Below, piece by piece: positions 1 through 64,000 of a stretch of DNA of 64,000 nucleotides (its first letter is position 1; the number at the start of each line of letters is the position of its first letter). Under the pieces are notes generated by a model, which saw nothing but the letters and a program-made list of their open reading frames with translations, made no database searches and was not told where the DNA came from. Source of the stretch: Mariniflexile maritimum. GTDB taxonomy: Bacteria > Bacteroidota > Bacteroidia > Flavobacteriales > Flavobacteriaceae. The stretch is from assembly GCF_009746565.1 (NCBI RefSeq), contig NZ_WRPN01000009.1, positions 1-64,000 on the forward strand. Direction: 5' to 3'. Made by a program: the position numbers and the translations under genes.

Positions 1-122
1 CCATGCGTAAAAAATTGAAAAATAAATACTAAATTTAACCACAAATGAATCGATTTTGAGCGCTTACTTAGCTATGCTCACTTTCATCCGCTGCAAGTGG
101 TTCACTTTGCCCGCCCTATCCA
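1..122 (-). mobile_element. Putative end of an IS21-family insertion sequence, rest outside the window
   Basis: Read on the minus strand, the AAA ATPase reading frame of the next entry loses family-like sequence at about position 122. From there the DNA begins TGGATAGGGCGGGC and carries two spaced subterminal repeats, AAAGTGAACCAC (108-97) and AAAGTGAGC (84-76). As I recall, repeated GTGAACCAC-type motifs just inside a TG terminus are typical of Bacteroidota IS21 (istAB) elements. A minus-strand ATG at 4-2 is at a plausible distance for the start of istA, but the gene itself lies beyond the window. The family assignment is an inference from these motifs only. Confidence 0.4.
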
Positions 123-387
123 AAATAGCCAAATTTTCAGCAAAAGTTGTTTTTCCTGTTTTTGGATGTCCAACTATAAGACCATGTGAGCCTTCCATTA
201 TCCCGTTCCATAAAAATTTGGGTTCAGGTTCCCTTTCAACTCTTTGAATTAAATCAATTAATTTTCTTGTTTTAACTTTATTAACTTCATTTTTTATTTT
301 CATAATTAAAATTTTTAAGATTGCATTAATCAGCATAATCAGTGCAATCAGATTAATTTCAGCAACTATCAAACTGAAAAATTCCAT
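64..387 (-). pseudogene. Truncated AAA/RecA-like ATPase, N-terminal part only
   Basis: This 107-codon frame keeps the start of a P-loop ATPase: a Walker A motif GHPKTGKTT follows a basic helical N-terminus, then AENLAI, after which the protein changes character and stops 19 codons later. There is no Walker B motif or core of the fold, so no active ATPase can be made. ATPases of this AAA_25 type are common near tyrosine recombinases in Bacteroidota mobile elements. The true start may be the ATG at 303 (MKIKNEVNK), because the first 28 residues are hydrophobic and atypical. The break coincides with the presumed IS end at about 122. I call it a pseudogene by truncation; the family is clear from the P-loop only. 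Confidence 0.55.
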
Positions 388-813
388 TCATATATTAAAT
401 TGATAGTTAAAATTTTAAACTATGGAATAAAAAAGCCACACATTATTAATGTATGGCTAAATCAAATTTCTGAGTCTTTATTTTTTTATTTATTTTATAC
501 TTCTCTTTTTCTTTTTTTTATCTTTTCGTTTCTCCAAAAATCATGGGTTTAACCACGTTTAAAACATGTCGCAAGGTACAAAAAAAAATTCAATTTAGCA
601 AACATTTTCTTACATATTTTATAAGCGAAAAAATTATAGTTTATTACTTTTTAAATTACTTATTTCTCTGCATTTAAAGCATTGCACATAGTAGTATATA
701 CAATGCATTAAATAAAACAGAGCACTCTAATTCATTTTCAGTGGTTTTGTAGTTTATAGAGTAAAAACCGTCTCAAAAGCTTGGTTATCCAAAATACAGC
801 ATAAACCTCTTTA
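388..813. other. Gene-free AT-rich stretch with one hairpin
   Basis: No convincing coding frame is visible. A hairpin at 434-458 (AGCCACACAT, five-base loop, ATGTATGGCT) may be a terminator or an operator upstream of the truncated ATPase gene. The rest is A/T-rich and I see no clear promoter. Confidence 0.4.
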
Positions 814-1068
814 TTAATCATCTACAATAATTTCAAAATAATGGTAATAGTAATAATGTCCTTTTATTTTATAAACTGTTTTAAGTTCCATCGTTACTTT
901 AACTTCTTCAACCCAAACAATATCACCTTTCTTTAAATCACCTATATCATGTTTTAAACACACTTTAAAAGGACAAAAAAGCAGCTTCAATAGGTTGTTC
1001 CAGGTTACCACATAAAGGGTTTTGGGGCTGCAATAGCTTAGCAATTCAGCCAACTGTTTTTCATCCAT
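814..1068 (-). CDS. Hypothetical 84-residue protein of the mobile element
   Basis: I do not recognise this small protein. It is acidic at the C-terminus, has a central segment LKKGDIVWVEEVKV that looks like a small beta-barrel strand pair, and an unusual tyrosine run (HYYYYHYF) near the end. It lies 46 bases after the DUF3871 gene on the same strand and may be the last gene of that unit. Codon use is AT-rich like its neighbours. Short conserved proteins in this place are typical cargo of Bacteroidota integrative elements; a role cannot be given. Confidence 0.6.
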   Translation of the reverse strand: MDEKQLAELLSYCSPKTLYVVTWNNLLKLLFCPFKVCLKHDIGDLKKGDIVWVEEVKVTMELKTVYKIKGHYYYYHYFEIIVDD

Positions 1069-1114
1069 AACTAATCTTTTTTTAGAAGGCTAAATTCTGT
1101 TTTTAGCTATATTA

Positions 1115-2104
1115 TTAATTATGAAGGAACCAATTATTGGTGCTGTTTTTAATAGAATTACCAAGGTTTTGTACTAACTCGAATGCATTAACGTTACGCT
1201 CAAAATTAGAATCAATGTAAGAACCTTTATTCGCTTCAGTAAAAAGATTGTATAAATTCCACAAGTTAACAGAACCATCTGCACTACGTCCGAAGTTATC
1301 ACAGGTATAATATTGTTTCACCACTTGATTGATTTGTGAATCACTTAAAGCCATAGGAAATAATCCATTTTGTTCAGCCTTACTTAAATGACCGTACATT
1401 CTAGCTTTTCCAATAAATTGAGCAAACTGTTTTTCTGATAGCTCATAATTTGGTAATTCATGCATTAATTCTAAATGCTGTTGCATGTTATACCCTTCAA
1501 ATAATTCCATCGCCTTATCTGATAATTCAGATATTGAACCAATCCTAATTTCATTCGAGAACCCGTCGGTACTGACACATAAATTTGTGCAAACCTTATT
1601 CTTAAAACCTATAAACAACTTGAATTTCTCTAATGATTTTCTACTGTAAAGGTTCTCTTGGTTGTACGCCCTCACACCGCCTATTGTCAATGATAACTCA
1701 TTACCATTTATTATTTGTTTTATAGATGGTATCTCAATTACAAATGCACATCTTTCATAGTAAAGGGTCTTTTCATGCTCTAATAGTTCTTTAGCTGGCT
1801 TTCCAATAGCGGAAGGAATTCTTCCTTTTATTATGTGCGACACCCTTATATCTGGCTGCATGATTTCTACATCAGGGAAAAGCTGTCTTGCAATTTCTTG
1901 AGTACTATCTATAAATTGGTAGTGGCTGATACTGGTTTCGTTGTCCTTAGCAAAAACAGGGATGGTGCAATCCCTTTTAAGGTGTTCTAAACTTACTTTT
2001 TTTGTATTAGCTTCAATAAAATTTCCATTTGAAGTTCTAGTAATTACTTCATTTTCAGAAATAATCTGATTTTCTATATTATTTTGTACTGTTATCAGTT
2101 CCAT
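1115..2104 (-). CDS. DUF3871 family protein
   Basis: The 329-residue protein matches the pattern of the DUF3871 family, with an N-terminal block EANTKKVSLEHLKRDCTIPVF followed by AKDNETSISHYQFI. Members occur in mobile elements and plasmids of Bacteroidota and have no established biochemical role. The middle (IKGRIPSAIGKPAKELLEHEKTLYYERC) and the block AFVIEIPSIKQIINGNELSL are soluble alpha/beta in character, with no membrane segment or signal peptide. Its start overlaps the end of the upstream Sak4-like ATPase gene by 26 bases, so the two are translationally linked. Overlap with a recombination-type ATPase suggests a part in DNA replication or repair of the element, but that is inference. 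Confidence 0.75.
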   Translation of the reverse strand: MELITVQNNIENQIISENEVITRTSNGNFIEANTKKVSLEHLKRDCTIPVFAKDNETSISHYQFIDSTQEIARQLFPDVEIMQPDIRVSHIIKGRIPSAIGKPAKELLEHEKTLYYERCAFVIEIPSIKQIINGNELSLTIGGVRAYNQENLYSRKSLEKFKLFIGFKNKVCTNLCVSTDGFSNEIRIGSISELSDKAMELFEGYNMQQHLELMHELPNYELSEKQFAQFIGKARMYGHLSKAEQNGLFPMALSDSQINQVVKQYYTCDNFGRSADGSVNLWNLYNLFTEANKGSYIDSNFERNVNAFELVQNLGNSIKNSTNNWFLHN

Positions 2105-2987
2105 TTTGTTGGTCTTTAGATTGGTTAATAATTTCTTGATTAGGGATAACTTGTGTTTTCAAGGTTTCTATTTCACGTTGCCGTTGAATAATATGTGGTT
2201 TTATCCTATCCTGTATTTCAGGATACTTCGCATAGACATATCTTAATTGCTCTATGGTTTTACAGCTTGAAATTTCTTTTGTGACGTCTTCACTTTTAAC
2301 TTTATCTGATTGATTGCACCATTGTAAAATCTTTTTGCCTGTAGCTGCATTAATTACAAACTCTGGTTTATCTGATGAAAACAATCCTGTTCTGTCCTTG
2401 CTAGCTCTAACTAAATGTTGGTCATTAATGATTTCAAAATTTACAGTTAGCTCATACTCGAATCCTTCTCTTGTAATTTCCTTCATGCCATGTTTGACAA
2501 CTTTTGTACGTCCATTTGAAGTGGTGTCTATAGAATAGTCTATTTTACTTCTAACAGTAGTAATAACATGACAGGAACTACCCAAAATAGCATCAATAAA
2601 AGCCTGATGTCTTGGTGTAACTTGAGCCCAATCCTGAAACCTACCGCCTAACTGTTCATGTATCTGTAAACACCCTCCTTTACCCTGCCATTCATGGGTT
2701 ATACTGTCAATAATAATGACATCCATAGACGCATTTTCACAGGTTTTAATGGCTTCAATATATCTTTCTGGACTGTAAGGCTCATTTAATGAAAGCACGT
2801 TAAAATCTCCTAAATGTGAGTATAAAGATGCTGAATTGTTTTCTGTGTCTATGATGGCTATTTTAGTCCAATCATTTGTAATTCCATAAGCTAATAATAA
2901 AGCGGAATAGCTTTTGCCAAACCCACTTGCTCCACTTATTCCAAGTCTTAATTTCACTTGGTCTCTTTGTGCCTTTTGTAGTTTCAT
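2079..2987 (-). CDS. AAA_24 / Sak4-like phage-type RecA-fold ATPase
   Basis: This 302-residue protein carries a Walker A motif GASGFGKS at residues 19-26, a substrate-sensing stretch AIIDTENNSASLYSH (about 43-57) and a Walker B-like MDVIIIDSITHEW (about 88-100). It resembles AAA_24 proteins, the single-domain RecA paralogues of the Sak4 group that phages use for single-strand annealing and recombination with an SSB partner. The C-terminal 80 residues are charged and probably flexible. The gene overlaps the following DUF3871 gene and follows, after about 110 bases, a small protein that may be SSB-like. The function is inferred from family and context; the ATPase fold is well supported. Confidence 0.75.
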   Translation of the reverse strand: MKLQKAQRDQVKLRLGISGASGFGKSYSALLLAYGITNDWTKIAIIDTENNSASLYSHLGDFNVLSLNEPYSPERYIEAIKTCENASMDVIIIDSITHEWQGKGGCLQIHEQLGGRFQDWAQVTPRHQAFIDAILGSSCHVITTVRSKIDYSIDTTSNGRTKVVKHGMKEITREGFEYELTVNFEIINDQHLVRASKDRTGLFSSDKPEFVINAATGKKILQWCNQSDKVKSEDVTKEISSCKTIEQLRYVYAKYPEIQDRIKPHIIQRQREIETLKTQVIPNQEIINQSKDQQNGTDNSTK

Positions 2988-3022
2988 AATGTTTTTAATT
3001 TAGGTTTGTAATGAAATTTGTT

Positions 3023-3041
3023 ATAGTTTCTAAGAAACTAT
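3023..3041. promoter_or_regulatory. Palindrome ahead of the Sak4-like gene
   Basis: ATAGTTTC and GAAACTAT form a perfect 8-base inverted repeat around TAA, 36 bases upstream of the ATPase start. The short central gap and position suggest an operator, perhaps for the element's XRE repressor. A hairpin role cannot be excluded. Confidence 0.35.
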
Positions 3042-3052
3042 GACATAAAAAA

Positions 3053-3074
3053 AGAGCCTCATTTCTGAAGCTCT
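3053..3074 (-). terminator. Hairpin after the SSB-like gene
   Basis: AGAGC-c-TCA and TGA-a-GCTCT pair around a four-base loop just downstream of the 136-residue gene. Read on the minus strand the hairpin is followed by a run of T (complement of the A-run at 3046-3053), as in an intrinsic terminator. Confidence 0.55.
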
Positions 3075-3097
3075 ATTTATCTTATGCCATTGGTTAT

Positions 3098-3508
3098 TTA
3101 CGCTACCAATTCTTCATCAATAACATTTTCCTTTACTACACTTTCTGCTCTTGCTGTAGTAAGTGTAATACCGTGCGTTTCTTTTCTTCCTAATAATCTG
3201 GAAATATCAACGGTTGTTCCAGGTAATTGAGCAACTGCTCTACCTGCGTAATCTCCTTCAGTTTGAATAACAAGATTGATGGAGCTCCCTGCTTTGAATG
3301 TATCAGGATGTGCAGCAATACTTTTGGTATAAAACCTTGTCAAGACGTCTTCTGTACCACCATCGGGGTATTTAATTTGGCTTGTCCCTAATTTATAAGG
3401 CGTTAGCTTTTCATTGTTTAGATTATAGACTTCATCTTTAATCTCTTTAACTACGGCTGGAACATGAACTTCCAATAGACCTGTTTCTTTGTTTCTTTTC
3501 TCTACCAT
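3098..3508 (-). CDS. Small element protein, possibly single-strand DNA-binding like
   Basis: The 136-residue protein has no signal peptide or membrane segment. A beta-rich core (KLTPYKLGTSQIKYPDGGTEDVLTRFYTKS, then SSINLVIQTEGDYAGRAVAQLPG) ends with an acidic tail DEELVA. This layout, a beta-barrel-like body plus an acidic tip, recalls single-strand binding proteins, and its place directly before a Sak4-like ATPase fits because those proteins need an SSB. I do not recognise a named family, so the SSB idea is inference from architecture and neighbourhood. Its promoter region contains the G9 tract noted separately. Confidence 0.6.
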   Translation of the reverse strand: MVEKRNKETGLLEVHVPAVVKEIKDEVYNLNNEKLTPYKLGTSQIKYPDGGTEDVLTRFYTKSIAAHPDTFKAGSSINLVIQTEGDYAGRAVAQLPGTTVDISRLLGRKETHGITLTTARAESVVKENVIDEELVA

Positions 3509-3650
3509 GGTAAAAAATATTTAAAAGTTAATAAATTAATTTATGCCGAACCCGACGCGGGGACGTGCAAAGTTGAAGAAGTGTAGGGTATGATTGCTAG
3601 ATAGTCCAGCGTATACAACCATACCAAAAAAAATTACTTGGAAAAAAACA

Positions 3651-3659
3651 GGGGGGGGG
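3651..3659. repeat. Homopolymeric tract of nine G
   Basis: A run of nine G stands out in very AT-rich DNA, about 143 bases upstream of the minus-strand gene that starts at 3508. Such tracts are prone to slippage. Confidence 0.6.
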
Positions 3660-3726
3660 TACTTATAAAATTGTGGTAATTTGAAAAATTAAAAAGCGTT
3701 CTGAAATTTTGGTCAAAAAAATTTTT

Positions 3727-4065
3727 TTAGTCCCAAAGGATTCCTCCTTGGAAAAATTGAAGATTCATTTCTTCACATTTTGGGCATTTATAGAAACCAT
3801 CTGTTAATACATTATTAAAGCTTTGTTCTACTATTTGGTTTCCTTTCTTACCAATTAAATGTTTATTATTATATGAGGATATTTTTGATGAACCACAACT
3901 AGGGCAAATTAACTTATCAGCTTTTAAATTACCTTGAACCATATCATGGCAATTTTCACAATAGCATGGAAAGCATTCTACAGTTTTAAAGTTTAACCTA
4001 CCACCACCAATCAATACTTCTTTATTATACCCACATTTACATATTGCTTTAACTTGCGAACCCAT
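3727..4065 (-). CDS. Hypothetical zinc-ribbon protein
   Basis: The 112-residue protein has four cysteine pairs: C-K-C near residue 10, CFPCYCENC (about 32-40), CPSC (about 54-57) and CPKC near residue 93. These look like two or three zinc ribbons (rubredoxin-like knuckles). No catalytic motif is seen. Proteins of this kind often bind nucleic acid or assist assembly. It is spaced 30 bases from the YD-repeat gene upstream on the same strand and probably belongs to the same transcript. I do not recognise a named family. Confidence 0.6.
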   Translation of the reverse strand: MGSQVKAICKCGYNKEVLIGGGRLNFKTVECFPCYCENCHDMVQGNLKADKLICPSCGSSKISSYNNKHLIGKKGNQIVEQSFNNVLTDGFYKCPKCEEMNLQFFQGGILWD

Positions 4066-4095
4066 AGTTGAAAATAATGTTTTTATAGAGAATTG

Positions 4096-4854
4096 TTAAT
4101 AATAAGTTATTTCTCTTTCTATAATAGCCTTTGGCACTCCATCTAGAAAATCTATCCTTTTTATCCAATTGCCTTGTATATCGTAGATATATTTCCAATT
4201 CTTCATAGGACTTTGAGTACCATCTGAGTCATAGTGCTGTTTCCATTCAATTGGATTATTATTTAAATCATATTTTCTACTGTATTTAGAATCTAGAATT
4301 CCATCAGGGTTGTACTGACTCCATTCAATTCCATTACCTCTTGTATCATATAAAGAAGTTCGTTTATAATCTAAGCTTCCATCTGAATTGTATTGTAGTT
4401 GTTCTATTTGATTACCCATATCATCATAAAGACAGGATGACTTAGTAATGCGGTCGGTAGATAAATCATGAAAAAACCTCTCCTCCCGTTTACCATTGTC
4501 ATAATAGTTAACAACTAATTTATAAACAATAACTCCCTCATCATTATAGTAAATTTGTATTTCATTCCCTTGTTCATCATATAACATATTCTTTTGACTT
4601 CTCAGTTTTCCATCTTGGTTAAATATATTTTCATCAATCAATTTACCCTCTTCATTGTATTTTTTTTTAACCTTATACATTAGTACGTTGTTAGGGGAAT
4701 AATAATTTTCTTCAGTAATATTACCTAAATCATCATAATATTTAACTGAATCATGTTCATAATCTATCCTTTTTTTTATTCCTTTTAAAATTTCTTCATA
4801 TTTTTCAATTGCTTCCCAAGAAGTCTCCTTTACAATTTTCACTTTTCCTTTCAT
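4096..4854 (-). CDS. YD-repeat-like protein of 252 residues
   Basis: After a charged N-terminal helix (about residues 1-35) the protein consists of roughly nine degenerate repeats of 22-25 residues with the pattern Y-D-x-x-G-N-x-I-E-x-x-x-Y-N-x-D-G-x-L. Clear copies include YDDMGNQIEQLQYNSDGSLD and YDTRGNGIEWSQYNPDGILD. YD repeats form the beta shells of Rhs/Tc toxins, and similar short YD or YwqK/MORN-like proteins accompany polymorphic toxins as immunity-type partners. Here there is no signal peptide, core-release motif or toxin domain. It is either an orphan binding protein or a partner of a toxin located elsewhere. The start is well placed, 14 bases after the upstream gene. Confidence 0.65.
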   Translation of the reverse strand: MKGKVKIVKETSWEAIEKYEEILKGIKKRIDYEHDSVKYYDDLGNITEENYYSPNNVLMYKVKKKYNEEGKLIDENIFNQDGKLRSQKNMLYDEQGNEIQIYYNDEGVIVYKLVVNYYDNGKREERFFHDLSTDRITKSSCLYDDMGNQIEQLQYNSDGSLDYKRTSLYDTRGNGIEWSQYNPDGILDSKYSRKYDLNNNPIEWKQHYDSDGTQSPMKNWKYIYDIQGNWIKRIDFLDGVPKAIIEREITYY

Positions 4855-4868
4855 AATAAATTGATTGT

Positions 4869-5237
4869 TTAAAATGGCATGCCATCTTTTCTAGGTGGTA
4901 TATTTCTACATTCTTCAACACGAAACACCTTTTCACTTTCTTGATGAATCACATATCTTATAACAAACTCATCTGTATCAGGATTATGGAAACTATAAGC
5001 TTTTCCAGTTGGATAACAATAGTTGCATTTTGATGGTTTGGCAGTTAATGATGTAATCCCTTTTTCTTTTAATCTTTCAAAAAGGGTCTGCATATCTCCA
5101 ATAAATTCATGTTTGCTGTTGTGTGAGTAATCAGCAGTTTCATCCAAAATATTTAAAAGTGAAGAATCTAGTTTAACAAATGAACTAACCACTAAACTTT
5201 CAATATTAAATAAAACTATGTTTATCTTTTTAGTCAT
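4869..5237 (-). CDS. Hypothetical 122-residue protein with a CNYC motif
   Basis: I do not recognise this protein. It is soluble and mixed alpha/beta; a CNYCYPTGKAYSFHN segment in the middle could be part of a metal site together with C109 (EECRN). Its start codon overlaps the stop of the upstream 249-residue gene by four bases (ATGA type), so the two are co-translated. The YD-repeat gene follows after 14 bases. The three genes plus the zinc-ribbon gene probably form one minus-strand operon beginning near 5983. Confidence 0.6.
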   Translation of the reverse strand: MTKKINIVLFNIESLVVSSFVKLDSSLLNILDETADYSHNSKHEFIGDMQTLFERLKEKGITSLTAKPSKCNYCYPTGKAYSFHNPDTDEFVIRYVIHQESEKVFRVEECRNIPPRKDGMPF

Positions 5238-5983
5238 TGATTATACCATATCTTCGCTAGAATAAATCCTCCTCCAACTACTAGTGGATAAGCTAAAAAC
5301 CCTATAACTTCTGATATTGGACCTATAACTAATAGCGACACTAACAAACATATAAATAAAGGTAGTATAGTTAAACATCCGACATCTTTATCCTTACTTA
5401 TATCTATTTTTGGATTATGGTTTCTTTCTGAACGCAAAATTTGAGAATAATGCTCATCGCCAAAATAAGCTTCATTATCATCAAAAATATTTTCACTTTC
5501 CTCAATATTAATATCTGTTTTGCCATCAAACTTTTGTTGATGATTACCGGAATAACTAATTTCAGAAACCTCTTTGGTTATCTTAATTTTGTCAATGTAG
5601 TGAATTCCCAACACTTCATTTGTGTTGTTTGTACCAGTATAAGTTAAGTGTGACAATCTTGCAAAGAACACCAATTTTGTTGGGTCCGCTGTACTTGGTT
5701 CAGCTATAATAGTAGTAATATAGCTCTCACCCACTTTAAACTCACCGCCATTTGCTTTCATAAGCTGTAAGCTCTTTTGTGGAATAGTGCATAATAAGTC
5801 AATTTCCTTACCATTTGGCAATAAACCTTTAGCATTAGCAAATTTAAATATTTTCTTTTCACCTTTACTGTTAATATAAGACTGTTCTGTTTCACTTGGT
5901 AAGGTCATTAGTTTGCAGGCACCTACTAACTGTTTTCTGTCTACACCCTCATACTTTACTGTTTCAATTCTTAATGTGTTCAT
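5234..5983 (-). CDS. Hypothetical protein with two C-terminal membrane helices
   Basis: The 249-residue protein has a soluble N-terminal part (about residues 1-130) that is beta-rich, with GKEIDLLCTIPQKSLQLMKANGGEFKVGESYITTI resembling an OB-like or single-strand-binding fold, then an acidic linker (ESENIFDDNEAYFGDE) and two hydrophobic helices at about 203-222 and 224-242. No signal peptide is seen. The layout suggests a cytoplasmic domain tethered to the inner membrane. It is the first gene of the four-gene minus-strand unit and lies divergent to the XRE regulator, sharing a 76-base intergenic region. Function unknown. Confidence 0.6.
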   Translation of the reverse strand: MNTLRIETVKYEGVDRKQLVGACKLMTLPSETEQSYINSKGEKKIFKFANAKGLLPNGKEIDLLCTIPQKSLQLMKANGGEFKVGESYITTIIAEPSTADPTKLVFFARLSHLTYTGTNNTNEVLGIHYIDKIKITKEVSEISYSGNHQQKFDGKTDINIEESENIFDDNEAYFGDEHYSQILRSERNHNPKIDISKDKDVGCLTILPLFICLLVSLLVIGPISEVIGFLAYPLVVGGGFILAKIWYNQ

Positions 5984-6059
5984 TTCATATAATCTTATTT
6001 ACTTATTTCCAAATATAACAAATGCAGTAATATAAGGTTACAATATTTAATCTATCAAA

Positions 6060-6326
6060 TTGGAATTTTACCATATGGTAGAATTATCTGATGAAAGACT
6101 TGAACAACTAAAAGCTTCAATTCCCAAAGAAATTGGAAACAGGGTTAAGCTTTTTAGAAAAAAAAGAGGTCTTACACAAACTCAACTAGCACAATTAGTT
6201 GGTAAGGATAGACAATACTTATATAAAATTGAAAAAGGTGTTGTAACTCCTAATATTGTTACCATTTCAGTTCTGGCAATTACATTGGAAGTTCCTTTAA
6301 GCGAATTTTTTGATATTGAATTTTAA
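6060..6326 (+). CDS. XRE-family helix-turn-helix regulator
   Basis: The 88-residue protein is essentially one HTH_XRE domain: the helices run from about residue 26 to 82, with the recognition segment TQTQLAQLVGKDRQYLYKIEKG and the closing SEFFDIEF. Small single-domain XRE proteins act as repressors in plasmids, phages and toxin-antitoxin loci. It is transcribed divergently from the four-gene minus-strand unit, so an autoregulator or repressor of that unit is the simplest role. An alternative start is the ATG at 6075 (MVELSDERL). Confidence 0.8.
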   Translation: MEFYHMVELSDERLEQLKASIPKEIGNRVKLFRKKRGLTQTQLAQLVGKDRQYLYKIEKGVVTPNIVTISVLAITLEVPLSEFFDIEF

Positions 6327-6386
6327 CATTTCAATTATCTTGATTAGTTAATACTAACTACAGAAATAAAATTGAACTTATTAAGA

Positions 6387-7016
6387 CTACCTTACAATAT
6401 ACTTTAACCCTAACTGTATACTTCTGCTCTCATATAATTTAAATTCACTGGTATCAACAATATTGAATCCATCTAGTTCAGTAAAAAATATTGGTGTAAA
6501 ATTATATCTTGCTTCGAGAATTAACCTATCATTAATACTATATTCACCTCCAAATGTAAATGCTCCATTAGCAGATATTTCTTTTATAGTTGCAAATGAT
6601 GACTTATCATATCCTCCATTAATTCTGGTCAACTCCATTTTATCTTTATTTATAAATAGCATTGATGGTGTTATACCAGCTATTAGTGAAATTTTATCTG
6701 CTATTAACTGTTTAAACAACAAGGGAATACTTAGTTTAAAAACACTCCCATTATATGTATAGTCTTCAAATAATATCCCATCATTACCAGAATTAGAAAT
6801 GTCTAATTTATAAACTCCAAAATTAAGTTCAGGTTGAAATACTGAGGTTTGTCCGAAATGAAACCCCATGCCAATATTAATTCCAAAAGTATTTTCATTT
6901 AATCCTTCATCTTTGACTGTATAGTTTCCTAATCCAGCCTTTAAAAAGAACTTTCCTTGTGCACTTGCACTAACACTTACACCCACAAACAATAGGGCTA
7001 ATAATAAATTTTTCAT
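6387..7016 (-). CDS. Outer-membrane beta-barrel protein
   Basis: A clear signal peptide (MKNLLLALLFVGVSVSASAQ, cleaved after the AQ) is followed by about 190 residues of alternating polar/hydrophobic strands ending in an aromatic-rich last strand (SIQLGLKYIVR). This matches the OMP_b-brl/PorT-like superfamily widespread in Bacteroidota, normally eight- or ten-stranded barrels with no assigned substrate. It stands alone between the XRE gene (convergent) and a gene-poor stretch. Presence inside the element could be cargo that changes the cell surface, but this is speculation. Confidence 0.75.
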   Translation of the reverse strand: MKNLLLALLFVGVSVSASAQGKFFLKAGLGNYTVKDEGLNENTFGINIGMGFHFGQTSVFQPELNFGVYKLDISNSGNDGILFEDYTYNGSVFKLSIPLLFKQLIADKISLIAGITPSMLFINKDKMELTRINGGYDKSSFATIKEISANGAFTFGGEYSINDRLILEARYNFTPIFFTELDGFNIVDTSEFKLYESRSIQLGLKYIVR

Positions 7017-7317
7017 ATTTGTTTATTTTAAGATTTTTAAAAATTATTAATGATTTAATTTAAAAATGTGGTCAATTTAATACCACTTCACAATATTTCC
7101 TTACGGATTTCCTTAATAATCAACCCCATATCAGTTTTAACGATTTAATGAGTAAATCCACATTTACTACTTTTATAAACATAAATTAATCCTTGTAATT
7201 CCCTTTCTGAAATGGAATAAAAAATGCGTTAACATTTAAACACAATTTTATTGACAAAATCCTGAGTAATAGCAATAGACCTTTCAAATCATTCTTATTT
7301 AATACGCTTGTAGTTTT
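7017..7317. other. Gene-free AT-rich stretch
   Basis: About 300 bases upstream of the beta-barrel gene without a convincing frame. I see no promoter box or hairpin that I can support. Confidence 0.4.
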
Positions 7318-7584
7318 CTACGATTGCATAACCTTATAGACATGCATTAGAAGTATAACCTTAATATTATTAATTGATAATAATACTGAATCGTCAAACC
7401 TCCAAAAACCACATTTTAATGGCATCTTATTAAGATTATCAAATAAAAAATCCCAACATATATCTGGTTCTAAATGAAGTAATACATTGTTGAATACATG
7501 AACATTTAACATATAATCTTTAAATTTTAAATGAATTTTGTCAATATTAGATACTAAATAGCCAGACAATTCAACGGGCTTCAA
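7318..7584 (-). CDS. Hypothetical 88-residue protein, low certainty
   Basis: This frame encodes an unrecognised protein rich in Leu, Asn and aromatic residues (CWDFLFDNLNKMPLKCGFWRF). There is no signal peptide or domain. It lies divergent to the WYL-type regulator gene, with 118 bases between the starts. In such AT-rich DNA an 88-codon frame can occur by chance, so I give it modest confidence. Confidence 0.4.
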   Translation of the reverse strand: MKPVELSGYLVSNIDKIHLKFKDYMLNVHVFNNVLLHLEPDICWDFLFDNLNKMPLKCGFWRFDDSVLLSINNIKVILLMHVYKVMQS

Positions 7585-7702
7585 ACTTTTAATTATTTTT
7601 TTACTTTTCCATTTTTTTATTAATAATGAAATTTATTATACATTTATTTTATGCAATAATAAAATCGGTTAATGCAACCTATTTGCAGTAGCAAAAAAAA
7701 AT

Positions 7703-8314
7703 ATGCCAACAAATTTAAATGCCTTATTAAGGTATAAAGTAATTGACGAATGCTTAAAAAACAATCAAATTAATTGTAGCATTGATTTATTGATTAAGCG
7801 GTGTTCTAATGCCTTATCTGAAAGTACAGGGCAATTAAAAAGTATTTCAGAAAGAACCATTAGAGAAGACATAAGAGTATTACGAAGTGATGTATTAGGA
7901 TTTAATGCGCCTATAGTATTTGAAAATGGTAGATATTTTTATGAAGACAAAAACTATTCACTTTTTAGCAAACCTATCAATCAATTAGATGTTTTAAAGC
8001 AAGTTCAAGAGTTACTAATTGAGAATTTTGAAAAAATAGATACTAATAAAAATGCGCTACATTTATTAGCTAAATTATCTGAAATTACAGGTGAAGCTTT
8101 ACCTTTAAAATATAAAGAAAAAGACAGTAATATATTTGAATTTAAAATTCCTAATTATAAAAAGACATATATAGAAGAATTAGATGATTATCTATTACAG
8201 CTAAATTTCAAAAAAAACCACCATAATTTTCTTAAAAGAATTATACTCCTGTTTAATAAAAACAGCAAAAATCAAGAGCATTTCAGATGGGAATACATAT
8301 TTAAAGCCATTTAG
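7703..8314 (+). CDS. WYL-type transcriptional regulator lacking the WYL domain
   Basis: The first 90 residues match the N-terminal winged-helix region of Flavobacteriia WYL regulators: MPTNLNALLRYKVIDECLKN, then SERTIREDIRVLRSDVLGFNAPI and the strand pair YFYEDKNYSLF. In those proteins a WYL effector-binding domain of about 150 residues follows and the total is near 320-350. Here the protein ends at 203 residues with a lysine/asparagine-rich tail and no WYL motif. So it keeps DNA binding and perhaps the coiled dimer region but has lost the usual sensor, through truncation or as a separate subfamily. It is convergent with the integrase gene. Confidence 0.65.
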   Translation: MPTNLNALLRYKVIDECLKNNQINCSIDLLIKRCSNALSESTGQLKSISERTIREDIRVLRSDVLGFNAPIVFENGRYFYEDKNYSLFSKPINQLDVLKQVQELLIENFEKIDTNKNALHLLAKLSEITGEALPLKYKEKDSNIFEFKIPNYKKTYIEELDDYLLQLNFKKNHHNFLKRIILLFNKNSKNQEHFRWEYIFKAI

Positions 8315-8323
8315 ATTTAACAA

Positions 8324-8353
8324 AAAGGGGAAGCCAGCGATTACCTCCCCTTT
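8324..8353. terminator. Terminator shared by convergent regulator and integrase genes
   Basis: AAAGGGGA (8324-8331) pairs with TCCCCTTT (8346-8353). The second arm lies inside the last codons of the integrase gene. A/T runs on both sides make it usable from either direction. Confidence 0.6.
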
Positions 8354-9531
8354 AACTTTTCCATCTCTAAACTAACTTTCTTCTGAACCACTTTACCATA
8401 GCTTTCCTGCGTTATCTTCATATTGCTATGCCCTAACAATTCACTAACTATTTCCATAGGCACATCATTATAAAGCAATACAGTTGAGGCAAAAGTCTTT
8501 CTAGCCATATGCGTTGTGAAGTTTTTATCAATTCCAATAATAACAGCAATTTCTTTTAAATAGGAGTTATATCGCTGATTACTTATTCTAGCAAACACGG
8601 ACTTTCCACTATTACTATAGCGTTCTATAATTTCAAGTGCCTTAGGAAGCAACGGTATTGATAATGCCTTTGAGGTTTTTTCACGCTTCATCTTAATCCA
8701 TTTGTTACCATCAAACCCTTTAATAATATTAGAATACTTTAAGTCCATTAGCTCCCTGTATGGCAAGCCAGTATAACAACAGAACACAAATAAGTCTTTC
8801 ACAAACTGTAACCTAGGTTGTGTAAACTCATGCTCTTCTAGTTTTTTAAGCTCTTCTGGTGATAAGAACACCACTTCTTTACTAACACGTTTAGATTTAT
8901 AAAGCATAAAGGGTTCATTGTCCAAATACTTTTCAGAAACTGCCACTTTAATGGGTTTTCTGAAGCGCTGTATGCCTTTATTGATGGTAACCTGTTTCTG
9001 TTTCTTAACTACTTTTAAATAATATTCAAAGTCATTTAAGAACTGTAATTCAAGTTTTTTTAGAGGATAATCATTGGTTTTGAACTTCCATTTAATAAAT
9101 GCTTTTACGTCATTTTTAACGTACTCAAACTTGTTATAAGTTATTTGTTTGATATCAATGCCTATAAGTGTTTTAAGCTGTTTTAAGTAACGTTCAAAGT
9201 ATTCAACCACATTGTATTCTTTGGTCAGTTTTTCTCCCTTGTAGAGCCTGTAAATGTCATCAACAGTAAAGCTTACTTCTTTAACTTGTAACAATAAAAA
9301 AACCTTATTAATTTTTGTTTTAATAAGGCTTAGTTCTGTATTGATATAATCACTATCAGGTTCTGGTGGTTTAGCAATTTGTTGTTTACTATCCCAATGT
9401 TTAGGATTCACATACAGACCAGTAGAAAATACTTTTCTGACTTTATTATAGGTCAATCTGCACATTATAGCACAAACTCCTTTAGAGTTTTTTTTCTGCT
9501 TATTTATATTAAAAAGTATATTAATTTTCAT
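8341..9531 (-). CDS. Tyrosine recombinase (integrase)
   Basis: This 396-residue site-specific recombinase has an N-terminal arm-binding domain (about 1-90), a SAM-like core-binding domain (about 105-200) and a C-terminal catalytic domain. Catalytic residues seen are H-x-x-R in THMARKTFAS (about 338-347), the LGHSN motif (His) and the nucleophile Tyr in QESYGKV near residue 375. The usual first arginine position reads CYTGLPYREL, where many Bacteroidota integrases also lack the canonical Arg (as in IntDOT). Length is normal for the family. It lies 1.65 kb from tRNA-Asn and near the right boundary of the AT-rich region, so it probably moves this element. Confidence 0.9.
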   Translation of the reverse strand: MKINILFNINKQKKNSKGVCAIMCRLTYNKVRKVFSTGLYVNPKHWDSKQQIAKPPEPDSDYINTELSLIKTKINKVFLLLQVKEVSFTVDDIYRLYKGEKLTKEYNVVEYFERYLKQLKTLIGIDIKQITYNKFEYVKNDVKAFIKWKFKTNDYPLKKLELQFLNDFEYYLKVVKKQKQVTINKGIQRFRKPIKVAVSEKYLDNEPFMLYKSKRVSKEVVFLSPEELKKLEEHEFTQPRLQFVKDLFVFCCYTGLPYRELMDLKYSNIIKGFDGNKWIKMKREKTSKALSIPLLPKALEIIERYSNSGKSVFARISNQRYNSYLKEIAVIIGIDKNFTTHMARKTFASTVLLYNDVPMEIVSELLGHSNMKITQESYGKVVQKKVSLEMEKLKGR

Positions 9532-9705
9532 ATTGTTTACGATTTAAATTTAATAGGTTTATTTTTGATTAATTAAAGTTATTTATCTTTAAAAGGTTAA
9601 ACTAAAGGGATATAGAACAATGGATTTACTATGTTCAGCCTAAACCGATGACTGCTTATTGGCAAGTCAAACCTTAAAAAGTAATTACGGTAATGTGAGG
9701 AAAGG

Positions 9706-10956
9706 ATGAGTAAAAACCTTCAAATTAGGACATCTGAATTTATCGAAAAATCAATAAAAAGGCATGGTGATAGATTTGATTACACCAAAGTAGAATATTC
9801 TAATAGCCACACTAAAGTTTGTATAATATGCCCAGAACATGGAGAATTTTATCAATCACCAACAAATCATTTGTCAGGAAATGGATGTCCAAAATGTGCT
9901 TATCAGTATAACCATGGGAAGTATAGATTAACAACTTTTGAAACATTCCTATCACAAGCTAAGGAAATACATGGTGATAAATATGATTATTCTGAAGTGG
10001 AATGGAAAAACACTCGCACTAAAATTACTATAATATGCCCTATTCATGGTTCATTCACTCAAATACCTCAAAATCATATTAGGCTAAAATGTGGCTGTAG
10101 AAAATGCGGAAGGGAAATTGCTAGAACTAAGGTAAACAAGTATAATACACCTTATTTTCTAAAATCGGCTAAAAAGGTTCATGGGAATAAGTATGACTAT
10201 TCTAATACCATATGTTTTAATGCTACTGACAAAGTGGAAATAAATTGTCCTGTTCATGGAAAATTTAAACAAAATGCAAATCAACATTTACAAGGTCATG
10301 GTTGTCCTAAATGCAACTTCGACCAAATGGCGAAAGATAGGGCAATGGGAAAGGAACTTTTTATTACTAAAGCAAAAGAGTTATTTGGTGATAAATATAA
10401 TTACTCAAAAGTTGATTATGTAAATGGGAAGAAGAACGTTTGTATCATTTGTCCTGAGCATGGTGACTTTGAAGTTTCACCGAATAATCATCTGTCTAAG
10501 AAAAGTGTCTGTCCTACTTGTAATGAATCGAAATTGGAAAGAGAGTTAGCAACTATTTTAGATGAACAAAACATAATATATGAAAGACAGAAAAGGTTTA
10601 AATGGTTGGGGAGGCAATCATTGGACTTTTATCTTCCAGAACACGACATGGCAATTGAATGTCAAGGGATTCAGCACTTCAAACCAGTTGACTTTGGTGG
10701 CAAAGGTGTAAAATCGGCAAATCGATTGTTTGAAAAGAATAAAAAAAGAGATGATAGTAAACTTACAAAATGCTTAACTCATAACATACAGATGGTTTAT
10801 ATTATTGACAATGAAGAATATCTTGATAATAAATATCATTTTGATGTTACAGAAGCCTTTACATCTAATGTAAGTTATAAAATTATGCATATATATCATT
10901 TTGAGAATTACATAAATCATATTGTTGATATCTCTAATTTTTTAAAACAGAAATGA
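9706..10956 (+). CDS. Four-repeat zinc-cluster protein with C-terminal Vsr-like nuclease domain
   Basis: The 416-residue protein contains four tandem repeats of about 65-70 residues, each with the pattern F-x-x-x-x-A/S-x-x-x-H/F-G-x-x-(Y/F)-(D/N)-Y-(S/T), then ICPEHGEF-like (I/N-C-P-x-H-G-x-F) and a closing G-C-P-K-C. This resembles DUF723-type DNA-binding repeats. The last 140 residues hold a PD-(D/E)XK/Vsr-like nuclease core: SLDFYLPEHDMAIECQGIQH (about 305-325) provides the D...E-x-Q motif, and HNIQMVYIID closes the fold. Similar layouts are found in homing-type endonucleases and phage proteins. It sits between the integrase and the right boundary, so it is probably cargo. Whether it acts in defence or homing is unknown. 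Confidence 0.75.
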   Translation: MSKNLQIRTSEFIEKSIKRHGDRFDYTKVEYSNSHTKVCIICPEHGEFYQSPTNHLSGNGCPKCAYQYNHGKYRLTTFETFLSQAKEIHGDKYDYSEVEWKNTRTKITIICPIHGSFTQIPQNHIRLKCGCRKCGREIARTKVNKYNTPYFLKSAKKVHGNKYDYSNTICFNATDKVEINCPVHGKFKQNANQHLQGHGCPKCNFDQMAKDRAMGKELFITKAKELFGDKYNYSKVDYVNGKKNVCIICPEHGDFEVSPNNHLSKKSVCPTCNESKLERELATILDEQNIIYERQKRFKWLGRQSLDFYLPEHDMAIECQGIQHFKPVDFGGKGVKSANRLFEKNKKRDDSKLTKCLTHNIQMVYIIDNEEYLDNKYHFDVTEAFTSNVSYKIMHIYHFENYINHIVDISNFLKQK

Positions 10957-11016
10957 AGTATACCAAAATGAAACTATTTTAATAATTTTTAAAATTTAAT
11001 TATGGGTGTCTTTTGA

Positions 11017-11136
11017 TATTATGTTGGTACCCTAATAGGAGTCTTTTATATAACAAAAAACTTAGCAATTCAGAATTTAGAAGAAAAAGCCGTTAATGCC
11101 GCAATTAATTTAAAACCCCTTGTAAATACCGCATAA
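11017..11136 (+). pseudogene. Headless 3' remnant of a host gene at the element boundary
   Basis: A frame open from the TGA at 11014 encodes about 39 residues and then a stop, with the clearly protein-like tail LAIQNLEEKAVNAAINLKPL. It has no usable start codon in frame (only GTT/ATA/ATT). A terminator and tRNA-Asn follow directly, as they would after a complete chromosomal gene. I cannot name the parent protein. The likeliest explanation is that the element integrated into the 3' part of this gene and displaced its end. Confidence 0.45.
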
Positions 11137-11141
11137 AACCA

Positions 11142-11174
11142 AAAAAGACCTTACATTTCTGTAAAGTCTTTTTC
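11142..11174. terminator. Bidirectional terminator between gene remnant and tRNA-Asn
   Basis: AAAAAGAC-c-TTAC pairs with GTAA-a-GTCTTTTT around a short loop. It serves the tRNA on the minus strand and the remnant gene on the plus strand. Confidence 0.65.
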
Positions 11175-11183
11175 TTGTTTTTG

Positions 11184-11257
11184 CTCCCCCTCTTGGGCTC
11201 GAACCAAGGACCCTTTGATTAACAGTCAAATGCTCTAACCAACTGAGCTAAGGAGGA
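11184..11257 (-). tRNA. tRNA-Asn (anticodon GTT)
   Basis: On the minus strand the sequence folds as a full cloverleaf. The acceptor TCCTCCT pairs with AGGGGGA (one G-T pair), the D arm contains AGCTCAGTTGGTTAGAGC, the anticodon loop is TGTTAAT with GTT at 11223-11221, and the T arm CTTGG-TTCGAGC-CCAAG is intact. CCA is not encoded. The 3' end faces the integrated element. Confidence 0.95.
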
Positions 11258-11332
11258 GTGTTTGTTTTTCGCCTAAGCGAGCGCAAATATATATATATTT
11301 TTAGTTATCGCAAACAATATTTTTAAAAAATT

Positions 11333-12664
11333 TTAATTAAAAATGGCTTTAAAAATATCGTTGCCGTTTGCGAACAAAACCAAGGCGATCAATATAAAGA
11401 AGCCTACCATTTGGGCGTATTCCATAAATTTGTCGGCAGGTTTTTTACCAGAAACCATTTCGTATAGCAAAAACATCACGTGGCCGCCGTCCAGGGCGGG
11501 AATGGGCAGTAGGTTTAACACGCCCAACATAATGGATAAAAAGGCTGTTAAGTACCAAAACGCATGCCAGTTCCAAGTGGCGGGAAACATATTGCCAATG
11601 GCCGCAAAACCACCAATTTGCGCTGCGCCTTTTTTGGTAAATATGTATTGAAATTGCGCTAAATAGTCCTTTACTTCCCAATAGCCATTGCTTATGCCGC
11701 CACTAATACTTTCGGCTAGCGAATACTCTTTTTTGTTAAGTTTTATATAGTCCAAATCGGTTGGCGATGTCATAATGCCAATTTTTTTGTCCTCTCCCGG
11801 TACAATGGTTAGGTTCTGTACTTGGTTGTTGCGTTCCACTTCTACATTCAGGCTTCGTGCGGAACTGTTTTTTAGTTGATAGCTCAAATCGGAAAAATAG
11901 GTAATGGGCTGTCCATTAATGGCAACAATTTTATCGTTTGCTTGCAAACCGGCTTTGGCTGCGGGCGAATCTTTAATAACCGAATCCAAACTAAAGGGGT
12001 AACGTGGGGTTAAGGCAGCAAAATCGCCAGCCTCAAAAAGTTTGGTTCCAATATCCTCTGGAAGTTTTATGTCTTGAACGGTGCCGTTAGCATGTTCTAC
12101 CTTTATATTGTCAACCTTTCTAAACATTAAATATTTATTAACGTCCAATGAAAGTTCTTCAAATGGTTGGCCATTTACCGAAATAATCTTATCACCTTGT
12201 TGAAAACCGTAGTCTTCAAGCGTTTTGGCCACTGCAAAACCGTATTTAATATCATCTTTGGTAGAATAATTTGTTCCCCAAACAAACAGCATCATAATAA
12301 ACAGGAAGAAAGCCAGGATAAAGTTCATGAAAACACCACCCAACATGATGATTAAGCGTTGCCATGCGGGTTTCGAGCGGAATTCCCAAGGCTGTGGCGG
12401 TTGTGCCATTTGTTGGGTATCCATACTTTCATCAATCATGCCCGCTATTTTAACATAGCCACCCAAAGGCAACCAGCCAATGCCATAAACGGTTTCGCCA
12501 ATTTTCTTTTTGAACAAAGAAAACTTAACATCAAAAAACAAATAGAATTTTTCTACCCGTGTTTTGAATATTTTGGCGGGGATAAAATGTCCCAACTCGT
12601 GCAATACTACTAAAATGGAAAGACTTAAAATTAATTGAGCCGCTTTGATTAAAAATACAGACAT
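11333..12664 (-). CDS. rseP: RIP-type site-2 metalloprotease RseP
   Basis: RseP cleaves membrane-bound substrates such as anti-sigma factors and signal peptide remnants inside the inner membrane. The 443-residue protein shows the zinc motif HELGH at residues 22-26 in the first membrane helix, two tandem PDZ domains (about 145-290, including KDSPAAKAGLQANDKIVAINGQP) and the second metal-ligand motif NLLPIPALDGGHV near residue 390 in a late helix. Length is normal for Bacteroidota RseP. A minus-strand -7 box TACTTTTG lies at 12697-12690, 26 bases before the start. It is a single-gene unit facing the tRNA-Asn gene. Confidence 0.95.
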   Translation of the reverse strand: MSVFLIKAAQLILSLSILVVLHELGHFIPAKIFKTRVEKFYLFFDVKFSLFKKKIGETVYGIGWLPLGGYVKIAGMIDESMDTQQMAQPPQPWEFRSKPAWQRLIIMLGGVFMNFILAFFLFIMMLFVWGTNYSTKDDIKYGFAVAKTLEDYGFQQGDKIISVNGQPFEELSLDVNKYLMFRKVDNIKVEHANGTVQDIKLPEDIGTKLFEAGDFAALTPRYPFSLDSVIKDSPAAKAGLQANDKIVAINGQPITYFSDLSYQLKNSSARSLNVEVERNNQVQNLTIVPGEDKKIGIMTSPTDLDYIKLNKKEYSLAESISGGISNGYWEVKDYLAQFQYIFTKKGAAQIGGFAAIGNMFPATWNWHAFWYLTAFLSIMLGVLNLLPIPALDGGHVMFLLYEMVSGKKPADKFMEYAQMVGFFILIALVLFANGNDIFKAIFN

Positions 12665-12737
12665 GTATTACGTTTTTTTTATAACCGCACAAAAGTAAGC
12701 TTTTAACATCATATAGAAAACATAAAGCACTGTATTA

Positions 12738-14675
12738 CTAATCTTTTAACACGGTTTTATTAAATATTCCATTATTTGTAAACAATTTCACAAAAAGTAG
12801 GCCTGAAGGAAAAGAGGCGACATTAATTTGGGGTGTCCAGCCAGATTGCCGTACCAATTGGCCCAAAGCGTTATAGATTTTTATTTCTGAAATTTGGGTG
12901 TGCTCGGGTTTTATAATGGTTAATTCATCTTTTGCCGGATTGGGGAATAGGTGTATCTGGGAGGAACTACTCAAAGCATCAACGCTTAAAGTTGTGGTGT
13001 TGTTTTTTGAAATTAAATCGGCATCGGGATCAAATGTGATGGATGCCACCGCAAAATTGATTTCTTTGATAACATCTTGATTGTTTTCGGTAATAATGAA
13101 TGTTTCGTCTTGGGTTTCACCTAAAGTACCGGTAAACCTTATTTTTACCGGGGCCTCAAAAAAAGAAACCGATGCATCACTTTGTGTTTGCGAAACGTTT
13201 ATAATTACTTGGTTTGAAGTGGGTTGGTGCCATTGAACGGCATAACTTGGATGCCCTTGTTGGTATATCCAATCGTTAAAGAACTCGGTTAAATTTTCGC
13301 CACTTGTTGTTTCCATTATGGCTTTGAAATCTTGGGTTTTTGCATAGCCATAAGCCAAATTTGGGGCACTTAAATAATTTTTTACGCCCTGAAAAAAAGT
13401 TGCATCGCCCAATTTTTGTCTAAGCATGTGCAACACCATGGCACCTTTATTGTAGCTTAATCGAGCACTAAAAATCCTATTTACGAAGCTTGTATCGGCA
13501 TCTGTTAAATATACTGCACCATTGGTAAAAGCGGTTATATTGGAAATAAGATCTTGCCGCCAAGTTTTAAACGCTGAAGGGCCATCGAGGTTTTCAATAA
13601 CCAATCCCGATAAATAGGTTGCAAAACCTTCGTTCAGCCAAATGTCCTTCCAGCTTCCACAGGTAATTTTATTGCCAAACCATTGGTGCGCCAGTTCGTG
13701 GGCAATTAAATTTCTGTCAAACCCACCCATAAACGATACTGTGGTGTGCTCCATGCCGCCGCCATAGCCAAATTGGGCATGTCCATATTTTTCGTTGGCA
13801 AATGGGTATTCCTCAAAAAGATTGGTGTATAAATTCATAATATCAACCGTAATGGGCGTACTGTTTTGGGCTACTGTTAAGTTTTCTGGATACACATAAT
13901 TTACAATGTTGAAAGGTTTGCCGTTGTTGGGCACGGGGTGTGAATACACCTCATAATTGGTAACAGCAATGGCCACCAAATACGCAGGAATGGGGTAGCG
14001 ATGCTTAAAATGGGTGGTTTTGTTTGCTCCGTTAATTTTTTGGCCTTGCTCTAAGCCATTTGAAACTGCTACATAAGCATTGTTTGAAGGATTGAAGGTA
14101 GGCGAGGTGATATACACATCCAAAGAATCTGCCTTATCGTTCAAATCTTGTTTACAGGGCCACCACGCCTTGGCGCCGTAGGGTTCGGAAAGCGTCCAGA
14201 TTATAGGGTTGCCTTCATGTTGACTTTGCACAAACGAACCAAAACCAGATGTTATTGGGTTTCCTGAATAACTTATGGTTATCGAGTCTAAAACACCCTG
14301 ATTTTGGGTTGTTGGCAGGCTAATTATCAATTCGTCGTTCGCATTATGGGTAAATGAAAGTGCGCTACCTCGCTGCGTTACTTGCGAAACGTTCATGTTG
14401 CTGGCTAAGTCAACAGTAATTTGGTTTAAATTTGTCGTGGCTTCAAAATAGGTGGTTACACTACCCGATATTTGAGCCACCGAAGGGTTTACGCTAACCT
14501 CTAAACGGTGGTATTTTACATCATAATTTCCAGTATTTGAATTGGCTTTAAAAAGCATTTGGCTTAATGCGGCCTTGGCCTCGGTTTTTTGTATGTGGGT
14601 GAATGTTTTATGATAATCCTGCGCCAATAACCCGAAAGAGACCAAACAGCAAACGTATAGCAAACATGTTTTCAT
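12738..14675 (-). CDS. Secreted M1-family zinc aminopeptidase with T9SS sorting domain
   Basis: The 645-residue enzyme should remove N-terminal residues from peptides outside the cell or at its surface. A signal peptide (about 1-19, ending LLAQ) is followed by the M1 beta domain, the substrate motif GGGMEH (a GxMEN variant), and the zinc site HELAHQWFG (about 325) with the distant Glu in LNEGFATY. The last 80 residues are a type A T9SS C-terminal domain (IHLFPNPAKDELTI ... LFVKLFTNNGIFNKTVLKD), which targets it to the type IX secretion system. The usual C-terminal helical domain of large M1 enzymes is absent, as is common in these shorter bacterial forms. Monocistronic. Confidence 0.92.
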   Translation of the reverse strand: MKTCLLYVCCLVSFGLLAQDYHKTFTHIQKTEAKAALSQMLFKANSNTGNYDVKYHRLEVSVNPSVAQISGSVTTYFEATTNLNQITVDLASNMNVSQVTQRGSALSFTHNANDELIISLPTTQNQGVLDSITISYSGNPITSGFGSFVQSQHEGNPIIWTLSEPYGAKAWWPCKQDLNDKADSLDVYITSPTFNPSNNAYVAVSNGLEQGQKINGANKTTHFKHRYPIPAYLVAIAVTNYEVYSHPVPNNGKPFNIVNYVYPENLTVAQNSTPITVDIMNLYTNLFEEYPFANEKYGHAQFGYGGGMEHTTVSFMGGFDRNLIAHELAHQWFGNKITCGSWKDIWLNEGFATYLSGLVIENLDGPSAFKTWRQDLISNITAFTNGAVYLTDADTSFVNRIFSARLSYNKGAMVLHMLRQKLGDATFFQGVKNYLSAPNLAYGYAKTQDFKAIMETTSGENLTEFFNDWIYQQGHPSYAVQWHQPTSNQVIINVSQTQSDASVSFFEAPVKIRFTGTLGETQDETFIITENNQDVIKEINFAVASITFDPDADLISKNNTTTLSVDALSSSSQIHLFPNPAKDELTIIKPEHTQISEIKIYNALGQLVRQSGWTPQINVASFPSGLLFVKLFTNNGIFNKTVLKD

Positions 14676-14752
14676 AGATTTGATTTTTAGGTTTTTGTGT
14701 TAACGAATAGCAAATTAGGGCATTAAAATACTATTTTATTATGAATGTGTCG

Positions 14753-14760
14753 TATTTTTG
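14753..14760 (+). promoter_or_regulatory. -7 box of the SCO gene
   Basis: TATTTTTG matches the Bacteroidota sigma-A -7 consensus TAnnTTTG, 36 bases before the SCO start. Confidence 0.6.
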
Positions 14761-14796
14761 CGCCATTATACACTGTTTCTCTTTAAATAACATCGT

Positions 14797-15465
14797 ATGC
14801 TTTCCTTTTTTAAAGACTATAAACTATTCGCAATTGTTTTTCTGGTTTTATCCATCATCATCGTTTCAATTATTTACAATACTTTAAACGTGTACCAACC
14901 CTTGCCCATTTACCAACCATCTATGGTAAGTACCGAGTTGGTGGACAGCACCCTTCAATACAAAAAAAAATACCATAAAATAGCCAATTTCAAACTTATT
15001 AACCAAAACGGAAAGACCATAACCCAAAACGATTACAAAAATAAAATTTACGTTGCCGATTTTTTCTTTACAACCTGCCAAACCATTTGCCCGGTTATGA
15101 CAAGCCACATGGCCGACATACAACAGGAAATTTTAAATGATGATGAGGTTATGCTGCTATCGCACTCGGTTACCCCAGAAATTGATACCGTTGCACAATT
15201 GAAACGCTATGCCATAGAAAAAGGCGTGAACGATGCCAAATGGAATTTGGTTACGGGCGATAAAAAACAAATTTATGAACTGGCACGAAAAAGTTATTTA
15301 GCCGTAAAGGATGTTGGCGATGGTGGCCCTTTTGATATGATCCATACCGAAAACTTTATGCTTATTGATAAAAAGAAGCAAATTCGCGGGTTTTACGACG
15401 GCACCAATCCGGAAGCCATAAATAAACTTTTAGAAGATATTAAAATCCTTAAACAAGAAAAATAG
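14797..15465 (+). CDS. SCO1/SenC family copper chaperone
   Basis: SCO proteins carry copper to the CuA centre of cytochrome c oxidase or act as thiol reductases. This 222-residue protein has an N-terminal membrane anchor (about 8-28) and a thioredoxin-like domain facing the periplasm. The copper-binding motif TTCQTICPVM gives CxxxC at about residues 92-96, and the distal histidine ligand is in DMIHTENFMLID. All three copper ligands are therefore present. It is transcribed alone from its own -7 box and precedes, in the same direction, the feoAB locus from which it is separated by an 18-bp inverted repeat. Confidence 0.93.
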   Translation: MLSFFKDYKLFAIVFLVLSIIIVSIIYNTLNVYQPLPIYQPSMVSTELVDSTLQYKKKYHKIANFKLINQNGKTITQNDYKNKIYVADFFFTTCQTICPVMTSHMADIQQEILNDDEVMLLSHSVTPEIDTVAQLKRYAIEKGVNDAKWNLVTGDKKQIYELARKSYLAVKDVGDGGPFDMIHTENFMLIDKKKQIRGFYDGTNPEAINKLLEDIKILKQEK

Positions 15466-15478
15466 GTTTTTTTTTGTT

Positions 15479-15538
15479 GTTTGTTGTTGAGGCGTTGGCT
15501 GTTAAGATGTAAATCAACTTAACGCCTCAACAACAAAC
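15479..15538. repeat. Perfect 18-bp inverted repeat between the SCO and feoA genes
   Basis: GTTTGTTGTTGAGGCGTT (15479-15496) is exactly complementary to 15521-15538, with a 24-base loop. There is no T-run after the second arm, so it is not a textbook terminator, though it could still end the SCO transcript. An intergenic repeat copy is equally likely. Confidence 0.6.
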
Positions 15539-15595
15539 GACTTAACTTTAAAAAACCAAAACATTTAAACCTTTTAACCTTTAAACTTTAAACTT

Positions 15596-15631
15596 TTTAG
15601 ATTACTTTTGCTTCTTTAAAATCAATCTAAA
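15596..15631 (+). promoter_or_regulatory. feoA promoter with flanking inverted repeat (probable metal-regulator operator)
   Basis: A -7 box TACTTTTG (15603-15610) lies between the perfect repeat arms TTTAGATT (15596-15603) and AATCTAAA (15624-15631). The arms resemble half-sites of DtxR/IdeR-type boxes (TTAGGTTA ... CTAACCTAA). A repressor bound here would cover the promoter. The regulator encoded at 22103-22756 is a candidate. Confidence 0.5.
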
Positions 15632-15635
15632 TAAG

Positions 15636-15866
15636 TTGCAGCATACAATAGCCGATTTAAAACGTGGCGAACGCGCCATTATCTTGGATGTTTCATCCAT
15701 ACATATTCCTTTAAAACTCTTGGAAATGGGCTGTTTGCCCGGTAATTCGGTAGAACTTGTTCAGTTGGCACCGTTCAAAGATCCTATGTACTTAAATATT
15801 AACGGTACGCATTTGGCAATACGCAAAGAAACCGCCATGCATATTTTAATTGAAAAAGAAACATGA
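15636..15866 (+). CDS. feoA: FeoA ferrous iron transport accessory protein
   Basis: FeoA is a small SH3-like cytoplasmic protein that assists FeoB. The 76-residue sequence fits the family along its length: TIADLKRGERAIILDV at the start, then LLEMGCLPGNSVELVQLAPFKDPM and the closing NGTHLAIRKETAMHILI. The start must be the TTG at 15636, because no ATG or GTG is available in frame upstream. A weak start could limit its synthesis. The gene overlaps feoB by four bases. It is the first gene of the feoA-feoB-Cys-rich peptide operon and its promoter lies within an inverted repeat. Confidence 0.9.
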   Translation: MQHTIADLKRGERAIILDVSSIHIPLKLLEMGCLPGNSVELVQLAPFKDPMYLNINGTHLAIRKETAMHILIEKET

Positions 15867-17962
15867 GCAAGCAGATAAATGTTGCCTTAATAGGAAACCC
15901 CAATACCGGAAAAACCTCTGTTTTTAATGCACTTACCGGCTTAAACCAAAAAGTGGGCAATTACCCCGGCATTACGGTTGAAAAAAAAGAAGGCGTTTGC
16001 AAATTGCCCCGTGGCGTAAAGGCCCATATCATCGATTTGCCCGGAACCTATAGCTTAAATGCATCGTCACTTGATGAAAATGTGGTTATCGAACTGCTCT
16101 TAAACAAAAACGATAAAGATTTCCCCGATGTGGCCGTGGTGGTAAGCGATGTTGAAAATTTAAAACGTAACTTACTGCTTTTTACCCAAATTAAAGATTT
16201 GGAAATACCTACCATATTAGTGATCAATATGGCAGATAGGATGCGCTACAAAGGGATTTCATTGGATATTCCGTATTTAGAAGCTCAGCTTCAAACAAAA
16301 ATAGCCTTGATGAGCACCCGAAAGAAAGAGGGTATTGAAACCTTGAAAAATCTTCTTTCAAATTACAAGGATATTCCGGTTTCGGCATGCATCAATCCTT
16401 CAGATATTGATAAAGATTACTTTGAGAGCTTACAAAAGGCATTTCCAAACCAGTTATTATATAAACTGTGGCTTGTAATAACACAGGATGTAAATTTTGG
16501 AAAAACAGACCGAAATGAAATTGAGGCAGTTGCCAATTTTAAAACAAAAAGTAAGGCCGATTTAAAACGCCTGCAACAAAGAGAAACCGTAAAACGCTAT
16601 CAGTTTATAAATAATGTACTTAAAAAAGGTCAGACCATTGATATAGCGCAGGCGAAGGATTTGCGCAGTAAGCTCGACCGCGTTTTAACCCACAAATTTT
16701 GGGGTTACATCATCTTTTTTATCATTCTCTTAACCATTTTTCAAGCCATTTACGATTGGTCCAGTGTGCCCATGGATTTTATCGACAGTACCTTTGCCTT
16801 CTTTAGTGAATGGACAAAAAACCATTTGCCCGAAGGCGCATTCACCAATTTATTGGCAGAGGGCATCATTCCGGGTCTAGGGGGCATTGTTATTTTTATT
16901 CCGCAGATAGCCTTTTTGTTTTTGTTCATTTCGGTTCTTGAAGAAAGCGGTTATATGAGTCGCGTGGTGTTTTTAATGGATAGGGTGATGCGCCGTTTTG
17001 GATTGAGCGGGAAAAGCGTGGTGCCCCTAATTTCGGGTACTGCCTGCGCCATTCCTGCTATTATGGCCACCCGAAATATTGAAAGCTGGAAGGAACGCTT
17101 AATTACCATATTGGTCACGCCTTTTACAACCTGTTCGGCTCGATTGCCCGTATATTTAATCATTATTTCGCTCATTATACCCGAGGGGCGGTTTTTGGGC
17201 TTGGGCTATCAAGCGTTAACGCTCATGTTTTTGTACCTTATAGGGTTTGCTACTGCGGTAATTTCGGCCTATATATTAAATAAAATATTAAAGATTAAAA
17301 GCAAAACATTTTTTGTGGTTGAAATGCCCAATTACAAATTGCCGTTGTTTAAAAATGTAGCGTTAACCGTAGTTGAAAAAACAAAATCGTTTGTGTTTGG
17401 TGCTGGAAAAATTATTCTTGCCATCTCCATTGTGCTTTGGTTTTTGGCATCGTATGGCCCCGGGGAAAAATTTAACAACGCCGAAGAAATTGTTAAAACC
17501 GAATATGCATCGCAGCAATTCACCGAAGAGGAAATAAATCAGCATATTGCCTCTTACAAATTAGAACATTCTTATATTGGTATTACAGGTCAGGCCATTG
17601 AGCCAATTATCAGGCCTTTAGGTTACGATTGGAAAATTGGCATAGCCATTGTAAGCAGTTTTGCTGCCCGCGAAGTGTTTGTTGGTACACTCGCTACTAT
17701 TTATAGTGTTGGAAGTGATGATGAAGCCACCATAAAAAACCGTATGGCCGCAGAGGTTAACCCCATATTGGGAGGTCCTTTGTTTAACTTTGCGTCGGGA
17801 ATTTCATTGTTATTGTTTTATGCTTTTGCCATGCAATGCATGAGTACCCTTGCCGTGGTAAAACGAGAAACCAATAGCTGGAAATGGCCCATATTGCAAT
17901 TATTTATAATGAGCGGTTTTGCCTATATTGTAGCTTTAATAGCGTTTCAGGTATTGAAATAA
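15863..17962 (+). CDS. feoB: Ferrous iron transporter FeoB
   Basis: FeoB imports Fe2+ through the inner membrane. The 699-residue protein has the N-terminal G domain with P-loop GNPNTGKTS, G3 DLPGTYSL and G4 NMAD, then a helical GDI-like spacer (about 165-265). The membrane part begins near residue 275 with the first helix (FWGYIIFFIILLTIF) and includes both gate regions, for example GYMSRVVFLMDRVMRRFGLSGKSVVPLISGTACAIPAI, with the conserved cysteine, and the second gate around AAREVFVGTLATIYSVG. Length is normal for a full FeoB. This is the intact copy; a second, split FeoB lies 0.8 kb downstream on the other strand. Confidence 0.95.
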   Translation: MSKQINVALIGNPNTGKTSVFNALTGLNQKVGNYPGITVEKKEGVCKLPRGVKAHIIDLPGTYSLNASSLDENVVIELLLNKNDKDFPDVAVVVSDVENLKRNLLLFTQIKDLEIPTILVINMADRMRYKGISLDIPYLEAQLQTKIALMSTRKKEGIETLKNLLSNYKDIPVSACINPSDIDKDYFESLQKAFPNQLLYKLWLVITQDVNFGKTDRNEIEAVANFKTKSKADLKRLQQRETVKRYQFINNVLKKGQTIDIAQAKDLRSKLDRVLTHKFWGYIIFFIILLTIFQAIYDWSSVPMDFIDSTFAFFSEWTKNHLPEGAFTNLLAEGIIPGLGGIVIFIPQIAFLFLFISVLEESGYMSRVVFLMDRVMRRFGLSGKSVVPLISGTACAIPAIMATRNIESWKERLITILVTPFTTCSARLPVYLIIISLIIPEGRFLGLGYQALTLMFLYLIGFATAVISAYILNKILKIKSKTFFVVEMPNYKLPLFKNVALTVVEKTKSFVFGAGKIILAISIVLWFLASYGPGEKFNNAEEIVKTEYASQQFTEEEINQHIASYKLEHSYIGITGQAIEPIIRPLGYDWKIGIAIVSSFAAREVFVGTLATIYSVGSDDEATIKNRMAAEVNPILGGPLFNFASGISLLLFYAFAMQCMSTLAVVKRETNSWKWPILQLFIMSGFAYIVALIAFQVLK

Positions 17963-18022
17963 TTTTTTCGGATACAGGCATAACATGTAATGAAATGTGA
18001 ACCATCCCGACCAACAAAAAGC

Positions 18023-18163
18023 ATGAACACCATTATACAGAATATCCTTGTTTTTAGCGCACTGGCTTTTGCGCTTTTCTTCTTGGTTAAGAAATTCTTT
18101 TTAAAAAAACCGAAATCAAAAAAAGCATTTGGAGACCATCATGATTGTGATAAATGCCATTGA
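18023..18163 (+). CDS. FeoB-associated Cys-rich membrane peptide
   Basis: A 46-residue frame begins 60 bases after feoB: one membrane helix (NILVFSALAFALFFLVKKFF) followed by a basic stretch and a C-terminal metal-binding tail GDHHDCDKCH. This is the layout of the FeoB-associated Cys-rich membrane protein family, which is regularly encoded just after feoB and is thought to help iron transport or to substitute for FeoC. It is usually missed because of its size. The position and the CDKC tail make the call firm, while the biochemical role is not established. Confidence 0.85.
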   Translation: MNTIIQNILVFSALAFALFFLVKKFFLKKPKSKKAFGDHHDCDKCH

Positions 18164-18178
18164 TTTATTGAATGATTT

Positions 18179-18730
18179 CTATTCAATTTCCTTAGTACCG
18201 GGACTATAAGTTAAAACGCCATTAATAACGTTTGCTGGTTTGGTAAACGGATGCTCGGTTGCTTTATTTTCTCCCATAATATGCAAAACGTTCCAACCAC
18301 TAACCTTCAAATAATCGGACACCATCGAGCGATGGCAACGCCACCAAACTGCTTCCGAACACATATAAACCGTGCGTTTGTTTAAGGCAATGGCCTCTAA
18401 TTCCTGAATACCTTCCTTAAACGCATCCGTTTCCATATAATCGGCATAACTACGGAAGGCTGGATGCCTCCAAACCAAGTTTTTTGAATGTGGATTTAGC
18501 TTCCGCCTCCCGCCCAATTTCTTTAAATGTACATATTGGAAATTGTTTTGTGGCAACGAAATCTCTAAGGCTTCTTTGTTGAATTGTGGAAACTTGCGCG
18601 ACCCAGGAAAGCTTCTAATATCGGCTACTATTTCAATTTTAAAGGATTCCAACATTGCTAAAAATGTTGCTAACGTATGGGTTGAATGTCCAATGGTCCA
18701 AATTGTTTTATGTTGTTTATTGGTATTCAT
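18179..18730 (-). CDS. DUF488 family protein
   Basis: The 183-residue protein carries the marks of DUF488: TIWTIGHSTHTL at the N-terminus, the basic motif DIRSFPGSRKFPQFN, and the conserved CSEAVWWRCHRSMVSDYL segment. The family has no proven enzyme activity; the Cys-His-Arg cluster suggests a nucleotide- or base-modifying role. I place the start at the ATG at 18730 (MNTNKQHK), though the ATG at 18736 is possible. The longer frame back to 18841 would overlap the feoB membrane gene. It is last in the iron operon, 23 bases after it, and may simply be co-transcribed. It is convergent with the Cys-rich peptide gene. Confidence 0.85.
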   Translation of the reverse strand: MNTNKQHKTIWTIGHSTHTLATFLAMLESFKIEIVADIRSFPGSRKFPQFNKEALEISLPQNNFQYVHLKKLGGRRKLNPHSKNLVWRHPAFRSYADYMETDAFKEGIQELEAIALNKRTVYMCSEAVWWRCHRSMVSDYLKVSGWNVLHIMGENKATEHPFTKPANVINGVLTYSPGTKEIE

Positions 18731-18753
18731 GGTCATTATAAATGTAATATTTT

Positions 18754-20172
18754 TCAAAAAACAATCCGCCAAATTTGAGCCACTAAAAAAGTGACGATAA
18801 AACCTAAAATTACAGGCATTACCGATGCGAAAACCGTCCATTTTATACTTTTGGTTTCTTTATAAATGGTGTAAATGGTCGTACTGCACGGGTTGTGCAA
18901 TAAACTGAACAGCATGAGGTTGATGGCGGTTAACAGGGTCCAACCACCCGCTCGTAAAATAGCACCCGTGGCGTTTGCAGAATCCAGTTCGAACATCACG
19001 CCCGCACCTGCACCTGCATCCAAGCCTGTTACCAAAACGGTTAGCATCAATATGGTAGGAATCACAATTTCATTGGCTGGAATGGCAACGATGTAGGCCA
19101 ATAAAATAACGCCATTTAAGCCTAACAAAAACCCAAAACCATCCAAAGCGTCTATGGCCCATGCCGCAATACTTTCGTTGCCAATATGGATGTTTGAAAT
19201 AAGCCATATTGCCGCACCCGCAGGTGCTGCAAATACAATGGCGCGCCACAGAACAATCATGGTTCTGTCTATCAATGAAGTGTAAATGGTTTTCCAAAAA
19301 CGTGGCGGACGGTATGGGGGCAGTTCTAAATTAAAGGTTGAAACTTGTCCTTTCAATACTGTTTTCGACAATGCCCAAGATGTTGTAAACATAAAAAACA
19401 TGCCTAAAACAGCAATGCCAATAACCGCCAATAACGAGGCTAAACTAGAAAACGACGATGGTGCAACGGCTCCAATAAAAATGGTCGCAATTAGTATTTG
19501 GGTTGGCCATCGCCCATTGCACAACGAAAAATTATTGGTAATAATGGCAATTAAACGCTCTCTGGGGCTATCAATAATTCGGGTGGCTACCACACCGGCG
19601 GCGTTACACCCAAAACCCATGCTCATGGTTAATGCTTGCTTGCCATGTGCCCCCGCTTTTTTAAACAAACTATCTAAATTAAAGGCAATACGGGGCAGGT
19701 AACCAAAATCTTCCAATAAGGTAAACATAGGAAAAAATATGGCCATAGGCGGCAGCATGACGGCAATAACCCAGGCAACGGCCAAATAAACGCCATCAAT
19801 TAAAAAACCATCAAGCCACCAGGGCATGCTTATGGCAGCAGCTCCACTTTTTAATAACGGATGAATGGTGTCTAATAAAAGTTGCGCTAATAATGACGAT
19901 GGGTAATTTGCCCCAACAATGGTGAGCCACAAAACCGTTGCCAATATTAAAAACATGATAGGGAACCCAAACGTTTTGCTGGTTACTATCTTATCGATTT
20001 GTCGGTCTAACCTGAAACGTTTTTTTGAGGTATCCACCTGTACCGAGTCGCTTACTATTTGGGCAGCATCGGCGTAAATACCTTCGGTTAGGTTATCATG
20101 GAAATCGTCGCCAATTTGCCAGCGCAATTCATTGGAAAGTTCTAAAATATGGTCTATGTTTTTGTGTTCCAT
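18754..20172 (-). CDS. feoB: FeoB membrane (channel) half of a split FeoB
   Basis: The 472-residue protein corresponds to the C-terminal two thirds of FeoB. It begins with the end of the GDI spacer ([29 protein letters not shown], about 12-40) and continues with about ten membrane helices carrying both gates, including the conserved [38 protein letters not shown] region near 185-220. The GTPase half is a separate gene ending eight bases upstream in another frame. The protein has its own ATG and an intact reading frame, so it may work as a two-chain FeoB. A frameshift that split one ancestral gene is the alternative. Part of the regulator-feoB operon. Confidence 0.85.
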
Positions 20173-20180
20173 AATGAAAT

Positions 20181-20945
20181 TTATACTAATTCGCCCGTTT
20201 TTAATGCATTTATTATATGCGTATCACCTTCCAGTAACCTAAATGCTATCCATCGGCTATTTGGAATGTTGGGAAACTCCTTCTCAATTTCTGCGGAAAG
20301 CGTTTTAACCGCATTTTCAATATTATTGGGCACGTTTTTGATGCGATGCGGTTTGCAAATAATGTTGCCGTTGGCAATCTCGCTAATGGTATGGATTAAT
20401 TCTGGAATGCCTTGGTTGAAACGCGCACTTGCGGCCACCACGGGAATACCCAAATCGCGCGCCAAAGTGCGCTCGTCAATACTAATATGGTTGCGCTTTG
20501 CCTCATCCATTAAATTAAGGCACAATACGGCCTTATCGGTAATTTCTAAAATTTGGAGCACTAGGTTTAGGTTGCGTTCCAATCGGTTGGCATCGGCAAC
20601 AATAACCGTAACGTTTGGTTTTCCGAAGAGTAAAAAATCGCGCGCCGCCGCTTCATCCTCAGACGTTGAAAGCAATGAGTAAGTGCCCGGTAAATCGACC
20701 AATTTAAACTTTTGGTTGTTGTATTCAAAGCCGCCTTCCGCCCGTGTTACTGTTTTTCCGGGCCAATTTCCGGTATGCTGGCGCAATCCTGTTAAGGCAT
20801 TAAAAACCGTACTTTTCCCGGTATTTGGATTGCCCGCCAAAGCAACCACAAAATCGAAATTGGTGGTATTTATGCCCAATTTTTTTAAGCCATCGGCATT
20901 AAAATGCACACAGGTTTCGCAGGCACTTTTTACTTTTGTATCCAT
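20181..20945 (-). CDS. feoB: FeoB GTPase half of a split FeoB
   Basis: This 254-residue soluble protein holds the FeoB G domain: P-loop [16 protein letters not shown] (about 37-52), G3 DLPGTYSL, G4 NLMDEA, then the first helices of the GDI domain ending [25 protein letters not shown] and a TAA stop. N-terminal to the P-loop are two cysteines (ACETCVHF) that could bind metal and sense iron or redox state. The channel half starts eight bases later. Motifs for GTP binding are complete, so the domain should be active. It follows the DtxR-FeoA fusion gene by 132 bases, a gap that contains a diverged REP palindrome. Confidence 0.85.
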
Positions 20946-21034
20946 GGTTCAATTTTTTTGTTCAGTTTATAATCAAACTTTATAACAGAAATATAAACAG
21001 TTGACTTTTAATTTTTTAAGTCTTTTTAGTTGCC

Positions 21035-21067
21035 AGACCTTGCAGGTTTTTGAAACCTTTGCGGTTT
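21035..21067. repeat. Diverged copy of the REP palindrome
   Basis: AGACCTTGCAGGTTTTT followed by GAAACCTTTGCGG is a degraded copy of the 31-base palindrome found at 55834, 56401, 56506 and 61255. It sits in the intergenic gap of the feoB operon. Confidence 0.5.
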
Positions 21068-21077
21068 TTTCAAGTAC

Positions 21078-22100
21078 TTACTCTTTTTTAATAAGAATTT
21101 TTGCCGCTTGGTCGTGGCGCAATGCAATGGAGGTTCCTTTTATTAAATACGCATTGGGCTCGCCTAACGGGTTCATCAAATCTATTTTGATGGTTGCTCC
21201 TTTTACAAATCCTAAATCCAGGAGGCGCCTTCTGCTTTCACCGCGACTTTCTCTTGAAATGCCTATAATTTTGGCGGTTTCATCTTCTTTCAAACTTGAT
21301 AATCTGGCAATGTTTTCTTCTAAAACAACTTTTTCTTCCAAAAGTGCCACGGTTAAATTGGCAGCAACAATGGGTGCCAACCTAAATTCCTCACCTTCCG
21401 ATTGAAAGGTGATGCGTGTGGCATTGTTTTCAATAACCCGAATTATGGACCCTATGTGAATGTTTTCTGCTAAAATCTGTTTATAGATAATTTCGGGTTC
21501 GTCCTCAATATGCGTAATCCTTCCAATGGCATTTACGGGCAGCAGAGGCAATTCCATACCGCTCACTTCTGCCATTTTCCCGGTGTGGGTAGGGATAGGA
21601 TCGCCATGGGGGTCGAATTTTGGGTTTCCCAAGCGTGCTGCCAGCATGTTGGTTTCGTCATGGCTTAACCTGTGTTCCATCATTTCTGCCCTATCGTGCC
21701 ATTCTTCTTTGCTAAATCCGGTTTTATCGGCCAAATAGCGTTCCCAGAGGCGGTGAACGCGCACAATTCTAAGCGCATAATCGCGTCCGGCTTCGGTTAA
21801 TTTCAATACATCCGATTCAAAATAAATCAAATCGTTAATGGTCATTTTTTTCAACACCTCTATAATGTGATGGTTGCTAAATTTTAAAACCTGTACCAGT
21901 GTTTTGGTATCTATTTTGTTGCCCGAATTTTCAAAATGGTAAAGTTGCTTTAAAATATCTTCAATAATAACCTTTTCATTGCTCTTAAAATTGTTTTTTA
22001 TAATCCAAAACCAGCCTTTTGTAGGGCGAAGGAGTACATATAAAATACCCGCTATTAGTAAAAAAAGCAACAAAGCTTGTATGGGGTTGTAGCTGTTCAT
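21078..22100 (-). CDS. Membrane-anchored DtxR-type/FeoA fusion protein
   Basis: The 340-residue protein starts with a membrane helix (ALLLFLLIAGILYVLL, about 9-24). Then comes a winged-helix region (LKQLYHFENSGNKIDTKTLVQVLKF...), the DtxR-type dimerisation motif IVRVHRLWERYLADKTGF ... HDRAEMMEHRLS, and the typical FDPHGDPIP loop. The C-terminal 80 residues are a FeoA/SH3-like domain (TAKIIGISRESRGESRRRLLDLGFVKGATIKI ... GTSIALRHDQAAKILI). So regulator modules are joined to a transport accessory domain and tethered to the membrane. It lies two bases after the soluble DtxR gene and upstream of split feoB. It may serve as the FeoA partner for the split FeoB rather than as a true DNA-binding regulator. 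Confidence 0.8.
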   Translation of the reverse strand: MNSYNPIQALLLFLLIAGILYVLLRPTKGWFWIIKNNFKSNEKVIIEDILKQLYHFENSGNKIDTKTLVQVLKFSNHHIIEVLKKMTINDLIYFESDVLKLTEAGRDYALRIVRVHRLWERYLADKTGFSKEEWHDRAEMMEHRLSHDETNMLAARLGNPKFDPHGDPIPTHTGKMAEVSGMELPLLPVNAIGRITHIEDEPEIIYKQILAENIHIGSIIRVIENNATRITFQSEGEEFRLAPIVAANLTVALLEEKVVLEENIARLSSLKEDETAKIIGISRESRGESRRRLLDLGFVKGATIKIDLMNPLGEPNAYLIKGTSIALRHDQAAKILIKKE

Positions 22101-22102
22101 GG

Positions 22103-22756
22103 TTAATGGCTTAAGTAAAGGTTTTTGGCGACTTCTTTTGAAATATTTATTGTATTGCTGTTGGTTTGTATAATCATTGAGCCATCAAACGGTTCAAAAT
22201 CCATGATTTTGATGGCATCGCCCAAGGCCAGATTGGTTTTGTTCAAATATTTTAAAAATACGTCCGACGAATCTTTAACATGCACTAAAACGCCTTGGCT
22301 GCCCACTTCCATTTGTAAAATATTGATGCTTTTCGAAAGCGTGTAATTACCGTTTTTGTCGGGAATGGGGTCGCCATGCGGATCGTGCGTGGGGAAACCC
22401 AAAAAAGCATCCAGTTCGTTTACCAATTTCAATGATTTTATATGCTCTAACTGTTCTGCCACATCGTGTACCTCGTCCCATGAAAAGTGGAGTTTTTCCA
22501 CTAAAAATACTTCCCACAAGCGATGTTTTCTAATTACCGAGGCGGCCGTTAAGCGCCCCAGGTTTGTGAGGCTAACTCCTTGGTACTTAACATAGTTGGC
22601 TAGGTTTTTATCGGCCAGTTTTTTAACCATATCGGTAACCGATGATGCCTTGGACTCTATTTTTTCGGCAATAGCGTTGGTGCTTACCGCTATGGTGCCT
22701 TGTTGCCCTAAGTGGTAAATGGTCTTTAAATAATTTTCTTCAGAAAGTGTGGTCAT
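22103..22756 (-). CDS. DtxR/MntR-family metal-dependent regulator
   Basis: This 217-residue cytoplasmic repressor has the family architecture: a winged helix (EENYLKTIYHLGQQGTIAVSTNAIAEKI, about 6-60), the dimer and metal-binding domain with RKHRLWEVFLVEKLHFSWDEVHDVAEQLEH (about 75-104) and DPHGDPIP (about 123-130), and a C-terminal SH3-like domain (about 150-217). Metal-ligand positions (His, Glu, Glu) are present in the EVHDVAEQLEH segment. It heads the operon with the membrane DtxR-FeoA fusion and split feoB. Its promoter is enclosed by a perfect 10-base inverted repeat, so autoregulation in response to Fe2+ or Mn2+ is likely. Confidence 0.9.
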   Translation of the reverse strand: MTTLSEENYLKTIYHLGQQGTIAVSTNAIAEKIESKASSVTDMVKKLADKNLANYVKYQGVSLTNLGRLTAASVIRKHRLWEVFLVEKLHFSWDEVHDVAEQLEHIKSLKLVNELDAFLGFPTHDPHGDPIPDKNGNYTLSKSINILQMEVGSQGVLVHVKDSSDVFLKYLNKTNLALGDAIKIMDFEPFDGSMIIQTNSNTINISKEVAKNLYLSH

Positions 22757-22762
22757 ACTTCA

Positions 22763-22800
22763 ACTTTAATATACAAAGATAGCGAATTTTATATTAAAGT
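22763..22800 (-). promoter_or_regulatory. Promoter and probable autoregulatory operator of the DtxR-feoB operon
   Basis: On the minus strand a -7 box TATCTTTG (22781-22774) lies between the arms of a perfect 10-base inverted repeat, ACTTTAATAT at 22763-22772 and ATATTAAAGT at 22791-22800. The layout parallels the repeat around the feoA promoter; the arm centres are 28 bases apart in both. Confidence 0.5.
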
Positions 22801-22850
22801 AAATATTTTTTTAGGGGTGGCTAAAAATGAGTTTTGAATTATTTCAAATA

Positions 22851-22858
22851 TAGTTTTG
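22851..22858 (+). promoter_or_regulatory. -7 box of the methyltransferase gene
   Basis: TAGTTTTG fits TAnnTTTG, 59 bases before the chosen ATG. It is followed at once by a small palindrome TTGTG-AAAA-CACAA (22859-22872). Confidence 0.5.
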
Positions 22859-22881
22859 TTGTGAAAACACAATAGTGTATT

Positions 22882-22920
22882 TTTATAACCATGTATAATG
22901 TTGTGTAATATGGTTATAAA
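22882..22920 (+). promoter_or_regulatory. 11-bp inverted repeat over the methyltransferase start codon
   Basis: TTTATAACCAT (22882-22892) and ATGGTTATAAA (22910-22920) are perfectly complementary with a 17-base gap. The second arm contains the ATG chosen as start. This looks like an operator for autoregulation by the methylase's own DNA-binding domain, or an RNA hairpin that hides the start. Confidence 0.55.
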
Positions 22921-24193
22921 AGATTATTATTCTATTTCGGAAGTCTCGGAGATTCTTGATAAAAGTACTGAAACTTTAAGACGATGGGACAGCTCAGGAA
23001 AACTTCCTGCTGTTCGAGAACCCATGAGTGATTATAGAATCTATAAAAAAGAGCAACTTGTTTTATTCCCTAGGTTTAATGAGTATATAAATGGTTTTAA
23101 ATTTTTGGGGAATCAGGTCAATCCCAACAAAGAATATTCTGTTTTAGAACTTTTTGCAGGTGCTGGAGGTTTAGGGTTAGGGTTGGAAAAAGCAGGTTTA
23201 AAATGTGTTGCATTGAATGAGATAGACAAATGGGCTTGTAAAACACTACGTCAGAACAGACCCCATTGGGAGGTATTAGAAGGTGATATTAAAAATTATG
23301 ATTTTTCCAAATATGAAAGTAAAGTTGATATAGTAACAGGTGGTTTTCCTTGTCAAGCCTTTAGTTATGCGGGTAAAAAATTGGGGTTGAACGATACCAG
23401 AGGCACACTTTTTTATGAATTTGCTCGTGTTGTTGATGAAGTGAAACCAATAATTTGTTTAGGAGAAAACGTGAAAGGTTTGTTGAGTCATGAAAAAGGA
23501 AGAACTCTTGATGGCATGATTTCTGTTTTGGATGAAATTGGTTACAATGTTGTAACTCCTGTTCAGGTGCTTAAAGCGATAAATTATAAAGTTCCACAAA
23601 AAAGGGAACGTCTCATTTTAATTGGTGTAAGAAAGGATATTGATATACAGTACAAATACCCTTTGCCATACGACACTATCTACAATTTAAGTGATGCACT
23701 TAAAAAAGGGATATTGTTTGATTGCGATGTTCCAAACTCAAACGGAGCAACCTATCCTAAACATAAAAAAGAGGTTCTAGAATTAGTGCCCCAAAAAGGC
23801 TATTGGAGAGATTTACCTTTTGATATTCAAAAAAAATATATGCAGAAAAGTTTTTATTTAGGTGGCGGAAAAACGGGAATAGCCAGACGTATTGGTTGGG
23901 ACGAACCTTGTTTAACTCTAACTTGCAGTCCTGCCCAAAAGCAAACCGAACGCTGCCACCCAGAAGAAACTCGCCCTTTTACGGTTAGGGAATATGCGCG
24001 AATACAAACGTTTCCAGATGATTGGGGATTTTCTGGACCTATTTCTCAACAATATAAACAAATAGGAAATGCCGTTCCAGTGAATCTTGCTAAAGAAATA
24101 GGCTATTCTTTAGTAACATTTTTAAATGAATGTGATAAAAAAAATCAAGAAAATTTGGCTTCAATTTCTTTGGCAAGTGCTTCAATGGTTTGA
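22910..24193 (+). CDS. DNA (cytosine-5) methyltransferase with N-terminal HTH
   Basis: This type II m5C methyltransferase (427 residues from the ATG at 22910, 431 from 22898) protects host DNA. A MerR/excisionase-like helix-turn-helix (YYSISEVSEILDKSTETLRR ... YRIYKKEQLVLF) occupies about residues 5-50. The catalytic part follows: motif I ELFAGAGGLGLGLE (about 79), motif IV GFPCQAFS with the catalytic Cys (about 144), motif VI ENVKGL, motif VIII QKRERLILIGVR (about 230) and motif X QIGNAVPVNLA (about 384). All are intact. The endonuclease gene is convergent and overlaps by 49 bases. The N-terminal domain plus palindromes at the start suggest the enzyme controls its own synthesis, as M.EcoRII and M.SsoII do. 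Confidence 0.93.
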   Translation: MVIKDYYSISEVSEILDKSTETLRRWDSSGKLPAVREPMSDYRIYKKEQLVLFPRFNEYINGFKFLGNQVNPNKEYSVLELFAGAGGLGLGLEKAGLKCVALNEIDKWACKTLRQNRPHWEVLEGDIKNYDFSKYESKVDIVTGGFPCQAFSYAGKKLGLNDTRGTLFYEFARVVDEVKPIICLGENVKGLLSHEKGRTLDGMISVLDEIGYNVVTPVQVLKAINYKVPQKRERLILIGVRKDIDIQYKYPLPYDTIYNLSDALKKGILFDCDVPNSNGATYPKHKKEVLELVPQKGYWRDLPFDIQKKYMQKSFYLGGGKTGIARRIGWDEPCLTLTCSPAQKQTERCHPEETRPFTVREYARIQTFPDDWGFSGPISQQYKQIGNAVPVNLAKEIGYSLVTFLNECDKKNQENLASISLASASMV

Positions 24194-24852
24194 TGCAATA
24201 CTTTCGTCCCATCAACCTCTAGCGCTATTTCTCCAATAGCATCAATTAAATCGAGATAGAAGTCTTCTTTTCCTGTTAAGCGAAACCAGAATTCCTTTCC
24301 AATTAACACTGGGTAATTTTGGTTTATTCGTTTGTAATGCGAACTTAATTCGGAAGCCTCTCCATAAACAACACCAACTACCAAATCATTAATCGAAATA
24401 TTCAAATTATTAGTTCTAGCTAAGTTCACAATGCCTTTAAAATGATTGAAAATAGTTTCAACATCGTCAAAATTTATGGTGTTGGGGCCTGATTTTAATT
24501 GACAATATTTTTTCCTTCCATCTAAAGCATCTATAAATTCAATATCAATTCCCGGAGTTGTAGAGCCAAAGCCTTCAAAAAGTTGGCTTATCAGTTTCTG
24601 AATTTGCATCCCAAAAGACGTATTAATTGAAGACCCTAGTATCCTAGGCAATACCAAAGCTTCAGCAATGCTCTTGGCATCGTCATTACCTTTCAAAAAA
24701 TTAGCTAAATACTTCATTAAAAAAGGATTGATGTTGTAATTCTTTAATTTACTGGCTCTATTGCAAGCGTCAATAACATGTTTTTCAACTATCTCATTTC
24801 TAAAGAATTCCTTAGCTTTATTCAGCAATATTAATCTTTGATTTTCTTCCAT
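24145..24852 (-). CDS. Type II restriction endonuclease, Eco47II/Sau96I-like
   Basis: The 235-residue protein resembles the RE_Eco47II family, whose characterised members cut GGNCC. Matching blocks are INPFLMKYLANFLKGNDDAKS, PRILGSSINTSFGMQIQKLI and GSTTPGIDIEFIDALDGRKKYCQLKSGP; the last supplies the PD-(D/E)XK core (D in GIDIEFID, then Q-L-K). The C-terminal FWFRLTGKEDFYLDLIDAI is also family-like. The gene overlaps the 3' end of the methyltransferase on the opposite strand, so each transcript is antisense to the other's end. A minus-strand -7 box TATATTTG is at 24876-24869. Specificity is inferred from family recollection and untested here. Confidence 0.85.
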   Translation of the reverse strand: MEENQRLILLNKAKEFFRNEIVEKHVIDACNRASKLKNYNINPFLMKYLANFLKGNDDAKSIAEALVLPRILGSSINTSFGMQIQKLISQLFEGFGSTTPGIDIEFIDALDGRKKYCQLKSGPNTINFDDVETIFNHFKGIVNLARTNNLNISINDLVVGVVYGEASELSSHYKRINQNYPVLIGKEFWFRLTGKEDFYLDLIDAIGEIALEVDGTKVLHQTIEALAKEIEAKFS

Positions 24853-24868
24853 AAGAATATTTTCAAGT

Positions 24869-24876
24869 CAAATATA
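24869..24876 (-). promoter_or_regulatory. -7 box of the endonuclease gene
   Basis: Read on the minus strand, TATATTTG matches TAnnTTTG, 17 bases before the endonuclease start. Confidence 0.5.
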
Positions 24877-24950
24877 AACTTTTAATTGGTTCATTTTATC
24901 TCAAATTTAACCGAATTGTATAACATTTAAAATAGTAATAACTTAGCTTC

Positions 24951-25310
24951 ATGGCACAACACAACGAACTCGGTAAAAAAGGCGAACAACTGGCGGTTGA
25001 TTTTCTATTGGAACACGGCTATGAAATTTTAGAGCGCAATTGCAGGTTTGCTAAGGCCGAGGTTGATATCATCGCCAAAAAAGAAGGCTTACTGGCTATT
25101 ATTGAGGTAAAAACACGTTCAACAAACGATTTTGGAAATCCCGAGGAGTTTGTAAAGCCCAAACAAATACAGCGCCTTGTGAACGCGGTTGATACCTACA
25201 TTATTGAAAACGAACTTGAGGTTGAGGCGCGTTTTGATATTATTTCAATTGTAAAAAATGGTAAAAACTTCCATGTCGAGCATTTACAGAATGCCTTTTA
25301 TCATTTTTAA
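24951..25310 (+). CDS. YraN family (UPF0102) nuclease-like protein
   Basis: The 119-residue protein is a full-length member of UPF0102. It has the N-terminal GKKGEQLAVDFLLEHGYEILERN, the PD-(D/E)XK-like core AEVDIIAKKEGLLAIIEVKTR (D and E-x-K are present) and the closing ARFDIISI. The fold is that of Holliday-junction-resolvase-like nucleases, but activity has not been firmly shown for the family. It marks the return to ordinary chromosomal sequence after the restriction-modification pair. It is convergent with the thioredoxin-domain gene. Confidence 0.93.
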   Translation: MAQHNELGKKGEQLAVDFLLEHGYEILERNCRFAKAEVDIIAKKEGLLAIIEVKTRSTNDFGNPEEFVKPKQIQRLVNAVDTYIIENELEVEARFDIISIVKNGKNFHVEHLQNAFYHF

Positions 25311-25335
25311 TGCCTATTTCGGCACTTGCAACAAT

Positions 25336-26667
25336 TCATTTTTTGTCAAAAAAAGCCTTTAATGCTTCTGTGTCGAAAGGTTTTGCTACTATTTTTTTGT
25401 CTTTATCAAGCACAAAATAGGCAGGGGTTAGTTCCACGCCATAATCGTCGCCAATGCTGTTGCTCCATTTGCCCAACCCTAGCATGTGTATAAAATTGGG
25501 AAAACTTTTTATTTTTTCTTTCCAAATTTTATCGTCGTCTTCCAACCCAATTGCAACTACCTCAATGCTCCCTGCTTTTTTTGTTTCTAGGTAAGTTTCC
25601 AATTTTGGGATGTCGTTTAAACAATGCGAACAGGTGCTGCTCCAAAAAACGATAATGTAGTGTTTGGCGGTGTTTAGCTCGCTAAGTTTTTTGGTTATTT
25701 TGGTTTTTCCTTTTATGCCGTCAATATAAAAATCGGGTGCTTTGTTGCCAATGGAAAGGTTTTTATATCGTGTTAAATCGTTAACCAACGTGGTGTCTTT
25801 TAACGATTTGGCAATGTCAATCAAGTAAGTCGTTGTAATATAATTGGCAACAGCGGGCAACTCCAAGTCGCGCATTTGCTGCCACAAACTTACCAATAAA
25901 ATACGTTTTACGGTTGCAGGGGCACTTTTCATGGCCATACAGAAGGCATCGATGTTTGCTTTGTAATTGGCTATCTTGTCCTTTCCTTCAGCGGTCATCC
26001 CAAATATGTAATTGTTCATGCGTTCTTCCAAAAAACTGGAGCTTTGCAGCGTTTTATTGTTGAAATCTATATTATCAAAATAACGGGTTTTTAAATGGTT
26101 GATGTAGGTTTTAACATCTTCATATTTTTTTGGGATATACGGTTTGTTGGCTTTAATAAATTGAAGCGCGATGGTATTGGTGGCTTGTTTTTCGTAGCGT
26201 GCCTGGGTTTCGCGCTGCGTTTTAAAAATGGTGTTGAGGGCTGTGGTATCCTTTTTGTTTCCTCGGTAATAATTAGTGATGCTTTGCGTAACCATCGACA
26301 TGCTTTTGGTGTACGAAGCCAATAATTTATTTTCGGAAGAAGTTTTGAACGTAACGCCCGTTTCTGCATTAAATGCCAGTTCAATATCTTCTTTGGCATT
26401 GTAAATTACATCGAAATTATAATCTTCCTGAGGCACTGCATATACAATACGGTAAATGCCCGCTTCTGCCGAAGCATCCAACTGGATTTGAAAACTTCCG
26501 TCGTTATTTATTTCGGTGTTTTTAATGTATTCCGAAACGGTTGGCGTTACCTTATACAATAGTACTACTTCATAATTTTTTGCTGGTGAAAACACGCCTT
26601 TTATGCTGTGTTGCGCCAAAAGAATGTTGGGTAATATGAGCAATAAAGTAACTATTTTGGATAACAT
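25336..26667 (-). CDS. TlpA-like thioredoxin-domain protein, exported
   Basis: The 443-residue protein starts with a signal peptide (MLSKIVTLLLILPNILLA) and a beta-rich N-terminal domain (about 20-120) of the DUF4369/DUF5106 type usual in Bacteroidota. After a helical middle (about 120-300) comes a C-terminal thioredoxin fold (about 305-443) with the redox motif STCSHC (CxxC) and the cis-proline loop LTPAYFVLD. It probably works as a periplasmic disulphide reductase or oxidase, perhaps in cytochrome or envelope protein maturation. It is downstream of mfd on the same strand, separated by an 81-base repetitive gap. Confidence 0.85.
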   Translation of the reverse strand: MLSKIVTLLLILPNILLAQHSIKGVFSPAKNYEVVLLYKVTPTVSEYIKNTEINNDGSFQIQLDASAEAGIYRIVYAVPQEDYNFDVIYNAKEDIELAFNAETGVTFKTSSENKLLASYTKSMSMVTQSITNYYRGNKKDTTALNTIFKTQRETQARYEKQATNTIALQFIKANKPYIPKKYEDVKTYINHLKTRYFDNIDFNNKTLQSSSFLEERMNNYIFGMTAEGKDKIANYKANIDAFCMAMKSAPATVKRILLVSLWQQMRDLELPAVANYITTTYLIDIAKSLKDTTLVNDLTRYKNLSIGNKAPDFYIDGIKGKTKITKKLSELNTAKHYIIVFWSSTCSHCLNDIPKLETYLETKKAGSIEVVAIGLEDDDKIWKEKIKSFPNFIHMLGLGKWSNSIGDDYGVELTPAYFVLDKDKKIVAKPFDTEALKAFFDKK

Positions 26668-26676
26668 GGGGTTTAG

Positions 26677-26735
26677 GTTATAGGGTTAAAAAGTTATAGG
26701 GTTATAAGGTTATAAGGTTAAAAAGTTATAGGGTT
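26677..26735. repeat. Short tandem repeats between mfd and the thioredoxin gene
   Basis: Variants of GTTATAGGG and GTTATAAG alternate with GTTAAAAA, giving a 59-base low-complexity array. Similar arrays are common between Flavobacteriaceae genes and are probably neutral. Confidence 0.65.
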
Positions 26736-26748
26736 TAAGATACAAATT

Positions 26749-29700
26749 TTACGCCACAATGGGTTTTAGTACTTTTAAGGCTTGTTTTACCGATTTTATA
26801 TTTTCAAAAGTAAGCATAAGGCGCAAACCGTTTCGGGTTTGTTTCTCTTTCATTTTGCAGGCAGTTGCGTTGGTTTGCACAAATTGTAACACTTTGGTAA
26901 AGTTGTTGCTTTGGTAAAAACTACTTTGTTGGTCGTTTATAAAATAGCCTATAAGTTTGTTTTGTTTCATCACAATTTTTTCAAAGCCCGCTTTGGTGGC
27001 AATCCATTTTATTTGAACGCTGTACAGCAAATCGCTTACTTGTTTGGGCAATTCCCCAAAACGGTCTATTAATTCGGTTTCAAATTTTTGCAGTTCTTCT
27101 TCGGTTTTTAGTTCGTTCAATTTGGTATATAAACTTAAACGTTCGGCAATGTTGTTTACATAATCATCGGGGAAGAGCAATTCAAAATCGGAATCGATGG
27201 TAACGTCCTTAACATAATCTTTCGTTTCATCAAGGTTGTCATAAAGGTCTTTAAACTCGTTTTCCTTAAGTTCTTCAATGGCTTCGTTTAATATTTTTTG
27301 ATAGGTGTCGAAGCCAATTTCGTTAATAAATCCACTTTGTTCCCCACCCAATAAATCGCCTGCACCGCGAATTTCCAAATCTTTCATGGCGATGTTAAAA
27401 CCGCTTCCCAACTCGGTAAATTGTTCTAAAGCGGTAATGCGTTTTCGGGCATCATCGGTCATTGCCGAATATTCGGGGGTAATAAAATAGCAAAATGCCT
27501 TTTTATTGCTTCGCCCCACACGACCGCGCATTTGGTGCAAATCGCTCAACCCGAAATTGTTGGCATTGTTAATAAATATGGTGTTCGCATTGGGCACATC
27601 CAAACCGCTTTCAACAATGGTGGTACTTACCAGTACATCAAACGCGCCATTCATAAAAGCCAGCATGAGTTCTTCCAGTTTTTTACCATCCATTTGCCCA
27701 TGGCCAACACCAATTTTAGCGTCGGGCACCAACCGTTGTATCATGCCCGCCACTTCCTTAATGTTTTCTATACGGTTATGAATGAAAAATATTTGGCCAC
27801 CACGTTCAATTTCATAACTCACGGCATCGCGGATGGTTTCTTCATTAAAACGAATAACATGACTTTCAATAGGGTAGCGGTTTGGCGGTGGGGTGGTAAT
27901 AACCGATAGATCGCGTGCTGCCATCAAGCTAAATTGTAGTGTTCTGGGTATGGGCGTTGCGGTTAAGGTTAGTACATCTACATTTTCTTTTAACGTTTTT
28001 AGCTTCTCTTTTACAGCTACGCCAAATTTTTGTTCCTCATCAACAATAAGTAGCCCTAAGTCTTTAAATTTCACGGTTTTATTTACCAGTTGGTGTGTGC
28101 CTATAATAATATCAACACTACCATTTTCAATACCTGCCAGTGTGTCACTTTTTTCTTTGGCGGTTCTAAAACGGTTTACATAATCAACCCTTACCGGAAA
28201 ATCCTTTAAGCGTTCCTTAAATGTTCTGGAATGTTGGTAAGCCAAAATGGTTGTGGGCACCAAAACGGCCACTTGTTTACCGTTATCAACCGCTTTAAAG
28301 GCGGCACGTATGGCGACTTCGGTTTTGCCGAAACCCACATCGCCACAAACCAAACGATCCATAGGGCGTTCGCTTTCCATATCGGCTTTAATATCGGCGG
28401 TGGCGGTACTTTGGTCGGGCGTATCTTCATAAATAAAGGAAGCTTCCAGTTCATGTTGCATATAGCTATCGGGGTTGTATTGATAGCCTTTTTCGGTTTT
28501 GCGTTTGGCGTACAGTTTTATAAGGTTAAAGGCAGTGTGCTTAACCCGCGATTTTGTTTTTTCCTTAAGGGTTTTCCATGCGGTACTGCCCAATTTATAG
28601 ATTTTTGGCGGCTTCCCGTCCTTCCCATTAAACTTCGTGATTTTATGAAGCGAATGGATGCTTAAATACAGCACATCGCGTTCGCCATAAATTAATTTAA
28701 TGGCTTCTTGTTTTTTGCCTTCCACATCAATTTTCTGTAAACCACCAAAACGCCCAATACCGTGGTCGATGTGGGTTACATAATCGCCAATAACCAAATT
28801 ATTGAGTTCCTTTAGGGTAATGGCCTGTTTTTTGGCATAGCCATTTTTTACATGAAACTTGTGGTAGCGTTCAAAAATTTGGTGATCGGTGTAGCAAACC
28901 ACTTGGTTATCATGGTCGATAAAACCTTGGTGCAATGATAATACGATGGTTTTATATGGTTTTACCTCCAAATGCGAATCGTCAAAAATATCGTGAAACC
29001 GTTTGGCCTGTTGTTCGCTTACACAGGCGATGTAGTTGGTGTAACCTTTATCAAAATGGGTGTTTAAATCTTCAATTAACAGGTTGAATTGTTTGTTGAA
29101 GGACGGTTGGGGCGTGGTGTTAAAAGTAATTTCGCTATTGCGGGTAGCGTGCAACGAAGCAATTTCTTCATTACGAACAGATTGCTTCGTTGCTCCCGCA
29201 ATGGCGTTTGCGAAATAAGTTGTTGTGCCAAATTCAATAATCGAAAAATCCAGTAGCTGTTTTTTTAATGTGGCTGAATTACAGAACAATTCTTCTGGTT
29301 TTGCGTGTTTTATATCCGAGGAAAGGGTTTTAAAGGCCTGTTCCGCTTTGTCAAAAAAATCGTCAATTCTTGAAAAGAACACATCGGCATTTTTAAAACA
29401 AACCACTGTTTTTTGGGCCATGTATTGCAAAAAACTTTGTCGGTTATCCTGCAGAAGCTTGTTGGCAACGTTAGGGATGATGTTTATTTTTTTTATGTGC
29501 TCGATGGAAAGTTGCGTTTCTACATCAAAGCTTCGGATGCTGTCAACCTCATCGCCAAAAAATTCAATGCGGTAAGGTTGGTCGTTTGAAAACGAAAACA
29601 CATCCACAATCCCACCGCGCACAGAGAACTCTCCGGGTTCGGTAACAAAATCAACACGTTTAAATTGATACTCGAACAACACTTCATTTACAAAATCGAT

Positions 29701-30156
29701 GGACAATTTATCCTGTACCGAAATTTTTAAAGTATTGCGTTCCAGTTCTTTTCTGGTAACCACTTGCTCAAAAAGCGCATCGGGATAGGTAACGATGATG
29801 GCGGGTTTTTTTCTGGAATTGATGCGGTTTAAAACTTCGGCGCGCAATAATACGTTGGCGTTATCGGTTTCTTCTATTTGATAGGGCCTGCGGTAACTGC
29901 CCGGATAAAATAGTACATCCTTATCGTTACAAAGTTGCTCCAAATCGTTTAAATAGAATGCGGCTTCTTCCTTATCGTCAAAAACAAGTAAAAAAGGCAG
30001 GTCGTTTTTATTGAAAACACTTGCTATAACAAATGAAAACGAAGAACCTGCAAGTCCCTTTAAATGTATTCGGGCGTCATTTTTGGCAATGGCAGTTTGC
30101 AGATTTTGCACTTGCAAAGTCTGTAAATAGGTTTGAGAAAGGAGGGTTTTGCTCAC
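26749..30156 (-). CDS. mfd: Transcription-repair coupling factor Mfd
   Basis: Mfd removes RNA polymerase stalled at lesions and recruits UvrA. The 1135-residue protein shows the UvrB-like N-terminal domain (about 1-330, including YPGSYRRPYQIEE), the RNA-polymerase-interacting CarD-like domain (GDYVTHIDHGIGRFGGL, about 455-520), the helicase core with Walker A GDVGFGKTEVA (about 607), DEEQ box VDEEQKFG, motif VI-like QMRGRVGRS, and the C-terminal TRCF domain (about 980-1100). Length and order are normal. A minus-strand -7 box TATATTTG lies at 30186-30179, 23 bases before the start. Confidence 0.97.
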   Translation of the reverse strand: MSKTLLSQTYLQTLQVQNLQTAIAKNDARIHLKGLAGSSFSFVIASVFNKNDLPFLLVFDDKEEAAFYLNDLEQLCNDKDVLFYPGSYRRPYQIEETDNANVLLRAEVLNRINSRKKPAIIVTYPDALFEQVVTRKELERNTLKISVQDKLSIDFVNEVLFEYQFKRVDFVTEPGEFSVRGGIVDVFSFSNDQPYRIEFFGDEVDSIRSFDVETQLSIEHIKKINIIPNVANKLLQDNRQSFLQYMAQKTVVCFKNADVFFSRIDDFFDKAEQAFKTLSSDIKHAKPEELFCNSATLKKQLLDFSIIEFGTTTYFANAIAGATKQSVRNEEIASLHATRNSEITFNTTPQPSFNKQFNLLIEDLNTHFDKGYTNYIACVSEQQAKRFHDIFDDSHLEVKPYKTIVLSLHQGFIDHDNQVVCYTDHQIFERYHKFHVKNGYAKKQAITLKELNNLVIGDYVTHIDHGIGRFGGLQKIDVEGKKQEAIKLIYGERDVLYLSIHSLHKITKFNGKDGKPPKIYKLGSTAWKTLKEKTKSRVKHTAFNLIKLYAKRKTEKGYQYNPDSYMQHELEASFIYEDTPDQSTATADIKADMESERPMDRLVCGDVGFGKTEVAIRAAFKAVDNGKQVAVLVPTTILAYQHSRTFKERLKDFPVRVDYVNRFRTAKEKSDTLAGIENGSVDIIIGTHQLVNKTVKFKDLGLLIVDEEQKFGVAVKEKLKTLKENVDVLTLTATPIPRTLQFSLMAARDLSVITTPPPNRYPIESHVIRFNEETIRDAVSYEIERGGQIFFIHNRIENIKEVAGMIQRLVPDAKIGVGHGQMDGKKLEELMLAFMNGAFDVLVSTTIVESGLDVPNANTIFINNANNFGLSDLHQMRGRVGRSNKKAFCYFITPEYSAMTDDARKRITALEQFTELGSGFNIAMKDLEIRGAGDLLGGEQSGFINEIGFDTYQKILNEAIEELKENEFKDLYDNLDETKDYVKDVTIDSDFELLFPDDYVNNIAERLSLYTKLNELKTEEELQKFETELIDRFGELPKQVSDLLYSVQIKWIATKAGFEKIVMKQNKLIGYFINDQQSSFYQSNNFTKVLQFVQTNATACKMKEKQTRNGLRLMLTFENIKSVKQALKVLKPIVA

Positions 30157-30414
30157 CTAAAAATCGGGTTTTAAAGTGCAAATATAAGGTTAAGAATTCT
30201 TTTTTGAGAGCTTTGTGCCTAATTCGCAAAGTTTTTTTGGTACATGCAAAAAAGAAATATCGGTTCGTGTGCCCGCACTAAGCATTGGTAACCAAAAGGT
30301 GTAGGGTTTAAAAAAAGATTTTAATACAATTTCTGAAAACGGCATTTATTTCCTAACTTAGATGAAAGCAACACACTTTGAATTTTTTTTCAGCAGAAAA
30401 ACGAAAAAAATATG

Positions 30415-30422
30415 TAGGTTTG
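30415..30422 (+). promoter_or_regulatory. -7 box of the TerB-like gene
   Basis: TAGGTTTG matches TAnnTTTG and lies 20 bases before the ATG. Confidence 0.5.
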
Positions 30423-30441
30423 CACCTTAAAAAAAGAATAT

Positions 30442-30873
30442 ATGTCGTTTTCAGATTTATTTGATAGTGGTTTTAAAAAGCGCAATGAAGACCATTTTGC
30501 CGCCATTGTGCGTGTTGCCATGAATGATGGTGTAATTTCTGCCGATGAAAAGGCGTTTTTAGACCGATTGGCCACCAATTTGGACATTAGCGAACAGGAT
30601 TATAAAATTATTTTAAAGGATTACCAATCGCATCCCATTAACCCGCCCGTTGAATACGACAAACGTTTAGAACGCCTCTACGATTTGGTGCGCATGGTTC
30701 ATGTGGATCAAATTAAAGGCGATCCAGAGCATAAATTATTGAATAAAATAGGCGTAGGCCTTGGTTTTCATGCGGTTAATGTGAAGTATATTGTTGATAA
30801 AGCCTTAACATTGGTTAATAATGGGGTGGATTTAGATACGTTTATACACGAAATTAAACACATGAACCAGTAG
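30442..30873 (+). CDS. TerB-like (tellurite resistance fold) protein
   Basis: The 143-residue protein is helical and matches the TerB superfamily: HFAAIVRVAMNDGVISADEKAFLDRLA at about 14-40 carries the acidic DGVISADE turn that can bind a divalent metal, and a second similar turn follows in the C-terminal half. It has no signal peptide. Single-domain TerB proteins of Bacteroidota are of unknown role; the link to tellurite is only by name. It has its own promoter and is followed by a secreted small protein gene. Confidence 0.8.
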   Translation: MSFSDLFDSGFKKRNEDHFAAIVRVAMNDGVISADEKAFLDRLATNLDISEQDYKIILKDYQSHPINPPVEYDKRLERLYDLVRMVHVDQIKGDPEHKLLNKIGVGLGFHAVNVKYIVDKALTLVNNGVDLDTFIHEIKHMNQ

Positions 30874-30980
30874 TTTTAATCTTGCTTAAACCAGCAAATA
30901 CGCACCCTAAAATAGGCTTGCATTTTTTATATATTAATCAAACTTATTTCTACTTTTACGCTGTTTCTTTTATCATCAAA

Positions 30981-31325
30981 ATGCTAAAAATCAACTGTTT
31001 TCTTTTAACGGTTACTTTAAGTTTCTTCTCCTTAGTTCTGTTTAAGGGTGAAGGCGCTTTGGCATTGAAAACAACCAGCTCTAAACACGAGATTCGTTAT
31101 GATAATTCCGTTAACAAAACAGCCATTTCAATTGATAATTCTTTTGAAGAATTTATTCATATTGATAAGCAAAAAAGACAAAACAGCATAAATCATGTTT
31201 CGGTTTTTAAACCATCAAGCAACCATCTTTTTCAAACGGATTCGCATTATTTAAAAGTGTGCGATTTCCTTGATGTTACCCTAACAGTTGATAAAATAAT
31301 TTTCCCTTTTCATTACTTCTTGTAG
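30981..31325 (+). CDS. Small exported hypothetical protein
   Basis: From the ATG at 30981 the frame encodes 114 residues: a signal peptide (MLKINCFLLTVTLSFFSLVLF) followed by a polar mature part with no recognised domain (NSFEEFIHIDKQKRQNSINHV) and a hydrophobic end (VDKIIFPFHYFL). A longer frame reaches back to a TTG at 30882, but the added residues look like untranslated DNA and contain the probable promoter (TACTTTTA near 30952). I do not recognise it. Alternative: a lineage-specific envelope protein. Confidence 0.55.
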   Translation: MLKINCFLLTVTLSFFSLVLFKGEGALALKTTSSKHEIRYDNSVNKTAISIDNSFEEFIHIDKQKRQNSINHVSVFKPSSNHLFQTDSHYLKVCDFLDVTLTVDKIIFPFHYFL

Positions 31326-31421
31326 CACGTTATTTTTTATATGTCATTAAAAATCAATCATTAAACTTCTTTTTTAATGAGGATTTTCAGTTCAATAAAA
31401 ATAATTTAAAACATTTACAAG

Positions 31422-31916
31422 ATGAAATCATCCATATTAATTCTTTCAATCATTTTAATAATTACCTTATTTTCCCCATTTATTTACTTTATGCTTAAAG
31501 GTTTAAAAAATAAATCGGGTGCAAAAAAACACATAAACGACCTACTAAAAGACAACGGTATTGTTTACGACCAAAAGGAATTTTGGCGCAAAAGTTTTAT
31601 AGGATTGAGTGCCGATAAAAAAACCGTAACCTTTATTCAATTACATGAAGGGAAACCTGTTGCCAACAGCATTTCTTTAGAAGACGTGAAACATTGCAAC
31701 ATAATAAGAAGCAACGAAAGGGAAAACGCCGTTGGTTTAAAAAACCTAGATTTAGAGTTTGTATTTAAAACAGCCGGAAAACCACAGGTTCGCATCAACT
31801 TTTTTAACATCGATACCGATTTGAACGAAGATTTTGAACTGCACCGTATTGAAACCTGGCATGCTTTAATTAAAAATGCCATGACCCAACCCCATCAGGT
31901 TAAAATAGCTTCATAA
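31422..31916 (+). CDS. Hypothetical protein with one N-terminal membrane helix
   Basis: The 164-residue protein begins with a membrane segment (ILILSIILIITLFSPFIYFMLKG, about 4-26) and continues with a soluble, mixed domain facing the cytoplasm or periplasm (FIGLSADKKTVTFIQLHEGKPVANSISLEDVKHCNI). The core resembles PH-like or bPH strands but I cannot name a family. It is convergent with an EamA transporter gene and shares a strong bidirectional terminator with it. Confidence 0.65.
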   Translation: MKSSILILSIILIITLFSPFIYFMLKGLKNKSGAKKHINDLLKDNGIVYDQKEFWRKSFIGLSADKKTVTFIQLHEGKPVANSISLEDVKHCNIIRSNERENAVGLKNLDLEFVFKTAGKPQVRINFFNIDTDLNEDFELHRIETWHALIKNAMTQPHQVKIAS

Positions 31917-31922
31917 AACCTC

Positions 31923-31964
31923 CACAAAAAGCCTTATTTCTTAGTTAGCGATAAGGCTTTTGTG
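31923..31964. terminator. Bidirectional terminator between convergent genes
   Basis: CACAAAAAGCCTTAT and ATAAGGCTTTTGTG pair around a 13-base loop, with T-runs on both sides. The right arm reaches into the last codons of the EamA gene. Confidence 0.7.
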
Positions 31965-32836
31965 TTTTTTAATACGTTTGAAATTAGCTGCTTGTCATAA
32001 AACGTAATGCGAATGCCCCACAACAAAAAGAAACCGCCCACAACCATTTGAAAGGTTAAGGTTTCATCTAGCAACAACCACGCCAAAACCGATGCCAACA
32101 CGCCTTGTGCCAGCAAACTAACCGATACCCGGGTTGCGCGCATGTGTTGCGTTGCATAACTTATAAGCGACCATGCCAAAAGTTGGCAAATAGCTGCTTG
32201 CGCGAATAACACCAACCAACCTTCATTTGAAAATCCGTAAAAAGGTTGGTTAAGCGCAAAACTAATAATGCCCAGATATATAGATGATGCCGCTAAACTT
32301 ATAAGCATAAACGAGGTTACCTTCATGTATTTAAGTACATGTTTGCTTAGCAGCATATAAATGGCATAAAAAATTCCAGAAAGTACGGCAAAATTAAAGC
32401 CCAAATCAAAATCCAGATTTTTAAATATAGAAAACCCAACAAGCATGATCATGCCAAAAACGGCAACCGTGGTGCCAATCCAAAAGTTCGATTTTGGTTT
32501 GTCCTTCAAAAATATCAAGGATAAAAACCCCACCCAAACAGGCGATAGGTTTGTAAGCAACGATGCTTGTGTTGCGGTTGATGCTTGTATGGCAATGTTC
32601 CAAACGGCCACATCGCTTCCAAAAATAACACCGCACAAAGCGGCCAAAAGCACCACCCTAAAACTTGGCAACTCCAATTGTCTCTTAAAAAAAACATACG
32701 GAAGTAACAGTAAAAACGAAAACAACATTCTGTAAAAGGCCGAAATAAGCCCCGGGGTTAAGGCCATCTTTACCAAAATAGGAAATATGGAAATGCACAT
32801 AATGCCCACAAACAGTGCTAACCGCGCCTTTTTCAT
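31934..32836 (-). CDS. EamA-type (DMT superfamily) transporter
   Basis: The 300-residue inner-membrane protein has about ten hydrophobic helices arranged as two EamA repeats (about 5-135 and 145-280). Typical features are the loop after helix 1 (PGLISAFYRMLFSFLLLLPYVFF) and the repeat-closing motifs LSPVWVGFLSLIFLKDKPKS and LLAQGVLASVLAWLLLDETLT. Members export amino acids or other small metabolites; no substrate can be inferred here. It is transcribed alone between the membrane protein gene and tex. Confidence 0.85.
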   Translation of the reverse strand: MKKARLALFVGIMCISIFPILVKMALTPGLISAFYRMLFSFLLLLPYVFFKRQLELPSFRVVLLAALCGVIFGSDVAVWNIAIQASTATQASLLTNLSPVWVGFLSLIFLKDKPKSNFWIGTTVAVFGMIMLVGFSIFKNLDFDLGFNFAVLSGIFYAIYMLLSKHVLKYMKVTSFMLISLAASSIYLGIISFALNQPFYGFSNEGWLVLFAQAAICQLLAWSLISYATQHMRATRVSVSLLAQGVLASVLAWLLLDETLTFQMVVGGFFLLWGIRITFYDKQLISNVLKNTKALSLTKK

Positions 32837-32954
32837 GCGTACTTTTTAGTAATAATTAAATCGGTGTAAAATTAGTGTTTAAAGGGGTTTGTTTTTATTA
32901 AAAAAGTAGATTTTCAATAAAATATGAATAGTTGATTTTCAATTATTTATACAG

Positions 32955-35072
32955 CTAATGATGCAATTTTAACTGAATTCGCTTTCGCGGAACATCCACC
33001 TCAAGCACTTTCACGATAATTTGCTGGTGAAGGCTCACGTGCTCATTCACATCTTTTACGAAACTATCGGATAAATTGGATACGTGAATGAGACCACTTT
33101 CCTTAATGCCAATATCAACAAAACAACCAAAATTGGTAATGTTATTTACGATTCCCGGAAGCAATTGCCCTTCGTGAACATCATTTATTGTTTTTATATT
33201 TTGATTGAACGTGAATACTTTGGCCTGCTCTCGAATATCCAAACCAGGTTTTTCAAGTTCTTTTATAATATCTTGTAGCGTTGGCAAACCTACCGCATCG
33301 GTACAATATTTTTTTAAATCAATCTTTTGAAGTACTGCGGCGTTTCCTATTAATTCTTGAACGCTTTTGCCCAAATCTTTTGCCATTTGGGTTACCAAAT
33401 CATAACGTTCAGGATGTACCGCCGAATCATCTAACGGGTTTTGGGCATCCTTAATCCGTAAAAAAGCGGCACCTTGTTCAAAAGCTTTTCCGCCAAGGCG
33501 GGGTACGTTTTTAATATCATTTCTGGAAGCGAATGCACCATGTTCATCGCGAAAAGCCACTATGTTTTCGGCAAGTTTTGGGCCAATGCCCGATACATAA
33601 CTTAATAAACTGGCACTGGCCGTATTGATGTTTACGCCCACCGCATTTACGCAACTTTCTACCACCACGTCCAATGCTTTTTTAAGTTTGGTTTGGTCCA
33701 CATCGTGTTGGTATTGCCCCACGCCTATGGATTTGGCATCAATTTTAACCAATTCCGCCAATGGGTCTTGCAATCTTCTACCAATAGAAATAGCACCACG
33801 TACCGTAACATCATAATTTGGAAATTCATCGCGCGCAATTTTTGATGCCGAGTAAATGCTGGCACCCGCTTCACTTACCACAAATACCTGAATATCATTT
33901 TTAAAATGGATTTTTCTAATAACCGCTTCCGTTTCGCGCGATGCGGTGCCGTTTCCAATAGCGATGGCTTCAATTTTGTAGGCTTCCGATAAGGAACTTA
34001 TCTTTTTCATAGCTCCCAAACTATCATTTTGTGGAGGATGCGGATACAAGGTTTCGTTGTACAATAAACCGCCCTGTGCGTCCAAACAAACCACTTTACA
34101 GCCTGTGCGAAACCCAGGGTCGATGGCCAACACCCGTTTTTCGCCCAATGGCGAACCCAATAACAGTTGTTTTAAATTTTTGGCGAATACCTGAATGGCG
34201 GAAGCATCGGCTTTTTCTCTTGCTATTTGAAGTGCTTCGTTTGCAAGCGATGGCAACAACAAACGTTTGTAGGCATCTTGAATGGCGAGTTGGAGGTGTT
34301 CAGCACCATCGTTTTTAGAATGAATGATTCTGTCTTCAATCTTTGCTAGTGCTTTTTCATCGTCAATTTCAATTTTATATTTGATGAATCCTTCGGTTTC
34401 GGCTCTTAAAATGGCTAATAATCTATGTGACGGAATTCTGCTCAAGGCTTCTTCCCAATCGAAATAATCGCGGAATTTTTGGGCGTTTTCATCGTCTATT
34501 TTCGTTTTTACCACTTTCGTGGAAATCATAGCGAACCGTTCAAGTTGGTAACGGATGTTGTTTCTAATGTCGGTACGCTCGTTGATCCATTCGGAAATGA
34601 TGTGCCGTGCGCCTTCCAGTGCGTCTTCCGCGGAAGCGACCTCGCCTTTTACATACTTAAACGCTATTGATTCTATAGCGTTAGCGTTTTGGGACATAAT
34701 TATTTTTGCCAAAGGCTCCAACCCGTTTTGGCGTGCGGTTTCAGCCTTGGTTTTTCGGCTTTTTTTGTAGGGTAGATATAAATCTTCAAGCGTTGTTAAA
34801 TCTTGGCTTGCCTTAATTTTTTGTTTTAATTCTGAAGTAAGCACATCTTGTTCTTCCAAGGCCTTTAAAATCGCTGTTTTACGTTTTTCTAAAGCTTCAA
34901 ATTGTTCCTTGAACTTAACGATTTCGCCAATTTGAACTTCGTCTAAATTGCCTGTTCGTTCTTTTCGGTAGCGAGAAATAAATGGAACGGTGCATGCTTT
35001 ATTTAATAAATCGACGGTGTTTTTTATGGCTATTTCCGGTAGTTGTGTGTGCGAAAGGATATAGGAAATCAT
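32955..35072 (-). CDS. Tex-family S1 RNA-binding protein
   Basis: The 705-residue protein is a full-length Tex homologue, a nucleic-acid-binding factor linked to transcription. Domains in order: N-terminal helical region with FISRYRKERTGNLDEVQIGEI (about 32-52), the YqgF/RNase H-like domain (RVLAIDPGFRTGCKVVCLD, about 320-450), helix-hairpin-helix (SYVSGIGPKLAENIVAFR, about 490-560) and a C-terminal S1 domain (PGIVNNITNFGCFVDIGIKESGLIHVSNL, about 635-705). All are intact. It is monocistronic. Confidence 0.95.
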   Translation of the reverse strand: MISYILSHTQLPEIAIKNTVDLLNKACTVPFISRYRKERTGNLDEVQIGEIVKFKEQFEALEKRKTAILKALEEQDVLTSELKQKIKASQDLTTLEDLYLPYKKSRKTKAETARQNGLEPLAKIIMSQNANAIESIAFKYVKGEVASAEDALEGARHIISEWINERTDIRNNIRYQLERFAMISTKVVKTKIDDENAQKFRDYFDWEEALSRIPSHRLLAILRAETEGFIKYKIEIDDEKALAKIEDRIIHSKNDGAEHLQLAIQDAYKRLLLPSLANEALQIAREKADASAIQVFAKNLKQLLLGSPLGEKRVLAIDPGFRTGCKVVCLDAQGGLLYNETLYPHPPQNDSLGAMKKISSLSEAYKIEAIAIGNGTASRETEAVIRKIHFKNDIQVFVVSEAGASIYSASKIARDEFPNYDVTVRGAISIGRRLQDPLAELVKIDAKSIGVGQYQHDVDQTKLKKALDVVVESCVNAVGVNINTASASLLSYVSGIGPKLAENIVAFRDEHGAFASRNDIKNVPRLGGKAFEQGAAFLRIKDAQNPLDDSAVHPERYDLVTQMAKDLGKSVQELIGNAAVLQKIDLKKYCTDAVGLPTLQDIIKELEKPGLDIREQAKVFTFNQNIKTINDVHEGQLLPGIVNNITNFGCFVDIGIKESGLIHVSNLSDSFVKDVNEHVSLHQQIIVKVLEVDVPRKRIQLKLHH

Positions 35073-35105
35073 AAGTGGTTTTTTTAAGCAATGGAAAGTA
35101 ATAAA

Positions 35106-35134
35106 AAACCTCGCAGGGATAAGCTACGAGGTTT
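35106..35134 (-). terminator. Terminator after the NlpE/META lipoprotein gene
   Basis: AAACCTCG and CGAGGTTT form an 8-base stem with a 13-base loop, 20 bases beyond the stop codon of the lipoprotein gene. Reading on the minus strand, a T-run follows. Confidence 0.6.
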
Positions 35135-35153
35135 AAAATAGTTATTTGGGAGT

Positions 35154-35927
35154 TTATTCTTCGGCTTTAAAAACGGCCAATGGCGCCATTCTAGCTTTAT
35201 TGAGCGTCATGGTGTTGCCGTTAAGTGAAAAATTGTCGGCAATATTGAGCACTTCCATAAATTGTTTTTCCGTAGCCATATCGGGGCATGCCATCATGGT
35301 TGTTGCCATTTTCGACAATTTAAGTTGGCTGCCGTTTTTAATTTCAAACGCGCCATTAAAACTGTTGCAGCTATTGTTTCCGTAAACCTTATTGTTTTCT
35401 TCGGTAAACATAATGAAAGCCTTCGTATCAACTACCTCTTTTCCAAAAAGCGTTACAAGTTTCCATTTGGTGCCCGTAAAGGCTATTTCTTTGGTAATCA
35501 ATTTATTTAGGATATAAAGACTTGCCAAATCGCCTTCAATTTTTTCGCCCGAATTATCCAAACGCGTTAAGGTGTTTTCGCCAACAAAATAATTCCTGTT
35601 GTTATCGGAAAGGGTTATTTTTTGACCGTTACTAAGCCATTTAAAAGTGCCTTTGCTTTCAAAAACGCCCTCTTTTTTGCCTAAATACACTTCTTTAATT
35701 TTGAAGGTTAAATCGTTATTAAGGGTAATGGTTGTTTTAATGCCTTCACAATCTGCGCATGGAAGAACGCCTTGGTAAGTGCCTTGCCAATCTAATGAAT
35801 TTTCACTGGTGTGCGTATCCGCAATTTGCGTTGCTTGTGGTGTTTCGGCGTTTTTCTTATTTGAATGGCAACTGGTTATTGCCAATAACAACATAATTGC
35901 CCATTGTGCTTTAAGTATGTTCATCAT
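35154..35927 (-). CDS. Lipoprotein with NlpE-like and META domains
   Basis: The 257-residue lipoprotein has a signal with lipobox (LLLAITSC, acylated Cys near residue 20). An NlpE N-terminal domain follows (WQGTYQGVLPCADCEGIKTTITL, about 48-115), including the CADC pair typical of copper-linked envelope sensors. The C-terminal half is a META/HslJ domain (FTGTKWKLVTLFGKEV ... YGNNSCNSFNGAFEI ... MMACPDMATEKQFMEVLN, about 150-250). Such proteins are related to envelope stress and heat or metal tolerance. It is last in an operon with an OmpA protein and a lipocalin-like lipoprotein. Confidence 0.9.
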   Translation of the reverse strand: MMNILKAQWAIMLLLAITSCHSNKKNAETPQATQIADTHTSENSLDWQGTYQGVLPCADCEGIKTTITLNNDLTFKIKEVYLGKKEGVFESKGTFKWLSNGQKITLSDNNRNYFVGENTLTRLDNSGEKIEGDLASLYILNKLITKEIAFTGTKWKLVTLFGKEVVDTKAFIMFTEENNKVYGNNSCNSFNGAFEIKNGSQLKLSKMATTMMACPDMATEKQFMEVLNIADNFSLNGNTMTLNKARMAPLAVFKAEE

Positions 35928-35937
35928 GCTTTAAAAT

Positions 35938-36642
35938 TTAATTACCGGCTTGTTGTTTGGCCTCTTGAATCATTTTTTCGTTTGGTAGAATGGCGATGTT
36001 TACACGTCGGTTTTTGGCGCGACCTTCGGCCGTATTGTTGTCGTGCAACGGTTGGGTTTCACCAAACCAATTGGTGGTTAAGCGGCCGCTATTTATACCA
36101 TTTGCCGTTAGGTAATTGGTTACGGCATAGGCCCTGTTTTTTGAAAGCGTTAAGTTATAGTCATCGGCACCTTGGCTATCGGTATGGCCAACAACCAACA
36201 AATTGGTGTCTGGATATTCCTTAAACACGCCAATTAATTTATTAAGTGTTGCCTGTGAAGCTGCGTTGATATTAAATTTATTGGTATCAAAATACACCCC
36301 GCTGCTTTCATCAAAAGTTAAAACAATACCATCATCAACACGTTCAACTTGTGCTCCAGGAATTTCTTGTTCAATTTTTTGGGCTTGTTTGTCCATTTTA
36401 TTACCAATAAGCACGCCTGCACCGCCACCTATTACACCACCTATTACCGCACCCAGTTCGCCGTTGCCACCTTTGCCAATATTATTGCCCAAAATAGCGC
36501 CCAAAATAGCACCACCAGCAGCACCGATAACAGCTCCTTTTTGTTTGTTGTTTGCATTTTGAACCGGTTTACAGTTTGTGAACCCCAGGGTTATAATTAC
36601 TGTAAAAAGGATGATGCCTGTTTTTTTAATTACTGTTTTCAT
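35938..36642 (-). CDS. OmpA-family lipoprotein with glycine-zipper domain
   Basis: The 234-residue protein has a lipoprotein signal (FTVIITLGFTNC), a glycine-zipper stretch (GAVIGAAGGAILGAILGNNIG, and GAVIGGVIGGGAGVLIGNKMD, about 36-85) that probably inserts in the membrane, and a C-terminal OmpA peptidoglycan-binding domain (about 105-220) with NLLVVGHTDSQGADDYNLTLSKNRAYAV and RVNIAILPNE. It should anchor the outer membrane to the wall. It is 13 bases after the lipocalin-like gene and 10 bases before the NlpE/META gene. Confidence 0.92.
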   Translation of the reverse strand: MKTVIKKTGIILFTVIITLGFTNCKPVQNANNKQKGAVIGAAGGAILGAILGNNIGKGGNGELGAVIGGVIGGGAGVLIGNKMDKQAQKIEQEIPGAQVERVDDGIVLTFDESSGVYFDTNKFNINAASQATLNKLIGVFKEYPDTNLLVVGHTDSQGADDYNLTLSKNRAYAVTNYLTANGINSGRLTTNWFGETQPLHDNNTAEGRAKNRRVNIAILPNEKMIQEAKQQAGN

Positions 36643-36655
36643 TATATAGTGTTGT

Positions 36656-37126
36656 TTATTGTTTGTTAAAATTCATGGTAATAATAAAGGCTTTTCCATC
36701 AACCGAAACGGTTTGCTGCCATTGCATATCGGTTTCTGACAAGGCTGTTAAACTTAAGCGAAACCCTTGGTTGGTTTCCGATTTGCCTTTTGCGTTGGTT
36801 GGCTTTAACAGAAAGTCGTAAAGTCCGGTTTCGGCATTTACCTCTTGAATGGTAAATACAAAATTTCGTAAACCTGTGGCGCAACTCGCTTGGTTTATGG
36901 TATAGGTTCCAGTGTTGTTGTTAGGTACAAATTGCCATGTGCTGCCCTCTAAGCATGATTTGGTAGCATCGTTTAACAGGGTTACGTTGTAATTTCCAGT
37001 TTGATTGTAGTTAATGCTATTTAAACCCCACTCGCCCTTAATTACTTTTTTGGAGGCTCTAACGGTTTTTGAAGATCCGCAACTCACTAAAACTATGGCT
37101 AAACATAGCAACACGAATTTTTTCAT
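36656..37126 (-). CDS. Lipocalin-like lipoprotein
   Basis: From the ATG at 37126 the frame encodes 156 residues with a lipoprotein signal (MKKFVLLCLAIVLVSCGSS; acylated Cys at about 16) and a beta-rich domain with the lipocalin-like start VIKGEWGLNSINYNQTGNYNVTL. The two cysteines at SCLEGSTW and ASCATGL may form a disulphide. Similar lipoproteins are common in Flavobacteriaceae. An upstream ATG at 37162 would add 12 residues that break the signal peptide, so I reject it. First gene of the envelope operon with OmpA and NlpE/META proteins. Confidence 0.8.
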   Translation of the reverse strand: MKKFVLLCLAIVLVSCGSSKTVRASKKVIKGEWGLNSINYNQTGNYNVTLLNDATKSCLEGSTWQFVPNNNTGTYTINQASCATGLRNFVFTIQEVNAETGLYDFLLKPTNAKGKSETNQGFRLSLTALSETDMQWQQTVSVDGKAFIITMNFNKQ

Positions 37127-37248
37127 ATCTATAATTTTTTTAATTGTTGTACAAAGATGCAATTACGAAATGATATTTTTGTTATAAAATTCTTAATTAT
37201 GGTTATTAAATTTACACTTTTTTGCCTAAAATCTGCATGAAATAAAAA

Positions 37249-37276
37249 AACAGGCACATCAATTTGAAGGCCTGTT
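37249..37276 (-). terminator. Terminator after the small basic Cys-rich gene
   Basis: AACAGGC and GCCTGTT pair around a 14-base loop, about 26 bases beyond the stop codon at 37302; on the minus strand a T-run follows. Confidence 0.6.
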
Positions 37277-37301
37277 AAAAATTTATGGTTATTTATTATA
37301 A

Positions 37302-37493
37302 CTACGCTACTTTTTCAACCAGATCGTGGCACGGGCATTTTTTACAACGCTTTTTTTCAGCCTTTTTATATTTTTCGCAGCAAGAAATTTTAAGATTGTT
37401 AGGCAATCCTATTCCAGCTTTTTTCAGTTTTTTGAGTGCTTTCTTTTGTTTTTTCTTGCCCAAGGTGCTTATTTTCAGATAACTCTTGTGCAA
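37302..37493 (-). CDS. Small basic Cys-rich protein next to ferritin
   Basis: The 63-residue protein is very lysine-rich (GKKKQKKALKKLKKAG) and ends with a cysteine cluster, ISCCEKYKKAEKKRCKKCPC, followed by HDLVEKVA. The Cys-Cys and C-x-x-C-x-C spacing suggests a bound zinc or iron-sulphur site. It lies 44 bases after ferritin on the same strand, so a role in iron or nucleic-acid binding is possible but not shown. I recall similar short proteins in other Flavobacteriaceae without known function. An ATG-proximal start two codons later is possible. Confidence 0.65.
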   Translation of the reverse strand: MHKSYLKISTLGKKKQKKALKKLKKAGIGLPNNLKISCCEKYKKAEKKRCKKCPCHDLVEKVA

Positions 37494-37537
37494 AAGTAAT
37501 TATTTTTATTGAATCTAAATAAGACTGTTTGTTAAAT

Positions 37538-38056
37538 TCAGGGCATGTTTCCAGTTGCAGCTGTATTAACGGTAAGGTTAACAATATCTCTGTCAAACAA
37601 GTACAGCCCACCTTTGTCATCGCCAATTAAATTTATCTTATCCAAAATGGTGCGTGCCATAGCTTCTTCCTCAATTTGTTCAGCTACATACCACTGTAAA
37701 AAATTGTGGGTAGCATAATCTTTTTCCTGTAAGCTTATGTGAACCAATTCGTTAATGCTTTCCGAAACGAAAACTTCGTGCTTGTAAAGCTCTTCAAACA
37801 TTTCCTTAAACGATTTAAAGGATACGTTAGGTTCGGCCAATTTTGAGATTTGTGCATGACCACCACGTTCGTTTACAAATTTGATAAGTTTAAGCATGTG
37901 GTCGCGTTCTTCTTGGGACTGTGCATACATAAAACCTGCTATTCCTTCTAAACCTTTTACTTCTGCCCAACAAGCCATGGCCAAATATATTTGAGCCGAT
38001 TCTGCTTCTATACGGATTTGATTGTTCAACGCTTTTTCAATATTTTTCGATACCAT
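37538..38056 (-). CDS. Bacterial non-haem ferritin
   Basis: Ferritin stores iron as a mineral inside a 24-subunit shell. The 172-residue protein is a four-helix bundle with the ferroxidase residues in place: Glu in RIEAESAQIYLAM, the E-E-R-D-H segment SQEERDHMLKLI (Glu and His), Glu in LYKHEVFVSESI and the later YVAEQIEEEAMARTIL. Length is typical of FtnA. It is probably co-transcribed with the small Cys-rich gene that follows. With the two feo loci it gives this window import and storage functions for iron. Confidence 0.95.
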   Translation of the reverse strand: MVSKNIEKALNNQIRIEAESAQIYLAMACWAEVKGLEGIAGFMYAQSQEERDHMLKLIKFVNERGGHAQISKLAEPNVSFKSFKEMFEELYKHEVFVSESINELVHISLQEKDYATHNFLQWYVAEQIEEEAMARTILDKINLIGDDKGGLYLFDRDIVNLTVNTAATGNMP

Positions 38057-38141
38057 AATTTTGTGTTTTTGTAAAGTTAGTGAATTCTATTTGGTCTTTA
38101 AAAATGTTGCGATTGAATATTTATTTTTTAATCGAATACCG

Positions 38142-40274
38142 TTAACTTATTGGCAACCCGTTTGCAACCTTTGGGTCGTCGGGGTTTATAAAAACCAATT
38201 TTCCTTCGGCGGTTTCGGTCATTAAAATCATGCCTTGGCTTTCAACACCACGAAGCTCCCTTGGTGCTAGATTTACCAATACGGTTACCCGCTTACCAAT
38301 TACTTCTTCGGGTGTAAAGCTTTCAGCAATACCAGAAACAATGGTGCGAATATCTATACCAGTATCGACTTTTAAAACCAATAATTTTTTGGCTTTTGGC
38401 ATTTTTTCGGCTTCTATAATGGTGCCAACACGCATATCCAACTTTGTAAAATCATCAAACGCAATGGTTTCTTTTTGTGGTTCCATAGTTTTGTTTGCCG
38501 CTTCATTGGCTTTTTTGCTGGCTTCTAATTTATTTAATTGAAATTGAATGGTTTCATCTTCAATTTTAGAGAATAATAATTCGGGTGCGCCTATCTTGTG
38601 TCCTGCTGAAATTAAAATGTTTTTTGTTGAAATACTTTCCCAAGAAACGGCTTCATTGCAAGATTTGTTTTTTTGGGTTATCTTTTCAATGGATGGGATA
38701 AGCGTGTCGCTTCTCTCTTCGTTATGGTGTAAACCTAGAATATTTTTCAATTTTTCAGAAGTAAACGGTAAAAACGGCTCGCTTAAGGTTGCCAAGGCCG
38801 ATGCTATTTGAAGCGCAACAAACATGATGGTTTGTGTACGGGCCTCATCTACTTTAATCACTTTCCAAGGTTCTTCATCGGCTAAATATTTGTTGCCAAG
38901 GCGTGCCAAATTCATCAACTCTTGTTGCGCTTCCCTAAAGCGGTAGCGCTCAATAGAACTTGAAATCACTTCAGGATACGCTTTTACGGCTGCCAACGTT
39001 TCTTCATCTATTACTGAAAATTCATGGGGTTCTGGTACAATGCCGTTATAATATTTTTGGGTCAACACCACCACACGATTGATGAAATTTCCAAAAATAG
39101 CCACCAATTCGTTGTTGTTCCGTGCTTGAAAGTCTTTCCAAGTAAAATCGTTATCCTTGGTTTCGGGCGCGTTGGCAGTTAAGGCATAGCGCAACACGTC
39201 TTGCTGCCCAGGAAAATCCTTTAAATATTCGGGCAACCAAACGGCCCAATTTTTAGAGGTTGAAAGTTTGTTTCCCTCTAAATTTAAAAATTCGTTTGCT
39301 GGTACGTTTTCTGGTAGAATGTAACTGCCTTCTGCTTTTAGCATTGCAGGAAAAATGATGCAATGGAACACGATGTTATCTTTTCCTATAAAATGCACAA
39401 GCTTGGTATCGTCGCTTTTCCAATAAGGTTCCCAATCAATACCTTTTTTTTCAGCCCATTCCTTGGTTGATGAAATGTAGCCAATGGGCGCATCAAACCA
39501 CACGTACAGCACTTTGCCTTCGCCACCGGGCACGGGCACGGGAATGCCCCAATCCAGATCGCGGGTTACGGCGCGTGGGCGCAAACCATCGTCAATCCAT
39601 GATTTTACTTGGCCATATACATTGGGTTTCCAATCTTTTTTATGGCCTTCTAAAATCCATTCCTTTAAAAAATCTTCGTATTTTTCCAAAGGCAAAAACC
39701 AATGTTTTGTTTTTTTTAAGGTGGGCACGTTGCCTGTTAAAGCCGATTTTGGGTTTATCAAGTCGGTGGCATTCAAGCTGGTACCGCATTTTTCGCACTG
39801 GTCGCCATAGGCTTCTTCGTTGCCACATTTTGGGCAGGTGCCCGTAACGAACCTATCCGCCAGAAACTGGTTGGCTTTTTCATCGTATAATTGGGCGGTA
39901 ACTTCTTCAACAAAACAGCCTTTATCATAGAGTGTTTTAAAAAAGCCGGAAGCCGTTTCATGGTGTACCTTAGCCGAGGTACGCGAATAGTTATCGAACG
40001 AAATCCCAAATTCCTCAAACGATTTTTTTATAATGGCATGGTATTTATCAACCACATCCTGTGGCGATACGCCTTCGTTTTTTGCCTTGATAGTAATAGG
40101 TACGCCGTGTTCGTCGCTTCCGCCAATAAAAACAACATCATTGCCTGTTAAGCGCAAGTAGCGTGCATAAATATCTGCCGGCACATAAACGCCTGCTAAA
40201 TGCCCAATATGAATGGGGCCGTTGGTGTATGGAAGTGCCGAGGTGATGGTATATCGTTTTGGTTTGTTCATCAA
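38142..40274 (-). CDS. metG: Methionyl-tRNA synthetase
   Basis: MetG charges tRNA-Met. The 710-residue enzyme has the class I signature as [14 protein letters not shown] (HIGH at about 22-25), a zinc knuckle [18 protein letters not shown] (about 145-162), the KMSKS-equivalent KLSTSKNW (about 333), a helical anticodon domain and a C-terminal EMAP-like tRNA-binding domain (about 611-710, [13 protein letters not shown] ... [12 protein letters not shown]). The domain order is the one usual in Bacteroidota. It has no neighbours on the same strand within operon distance. Confidence 0.97.
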
Positions 40275-40293
40275 TTTAAAAGTTAAATTTTAC

Positions 40294-40382
40294 CGTCATG
40301 GCGAGGTGTAAAGCGACGAAGCAATCGTGTTCATTGAAACTCCTAACAAACAGATTCCCCATACTTCATTCGGAATGACGTC
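40294..40382. repeat. Degenerate interspersed repeat (GTCAT-GGCGAGG type)
   Basis: CGTCATGGCGAGG and GCGACGAAGCAATC at the left, and TTCATTCGGAATGACG at the right, form imperfect inverted ends. This resembles a repeat family (CGTCATTGCGAGGA...) that I recall as common in Bacteroidota and other genomes. The copy is diverged in the middle. Confidence 0.6.
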
Positions 40383-40447
40383 TTATTTTGAAGCCGTAAA
40401 AGTACACATTTTGAGTGCCATTTAGAAAAAAAATGTACATTTACATC

Positions 40448-41461
40448 ATGTCTAAAATCACGTTTATCACAATGCTACTTTGCGCGGTTTTTTTCTTCGG
40501 AAAAACCCCAGTTATTGCGCAAAATAACACCATAAAAACCACTACATTGATGCGTCCACCTTATTTAAAAGCAGGCGATACGGTTGCCATAGTTGCACCG
40601 TCGGGTATTTTGAAAAACAGAACCACCGAGATAGAAAAAGCCAAAGACTTACTTAAAAGTTGGGGTTTAAATACACTTGTTGGTAAGAATGTGTTTAACC
40701 AAAACAACCATTTTGCGGGCACCGATGCGGAACGTGCCGAAGATTTGCAACAAGCCATGGACGACCCGAAAATTAGTGCTATTTGGTGCGCCAGAGGTGG
40801 CTACGGAACGGTACGGATTTTAGATAAATTGAATTATGCCAAGTTTAAGAAAAAACCCAAATGGGTGATTGGCTATTCGGATATTACGGCACTTCACAAT
40901 CAAGTCCATAATGAAGGTTTTGAAAGCTTGCACGCCATGATGGGCACTAGCTTGCAAGACGATGTTACGGCCATTCAGGAAACCATCGCAACGTTTAAAA
41001 GTGCTTTATTTGGAAAGCCGCTGGCTTATACCTTAGAAGGTTCGAAATACAATAAAACGGGCACAGCCTCGGGGCAATTGGTTGGTGGAAATTTAAGTAT
41101 TTTGCAAAGTATGTTGGGTTCAAAAACCAGCATTGATACAGCAGGTAAAATTCTATTTATTGAAGAAATTGGCGAATACGAATACCATATAGACCGCATG
41201 CTACAAAGTTTAAAGCGTGCTGGATATTTTGATGGTTGCAAGGGCGTTTTGGTGGGCGATATAACAAAAGTTAGAAAAAACACCACGCTTTGGGGAAGCT
41301 CTGTGCAGCAACTTATTTTAGATGCTTTGGCCGAATATACGTTCCCAATTGCCTTTAATATGCCCGCAGGCCATGAAAAAGATAACCGTGCGCTTATTTT
41401 GGGCAGAACGGTTGACTTATCCGTTGAAAAGGAAAAGTCTGTTTTGAAATTTAAAAATTAA
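40448..41461 (+). CDS. LD-carboxypeptidase, peptidase family S66
   Basis: LD-carboxypeptidases remove the terminal D-alanine from murein tetrapeptides during wall recycling. From the ATG at 40448 the protein has 337 residues with a signal peptide (ITFITMLLCAVFFFGKTPVIAQ), so it acts in the periplasm, unlike cytoplasmic LdcA. The catalytic serine lies in IGYSDITALHNQ, preceded by WCARGGYGTVRILDKL, and the His-Glu partners are seen in IEEIGEYEYHIDRML and NMPAGHEKDNRALI. A longer frame from 40415 adds residues that spoil the signal. Confidence 0.9.
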   Translation: MSKITFITMLLCAVFFFGKTPVIAQNNTIKTTTLMRPPYLKAGDTVAIVAPSGILKNRTTEIEKAKDLLKSWGLNTLVGKNVFNQNNHFAGTDAERAEDLQQAMDDPKISAIWCARGGYGTVRILDKLNYAKFKKKPKWVIGYSDITALHNQVHNEGFESLHAMMGTSLQDDVTAIQETIATFKSALFGKPLAYTLEGSKYNKTGTASGQLVGGNLSILQSMLGSKTSIDTAGKILFIEEIGEYEYHIDRMLQSLKRAGYFDGCKGVLVGDITKVRKNTTLWGSSVQQLILDALAEYTFPIAFNMPAGHEKDNRALILGRTVDLSVEKEKSVLKFKN

Positions 41462-41508
41462 CTTAACTGTTTCTAATACAATAACTTGTAAATGCATCTA
41501 AAGATAAC

Positions 41509-41540
41509 TTTGTACATGTAAACTATTAGGGTTATCTTTG
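41509..41540 (+). promoter_or_regulatory. Promoter of a short transcription unit
   Basis: TTTG at 41509-41512 and a perfect -7 box TATCTTTG at 41533-41540, with 20 bases between, fit the Bacteroidota sigma-A promoter. No annotated-size gene follows before a terminator at 41682. Confidence 0.6.
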
Positions 41541-41566
41541 CACTTAAGATTTTCCATTCAAAAAAA

Positions 41567-41680
41567 ATGACAACAGTTTATTTTCTATATTATAAAAATA
41601 GTGTTTCGGTGCTTGCGTTGTCATTGTCTTATTTGTTGGACGATATATTTTTAAAAAGCTCGAAAGAGTTTATTTATTAG
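41567..41680 (+). CDS. Possible 37-residue small protein, or an sRNA
   Basis: Between a good promoter (41509-41540) and a hairpin terminator (41682-41711) an ATG frame encodes MTTVYFLYYKNSVSVLALSL followed by SYLLDDIFLKSSKEFIY, a short hydrophobic peptide with a charged end. The unit is about 165 bases long and starts about 25 bases after the -7 box. It may be a small membrane peptide or a non-coding RNA that merely contains a frame. The stop codon abuts the terminator, which favours coding. Confidence 0.35.
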   Translation: MTTVYFLYYKNSVSVLALSLSYLLDDIFLKSSKEFIY

Positions 41681-41681
41681 T

Positions 41682-41711
41682 CCCTGTTGCGACTCAAAAC
41701 AGGGCATTTTT
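41682..41711 (+). terminator. Intrinsic terminator of the short unit
   Basis: CCCTGTT (41682-41688) and AACAGGG (41698-41704) form a stem with a 9-base loop, followed by CA and five T. Confidence 0.65.
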
Positions 41712-41864
41712 CCATAAATAAATTTTAATCCAAATTTTCTTTTTTTTTTGACGCTATTTTTTGCGTTCCATTTATTGCGAATCTCATTTTGCTGTATTTG
41801 AACGGTTGGGTCATTTATACATGTAGTATCAGAAAAAAAAAGTTTCAATACTAAAAAATATATC

Positions 41865-42239
41865 ATGTCAGAACATATAATTATAACTACTGGAATATAC
41901 GATATGATCAAGGATCATGTCAGAAGAAAAAAAGTAACCAAGGAGGAAGAGGATCGTTTAATCCTTGAACTTAAAACCGCCAAACAAGTACTTCGCAGAG
42001 ATTTGCCAACGGATATTGTTACCGTAAACCGTCGCGTTAAAATCAAGGACCATACAGCCCAAAAAGAGCAAGAATATCTGTTTGTTTCTTCCAATAGGGC
42101 CAAAATAAAAAAAGGGAAGTTTTCTATTTTATGTGATGTTGCAGTAGCTACCGTTGGCCGAAAGGTTGGCGATATCGTTACTTGGCCATTTAAGGATGGT
42201 GAACGAAAACTTGAAATTTTAATGGTAGAAGCCATTTAA
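41865..42239 (+). CDS. GreA/GreB-type C-terminal domain protein
   Basis: The 124-residue protein has a short helical N-terminus (about 5-55) and a C-terminal FKBP-like Gre fold, recognised from the closing part SILCDVAVATVGRKVGDIVTWPFKDGERKLEILMVEAI (as in GreA's ALVGKKVGDEV). Full Gre factors have a long coiled coil that enters the RNA polymerase secondary channel. Here the helical part is too short for that, so like Rnk it may bind polymerase without cleavage. The middle has a tract of basic residues (RRVKIKDHTAQKEQ). It stands alone after the short unit and is followed by a strong terminator. Confidence 0.7.
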   Translation: MSEHIIITTGIYDMIKDHVRRKKVTKEEEDRLILELKTAKQVLRRDLPTDIVTVNRRVKIKDHTAQKEQEYLFVSSNRAKIKKGKFSILCDVAVATVGRKVGDIVTWPFKDGERKLEILMVEAI

Positions 42240-42264
42240 TAGGGTTTTATCGTGTTTGTAAATT

Positions 42265-42298
42265 AAAAGTCCTTGGTGGCAGATGGCCAAGGACTTTT
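42265..42298 (+). terminator. Terminator after the Gre-like gene
   Basis: AAAAGTCCTTGG and CCAAGGACTTTT form a perfect 12-base stem with a 10-base loop and flanking T-run. Confidence 0.75.
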
Positions 42299-42404
42299 CT
42301 TTTTCTTACAAAATGGTAATTCTATAATACAAGCAAAAAAAGTTGTAACAGCAATAAATGCCGATAAACGCATCTTTGTAATGTAAAATTTTAAAAACAT
42401 AATT

Positions 42405-43052
42405 ATGAAATACATAGAAAAAATTTCTTTAGCTGTTCTGTTATTGCTTGGGTTTACAACCATTTCCAACGCCCAAATTAATGATGCCGCAGCACAATTT
42501 GGTGTAAAAGGTGGCGCCAACTTTTCAAATTTATATAACGATGATGTGGATGATAATAATGTGCTAACCAGTTTTAACGCTGGGGTTTATGCTACCTTGC
42601 CCTTAACCGATTTTATGGCCATTCAACCAGAGGTTTTATATTCCAGAAAAGGTGCCGAAATGGTGTACGATAACGCTTTTGTTTCGGGAACGGCAAAATT
42701 TAAGTTAAACTATATTGAAGTGCCCGTATTGTTAAAAGTGAACCTAGCTAAAAACTTGAGTGTGCATGCGGGTCCTTATTTTTCTTATTTGGTAGATGCG
42801 CAAATAACCAATGAAACCGATAGTGGAAGCTTTGATTTTGAAGAAACTTATGATAATGATGATTTTAACAAATTCGATGCCGGTTTAGCCGCCGGTATAG
42901 GTTTGGATTTTGATAAATTTGGTATTGGCGTGAGATACAATTATGGCCTTTCTACGGTTGGTAAAGAACGTACCATTGCCGGACAAACCTACACCATTCC
43001 TGATGGGAAAAACAGTAATTTGAGTTTGTACTTGGCTGTGCAGTTAAACTAA
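42405..43052 (+). CDS. Outer-membrane beta-barrel (PorT/OMP_b-brl) protein
   Basis: The 215-residue protein begins with a signal peptide (MKYIEKISLAVLLLLGFTTI, cleaved after NAQ). The mature part is a beta-barrel with the family signature FGVKGGANFSNL at the start, AIQPEVLYSRKGAE, YIEVPVLLKVNLAKN and VHAGPYFSYL in the middle, and an amphipathic last strand LSLYLAVQLN. Many Bacteroidota carry multiple such barrels of unknown cargo; a PorT-like role in secretion cannot be shown from sequence. A variant -7 box CATCTTTG lies near 42372. Confidence 0.85.
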   Translation: MKYIEKISLAVLLLLGFTTISNAQINDAAAQFGVKGGANFSNLYNDDVDDNNVLTSFNAGVYATLPLTDFMAIQPEVLYSRKGAEMVYDNAFVSGTAKFKLNYIEVPVLLKVNLAKNLSVHAGPYFSYLVDAQITNETDSGSFDFEETYDNDDFNKFDAGLAAGIGLDFDKFGIGVRYNYGLSTVGKERTIAGQTYTIPDGKNSNLSLYLAVQLN

Positions 43053-43082
43053 ATTACAAATTTGCACAACAGCAAAATAAGC

Positions 43083-43106
43083 AAGTGCCCAATAAAACGG
43101 GCACTT
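43083..43106. terminator. Bidirectional terminator
   Basis: AAGTGCCC and GGGCACTT pair around an 8-base loop with T- and A-runs. It lies between the beta-barrel gene and the convergent DUF4403 gene. Confidence 0.75.
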
Positions 43107-43113
43107 TTTTTAT

Positions 43114-44523
43114 TTATTTCAATCCATCAACCGTTACGCTAATATTGCCCGTTACCTTTAAAAACGCCAATATGGCTGTATTGGTTAATTGTATTTTTTG
43201 AAAATCGATATCGTTCATGGTGCCGTTTACAAAAACACCGGTCATGGGCGAATAATTATTAAGGTAACTTAACATGGTTTGTTTGCCTTCATCTAAATTT
43301 GGTTGGATGGAATAGCGGCAATTCTCTTGTATTTTTTTTAAAATCAAGCCTTTGGCCAGCCAATTGGCGGTTTTTATCAATTTGTTTTTGGTGTCTAACA
43401 CGTAATCGAGTTTTTCAAAATACACTTCTTTTTTGGCACCATCGTATTGCGGGTTCCCTTGCAGATAGATGCTGCCGTTCACGGCCCCTTGCAAATCGAG
43501 CGCAATCACCATGCCTTCATTTTTATGCCACAACGCTACTTTTTTCACCGTTACTTTTTTTGTGCCCGAGCCAAATTCTTGTCCCGAAAAATTCTTGGTC
43601 ATTATTTTTGAAGCATCCTCATAAGTGGAAATGGCTATAATATTGGACGTAACGTGATTTGGCATTTTTTCAACAGGCTTCAAAACAATGTTTTTAGCAT
43701 CGAATTTCGATTCGGGCTGTTTGCCAATTAAGGTTTCCATGGTACATTTCATGCCCATTTGCAGCAATACGTTGTCTTTTTTCAGTTCAGCATCGGTGGA
43801 ATAAATTTCAATGGGCACAATTCTAAGCCAACTTTCATAATCGTCGCTCATCTTAAAAGGCACTGTTAGTTTCTCAATAGCGGCCAAAACGTTTGGTTTA
43901 AAATCCATCGAGGTTTCTATGGCTTCATCGATGCTTTTTTCAATAGAGCTCCTAAAAATTTTTACGGCAGGGTTTACAAGATAGGTTACCGGTACATTTT
44001 TGCCATAAACGACCATGGACGGACTTTCTTTCCATTGCAGGTCGGTTATCTGCGTTTTCGATTTTAATTTCCAGTTCGACAGCCCAATGTGGCTAGTTAA
44101 CGTTACCACGCCATTTAAGTTAAACTCATTTGTTTTATACAGATTTACCCCCATGGCTTGGGTGCCTATTCTATATTTAACGATGGCTTTTAAAGGAAGC
44201 ACGGTTTTTATTTTTCCACCTTTTGAAGCGTTGTCGTTTTGAATGGTGATGGGCGCTTGTTTCCAGACCTTTATTTCAATATCATCATCTTCAATGGTTT
44301 TGTCTTCATAAATCAAGCCTTTTAAAATGGTGTTTATTTGATTTTCAATATCCTTTAATTTGATGCTTACAGGTACGTTTATAAACGAGGGAGTATGGTC
44401 GTAAACTAACGGAGCTGCCTCTTCGGGTTCGGGCTTTATGGTCATTAATTGTTGTTTTGAGGCACAAGCGGTGTTAACAAGTACAGTTATCAGCACACTA
44501 AAAAACACACTATATTTAAGCAT
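43114..44523 (-). CDS. DUF4403 family lipoprotein
   Basis: The 469-residue protein has a lipoprotein signal (LITVLVNTAC, acylated Cys near residue 19) and matches the DUF4403 pattern, beginning with SFINVPVSIKLKDIENQINTILKG (about 50-75). The mature part is long and beta-rich with repeated modules, similar to BPI/SMP-like lipid-binding folds in which a hydrophobic groove carries lipid. Its function is not established. A minus-strand -7 box TATTTTTG at 44550-44543 lies 20 bases ahead of the start. It is convergent with the beta-barrel gene. Confidence 0.85.
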   Translation of the reverse strand: MLKYSVFFSVLITVLVNTACASKQQLMTIKPEPEEAAPLVYDHTPSFINVPVSIKLKDIENQINTILKGLIYEDKTIEDDDIEIKVWKQAPITIQNDNASKGGKIKTVLPLKAIVKYRIGTQAMGVNLYKTNEFNLNGVVTLTSHIGLSNWKLKSKTQITDLQWKESPSMVVYGKNVPVTYLVNPAVKIFRSSIEKSIDEAIETSMDFKPNVLAAIEKLTVPFKMSDDYESWLRIVPIEIYSTDAELKKDNVLLQMGMKCTMETLIGKQPESKFDAKNIVLKPVEKMPNHVTSNIIAISTYEDASKIMTKNFSGQEFGSGTKKVTVKKVALWHKNEGMVIALDLQGAVNGSIYLQGNPQYDGAKKEVYFEKLDYVLDTKNKLIKTANWLAKGLILKKIQENCRYSIQPNLDEGKQTMLSYLNNYSPMTGVFVNGTMNDIDFQKIQLTNTAILAFLKVTGNISVTVDGLK

Positions 44524-44841
44524 TAACAGACTTTTTTATTGGCAAAAATAGCAAATGTGCACTGTATTTAAACAAACTATTTTTTATGGAACAACAGCAT
44601 TTAACGATTGCCGATGTTAAGCGATAATTTAGGCAGGTAAACCAGAAAAAATGAACAAAAACAGTAAAGAAATGCTACATTAAATAAGGCTGCTTTTTGG
44701 TTAACGTGCTTAAAAATGCACCCGAAATGATAAAATAACGATAAGAAATGTAATAATTTTTATTTTTTATTTGCACGCACTTAGAATAAAACCTACATTT
44801 ATAAATAATTAATTTTTAACAAAACAAAAATCAACAGAACT
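44524..44841. other. Intergenic region between divergent genes
   Basis: It contains the -7 box of the DUF4403 gene (44550-44543, minus strand) and upstream DNA of the DUF5679 gene, with a near-match TTATTTGC at about 44765. I see no other gene or repeat. Confidence 0.45.
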
Positions 44842-44982
44842 ATGGAAGGATATTGTGTAAAATGTAAAGACAAAAAGGAGATAAAAAATGCTGCTGAAGT
44901 TACTATGAAAAATGGTAGAAAAGCAATGAAAGGCAAATGCCCAACTTGCGGAACAGGCATGTTTAGAATCTTGGGTAAATAG
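44842..44982 (+). CDS. DUF5679-type zinc-ribbon protein
   Basis: A 46-residue frame encodes a compact zinc ribbon: YCVKC near the start and CPTC in KGKCPTCGTGMFRIL near the end give a four-cysteine site. The intervening KKEIKNAAEVTMKNGRKAMK is the typical spacer of DUF5679. No function is known; a role in binding RNA or DNA is likely from the fold. It is followed by a strong terminator. The small size makes it easy to miss. Confidence 0.85.
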   Translation: MEGYCVKCKDKKEIKNAAEVTMKNGRKAMKGKCPTCGTGMFRILGK

Positions 44983-45007
44983 CGTCTTGCAAAACCTTAT
45001 TAAAAAC

Positions 45008-45045
45008 AAACTGGTTTAGTTTACAATGTATGCTAAACCAGTTTT
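45008..45045 (+). terminator. Terminator after the DUF5679 gene
   Basis: AAACTGGTTTAG and CTAAACCAGTTT form a perfect 12-base stem with a 13-base loop and T-run. Confidence 0.75.
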
Positions 45046-45204
45046 TGTGTTTTATAGTTTCCCGATAGCGCGTTTGCCTATTATAAGGAATGAGCCTCAC
45101 TTCTTACAAATATTTATTAAAAGGTTTTACTTATTATAGGTTGCTTTTTTCTTTAGGAAATTACAGTTTTCTGCACATTTGGAAGTATAAAGAGAGGTTA
45201 AAAT

Positions 45205-45933
45205 TTACCGTTTCAGGCAATATAAAATGCCGCCCAATAGGTGCTGCCTAAAATTTGGTTCGGCATACGATTCGATGGTGTGGCCAAGGCCTGTGTAGAA
45301 CGATCGGCCGCCATTAAATTCATGATACCACGCGATGGGGTGAAAAGTGCCATTGTTGCCACCTTCATAAGTTGACTCATCTAAAGTTAGCAGTACGTTT
45401 ATATCCTTGTTTATCGATTTAAAATTATACCATTCATCAAAACGAATCCATTGTTTTGGCAAGTGTTTGGTAGCAAGATGTTTGTTGTTTATATTGTTTA
45501 GAGTTGCCGTTGTTGGTTTTGGATGGTTCACAAAATAGGCACCCACAAGTTTGCCAAACCAGGGCCATTCAAACTCCGTGTCGGTTGCGGCGTGCACGCC
45601 CATAAAACTACCGCCATTTTTAATATAGGTTTCAAATGCCTGCTCTTCATTGGCATTTAAAACATCGCCCGAAGTGTTTAAAAATAGAACCAATTTATAT
45701 GGTTTCAAATATTCAGTGGTGAATAAAGAGGCATCTTCAGTATTTGTAATTTCAAAATGGTTGGTTAGGCCCAATTCTATAATGGTTTCAATGCCAGTTT
45801 CAATAGATTTGTGCCTAAACCCACTCGTTTTGGTAAAAACAAGAACCTTGTCTGGACTGCCGGAATGGAGGGAAGGTTTACAGGCTACTATTAAAAAAGC
45901 AAACAGAATTATCAGGGTTTTTTTCACGAACAA
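45205..45933 (-). CDS. ThuA-like domain lipoprotein
   Basis: The 242-residue protein starts with a lipoprotein signal (LIILFAFLIVACKPS; Cys near 18) and then has a ThuA/glutamine-amidotransferase-like fold: DKVLVFTKTSGFRHKSIETGI at the start, NGGSFMGVHAATDTEFEWPWF in the middle and FYTGLGHTIESYAEPNFRQHLLGGILYCL at the end. ThuA proteins act on sugars such as trehalose or as periplasmic glycan enzymes; the substrate is unknown here. It abuts the AraC-type regulator gene (1-base spacing) and is probably co-transcribed with it. Confidence 0.88.
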   Translation of the reverse strand: MFVKKTLIILFAFLIVACKPSLHSGSPDKVLVFTKTSGFRHKSIETGIETIIELGLTNHFEITNTEDASLFTTEYLKPYKLVLFLNTSGDVLNANEEQAFETYIKNGGSFMGVHAATDTEFEWPWFGKLVGAYFVNHPKPTTATLNNINNKHLATKHLPKQWIRFDEWYNFKSINKDINVLLTLDESTYEGGNNGTFHPIAWYHEFNGGRSFYTGLGHTIESYAEPNFRQHLLGGILYCLKR

Positions 45934-46836
45934 TTAATTTAAGGACATTAAATACTTTTTTGGGGTGGTACCATATTTCTTTTTAAAGGCGGCTATAAAA
46001 TGGCTGCCGGTGCTGTAGCCTACTTTAAGCCCAACTTCGTTCACGTTGTTTTCGCCCGATTCCAGTAATTTTCGGGCAACCTCCATTTTATAATCGAACA
46101 AAAAACTAAATACCGAATCGCCATAAATTTGTTTAAAGCCTTCCTTAAGTTTTTTTAGGTTCAGCCCAATCTCGTCTGCAAGTTCCTGTAAACTGGGGGG
46201 TTCGGCCATACGCGACACTATAATATCTTTCGCTTTGCGTATTTTAATTACATTGGTTTCATCGGCAAGAAACGGGCATTGCTCAATATTGGCATCCTCA
46301 CTTCTGTTGAAATATAAGCTTAAAAGCTCGTATGATTTTCCTTTGAAGTATAAATCCTTGATGGACTGGTTGAGGTTGTAGTTTACAAGTTGGTTCAAAA
46401 CAATGGACATGGAAGGGCTGATGCTGCCATCTTTATAATATTTTTTGTCTTTATTGTCTTCATTTAAAAATGAAATATAATCGGCTTCCTGCGAAAACAA
46501 CCCATGGAATTTCTTTATGGAAATGAGAACCGAGACCATCCATGAATTAGGTGAAACCTGAAGGTTAATGGGCAAATCCTGTTGCGGATTGTACAATAAC
46601 AGCGAGTTTTCCTCAAGGATGTTCAACAAATAACGACCTTCATTAAAAATAAATTTACTGGAGCCTTTTATGCAAAAGTGAAATTGGATATAAGCACTAT
46701 TAATATCTTTAACAAGGTTTTGGGTGGTGTTGCCGTCGTTTTTATAGACCAGAACCATAAAACCATCGTCCACTTTGGTTTCTTCAAACGAACTTTTAGC
46801 GTTGTTTTTTTGGGTTGTATTTTCGTTGTTTAACAT
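45934..46836 (-). CDS. AraC-family regulator (PchR-like), divergent to hemA
   Basis: The 300-residue protein has an N-terminal ligand domain (about 1-180, with IQFHFCIKGSSKFIFNEGRY) and a C-terminal AraC HTH (about 205-300: SLQELADEIGLNLKKLKEGFKQIYGDSVFSFLFDYK ... VGLKVGYSTGSHFIAAFKKKYGTTPKKYL). PchR-type members sense siderophores or iron. Its start is 188 bases from hemA on the opposite strand, and a palindrome TTTAGA-N5-TCTAAA lies just ahead of its start. A role in controlling haem genes or iron supply is plausible. The ThuA gene follows in the same transcript. Confidence 0.88.
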   Translation of the reverse strand: MLNNENTTQKNNAKSSFEETKVDDGFMVLVYKNDGNTTQNLVKDINSAYIQFHFCIKGSSKFIFNEGRYLLNILEENSLLLYNPQQDLPINLQVSPNSWMVSVLISIKKFHGLFSQEADYISFLNEDNKDKKYYKDGSISPSMSIVLNQLVNYNLNQSIKDLYFKGKSYELLSLYFNRSEDANIEQCPFLADETNVIKIRKAKDIIVSRMAEPPSLQELADEIGLNLKKLKEGFKQIYGDSVFSFLFDYKMEVARKLLESGENNVNEVGLKVGYSTGSHFIAAFKKKYGTTPKKYLMSLN

Positions 46837-46842
46837 ATATTA

Positions 46843-46859
46843 TTTAGATTAATTCTAAA
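46843..46859 (-). promoter_or_regulatory. Palindrome upstream of the AraC-type gene
   Basis: TTTAGATTAATTCTAAA is an inverted repeat with 6-base arms (TTTAGA/TCTAAA) and a 5-base centre, only six bases before the start. The half-site TTTAGAtt also appears in the feoA promoter repeat (15596-15603). Confidence 0.45.
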
Positions 46860-46991
46860 TTAAGCAATTGAAAAGCCTTGATATAACTGCAAAAATATGA
46901 CAAATATCATATATTTATTAAAAAACGGCCTAAAAAACCACCAGCGATACTTAAAGTTCTTTTAGCGTTACTTTTTTAATGCGCATAGATA

Positions 46992-46999
46992 TACATTTG
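46992..46999 (+). promoter_or_regulatory. -7 box of hemA
   Basis: TACATTTG fits TAnnTTTG, 24 bases before the hemA ATG. Confidence 0.6.
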
Positions 47000-47023
47000 C
47001 TTTCAGATTTTTCAAAATAACCA

Positions 47024-48286
47024 ATGCACCAATATAATATATCTAAAAGCAAATACTTTTATGCCATAGGGTTAAGCTACAAAAAAGCCGATGCCAACAT
47101 AAGAGGTCTATTTAGTTTGGATGATGATGCCAAAAGTGCATTGCTCAATCAGGCCAAGGAAAGCGCTATTGAAAGCTTGGTGGTAACATCTACCTGCAAC
47201 CGTACCGAAATTTATGGCTTTGCAGAACACCCGTTCCAACTCATACAATTGCTTTGCGATAATGCCAGGGGTACGGTTGAGGAATTCCAAAAAGTGGCCT
47301 ATGTATATAAAAATAGCGATGCCATTGCGCACATGTTTCGCGTGGGTTCAGGGTTGGACAGCCAGATTTTGGGCGATTTTGAAATTATAAGTCAGTTAAA
47401 AGTTAGTGCCAGAAACTCCAAACTACTTGGGTTGCTCAATCATTTTACCGAGCGTTTGGTAAATGCCGTTATTCAAGCAAGCAAGCGCATAAAAAACGAA
47501 ACCGATATTTCTTCGGGCGCAACCTCGGTGTCATTTGCTTCGGTTCAATATATTTTCAATACGGTTAAAGATGTTTCAAATAAAAACATCTTGCTTTTCG
47601 GTACCGGAAAAATAGGTAGGAATACCTGCGAAAATTTGGTGAAGCATACCAAAAACGAGCAAATAACCTTAATAAACAGAACAAAGGACAAAGCCGAAAG
47701 AATTGCAGGAAAATTTAACCTAGTTGTTAAGGATTATGCCAATTTGCAGGAAGAAATACAAAGTTCGGATATTTTAATCGTTGCAACGGGCGCACAACGC
47801 CCAACCATTGACAAGCACTTGATTCAAACCGATAAGCCTTTATTGATTTTGGATTTGTCCATACCCAAAAACGTCGATGCCAATGTAGAGGAATTGGATA
47901 ACGTGTTGTTGGTACATCTTGACCATTTATCGCAGATTACCGATAAAACACTCGAAGCCAGAAAAGCACACATTCCATTGGCCGAAGCAATAATTGAAGA
48001 GGTAAAAGCTGAATTTAACGATTGGTTGGAAACCCGCAAATTTGCCCCAACCATTAAGGCGCTAAAACATAAATTGCAAGATTTTGCTGCGGCCGAAGTA
48101 GAAAGCCAACGCAAAAAAAACACCAATTTTAATGAAGCCCAAGCAGCATTAATAAGTAATTGCATCATTCAAAAAATAACCAATCACTTTGCACATCATT
48201 TAAAGGATGATGGCATACCTACCGATGAAAGTCTGGAACTCATAAAAAAAGTGTTTCAGTTAGAAGAACCCATATTACATGTCTAA
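47024..48286 (+). CDS. hemA: Glutamyl-tRNA reductase
   Basis: HemA makes glutamate-1-semialdehyde from Glu-tRNA, the first committed step of the C5 haem pathway. The 420-residue protein has the catalytic domain with nucleophile Cys in VVTSTCNRTEIYG (about 52-64), the shikimate/NADPH domain with LLFGTGKIGRNTCENL (about 190-205), and a C-terminal dimerisation helix region (KFAPTIKALKHKLQDFAAAEV, about 340-400). Motifs are intact. It overlaps hemCD by eight bases. The HemA of haem-regulated bacteria often turns over by proteolysis; nothing in the sequence speaks to that here. Confidence 0.95.
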   Translation: MHQYNISKSKYFYAIGLSYKKADANIRGLFSLDDDAKSALLNQAKESAIESLVVTSTCNRTEIYGFAEHPFQLIQLLCDNARGTVEEFQKVAYVYKNSDAIAHMFRVGSGLDSQILGDFEIISQLKVSARNSKLLGLLNHFTERLVNAVIQASKRIKNETDISSGATSVSFASVQYIFNTVKDVSNKNILLFGTGKIGRNTCENLVKHTKNEQITLINRTKDKAERIAGKFNLVVKDYANLQEEIQSSDILIVATGAQRPTIDKHLIQTDKPLLILDLSIPKNVDANVEELDNVLLVHLDHLSQITDKTLEARKAHIPLAEAIIEEVKAEFNDWLETRKFAPTIKALKHKLQDFAAAEVESQRKKNTNFNEAQAALISNCIIQKITNHFAHHLKDDGIPTDESLELIKKVFQLEEPILHV

Positions 48287-49853
48287 AATTATAAGAATTG
48301 GTACGCGCGATAGCGAATTAGCGTTATGGCAAGCCAAAATAGTACAAAGTCAGCTCGAAAGTTTAGGATATAAAACACAACTGGTGCCTGTAAAATCTAC
48401 AGGCGATTTAGTTTTGGACAAACCCCTATACGAAATGGGCATTACCGGCATTTTTACCCGAACCTTGGATATTGCCATGTTAAACCACGACATTGATATT
48501 GCGGTGCACTCATCAAAAGATGTGCCCACGGTGTTGCCCAAAGGCATTGTTCAGGCCGCCATTTTAAAACGTGGCAACGTGCACGACACCCTGGTTTTTA
48601 AAAACAATGAAGAATTTTTAGGCTCTAAAGAAGCGGTAATTGCCACCGGAAGTTTACGCCGTAAGGCACAATGGCTTAACCGTTTCCCAACACACACGGT
48701 GGTCGATTTACGCGGCAACGTGAATTTACGATTGCAAAAACTGCAGGATAACCCATGGAACGGTGCTATTTTTGCAGCTGCAGGTATTGGTAGAATTGGG
48801 CTAAGGCCCGAAAACGCCATCAATTTAGATTGGATGATCCCAGCCCCTGCACAAGGTGCCATTATGATAACCGCTTTGGCGGAAGATGATTTTGTGAAAA
48901 CCGCGTGCGCGGAACTAAACCACGAAGAAACAGCACTTTGCATAGCCATTGAACGCGAATTTTTAAACATTTTAGAAGGCGGATGTTCAGCACCCATAGG
49001 CGCTTTGGCAGTTATAAAAAATGAAGAAGTTCACTTTAAAGGGGTGTTGTTGAGTTTGGATGGCTCAAAAAAAATTGATGTAACGCGTGTTAAAAAATTA
49101 GGCGAACACCACGATATAGCTGCATTTTGTGCCAATTTAGTAATTGAACGTGGAGGCAAACGCTTAATGGACGCCATTAAAAGTTCCGATAGAAAAGCAA
49201 CGGTGTTTTCTACCAAAAAATTAACGGAAGATCAGCGCTTATTGTTTCATGAGAAAGTAGTGGTTGAAAGTGCCGATTTTATAAAAATAAGCCTCAACCG
49301 CATCCATCCGCGTTTTTTCAAAAAAGAAATCCAAAACGTGGTAATAACCAGTAAAAACGCGGTAGAATCGTTAATAACCAATTATTCTGCCATCGAACTT
49401 CAGTTTAAAAATATTTATTGCGTGGGCAGGCGCACTAAAAAACTGGTAGAAACCAAAATTGGCAAGGTGGCACATTTTGAAAACAGTGCTGAAAAATTAG
49501 CTAATTACTTGGTGGAATTTATGGAAGGTACCGAAGTAACCTATTTTTGTAGCGACTTAAGGCTGGACGACCTCCCAACCATATTGGAAAAAAACAACAT
49601 AAAAGTAACCGAGGTTGAAGCTTACCAAACAAAATACGATGCGGTAAAATTACCCGAAAGTATTGAAGCTGTAATGTTTTACAGTCCTTCAACCGTGCAA
49701 AGCTTTATAAAACAAAATGAAGCCCATGTTATTGCCTTCTGTATAGGGGAAACTACGGCAAAAGAAGCTAAAAAATATTTCAGCGATGTAAGGACTGCAA
49801 AAGTGCCAACCGTAGAGAGTGTTATAGAGTTGATAAATGAGCACTATATTTAA
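48279..49853 (+). CDS. hemC: Fused hydroxymethylbilane synthase / uroporphyrinogen-III synthase (HemC-HemD)
   Basis: This 524-residue bifunctional enzyme should do two steps of tetrapyrrole synthesis. The N-terminal half (about 1-300) is HemC: IRIGTRDSELALWQAKIV, VHSSKDVP with the catalytic Asp, and the cofactor cysteine in LEGGCSAPIGAL. The C-terminal half (about 305-524) is a HemD domain, with FKKEIQNVVITSKNAVESLI, NIYCVGRRTKKLVET and AVMFYSPSTVQSFIK. The HemC motif set is complete. HemD sequences diverge quickly, so that domain is judged from order and length. The fused form, following hemA in the same operon, is common in Flavobacteriia. Confidence 0.93.
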   Translation: MSKIIRIGTRDSELALWQAKIVQSQLESLGYKTQLVPVKSTGDLVLDKPLYEMGITGIFTRTLDIAMLNHDIDIAVHSSKDVPTVLPKGIVQAAILKRGNVHDTLVFKNNEEFLGSKEAVIATGSLRRKAQWLNRFPTHTVVDLRGNVNLRLQKLQDNPWNGAIFAAAGIGRIGLRPENAINLDWMIPAPAQGAIMITALAEDDFVKTACAELNHEETALCIAIEREFLNILEGGCSAPIGALAVIKNEEVHFKGVLLSLDGSKKIDVTRVKKLGEHHDIAAFCANLVIERGGKRLMDAIKSSDRKATVFSTKKLTEDQRLLFHEKVVVESADFIKISLNRIHPRFFKKEIQNVVITSKNAVESLITNYSAIELQFKNIYCVGRRTKKLVETKIGKVAHFENSAEKLANYLVEFMEGTEVTYFCSDLRLDDLPTILEKNNIKVTEVEAYQTKYDAVKLPESIEAVMFYSPSTVQSFIKQNEAHVIAFCIGETTAKEAKKYFSDVRTAKVPTVESVIELINEHYI

Positions 49854-49962
49854 CACGACTTTCTATAATTATTTAGATATTTGCGGTTAATTTTGCACGG
49901 GATAATTTCGCAATACCAGATTTAGAAATGTTCCCATATTTTAAGTGAAATAACGAGCTGAA

Positions 49963-51705
49963 ATGAAAAGAGAATCTTTACTCAATTATATTTATAGGTT
50001 TTTTGATATTATCGTTCTTTTTTTTATAGTATTCGATTTTGGCTACGATTTCGCTGAAAACTTTACCGCGCCACATGTTCTGGGGTTATTGGTTTTGTCC
50101 TTTTTTCTTTTGCTTTTCAATACGGCAAAATTTTTTATATACAAGGTAAAATCCAACAAAAAAATAGCCCTGGTAAACATGGTTATTATTTCGGTGCTGC
50201 TTCTACTATCGCTTTTTGTTGCTTTAGGCAATATGGAGCATAGCTACCTTGTAAGACTCCAAAAAATAAAACCTATTCTTGAGGGTGGATTGATCCTGTA
50301 TTTTCTATTAAGGTTAATGGTGTTGGTAAGGCACATTTATGATGTGTATTTTAATCCGGCCATTGTATTTGTGGGCAGTTTTTTAATTTTGGCCCTAGCG
50401 GGGGCTTTTTTGCTCATGCTTCCAAGTGCTACGCCCCACGGCATTAGCTTTACAAATGCATTGTTTACAGCTACCAGTGCTGTTTGCGTAACGGGTTTAG
50501 CCGTAGTAGATACCAGTACAGATTTTACGTTGGTAGGGCAATCCATTATATTGGTTTTGATCCAGTTGGGTGGTATCGGTATTTTAACCTTTACCTCATT
50601 TTTTGCTTTTTTCTTCAGAGGTAGTTCTTCATTCAAGGAAGGCCTGAATACCAAAGATTTTTTGGCCCACGAAGGGTTGAAGGATGTATTTAGGGTTGCT
50701 TTAAACGTAGTTGTTTTTACAGTGGCCATTGAAATTGTAGGCGCTGTTTTTGTGTATTTCTCGCTAACAAACAATCATTCAATAAGCAATAAAATTTTCT
50801 TTTCCGTTTTTCATTCCATATCGGCGTTCTGTAATGCGGGATTTTCAACAATTTCATCGGGTTTATTCGACCAAAACATTCGTTTTAATTACATGTTCCA
50901 ATGGATTATTATGGGACTCATCGTTTTTGGCGGTTTGGGGCATCACATCATCTTTAATTTTTTCAAATATTTAAAAACCTACGTGTTGGAGTTTTTCCAT
51001 AAAAAATACATCCACAAACGCGTTCCAGTGGTAACATTAAACTCGAAAATTGTACTATATACAACTTTTATATTGTTGTTTTTTGGCTGGATTTTTCTGT
51101 TCTTTTCAGAATACAACAACACGCTTTTAGAGCACAAAACCTTGTTTGGCAAAATTACAAATGCTGCTTTTGGATCGGTAACGCCCCGAACGGCAGGCTT
51201 TAATGTGGTAGATTATACACAGATGACGGTGCCTTCGTTATTGTTTGTTATCTTTTTAATGTGGATAGGGGCTTCACCCGCCTCAACCGGTGGTGGGATA
51301 AAAACCAGTACCTTTGCATTGGCTACCTTAAACATAATTGCTATTGCAAAAGGAAAAAGCAGGATACAAATTTTTGGCAGACGTTTTACGGCCGAATCCA
51401 CATCAAGGGCTTTTGCCATTTTATGCATTTCGTTAATAGTCATTGGTGCCGCTATATTGGCAGTATTGATTTTTGAACCTAAAGGCACGCCACTGCTTAA
51501 CGTTGTGTTCGAGTGTTTTTCGGCTTACAGTACCGTGGGGCTTAGTTTAAATTTTACGCCAACGCTTTCAGATACAAGCAAATACATTATTATTGCGGTG
51601 ATGTTTATAGGAAGAATAGGAATGTTGAATTTAATGATTGGTTTAATGCGCCAAATTAACCATCAGTTTTATGAGTTGCCCAAAGAAAATATTTTGATTA
51701 ACTGA
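49963..51705 (+). CDS. TrkH/KtrB-type potassium uptake channel subunit
   Basis: The 580-residue membrane protein is the ion-conducting subunit of a Trk/Ktr potassium system. After an N-terminal extension with about four membrane helices (about 15-115) it has the four M1-P-M2 repeats with selectivity-filter loops, recognised from TSAVCVTGLAVVDT, HSISAFCNAGFSTIS, TPRTAGFNVVDYTQM and SAYSTVGLSLNFTP; each has the central Gly. The SPASTGGGIKTSTF loop is typical. It works with the cytoplasmic RCK protein encoded 110 bases downstream. It interrupts the haem gene order. Confidence 0.93.
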   Translation: MKRESLLNYIYRFFDIIVLFFIVFDFGYDFAENFTAPHVLGLLVLSFFLLLFNTAKFFIYKVKSNKKIALVNMVIISVLLLLSLFVALGNMEHSYLVRLQKIKPILEGGLILYFLLRLMVLVRHIYDVYFNPAIVFVGSFLILALAGAFLLMLPSATPHGISFTNALFTATSAVCVTGLAVVDTSTDFTLVGQSIILVLIQLGGIGILTFTSFFAFFFRGSSSFKEGLNTKDFLAHEGLKDVFRVALNVVVFTVAIEIVGAVFVYFSLTNNHSISNKIFFSVFHSISAFCNAGFSTISSGLFDQNIRFNYMFQWIIMGLIVFGGLGHHIIFNFFKYLKTYVLEFFHKKYIHKRVPVVTLNSKIVLYTTFILLFFGWIFLFFSEYNNTLLEHKTLFGKITNAAFGSVTPRTAGFNVVDYTQMTVPSLLFVIFLMWIGASPASTGGGIKTSTFALATLNIIAIAKGKSRIQIFGRRFTAESTSRAFAILCISLIVIGAAILAVLIFEPKGTPLLNVVFECFSAYSTVGLSLNFTPTLSDTSKYIIIAVMFIGRIGMLNLMIGLMRQINHQFYELPKENILIN

Positions 51706-51815
51706 GTATAAAAATTACTGCGAATTCGCAAATTTACTAGGTGTGCATTCGTAGAAAAGAAATAAAGTTCCCTTCCAAGCTATAAAGATTTGAGGGGATG
51801 AAAAAACAGTAAACC

Positions 51816-52532
51816 ATGAAAATAATTGTTTTCGGCCTTGGAAATTTCGGTATGGCTTTATCGCTAAGCTTAACCGAAACTGGCAATGAAGTTATTGCGA
51901 TTGATAAGCAAATGGACAAAATAAATCTGGTAAAGGATAAGATCTCTCATGCCATTTGTATGGATTCCACCAACGAGCTCGCCTATGAGGCCTTACCGCT
52001 AAAGGACGCCGATAAAGTGATTGTTGCCATTGGCGAAAATGAGGGTGCCGCCATTATTACTACGGCCATTATCAAAAAATTGAGCGATGTAAAAATTATA
52101 AGTCGCGCACTTTCACCCATACACGATACCGTTTTAGAGGCCATGGGCATTCACAGCATCGTACATCCCGAGCAGGATTCGGCGGATAGGCTTACCAAAC
52201 AGATTAATTTCAAATCGACCCTTGAAAATTATCAGTTGGACAATAATTTTACCATTTCAGAAGTAAAAGCAAAGAAAGAATTTTTTGGAAAGACGCTTCA
52301 GGAACTGGACTCCATCGATAAATACCGTTTAACCCTGGTAACCATTATTAGGGAAATTGAAAAAAAGAACTTGATAGGAAAAAAAACACGGGTAAAGGAA
52401 ACCATTGGGCGACCTTCCCCAGAAACTCAAGTTCAAGAAAATGATATTTTAGTGGTTTATGGCCATAATAAAGACATTGAGAACTACTGCAAAGGCGAGG
52501 AAGAATACGATTTAAGAAACAAAAACATATAA
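51816..52532 (+). CDS. TrkA/KtrA-type RCK regulatory subunit
   Basis: The 238-residue cytoplasmic protein controls the adjacent TrkH/KtrB channel. It has one RCK_N nucleotide-binding domain with the Rossmann motif VFGLGNFGMAL (about 4-14), the second-strand acid in EVIAIDKQMDKI, and a C-terminal RCK_C domain (about 140-225, with LTLVTIIREIEKKNLIGKK and NDILVVYG). One RCK pair rather than two makes it KtrA-like. The gene pair is clearly a unit. Distance to hemE is only 38 bases, so hemE may be read through from this pair. Confidence 0.92.
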   Translation: MKIIVFGLGNFGMALSLSLTETGNEVIAIDKQMDKINLVKDKISHAICMDSTNELAYEALPLKDADKVIVAIGENEGAAIITTAIIKKLSDVKIISRALSPIHDTVLEAMGIHSIVHPEQDSADRLTKQINFKSTLENYQLDNNFTISEVKAKKEFFGKTLQELDSIDKYRLTLVTIIREIEKKNLIGKKTRVKETIGRPSPETQVQENDILVVYGHNKDIENYCKGEEEYDLRNKNI

Positions 52533-52570
52533 CCGAATAAAACCCCTGCCACCATAGGAAAGAGAAAGAT

Positions 52571-53596
52571 ATGATAAAGAACGATTTATTTTTAAGAGCA
52601 TTAAAAGGAGAAACCGTTAACCGCCCACCCGTTTGGATGATGCGACAAGCAGGCCGTTACTTACCCGAATTTATAGCACTTCGCGATAAATACGATTTCT
52701 TTACACGTTGCCAAACCCCCGAAATAGCCAGTGAAATTACCGTACAGCCCATACGCCGCTACGGGATGGACGCCGCTATTTTATTTAGTGATATTTTGGT
52801 AATTCCGCAGGCCATGAACATTGAGGTGCAAATGAAACCCAATTTTGGGCCCTATTTACCAAACCCTATACGAACATCAAAAGACGTTGAAAATGTAATT
52901 GTACCCGATGTTACCGAAGCCCTAAACTATGTTTATCAGGCCATTAAGGCCACCAAGGAGCTGTTGAACGACGAAATCCCGCTTATAGGTTTTGCCGGTT
53001 CGCCATGGACAATTTTATGCTATTGCGTACAAGGCCAAGGCAGCAAAACCTTCGACAAAGCCAAAGAATTTTGCTTTACAAACCCCGTAGCAGCACACAC
53101 TTTGCTTCAAAAAATAACCGATACCACCATTGCCTACTTAAAGGAGAAAGTAAAGGCCGGCTGTAATGCCGTACAGGTTTTCGATTCATGGGGAGGCATG
53201 TTATCACCAACCGATTATCAGGAGTTTTCATGGCAGTACATCAATCAAATCATTGAAGCCCTCAAAGACGATGCCCCCGTTATCGCCTTCGGTAAAGGCT
53301 GCTGGTTCGCACTTGGCGATATGGCAAAAAGTAATGCTTCCGCTTTGGGTATCGATTGGACCTGTTCCCCAAAAAACGCACGTTATCTAACAGGTGGCAA
53401 CATCACGTTACAAGGTAATTTCGATCCGGCGCGCTTACTGTCGCCACCAACGGTAATCAAGCAAATGGTAAAGCAAATGATTGATGAGTTTGGCAAGGAC
53501 AAATACATCGTCAACCTAGGCCATGGCATTTTGCCCAACATCCCTTTAGAAAACGCCAAAGCCTTTGTTGATGCCGTAAAAGACTATAAAGTTTAA
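52571..53596 (+). CDS. hemE: Uroporphyrinogen decarboxylase
   Basis: HemE converts uroporphyrinogen III to coproporphyrinogen III. The 341-residue enzyme has the signature [16 protein letters not shown] (about 19-34) with the conserved arginine, the active-site segment [15 protein letters not shown] with Asp, the substrate-facing [11 protein letters not shown] and Tyr, and the C-terminal [15 protein letters not shown]. It is full length. It follows the trkA gene by 38 bases and precedes a structured repeat. Confidence 0.96.
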
Positions 53597-53603
53597 TATT
53601 GGG

Positions 53604-53777
53604 GCGTTACCTTTATCCTGAAAAAAAATTCAGGATAAAGGTCGCGCTTTTCGCTATATCTTTTGTTTTTTGGCACGCCTACACCAGGGCAGGAATTTAC
53701 AAAATGGCAGTAAATTTATTTTTAGGCTCGTTTTAAACCCATAAAAAACAAAAGGATGCCGCTTCAATCGCTAACGC
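53604..53777. repeat. Structured intergenic repeat with nested inverted arms
   Basis: The outer arms are GCGTTA (53604-53609) and TAACGC (53772-53777). Inside, ACCTTTATCCTGAA (53609-53622) pairs with TTCAGGATAAAGGT (53629-53642), and CTTTTGTTTTTT (53660-53671) pairs with AAAAAACAAAAG (53743-53754). About 70 bases sit in the second loop. I recall similar elements with GCGTTA...TAACGC ends in many Flavobacteriia genomes, but I cannot verify copy number here. Confidence 0.7.
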
Positions 53778-53789
53778 AAAACAAGCTTT

Positions 53790-54530
53790 ATGATTAAAAA
53801 CATCGCTTTAGCAATACAAGCCTATTTTGGCGCCTTTGGTTTAATATCGCAACTAAGGCTCTGGAAATATTTTGCGGTACCAATGCTTATCAGTTTTTTT
53901 ACGGCCATACTTATAGGTGTCACCGCGTATGGGTTGTCCGATACCATTGGTTCCCACATCGCACGGGTTTGGGTTTGGCATTGGGGCAAGGAAACGGTTG
54001 CCTTAATAAGCAACATTTTGGGCGGTCTGTTTATAGTGCTTATCGGGCTCATACTTTATAAGCATATCATAATGGCACTTTCTGCACCATTTATGAGTCC
54101 GGTGTCCGAAAAAATTGAAAAGCATTTGTTGGGCACGTTGCACGGTTCCAGAAATACCACTTTTGCACAGCAACTTTGGCGTGGGGTTCGTATAAACATT
54201 AGGAATTTAAGTATGGAACTGCTGTTAACCATACCCATTTTACTGTTGGGCCTAATTCCAATTATTGGCATCTTTTCAACAATATTGCTATTTTTCGTGC
54301 AAGCCTATTATGCCGGCTTTGGTAATATGGATTACACTTTAGAACGCCATTTTAAGTATAGCGAAAGCATCCAATTTGTTAAAAACCATAGGGGATTGGC
54401 AATAGGAAACGGAATTGTGTTCATGTTTTTTTTACTAATTCCCATAATTGGCGTAATTTTAGTGCTTCCTTTTTCGGTAACTGCAGCTTCTGTAAAAACC
54501 ATAGAAGCATTACAAATAAAAAATAAATAA
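53790..54530 (+). CDS. EI24 domain membrane protein
   Basis: The 246-residue protein has about four to six membrane helices and fits the EI24/CysZ-like family: FFTAILIGVTAYGLSDTIG near the start, IIMALSAPFMSPVSEKIEKHLLG (about 90-112), and QAYYAGFGNMDYTLERHFKYSESIQFVKNHRGLAIGNGIVF in the C-terminal half. CysZ imports sulfate, but other members have unassigned roles. It lies seven bases upstream of nhaA and is likely co-transcribed. Confidence 0.85.
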   Translation: MIKNIALAIQAYFGAFGLISQLRLWKYFAVPMLISFFTAILIGVTAYGLSDTIGSHIARVWVWHWGKETVALISNILGGLFIVLIGLILYKHIIMALSAPFMSPVSEKIEKHLLGTLHGSRNTTFAQQLWRGVRINIRNLSMELLLTIPILLLGLIPIIGIFSTILLFFVQAYYAGFGNMDYTLERHFKYSESIQFVKNHRGLAIGNGIVFMFFLLIPIIGVILVLPFSVTAASVKTIEALQIKNK

Positions 54531-54536
54531 AACTAT

Positions 54537-55826
54537 ATGGTTCAAAAAATCATCTTATCTCCATTTCAAAAGTTTGTAAAAATCGAAAGTTTTAGCGGTA
54601 TTTTATTGTTGTTGGCAACTGTTTTGGCACTTATTTGGGCAAATTCACCATACTCAGAAAGTTATCAAGCGTTGTGGCAATATAAAGTGGGCTTCACCAC
54701 CGAGAGCTTCGAATTAAACAAACCACTTATTTTATGGATAAATGATGGGTTAATGGCCATTTTCTTCTTCTTGATAGGTTTGGAAATTAAACGTGAATTT
54801 TTAATAGGCGAACTTAATTCGGCAAAAAAACTGGCATTTCCCCTTTTTGGCGCATTAGGCGGTATTATTGCCCCAGTTACGTTCTTTTTTATATTAAACC
54901 AAAATCCAGAAACCTTAAAAGGTTGGGGCATACCCATGGCTACCGATATTGCTTTTTCGTTGGCACTTTTAAAAGTGTTGGGAAACCGCGTGCCATTAAG
55001 CCTTAAGGTTTTTTTAACGGCTTTCGCCATTGTGGACGATTTAGGGGCCGTTTTAGTGATTGCCATATTTTACAGCAGTACCATTCAATTGGAATTATTG
55101 GGGATGGCCTTTTTGCTATTGGGCGTTTTGTATTTCTTATCGTACAAAAACTATTATTCCAAGTTTTTAATGATTTTTTTAGGAATCATCATTTGGGTAT
55201 TATTTTTAAAATCGGGCATCCACCCCACATTGGCAGGGATTTTATTGGCGTTTTCGGTGCCCATTCGCCAAAAGATAAAAACGCCCGAGTTTATTGATAA
55301 TTTAGTAACCATTACCAATAACATTAAGGAAGCAAGTGTTTTAAAAAAGCCCATTTTATCTAAAGAACAAATCCAAGAAATCGACGATTTGGAAGATTGG
55401 GCCAGCAAATACCAATCGCCATTACAACACCTAGAGCACAGTTTGCACGATTGGGTTGCCTACATGGTCATACCCATATTTGCCCTGGCAAATTCGGGGG
55501 TTGTATTAAACAATGGCTTTGAATTGGAAAATCTGTTGATAATAAATATCGTAATATCTTTAGTGTTGGGTAAAAGTATCGGGATTACGGCTGTGGTGCT
55601 GCTTGCAAAAAAATTAAAACTAATTGAAGTCCCTTCCGATATTAGCACAAGGCATATTGTAGGCGTATCTTTTTTGGCAGGAATTGGGTTTACCATGGCC
55701 ATTTTTATAGCAAGTTTAGCGTTTGCTGATAGCCCCATTTATATCGATTCGGCTAAAATAGGTATTTTAGTAGGCTCATTTATTGCGGCACTTATTGGGT
55801 ACATTATTTTACGTTGGAAAAAATAA
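54537..55826 (+). CDS. nhaA: Na+/H+ antiporter NhaA
   Basis: NhaA exchanges sodium for protons across the inner membrane. The 429-residue protein has about twelve membrane helices, the paired aspartates in FAIVDDLGAVLVIAIFY (about 160-176), the DIAFSLALLKVLGNRVP helix before it, and the C-terminal GFTMAIFIASLAF region. All key residues are present. It is preceded by the EI24 gene and followed by a REP palindrome and the RAYT-hemF gene. Confidence 0.95.
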   Translation: MVQKIILSPFQKFVKIESFSGILLLLATVLALIWANSPYSESYQALWQYKVGFTTESFELNKPLILWINDGLMAIFFFLIGLEIKREFLIGELNSAKKLAFPLFGALGGIIAPVTFFFILNQNPETLKGWGIPMATDIAFSLALLKVLGNRVPLSLKVFLTAFAIVDDLGAVLVIAIFYSSTIQLELLGMAFLLLGVLYFLSYKNYYSKFLMIFLGIIIWVLFLKSGIHPTLAGILLAFSVPIRQKIKTPEFIDNLVTITNNIKEASVLKKPILSKEQIQEIDDLEDWASKYQSPLQHLEHSLHDWVAYMVIPIFALANSGVVLNNGFELENLLIINIVISLVLGKSIGITAVVLLAKKLKLIEVPSDISTRHIVGVSFLAGIGFTMAIFIASLAFADSPIYIDSAKIGILVGSFIAALIGYIILRWKK

Positions 55827-55833
55827 GGATGAC

Positions 55834-55864
55834 GACCTGCAAGGTTTTCAAAACCTTGTAGGTC
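55834..55864. repeat. REP palindrome upstream of the RAYT gene
   Basis: A 31-base near-perfect palindrome, GACCTGCAAGGTTTT-C-AAAACC and then TTGTAGGTC, with a 15-base stem (one G-T pair), lies eight bases after nhaA and 14 bases before the RAYT start. It may also end the nhaA transcript. Confidence 0.8.
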
Positions 55865-55878
55865 TGAAAAAATAAACC

Positions 55879-57474
55879 ATGAAAATTGAAAAAATAGAGA
55901 AAACCCATTATTATCATATTTTCAATCGAGGAATTAATAGCGCTGTTATTTTCAAGACTGAAGATAACATGGCATATTTCCTGGGTTTAATTGAAAAGCA
56001 TTTAACGGGAAAAGTTGAGGTACTTGCCTATTGCTTAATGAGCAATCAGTTTCATTTAATTGTAAACATCATTGAAAATGCCGAGGTGGTAAGTAAAGCG
56101 TTTTCAAATCTTTTCAATGCGTATGCGAAAGCTTTCAATAAACAACAAAATAGAACAGGGAGTTTGTTTGAAAAACATTTCAGAAGAAAAAGGATTACCG
56201 ATGAAACGTACTTAAAAAATTTAATTCTTTATGTTCATAAAAATCCTGAAATTCATAATGTAGCGACGAGTTTTAAGGAGTATAAATACACATCATATAA
56301 AAATTTCTTTTCGGATAACGAAAGTTTGATATCCAAAAACAAGGGTTACGTTTTAAGTCTTTTTGGAGGTTTAACAAATTTTGAAGTTACGCATCAATCA
56401 GACCTGCGAGGTTTTCAAAACCTTGTAGGTCTAGAAAATCCAGATACCATCCACCCCAACCCACAAGGTAATGAAAAGCGGGATGCTCAAAATACCGTCC
56501 ATCACAACCTGCAAGGTCTCAAAGACCTTGTAGGTTTGCCAATGAAAGACAAATTCCAACAATACATACAAACCTTGCAAGATACCATTACTTCAAAATT
56601 GGAAGCAGTTGATGGTGCCGCAAGGTTTAAAGAAGATATTTGGCAACGACCGGAAGGCGGTGGCGGACGCACGCGAGTTATCGAAAACGGCCATGTTTTT
56701 GAAAAAGGTGGTGTTAATATTTCGGCGGTACACGGTAAATTGCCCGAGTCGATGCAAACATTGTTCAACGTAGGCGAAGCCGATTTTTTTGCCTGTGGTT
56801 TGAGTTTGGTGCTCCATCCAAAAAACCCCATGGTACCCACTGTTCACGCCAATTGGCGCTATTTTGAAATGTATCCAGATAAGGTAAGTGGGGAAGCTTC
56901 CACTTTGGGGGCTAGAGGGCTTTCTTGGTTTGGTGGCGGCCAGGATTTAACGCCCTATTATTTGTTTGAAGAAGATGCCATGCACTTTCACCAAATTTGT
57001 AAAATGGCCTGTGATAAGCACAATCCAGATTTTTATCCCAAATATAAAAAACAATGCGACAACTATTTTTGGAACGCACACCGCAACGAAGCCCGTGGCA
57101 TTGGCGGATTGTTTTTCGATTATTGTAAAGTTTCCGAAGACATGCAAATGGCAGATTGGTACAACTTTGTAACCGAAGTTGGTAATAGTTTTCTTGAGGC
57201 TTACGTGCCCATTGTTGAAAAACGCAAAGGGCTGCCTTATACGAAGGCCCAAAGAAATTGGCAGGAAATTCGTCGAGGACGTTATGTGGAATTCAATTTA
57301 GTGCACGATAAAGGCACGCTTTTCGGACTCAAAACAAACGGACGCATAGAGAGTATTTTAATGAGCTTGCCACCTCATGTACAATGGCTATACAACCATC
57401 ACCCTGAATCCGGAAGTGACGAAGAAAAGTTATTAGAAATATTGAAAAAGCCCAAAGATTGGATAACTTCCTAA
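55879..57474 (+). CDS. hemF: RAYT transposase fused in frame to coproporphyrinogen III oxidase (HemF)
   Basis: One uninterrupted 531-codon frame. Residues 1-170 are a REP-associated tyrosine transposase (Y1_Tnp): HYYHIFNRGIN at 10-20, the metal motif as NQFHLI (57-61, with Gln where the first His of HUH is expected), RTGSLFEKHFRRKRI and the probable nucleophile Tyr118 in LILYVHKNPE. Residues 175-220 are a linker encoded by two REP palindromes. From Met222 (ATG at 56542) the protein is a full-length, 310-residue oxygen-dependent HemF, with GGGGRTRVIENG, WFGGGQDLTPYYLF and NEARGIGGLFFDY. No stop separates the parts. HemF may be made as the fusion, by internal initiation at Met222, or both. It sits between nhaA and hemB. 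Confidence 0.9.
   Translation: MKIEKIEKTHYYHIFNRGINSAVIFKTEDNMAYFLGLIEKHLTGKVEVLAYCLMSNQFHLIVNIIENAEVVSKAFSNLFNAYAKAFNKQQNRTGSLFEKHFRRKRITDETYLKNLILYVHKNPEIHNVATSFKEYKYTSYKNFFSDNESLISKNKGYVLSLFGGLTNFEVTHQSDLRGFQNLVGLENPDTIHPNPQGNEKRDAQNTVHHNLQGLKDLVGLPMKDKFQQYIQTLQDTITSKLEAVDGAARFKEDIWQRPEGGGGRTRVIENGHVFEKGGVNISAVHGKLPESMQTLFNVGEADFFACGLSLVLHPKNPMVPTVHANWRYFEMYPDKVSGEASTLGARGLSWFGGGQDLTPYYLFEEDAMHFHQICKMACDKHNPDFYPKYKKQCDNYFWNAHRNEARGIGGLFFDYCKVSEDMQMADWYNFVTEVGNSFLEAYVPIVEKRKGLPYTKAQRNWQEIRRGRYVEFNLVHDKGTLFGLKTNGRIESILMSLPPHVQWLYNHHPESGSDEEKLLEILKKPKDWITS
56401..56431. repeat. REP palindrome translated inside the RAYT-HemF linker, copy 1
   Basis: GACCTGCGAGGTTTTC plus AAAACCTTGTAGGTC lies in frame, beginning exactly at codon 175, and encodes DLRGFQNLVG. 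Confidence 0.8.
56506..56536. repeat. REP palindrome translated inside the RAYT-HemF linker, copy 2
   Basis: AACCTGCAAGGTCTC plus AAAGACCTTGTAGGTT begins exactly at codon 210 and encodes NLQGLKDLVG. It ends five bases before the presumed native hemF ATG at 56542. Compensatory changes on both sides (TTTT to TCTC, AAAA to AAAG) keep the stem. Confidence 0.8.
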
Positions 57475-57533
57475 CCCCAAACGGGAACGCGAACGCAAAT
57501 GAATATTAAAACAAAAATAAACCGTCTTTCAAT

Positions 57534-57611
57534 CCCCTCTTTGGGGGTTAGGGAGCTTTAAACCCTATTGACCCCTAATAGGAATTCCCTCTTTTGGGGG
57601 TTAGGGGACTT
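57534..57611. repeat. Direct repeat ahead of hemB
   Basis: Two 25-base copies of CCCCTCTTTGGGGGTTAGGG with variable ends (57534-57558 and 57587-57611), each containing a CCC...GGG hairpin. The second copy ends two bases before the hemB ATG. Confidence 0.7.
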
Positions 57612-57613
57612 AT

Positions 57614-58606
57614 ATGTATCCACTTAGAAGAAACCGACGATTAAGAACCAACGAAGCCATTAGAAGTTTGGTTCGCGAAACCATCATTTCGCCCAACGAC
57701 TTTTTAGTGCCTCTTTTTGTGGTTGAAGGCAAAGGTGTTAAAGATGAAATCCCCTCCATGCCCAATTACTTTCGCTACAGCTTGGATTTGTTAGAAAACG
57801 AAGTAAAAGAACTTTGGAAGTTGGGTTTAAAATCGGTGTTGCTATTTGTAAAAGTGCCCGATAACTTAAAAGACAACCAAGGTAAAGAAGCCCTAAACCC
57901 AAACGGTTTGATGCAACGGGCCATTAAAACCGTAAAAAACGCATGCCCCGATATGTTGGTAATGACCGATGTGGCACTCGACCCCTATTCTGTTTACGGT
58001 CATGATGGTATTATTGAAAACGGTATGATAGTAAACGATGCTACTGCCAATTTTCTTGCAGAAATGAGCCTTTCTCACGCTAAAGCGGGTGCCGATTTTG
58101 TAGCACCAAGTGATATGATGGACGGACGCATCCTGACCATTCGTGAAGCGTTGGAAAACGATGGTTTCATCAATACAGGTATTATGAGTTATTCCGCTAA
58201 ATATGCCTCGGCGTTTTATGGGCCCTTTCGCGATGCCCTAGATTCTGCTCCGGTGGATATGATTGATATTCCAAAAGATAAAAAAACCTATCAAATGGAT
58301 TATGCCAACCGCAAAGAGGCCATTAAAGAAACCGAAATGGATATTGATGAAGGTGCCGACATCGTGATGGTAAAACCAGGATTGTGCTATTTGGACATTG
58401 TTCGCGAAATAAAAAATGCAGTAGATGTTCCCGTAGCAGTATATCAAGTTTCTGGCGAGTATGCCATGTTAAAAGCCGCAGCCGAAAAAGGTTGGCTAGA
58501 CCACGATGCCGTTATGATGGAACAAATTACCGCCATAAAACGAGCAGGAGCCGATGTCATTGTTTCTTATTTTGCCAAGGATGTTGTGAAAATTTTAAAT
58601 AGATAA
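57614..58606 (+). CDS. hemB: Delta-aminolevulinic acid dehydratase (porphobilinogen synthase)
   Basis: HemB joins two aminolevulinate molecules to porphobilinogen. The 330-residue TIM barrel has both active-site lysines, in TGIMSYSAKYASAFYGPF and DIVMVKPGLCYLDIV. The metal loop reads MTDVALDPYSVYGHDG, without the three cysteines of zinc-type enzymes, so it should be a Mg2+-dependent form. The N-terminal arm (RRNRRLRTNEAIRSLVRE) is normal. It follows the RAYT-hemF gene by 139 bases that are full of repeats, which makes its own promoter hard to place. Confidence 0.96.
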   Translation: MYPLRRNRRLRTNEAIRSLVRETIISPNDFLVPLFVVEGKGVKDEIPSMPNYFRYSLDLLENEVKELWKLGLKSVLLFVKVPDNLKDNQGKEALNPNGLMQRAIKTVKNACPDMLVMTDVALDPYSVYGHDGIIENGMIVNDATANFLAEMSLSHAKAGADFVAPSDMMDGRILTIREALENDGFINTGIMSYSAKYASAFYGPFRDALDSAPVDMIDIPKDKKTYQMDYANRKEAIKETEMDIDEGADIVMVKPGLCYLDIVREIKNAVDVPVAVYQVSGEYAMLKAAAEKGWLDHDAVMMEQITAIKRAGADVIVSYFAKDVVKILNR

Positions 58607-58697
58607 AAAACATAACTATTGAAACTTTATATGGCTCTAGCAACGCAGTCAAAGCGTTTTTAAATTGTTTTTGAAATGAGTCCTAAATTAAAACCAC

Positions 58698-59171
58698 ATG
58701 GAAACCTGCATCATAAAAACCCCTTTAGGTTTTGCCAAAATTAGTGGTGATGCACATGGTATTTCTGAAATAACGATTCTTAATTCTGAAGAAAAAACAA
58801 CCGATATCATTCCTGTTGCACTGGAAGATTGCGTGTTTCAACTCAATGAATATTTTGAAGGTTCTCGCACACATTTCAACCTTAAATTAAATCCAGAAGG
58901 TACCCATTTTCAAAAGCAAGTATGGAAACAGTTGGAACAAATTCCGTATGGAAAAACCATTTCCTATTTAGAACTTTCAAAACAATTGGGCGATGTAAAA
59001 GCCATTCGCGCCGTTGCAAATGCCAACGCCAAAAACCCGTTATGGATTATTGTTCCGTGCCACCGCGTTATTGGTAGCGACGATAGTTTAACGGGTTATG
59101 CTGGCGGGTTGCACCGAAAACAGTGGTTATTGGAACACGAAAGCCCGAATAAACAGCAAACTTTGTTTTAA
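58698..59171 (+). CDS. Methylated-DNA-[protein]-cysteine S-methyltransferase
   Basis: The enzyme removes O6-alkyl groups from guanine by transfer to its own cysteine. The 157-residue protein has the DNA-binding helix region QKQVWKQLEQIPYGKTISYLELSKQLG (about 75-101), the Asn hinge RAVANANAKNPLWII and the active-site VPCHRVIG (Cys near 116), followed by GYAGGLHRKQWLLEHE. The size matches single-domain Ogt/AGT proteins. It stands alone after hemB. Confidence 0.95.
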   Translation: METCIIKTPLGFAKISGDAHGISEITILNSEEKTTDIIPVALEDCVFQLNEYFEGSRTHFNLKLNPEGTHFQKQVWKQLEQIPYGKTISYLELSKQLGDVKAIRAVANANAKNPLWIIVPCHRVIGSDDSLTGYAGGLHRKQWLLEHESPNKQQTLF

Positions 59172-59181
59172 ACCAATACCG

Positions 59182-59293
59182 CGAATACACAAATTTTAAC
59201 CTAATACTAAGTATAAAACCAATTTACTCTAACGTTTACCTTTAGTTGTGATTATTGTTTTCACACCAATTTTTAGCCTCATTCGTGTATTCG
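59182..59293. repeat. Intergenic element with CGAATACAC inverted ends
   Basis: CGAATACAC (59182-59190) is inverted as GTGTATTCG at 59285-59293. Fragments of this type (CGTGTATTCGTGG) are, as I recall, widespread between Flavobacteriaceae genes. Confidence 0.5.
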
Positions 59294-59395
59294 TAGCCAA
59301 AATAAAATATCTCCTTACCCAGATTTTAATCGCATCGTCGGTTGGAACACATAAAATATTTCCTATATTTATTTCAACTAAACACATCAAAAAAA

Positions 59396-60541
59396 ATGAG
59401 ATTCTTAAAAAAATTCCTTAAATGGTTTGTAATCATCATCATCGCTCTTGTTGCGCTCTTGTATATTTTCGATTACGGCTATATTTTAAAAGGCATCCGC
59501 GTGGTGTATTTTACGGGCCATAACACCGCTTTTATTGATGACTATCCGTATTTTGAAAACGATACCATTAAAAAAGGCACCACGCCCCAGCCCTGGCCCG
59601 TTCATAAAGATTATAATACCGTTAAAGCAACCGAGAAACTTTCCAAAGTCAATAAAGAGTGGGGCACCATTGCCTTCCTCATTATTAAAAACGACAGTAT
59701 TTGGTTTGAAAATTACTATAATGGTTTTAGCGATGACTCCAAAACCAACTCCTTTTCCATGGCAAAAAGCATCACAACCTCGTTACTTGGTAAGGCCATA
59801 ATGGATGGGTATATTAAAAGTTTGGACCAACCCATAAGTGATTTCTATCCTGAATACAAGGGCGAAAAAACCACGGTGGGCGATTTGGCCTCCATGGCTT
59901 CGGGCTTGGATTGGGTTGAAGATTATACCGGCCCTTTTTCAATTACTGCACGGGCGAATTATGATTCTAATTTGGCCAAAACCATGCTAAACCAAAAAAT
60001 AGTAAACACCCCCGGAAAGGCATTTGAATATTTAAGCGGAGACACCCAATTATTAGGGATGATCATTCAAAAAGCAACCGGAAAAAAATTGGCCAATTAT
60101 CTGTCTGAAAGCTTTTGGGAACCCATGGGCGCCACAGATGATGCCCTTTGGCAACTGGATGATGGCGAACACCGACTTGCCAAAGCCTTTTGCTGTATTT
60201 CCAGCAACGCCAGGGATTTTGCACGTTTTGGAAAACTCTATAAAGACCACGGCAAATGGAACGGCAAGCAACTATTGGATTCGGCGTTTGTTGCAAAATC
60301 CATCACGCCACGGTTTAAGGAAAGTCCGCAATACGGCTACGGCTGGTGGATGAAGGATATTGGCAAAAAGCACTTTTTTATGATGCGCGGGCATTTGGGC
60401 CAATACGTGATTGTTGAACCTGATGATAATGTGATAATTGTACGCTTGGGCCATAGAAAATCGCCCGATGAAGCAGTAGGGCAATTTACCGAAGACATTT
60501 CAGTTTATATTGAAGAAGCTTATAAGATGTTGCATAAATGA
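59396..60541 (+). CDS. Serine hydrolase of the beta-lactamase (class C) fold
   Basis: From the ATG at 59396 the protein has 381 residues: an N-terminal membrane anchor (WFVIIIIALVALLYIFDYGYIL, about 10-31) then a penicillin-binding fold. The catalytic SxxK reads SFSMAKSITTSLLG (about 128-141), the second motif lies near FEYLSGDTQLLGMII, and the third is HLGQYVIVEP (H-x-G). Members hydrolyse varied peptides or esters; true beta-lactamase activity is unlikely from context. The longer frame starting with TTG at 59342 adds an unlikely extension. It overlaps the exonuclease gene by four bases. Confidence 0.88.
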   Translation: MRFLKKFLKWFVIIIIALVALLYIFDYGYILKGIRVVYFTGHNTAFIDDYPYFENDTIKKGTTPQPWPVHKDYNTVKATEKLSKVNKEWGTIAFLIIKNDSIWFENYYNGFSDDSKTNSFSMAKSITTSLLGKAIMDGYIKSLDQPISDFYPEYKGEKTTVGDLASMASGLDWVEDYTGPFSITARANYDSNLAKTMLNQKIVNTPGKAFEYLSGDTQLLGMIIQKATGKKLANYLSESFWEPMGATDDALWQLDDGEHRLAKAFCCISSNARDFARFGKLYKDHGKWNGKQLLDSAFVAKSITPRFKESPQYGYGWWMKDIGKKHFFMMRGHLGQYVIVEPDDNVIIVRLGHRKSPDEAVGQFTEDISVYIEEAYKMLHK

Positions 60542-61251
60542 TTTCAAAATTAAACTTAGAAAACATCTTATTTCTAGATATTGAAACCGTACCCGAAGTT
60601 CAATATTTTTCTGAATTGGATGAAACCAAACAAGCGTTGTGGGAACACAAATCGAAATACCAAAGAAAGGACGATGAAACGGCCGAAGATTTTTACGAAC
60701 GCGCCGGCATTTGGGCCGAATTTGGTAAAATAGTATGTATTTCGGTTGGGTATTTCACGCTTAAAGGCGATGTTAGAAACTTTCGGGTTACTTCCTTTTA
60801 CGGCGATGAAACCAAAATTTTAAAGGATTTTAAAAACTTGCTCATTTCGCACTTCAGTGAAACAAAACATTTACTTTGTGCGCACAATGGTAAGGAATTC
60901 GACTTTCCGTACATGGCACGACGCATGATAATCAACAACATAGCATTGCCCCATAAACTCAACCTTTTTGGAAAAAAACCTTGGGAAGTTCCGCATCTGG
61001 ATACCTTGGAACTGTGGAAATTTGGCGACTACAAAACCTACACTTCCTTAAAGCTATTAACCAATGTGTTGGGAATTCCATCGCCAAAAGATGATATTGA
61101 TGGCAGTGAAGTGTGTAGGGTTTTTTATGAAGAAAACGACATCGACCGCATTATTGTTTATTGTGAAAAAGACACTATTGCCGTAGCGCAAATATTTTTA
61201 CGTTTGCGTGGTGATAACCTTTTAACCGAAGACGAAATTATTCATATATAA
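60538..61251 (+). CDS. Predicted 3'-5' exonuclease (PolB-like, DEDD)
   Basis: The 237-residue protein belongs to the RNase H-like exonuclease group related to DNA polymerase B proofreading domains. Catalytic residues are seen in FLDIETVPE (D-x-E, about 13-21), LCAHNGKEFDFPYMARR (Asp near 123), and the last motif VYCEKDTIAVAQIFLRL (Asp near 218); HLDTLELWKFGDYKTYTSLKLL is also typical. It should degrade single-stranded DNA or RNA in the cytoplasm. Its start overlaps the serine hydrolase stop. A REP palindrome ends the transcript. Confidence 0.88.
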   Translation: MISKLNLENILFLDIETVPEVQYFSELDETKQALWEHKSKYQRKDDETAEDFYERAGIWAEFGKIVCISVGYFTLKGDVRNFRVTSFYGDETKILKDFKNLLISHFSETKHLLCAHNGKEFDFPYMARRMIINNIALPHKLNLFGKKPWEVPHLDTLELWKFGDYKTYTSLKLLTNVLGIPSPKDDIDGSEVCRVFYEENDIDRIIVYCEKDTIAVAQIFLRLRGDNLLTEDEIIHI

Positions 61252-61254
61252 TTT

Positions 61255-61287
61255 AGACCTCACAGGTTTTCAAAACCTGTGAGGTCT
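61255..61287. repeat. REP palindrome, perfect copy serving as terminator
   Basis: AGACCTCACAGGTTTT-C-AAAACCTG and then TGAGGTCT form a perfect 16-base stem followed by TTTT, four bases after the exonuclease stop. It is the most symmetrical copy of the family in this window. Confidence 0.8.
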
Positions 61288-61324
61288 TTTCAAAAAAAAA
61301 AGCAACTTATTATTTAATTCACAA

Positions 61325-63004
61325 ATGCCCCAAAACGCCATTTTAGCCATCAACAATCTTTCTATTTCCTTCGGAGAAAACGAAGTGATCCATAACATGT
61401 CCTATCATTTAAACCAAAATGAAATATTAGGGATTGTAGGCGAATCGGGATCGGGGAAATCAGTATCCTCATTGGCCATTTTAGGCTTGCTTCCAAAGAA
61501 AATTTCAAAAATCACATCAGGAAAGATTGTATATAAGGATGAAGATTTAACCACGCTTCCTTCAAAAGCCTTCCAAAACATCCGCGGCAAAAAAATAGCG
61601 ATGATTTTTCAGGAACCCATGAGTTCCTTAAACCCATCCATGACCTGCGGAAAGCAAGTTCAGGAAATATTATTACAGCACACCAAATTATCGAAACAAG
61701 AAGCAAAAACAGAAACCCTTTCGCTTTTTGAAAAAGTAAAACTTCCGGATGTTAAGCGTGTTTACGATGCCTACCCACATGAAATTTCGGGAGGCCAAAA
61801 ACAACGGGTCATGATTGCCATGGCCATAAGCTGCAAACCCGATATTTTAATTGCCGATGAACCCACCACAGCGTTGGATGTGACCGTTCAAAAAAACATC
61901 ATTCAATTGCTAAAAGAACTGCAGGTTGAAACCCAAATGAGCATCATTTTTATTACACACGATCTGTCTTTAATATCTGAAATAGCAAACCGCATATTGG
62001 TGATGTATAAAGGTGAAATTGTAGAACAAGGCGCTGTTTCAACCCTATTTAAAACACCTAAGCATAATTATACCAAGGCACTTATTAATTCGCGCCCCTC
62101 GTTAAAAACGCGCTTAAAGGTACTGCCAACCATTAAAGATTATTTGGAAAATACCACCAAACATGAGATTATAACACCAGAAGAACGCCAATTAAATCAT
62201 GAAAAACTATACAGCAAACCGCCTTTATTGGAAGTTATAAATGTTGAAAAAGCCTATATTTCAAAATCGGGGTGGTTTACAAAACCAGAAATTTTTAAAG
62301 CCGTAAACGATGTGAGTTTTAAATTGTATGAAGGCGAAACCTTGGGGTTGGTAGGCGAATCGGGCTGCGGAAAATCTACTTTGGGTAACGCGATCCTTCA
62401 GTTGGATAAGGCCACGGCAGGACAAATTTTATATAAGGGTGTTGATATCACAAAGCTTTCAAATGCAGAAATAAAAAAACTTCGGAAGGATATCCAGATT
62501 ATTTTTCAAGATCCCTATTCCTCTTTAAACCCAAGAATGCCCGTGGGTGAAGCCATTATGGAACCTATGAGAGTGCACAACCTCTATAAATCGGATGTAG
62601 AGCGAAAGGAACAGGTTTTGGAAATCTTAAAAAAAGTTGGCTTGTCCGAAGCTCATTTTAACCGCTATCCGCACGAGTTTTCGGGCGGACAACGTCAACG
62701 TATTGGTATTGCTCGAACCATTGCGTTACAGCCTAAATTGATAGTGTGCGATGAGTCGGTTTCGGCTTTGGATATTTCCGTTCAAGCGCAGGTTTTAAAC
62801 TTATTGAACAAGCTTAAGGCAGATTTTGGGTTTACCTATATTTTTATATCGCACGATTTGGCAGTTGTAAAATATATGAGCGACCAATTGTTGGTAATGA
62901 ATAAAGGAAAAATTGAAGAATTGGACGATGCCGATGTTATTTACGCATCGCCCAAAACAGATTATACTAAAAAGCTAATAGCGGCTATTCCAAAAGGCTT
63001 ATAG
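61325..63004 (+). CDS. Peptide-type ABC transporter ATPase with two fused nucleotide-binding domains
   Basis: The 559-residue protein joins two ATPase domains of the Dpp/Opp/YejF type. The first (about 5-265) has Walker A GESGSGKS, signature ISGGQKQRV and Walker [13 protein letters not shown]. The second (about 300-555) has [27 protein letters not shown] and [12 protein letters not shown]. Both carry the oligopeptide-importer C-terminal extension (LLINSRPSL / AAIPKGL-like). Permease and binding-protein genes are not in this window. The gene follows a terminator-like REP and has its own unit. Confidence 0.95.
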
Positions 63005-63127
63005 CATAAAGATTTTTTTGGTTAAATACAGTAAACTTTTAATAAATCGTAAATTCCCACGCATGGTTTCTTTGAATTTACTTTCTTGAAAGGTAGGTTG
63101 TTCAGGTAGATTTGCGGTAAAATTCAT
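62999..63127 (-). CDS. Possible 42-residue small protein
   Basis: On the minus strand an ATG frame encodes MNFTANLPEQPTFQESKFKE followed by [22 protein letters not shown], a mixed peptide with an amphipathic basic C-terminal half. It ends six bases inside the ABC ATPase gene on the other strand. The composition is protein-like rather than random AT-rich translation, but there is no clear promoter. Tentative. Confidence 0.35.
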   Translation of the reverse strand: MNFTANLPEQPTFQESKFKETMRGNLRFIKSLLYLTKKIFML

Positions 63128-63440
63128 AATGTTAAGTTTAAGGTAGATTTGGGGAAATCCAATGTATTATTAATATGGTTTATTTGGGGATAGCTAATAT
63201 CACATTTTTTTTTCAAAATACCAGACTAAAATCAAATAAAATCGATTAAAACACAAAATATTTAACATTCACGCGATTTTTCCTAAGGTTTTGATAACGG
63301 AATAGAAAGGTGCTTTCCACTAAAAAAAGAGGATTGGGAACCAACAAATTTAATAGCGATGGCATCCAATAAACACAAAAAAAAATCGCCTAAAACTTAT
63401 GTTTTAAGCGATTGTTTATTTTTTATGTGAAAAAGCAGAC
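63128..63440. other. Gene-poor stretch before tatA
   Basis: Apart from the tatA terminator (63384-63413) I see no gene. It contains a short direct repeat, GGTAGATTTG/GGTAGATTTGG, near 63106 and 63143, of unknown meaning. Confidence 0.4.
63384..63413 (-). terminator. Terminator of tatA
   Basis: AATCGC-c-TAAAAC and GTTTTA-a-GCGATT pair around TTAT, 28 bases beyond the tatA stop, with a T-run on the minus strand. Confidence 0.7.
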
Positions 63441-63626
63441 TTAGTCCTTTTTTTCATCATTCTTTACATCGTCTCTGCTGGCATCCTTAAATTCTTTTAT
63501 ACCACTGCCTAGGCCTCTCATTAATTCTGGAATTTTTTTGCCTCCAAACAATAATAAAATAACCACCACAATAAGTACAACTTGCATTGGGCCAATAGCT
63601 CCTAGAAATATACTTGATGAGATCAT
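63441..63626 (-). CDS. tatA: Twin-arginine translocase subunit TatA/TatE
   Basis: TatA forms the protein-conducting part of the Tat pathway for folded proteins. The 61-residue protein has one membrane helix (GPMQVVLIVVVILLLFGGKKI, with the hinge FGGKKIPEL) and an amphipathic helix (LMRGLGSGIKEFKDASRD), then a charged tail. Size and order are typical. A minus-strand -7 box TAACTTTG at 63653-63646 lies 20 bases before the start. It is divergent to the M23 peptidase gene. Confidence 0.94.
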   Translation of the reverse strand: MISSSIFLGAIGPMQVVLIVVVILLLFGGKKIPELMRGLGSGIKEFKDASRDDVKNDEKKD

Positions 63627-63940
63627 AACGGATGAATTTATTTGGCAAAGTTAATAATTAAAATTTAATATCATCGTTTTTGGTATAACTTTAGCAGTTC
63701 AATAACATTAAAATATAAAAACACCCATTTTGCCGATTTTTTTTATGGTTTTTTAGTGTTTTCAATGTGTGTGATAATTTAAGTGAAACCCTTTTTGCAA
63801 ATTTTTAGAGTCATTTATTCGTGAAAATCAGCGCGATTTGCATCAAAAAACAAGGAGATGTATTATAATGCGGCTGCCCCAATAACTTTAGCATAAAGCC
63901 AACGCGTCTTGCAATAATTTTATTTAATTTTGTTTTTAAT
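63627..63940. other. Divergent promoter region of tatA and the M23 gene
   Basis: It holds the tatA -7 box (63653-63646) and, on the plus strand, TAATTTTG at 63925-63932 just before the M23 start. Short fragments such as ATTCGTGAAAATC near 63818 look like eroded interspersed repeats. No gene is seen. Confidence 0.45.
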
Positions 63941-64000
63941 ATGGAAGAAAAGAAAAGAGGAAATAAAAAGATAAAACGAAAATTACTGGATAAGTATCGG
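63941..64000 (+). CDS. Start of a probable M23 metallopeptidase gene (cut by the window end)
   Basis: The first 20 codons, MEEKKRGNKKIKRKLLDKYR, are strongly basic and match the beginning of the Flavobacteriia M23 peptidase usually found next to tatA, which continues with a membrane helix and a LysM-free M23 domain. Only this fragment is visible, so the call rests on the N-terminal pattern, the tatA neighbour and the -7 box at 63925-63932. Confidence 0.5.
   Translation, partial: MEEKKRGNKKIKRKLLDKYR

Follow-up and report, generated by a model that had tools for sequence, protein, structure and literature searches.

A RAYT domain joined in frame to HemF

The window, a 64,000-nucleotide stretch of the Mariniflexile maritimum genome (Flavobacteriaceae), contains a haem biosynthesis cluster in which the hemF gene has an unusual 5' extension. 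A frame of 531 codons runs on the forward strand from an ATG at 55879 to a stop codon ending at 57474 and has no internal stops. It comprises the predicted domain of a REP-associated tyrosine transposase (RAYT) of the TnpA-REP-like, HUH/Y1 type (residues 1-174; 55879-56400), a linker of 47 codons (56401-56541) and HemF, the oxygen-dependent coproporphyrinogen oxidase (56542-57474). The RAYT part is therefore an N-terminal domain of HemF rather than a stand-alone gene, and the same architecture occurs in 37 further distinct sequences. Neighboring genes on the same strand are hemE (uroporphyrinogen decarboxylase; 52571-53596), nhaA (54537-55826), which lies directly upstream of the RAYT part and its flanking repeats, and hemB (porphobilinogen synthase; 57614-58606), downstream of the fusion. 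These three score above the cut-offs of TIGR01464, TIGR00773 and NF006762, respectively, and a CysZ-like gene, whose profile score is below its cut-off, is also among the neighbors. Between hemF and hemB (57533-57611) are two copies of a TCCCTCTTTTGGGGGTTAGGGGACTT-like repeat, which is unlike the palindromes described below.

Residues 224-528 match the HemF profiles PF01218 (442 bits) and NF003727 (416 bits; cut-off 297), so that a full-length HemF domain is present above both curated cut-offs. It is the only HemF match in the genome, and HemF was matched in all 25 fusions scanned. The RAYT part of the window scores below curated cut-offs, with 45.7 bits against 80 for NF047646 and 18.2 against 23 for Y1_Tnp (PF01797). 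These cut-offs were applied to the window only; judged by E-value, all 25 fusions scanned match both NF047646 (E <= 0.001) and Y1_Tnp (E <= 1). A predicted structure has a RAYT domain with a pLDDT of ~90, an apparently disordered stretch at residues 177-220 (pLDDT <50) and a HemF part that the AlphaFold model, built on a shallow alignment, gives with low confidence. When this structure was searched with Foldseek, the best match outside HemF was 4er8, in which a RAYT binds a REP hairpin (E 6e-6, TM 0.67 by target length, 14% identity). Because of this fold match and the agreement of all 25 fusions with both models, the RAYT assignment holds despite the weak profile scores. The original prediction, that a RAYT and a complete HemF share one stop-free frame with a native-looking, in-frame hemF ATG at 56542, is thus borne out.

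The catalytic tyrosine position is Tyr118 of the sequence YVHKNP (56230-56232). The HUH motif (56047-56055) reads Gln-Phe-His in the window, and its first histidine is changed. A second RAYT in this genome (G000:C23:395272-395790) is unfused, 44% identical to the first, and has an intact HUH motif.

REP palindromes flank the RAYT domain and encode the linker

Palindromes of the form GACCTGCAAGGTTTTCAAAACCTTGTAGGTC occur on the forward strand at 55834, 56401 and about 56507, and thus on both sides of the RAYT part. The first (55834-55864) lies upstream of the RAYT start and folds at -21.4 kcal/mol (z -7.2). The other two are inside the linker, DLRGFQNLVGL...NLQGLKDLVGLP, where the copy at 56401-56431 is read in frame as DLRGFQNLVGL (hairpin z -7.4) and that at about 56507-56535 as NLQGLKDLVGL (hairpin z -5.7). 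The gap from the latter hairpin to the hemF ATG is 6 nt. A pattern allowing at most three mismatches found only the first two copies in the window and had no matches in 100 shuffles; the third copy was found by other searches. An earlier reading of the linker had recognized that it is stop-free and had overlooked the three REPs, two of which are coding.

Linkers of the 38 fusions range from 17 to 136 codons. None has a stop in the fused frame, for which the fusions had been selected, versus 33 and 37 of the 38 with stops in the other two frames. The REP peptide theme recurs in most other fusions, for example as DLQGFENLAGQ or DLSGFENLTGL, although one (L066) has hardly any of it. The peptide DLSGFENLTGL corresponds to a variant REP, GACCTGTCAGG...CCTGACAGGTC, that is scattered through several of the genomes carrying the peptide. 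Unfused RAYTs mostly end in a short tail of their own that lacks the REP peptide; REP-like or partial tails are present on L054, L057/L086, L100, L102 and L118, the last of which is cut by a contig end.

Distribution of the fusion

Of 397 Flavobacteriaceae genomes sampled, 61 have a RAYT match, and in 16 of them, from 16 genera, RAYT and HemF share a frame. Named genomes yielded 95 relatives of the window RAYT, and the 80 best were carried forward. After loci with identical RAYT domains had been merged and L051, a duplicate of L021, had been dropped, the loci gathered included 38 distinct fusions, 15 unfused RAYTs within 700 bp upstream of hemF, 7 rows with a RAYT farther upstream (two of these rows being the same gene of genome G012) and 45 RAYTs without hemF in the stretch examined. 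A further fusion, in genome G102, is outside the 38. Fusions were found in Mariniflexile, Hanstruepera, Flavivirga, Seonamhaeicola, Algibacter, Gelidibacter, Hyunsoonleella, Maribacter, Polaribacter, Subsaximicrobium and Aequorivita. The stop-free join of RAYT and hemF noted in the original prediction is thus a recurrent arrangement in the family rather than one lost stop in one genome.

A phylum-wide sample of 395 genomes has RAYTs in 151. Among the matches listed, frames long enough to include HemF occur in G000, G153 and G184, all Flavobacteriaceae, and in G527, whose 484-aa frame was rejected as a fusion because it holds an ordinary 292-aa RAYT.

A quick tree of RAYTs places 53 of them in a hemF-linked clade (SH-aLRT 89), within which L117 and L118 end at contig ends and were left unclassed; L040, which is cut by the locus end and is the same gene as L082, was omitted from the tree. 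Thirteen of the 53 are unfused, so fusion is not needed for linkage to hemF. In one genome (G354), the stop codon of an unfused RAYT overlaps the hemF ATG as ATGA (gap -1). In another (G239:C11:235578-236247), an unfused RAYT ahead of hemF has five REPs immediately before it, spaced at a period of ~160 bp. In genome G012, which belongs to a different genus, a RAYT frame (L082/L040) ends ~10 nt before a hemE-like gene, named for its likeness to hemE of the window.

Loss of the hemF start codon

The codon aligned to HemF codon 1 is ATG in 19 of the 38 fusions, including the window, compared with 40 of 43 unfused HemFs. The other 19 fusions have ATC (seven), ACC (three), TTA (two), ATA (two), TTC, CTA, TGT, GTC or TTT. 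ATC and ATA, which account for nine of these codons, are rare starts in table 11, where the remaining ten are not listed as such. Each of the three unfused HemFs that lack ATG at this position has an in-frame ATG 1-4 codons upstream. When codons -10 to +5 are considered, 15 of 38 fusions and 0 of 43 unfused HemFs are without any in-frame ATG, GTG or TTG (Fisher p 2e-6, for rows that are not independent), and in 10 of the 38 no such codon occurs from the RAYT end to HemF codon 30. Parsimony counts of start-codon changes among fused rows are 13 for the HemF tree and 12 for the RAYT tree, many branches being weakly supported.

The absence of a nearby start in 15 fusions implies that HemF in these cases should be made either as the fusion or from a start inside the RAYT domain or linker. 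Fourteen of the 15 retain in-frame ATGs within the RAYT domain; in G184, the sole ATG of this domain is its first codon. HemF therefore often seems unable to start by itself in fusions, and translation of the fused protein appears probable from the sequences.

Of 27 genomes searched, 26 have a full-length HemF, in each case as a single copy; one of them (G001) also has a hemF fragment. HemN scores above its cut-off in 24 of the 27, the exceptions being G352, its genus mate G165, and G251. The HemF of G352 is fused and has TTT as codon 1; the assembly of this genome is fragmented and 96% complete. The loss of start codons, the single HemF and the case of G352 together suggest that, in several species, the fusion or an internally started form should supply HemF. 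It had been proposed that fused and separate products are both possible. This may still be so for the window, which keeps its ATG, but is hard to hold for relatives lacking a start.

The A content upstream of codon 1 is similar in fusions that keep ATG (0.40) and those that have lost it (0.45; p 0.29). The value for kept hemF ATGs is lower than that for unfused hemF starts (0.49; p 0.036) and for RAYT starts (0.52; p 0.001).

The RAYT domain is conserved and its REPs are scattered

In the 38 fusions, His59 and Tyr118 are conserved without exception and His57 in all but one. The exception is the window itself, which has Gln57. The RAYT part of the window copy may therefore be inactive. Ratios of dN/dS for the RAYT domain are 0.08-0.18 in 9 of 13 chosen pairs and 0.26-0.41 in the other four, compared with 0.03-0.11 for HemF and 0.16 and up for linkers, values that are rough because several dS estimates are near or above 1. 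Ratios of this size point to purifying selection on the RAYT domain.

REPs of one form or the other are present in every fused genome examined except G102 (17 of 18), with up to 27 forward matches, counts that include copies at the fusion locus itself. Genomes with an unfused RAYT beside hemF have them in 4 of 5 cases. Where no RAYT lies directly before hemF, the figure is 4 of 13, with at most two forward matches. As a control, the reversed patterns had no REP matches in any of the 36 genomes. Within the genus of the window, forward matches to the first REP form number 11, 5 and 9 in fused genomes versus 0, 1 and 0 in the others.

Probable gain, loss and exchange of the module

Three of the six genomes of the window's genus lack the module of REP, RAYT and linker. 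In one of these (G003), nhaA ends just before the hemF ATG, where the window has the module. The gene upstream varies among loci (nhaA in the window, a CysZ-like gene in G002), whereas hemF is constant. Flanks of 26 module-free hemF loci were matched to occupied loci to identify empty sites. Among the 60 longest of 627 matches, 35 come to 30 nt or less from the hemF ATG of the module-free locus; on the occupied side, most of these 35 end 46-126 nt ahead of the RAYT ATG. The remaining 25 fall short of the hemF ATG by 65-380 nt. One locus (G005) has REP-like remnants before hemF and no RAYT there.

The HemF tree joins fused members of the genus with module-free members (L017 with L022; L021 and L083 with L023 and L029). 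Fused and module-free HemFs interleave on this tree, with 18 parsimony changes, 7 of which are forced by its starred branches.

One pair of sister loci, L119 and L066, shows replacement of the module. Their HemFs are 98.7% identical and their RAYTs only 55.2%. Along the locus, identity is 75-100% in flank windows, 36-83% in RAYT and linker, and 90-100% in hemF, with borders of the divergent segment at the upstream REP and at hemF codon 1; dS is 0.86 in RAYT versus 0.19 in HemF. Because a sister relationship of the two RAYTs remains compatible with an AU test (p 0.21), the case for replacement rests on this divergence and not on the tree. A corresponding test for L064 with L070 is borderline (p 0.056). 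The HemF data reject (AU test, p 0.001) a RAYT group of L119, L096, L098 and L099, which was chosen after the RAYT tree had been seen and is modestly supported there. In the close pairs L096/L098, L143/L145 and L090/L062, the whole unit and its flanks have diverged at similar rates.

A broken hemF start upstream of the module was detected in 2 of 60 loci searched. In G001 (L021:1220-1396), this relic is followed by the apparent 3' end of a CysZ-like gene, and both are upstream of the REPs and RAYT. The relic is 97% identical to the fused hemF start over 94 nt. Therefore, the hemF start looks duplicated in place, and the idea that the module had brought a foreign hemF 5' end was rejected. The relic is perhaps a scar of insertion or duplication. 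The second case, in Polaribacter (L123:2560-2890), is a decayed linker-like stretch with a REP and a hemF start upstream of an intact RAYT-HemF, perhaps reflecting a second round of insertion or duplication.

Proposed anchoring of a REPtron to hemF

RAYTs are transposase-like, persistent and puzzling genes, and we know of no agreed reason for their persistence. We consider it probable, on balance, that the fusions represent a resident REPtron (a RAYT gene with its REP palindromes) that is anchored to hemF, borrows hemF expression and is thereby protected from loss. Such a REPtron would lie in the small interval that separates hemF from the gene before it. Its downstream REPs would have become coding, such that RAYT, a REP-encoded linker and HemF form one polypeptide in which HemF still works behind a flexible linker. 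If RAYT thus starts translation of a core enzyme, it would be steadily expressed and could not be deleted unless the hemF start were restored. Lineages would acquire the module, lose it and exchange it with one another, and its borders would lie close to the upstream REP and codon 1 of hemF.

At the level of sequence, this model builds on the fusion frame and its recurrence, the loss of start codons, selection on the RAYT domain, the single HemF, the co-occurrence of REPs, the empty sites and one replacement. Points that weigh against it are the hemF ATG kept in half of the fusions, the nine ATC or ATA codons that are rare starts, the ATGs inside the RAYT domain of 14 fusions lacking a nearby start, the unfused members of the hemF-linked clade, the similar A content before kept and lost ATGs, the AU result for L119 and L066, the fusion of G102 in a genome with no REP matches, and the four pairs with higher RAYT dN/dS. 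In most lineages the active site is kept and REPs are scattered, and thus we read the RAYT as a competent resident rather than a dead tag. Presumably, then, the RAYT part acts on REPs in the fusions. The direction of gain and loss of the module is likewise presumed, as is anchoring to hemF as the reason that the module persists.

Functional domestication of the RAYT domain was implied by the original prediction. Were the fusion retained because the domain serves the host, perhaps by binding REPs or DNA and so regulating haem synthesis, purifying selection on RAYT would be expected, and the hemF-linked clade does cover many genera. The three close pairs in which the unit keeps pace with its flanks, and the window frame that is still open although its HUH motif has changed, also agree with such a role. 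However, the module is patchy, being present in 16 of 397 genomes and missing from half of those in the window's genus, and the interleaving of fused and module-free HemFs argues against a settled function. Moreover, the HUH motif and tyrosine kept in 37 of 38 fusions are not obviously needed for DNA binding alone. Because the module is patchy and was exchanged at least once, with its catalytic residues intact and REPs scattered in the genomes, while loss of the hemF start often seems to have rendered it indispensable, an anchored REPtron fits better than settled domestication. We therefore regard domestication as unlikely, and for the family as a whole the term "domesticated" is doubtful, given also the replacement in one pair.

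Translational coupling alone would mean that RAYT and HemF are separate products, that HemF translation begins at its own codon or at an internal one close by, and that sharing a frame is of no significance. This likewise has little probability in our judgment. The hemF ATG kept in half of the fusions would be consistent with it, as would the 15 unfused RAYTs that lie -1 to 541 bp upstream of hemF in Arenibacter, Dokdonia, Snuella and other genera, including the ATGA overlap in G354. However, coupling does not readily explain the 15 fusions without any ATG, GTG or TTG near HemF codon 1. The low A content before kept hemF ATGs, relative to unfused hemF and RAYT starts, and the REP hairpin ending just before the hemF ATG of the window also weigh against it. 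Finally, an assembly or frame artefact, or an accident of a single genome, deserves practically no credence, because the architecture recurs in independent genomes as 38 distinct sequences, including the single-contig genomes G001, G153, G184, G195, G275 and G372.

If the RAYT-HemF protein does represent an anchored REPtron, it suggests a route by which a selfish gene may lock itself to a core gene. A RAYT lineage physically joined to a core metabolic gene would offer a concrete and testable way for a transposase to persist, and repeat DNA can be seen here turning into a protein linker. More tentatively, an HUH transposase lineage might survive as the obligatory N-terminus of a single-copy haem enzyme, with REPs serving as both linker and exchange borders and with erosion of the hemF start creating host dependence. 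Since HemF is a homodimer, it could then pair two RAYT domains on paired REPs.

Comparison with known systems

The literature searched, chiefly open-access articles, describes no RAYT-HemF protein, in agreement with the original prediction. The fusions resemble the RAYT/TnpA-REP proteins of REPtrons in their HUH motif and tyrosine, 4er8-like fold, REPs at their flanks and similar ones elsewhere in the genome. In REPtrons, however, RAYTs are genes of their own; in the fusions, the RAYT forms the N-terminal part of a housekeeping enzyme. In a RAYT survey, subclasses have median lengths of 148-325 aa and are genes of their own, and unexpectedly long proteins were discarded as gene fusions or annotation errors (PMC6006769). 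The survey also describes TnpA-REP proteins of subclass 2.4 with an in-frame REP insert, generally between HUH and Tyr (PMC6006769). These proteins are similar to the fusions in that REP DNA is read in frame within a RAYT reading frame. They differ in that REPs of the fusions form a linker to another enzyme; those of the window sit in the linker and not between HUH and Tyr. Rickettsia palindromic elements and REPs inside genes are translated within otherwise normal proteins (PMC3733652). Repeats of that kind come alone, whereas the repeat of RAYT-HemF comes with its RAYT as a protein domain.

A second type of RAYT fusion occurs once in the 397 genomes, where a RAYT is joined in frame to a Pif1-like helicase (Pif1/HRDC) in G251 (L169:318-3395). 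Repeated TVTQSHGVSxTL peptides are present inside its RAYT and in its linker. Matches to this RAYT part in the 397 genomes include no second such long frame, and the closest four (in G339, G261, G280 and G401) are all unfused. Such joins can therefore arise elsewhere, and of the RAYT fusions in this sample, the HemF one alone has spread.

Inteins and homing endonucleases shelter a nuclease gene in the reading frame of a core gene and are patchily distributed. RAYT-HemF is like them in both respects, but it has no splicing, its enzyme is an HUH enzyme of single-stranded DNA accompanied by REPs, and homing is putative at most. Compared with stand-alone HemF, the fusions have the same full HemF domain, above curated cut-offs and in single copy, but add an N-terminal RAYT and linker and have a codon 1 other than ATG in half of the cases. 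Thus, some annotated HemF proteins may include about 200 residues of transposase and linker.
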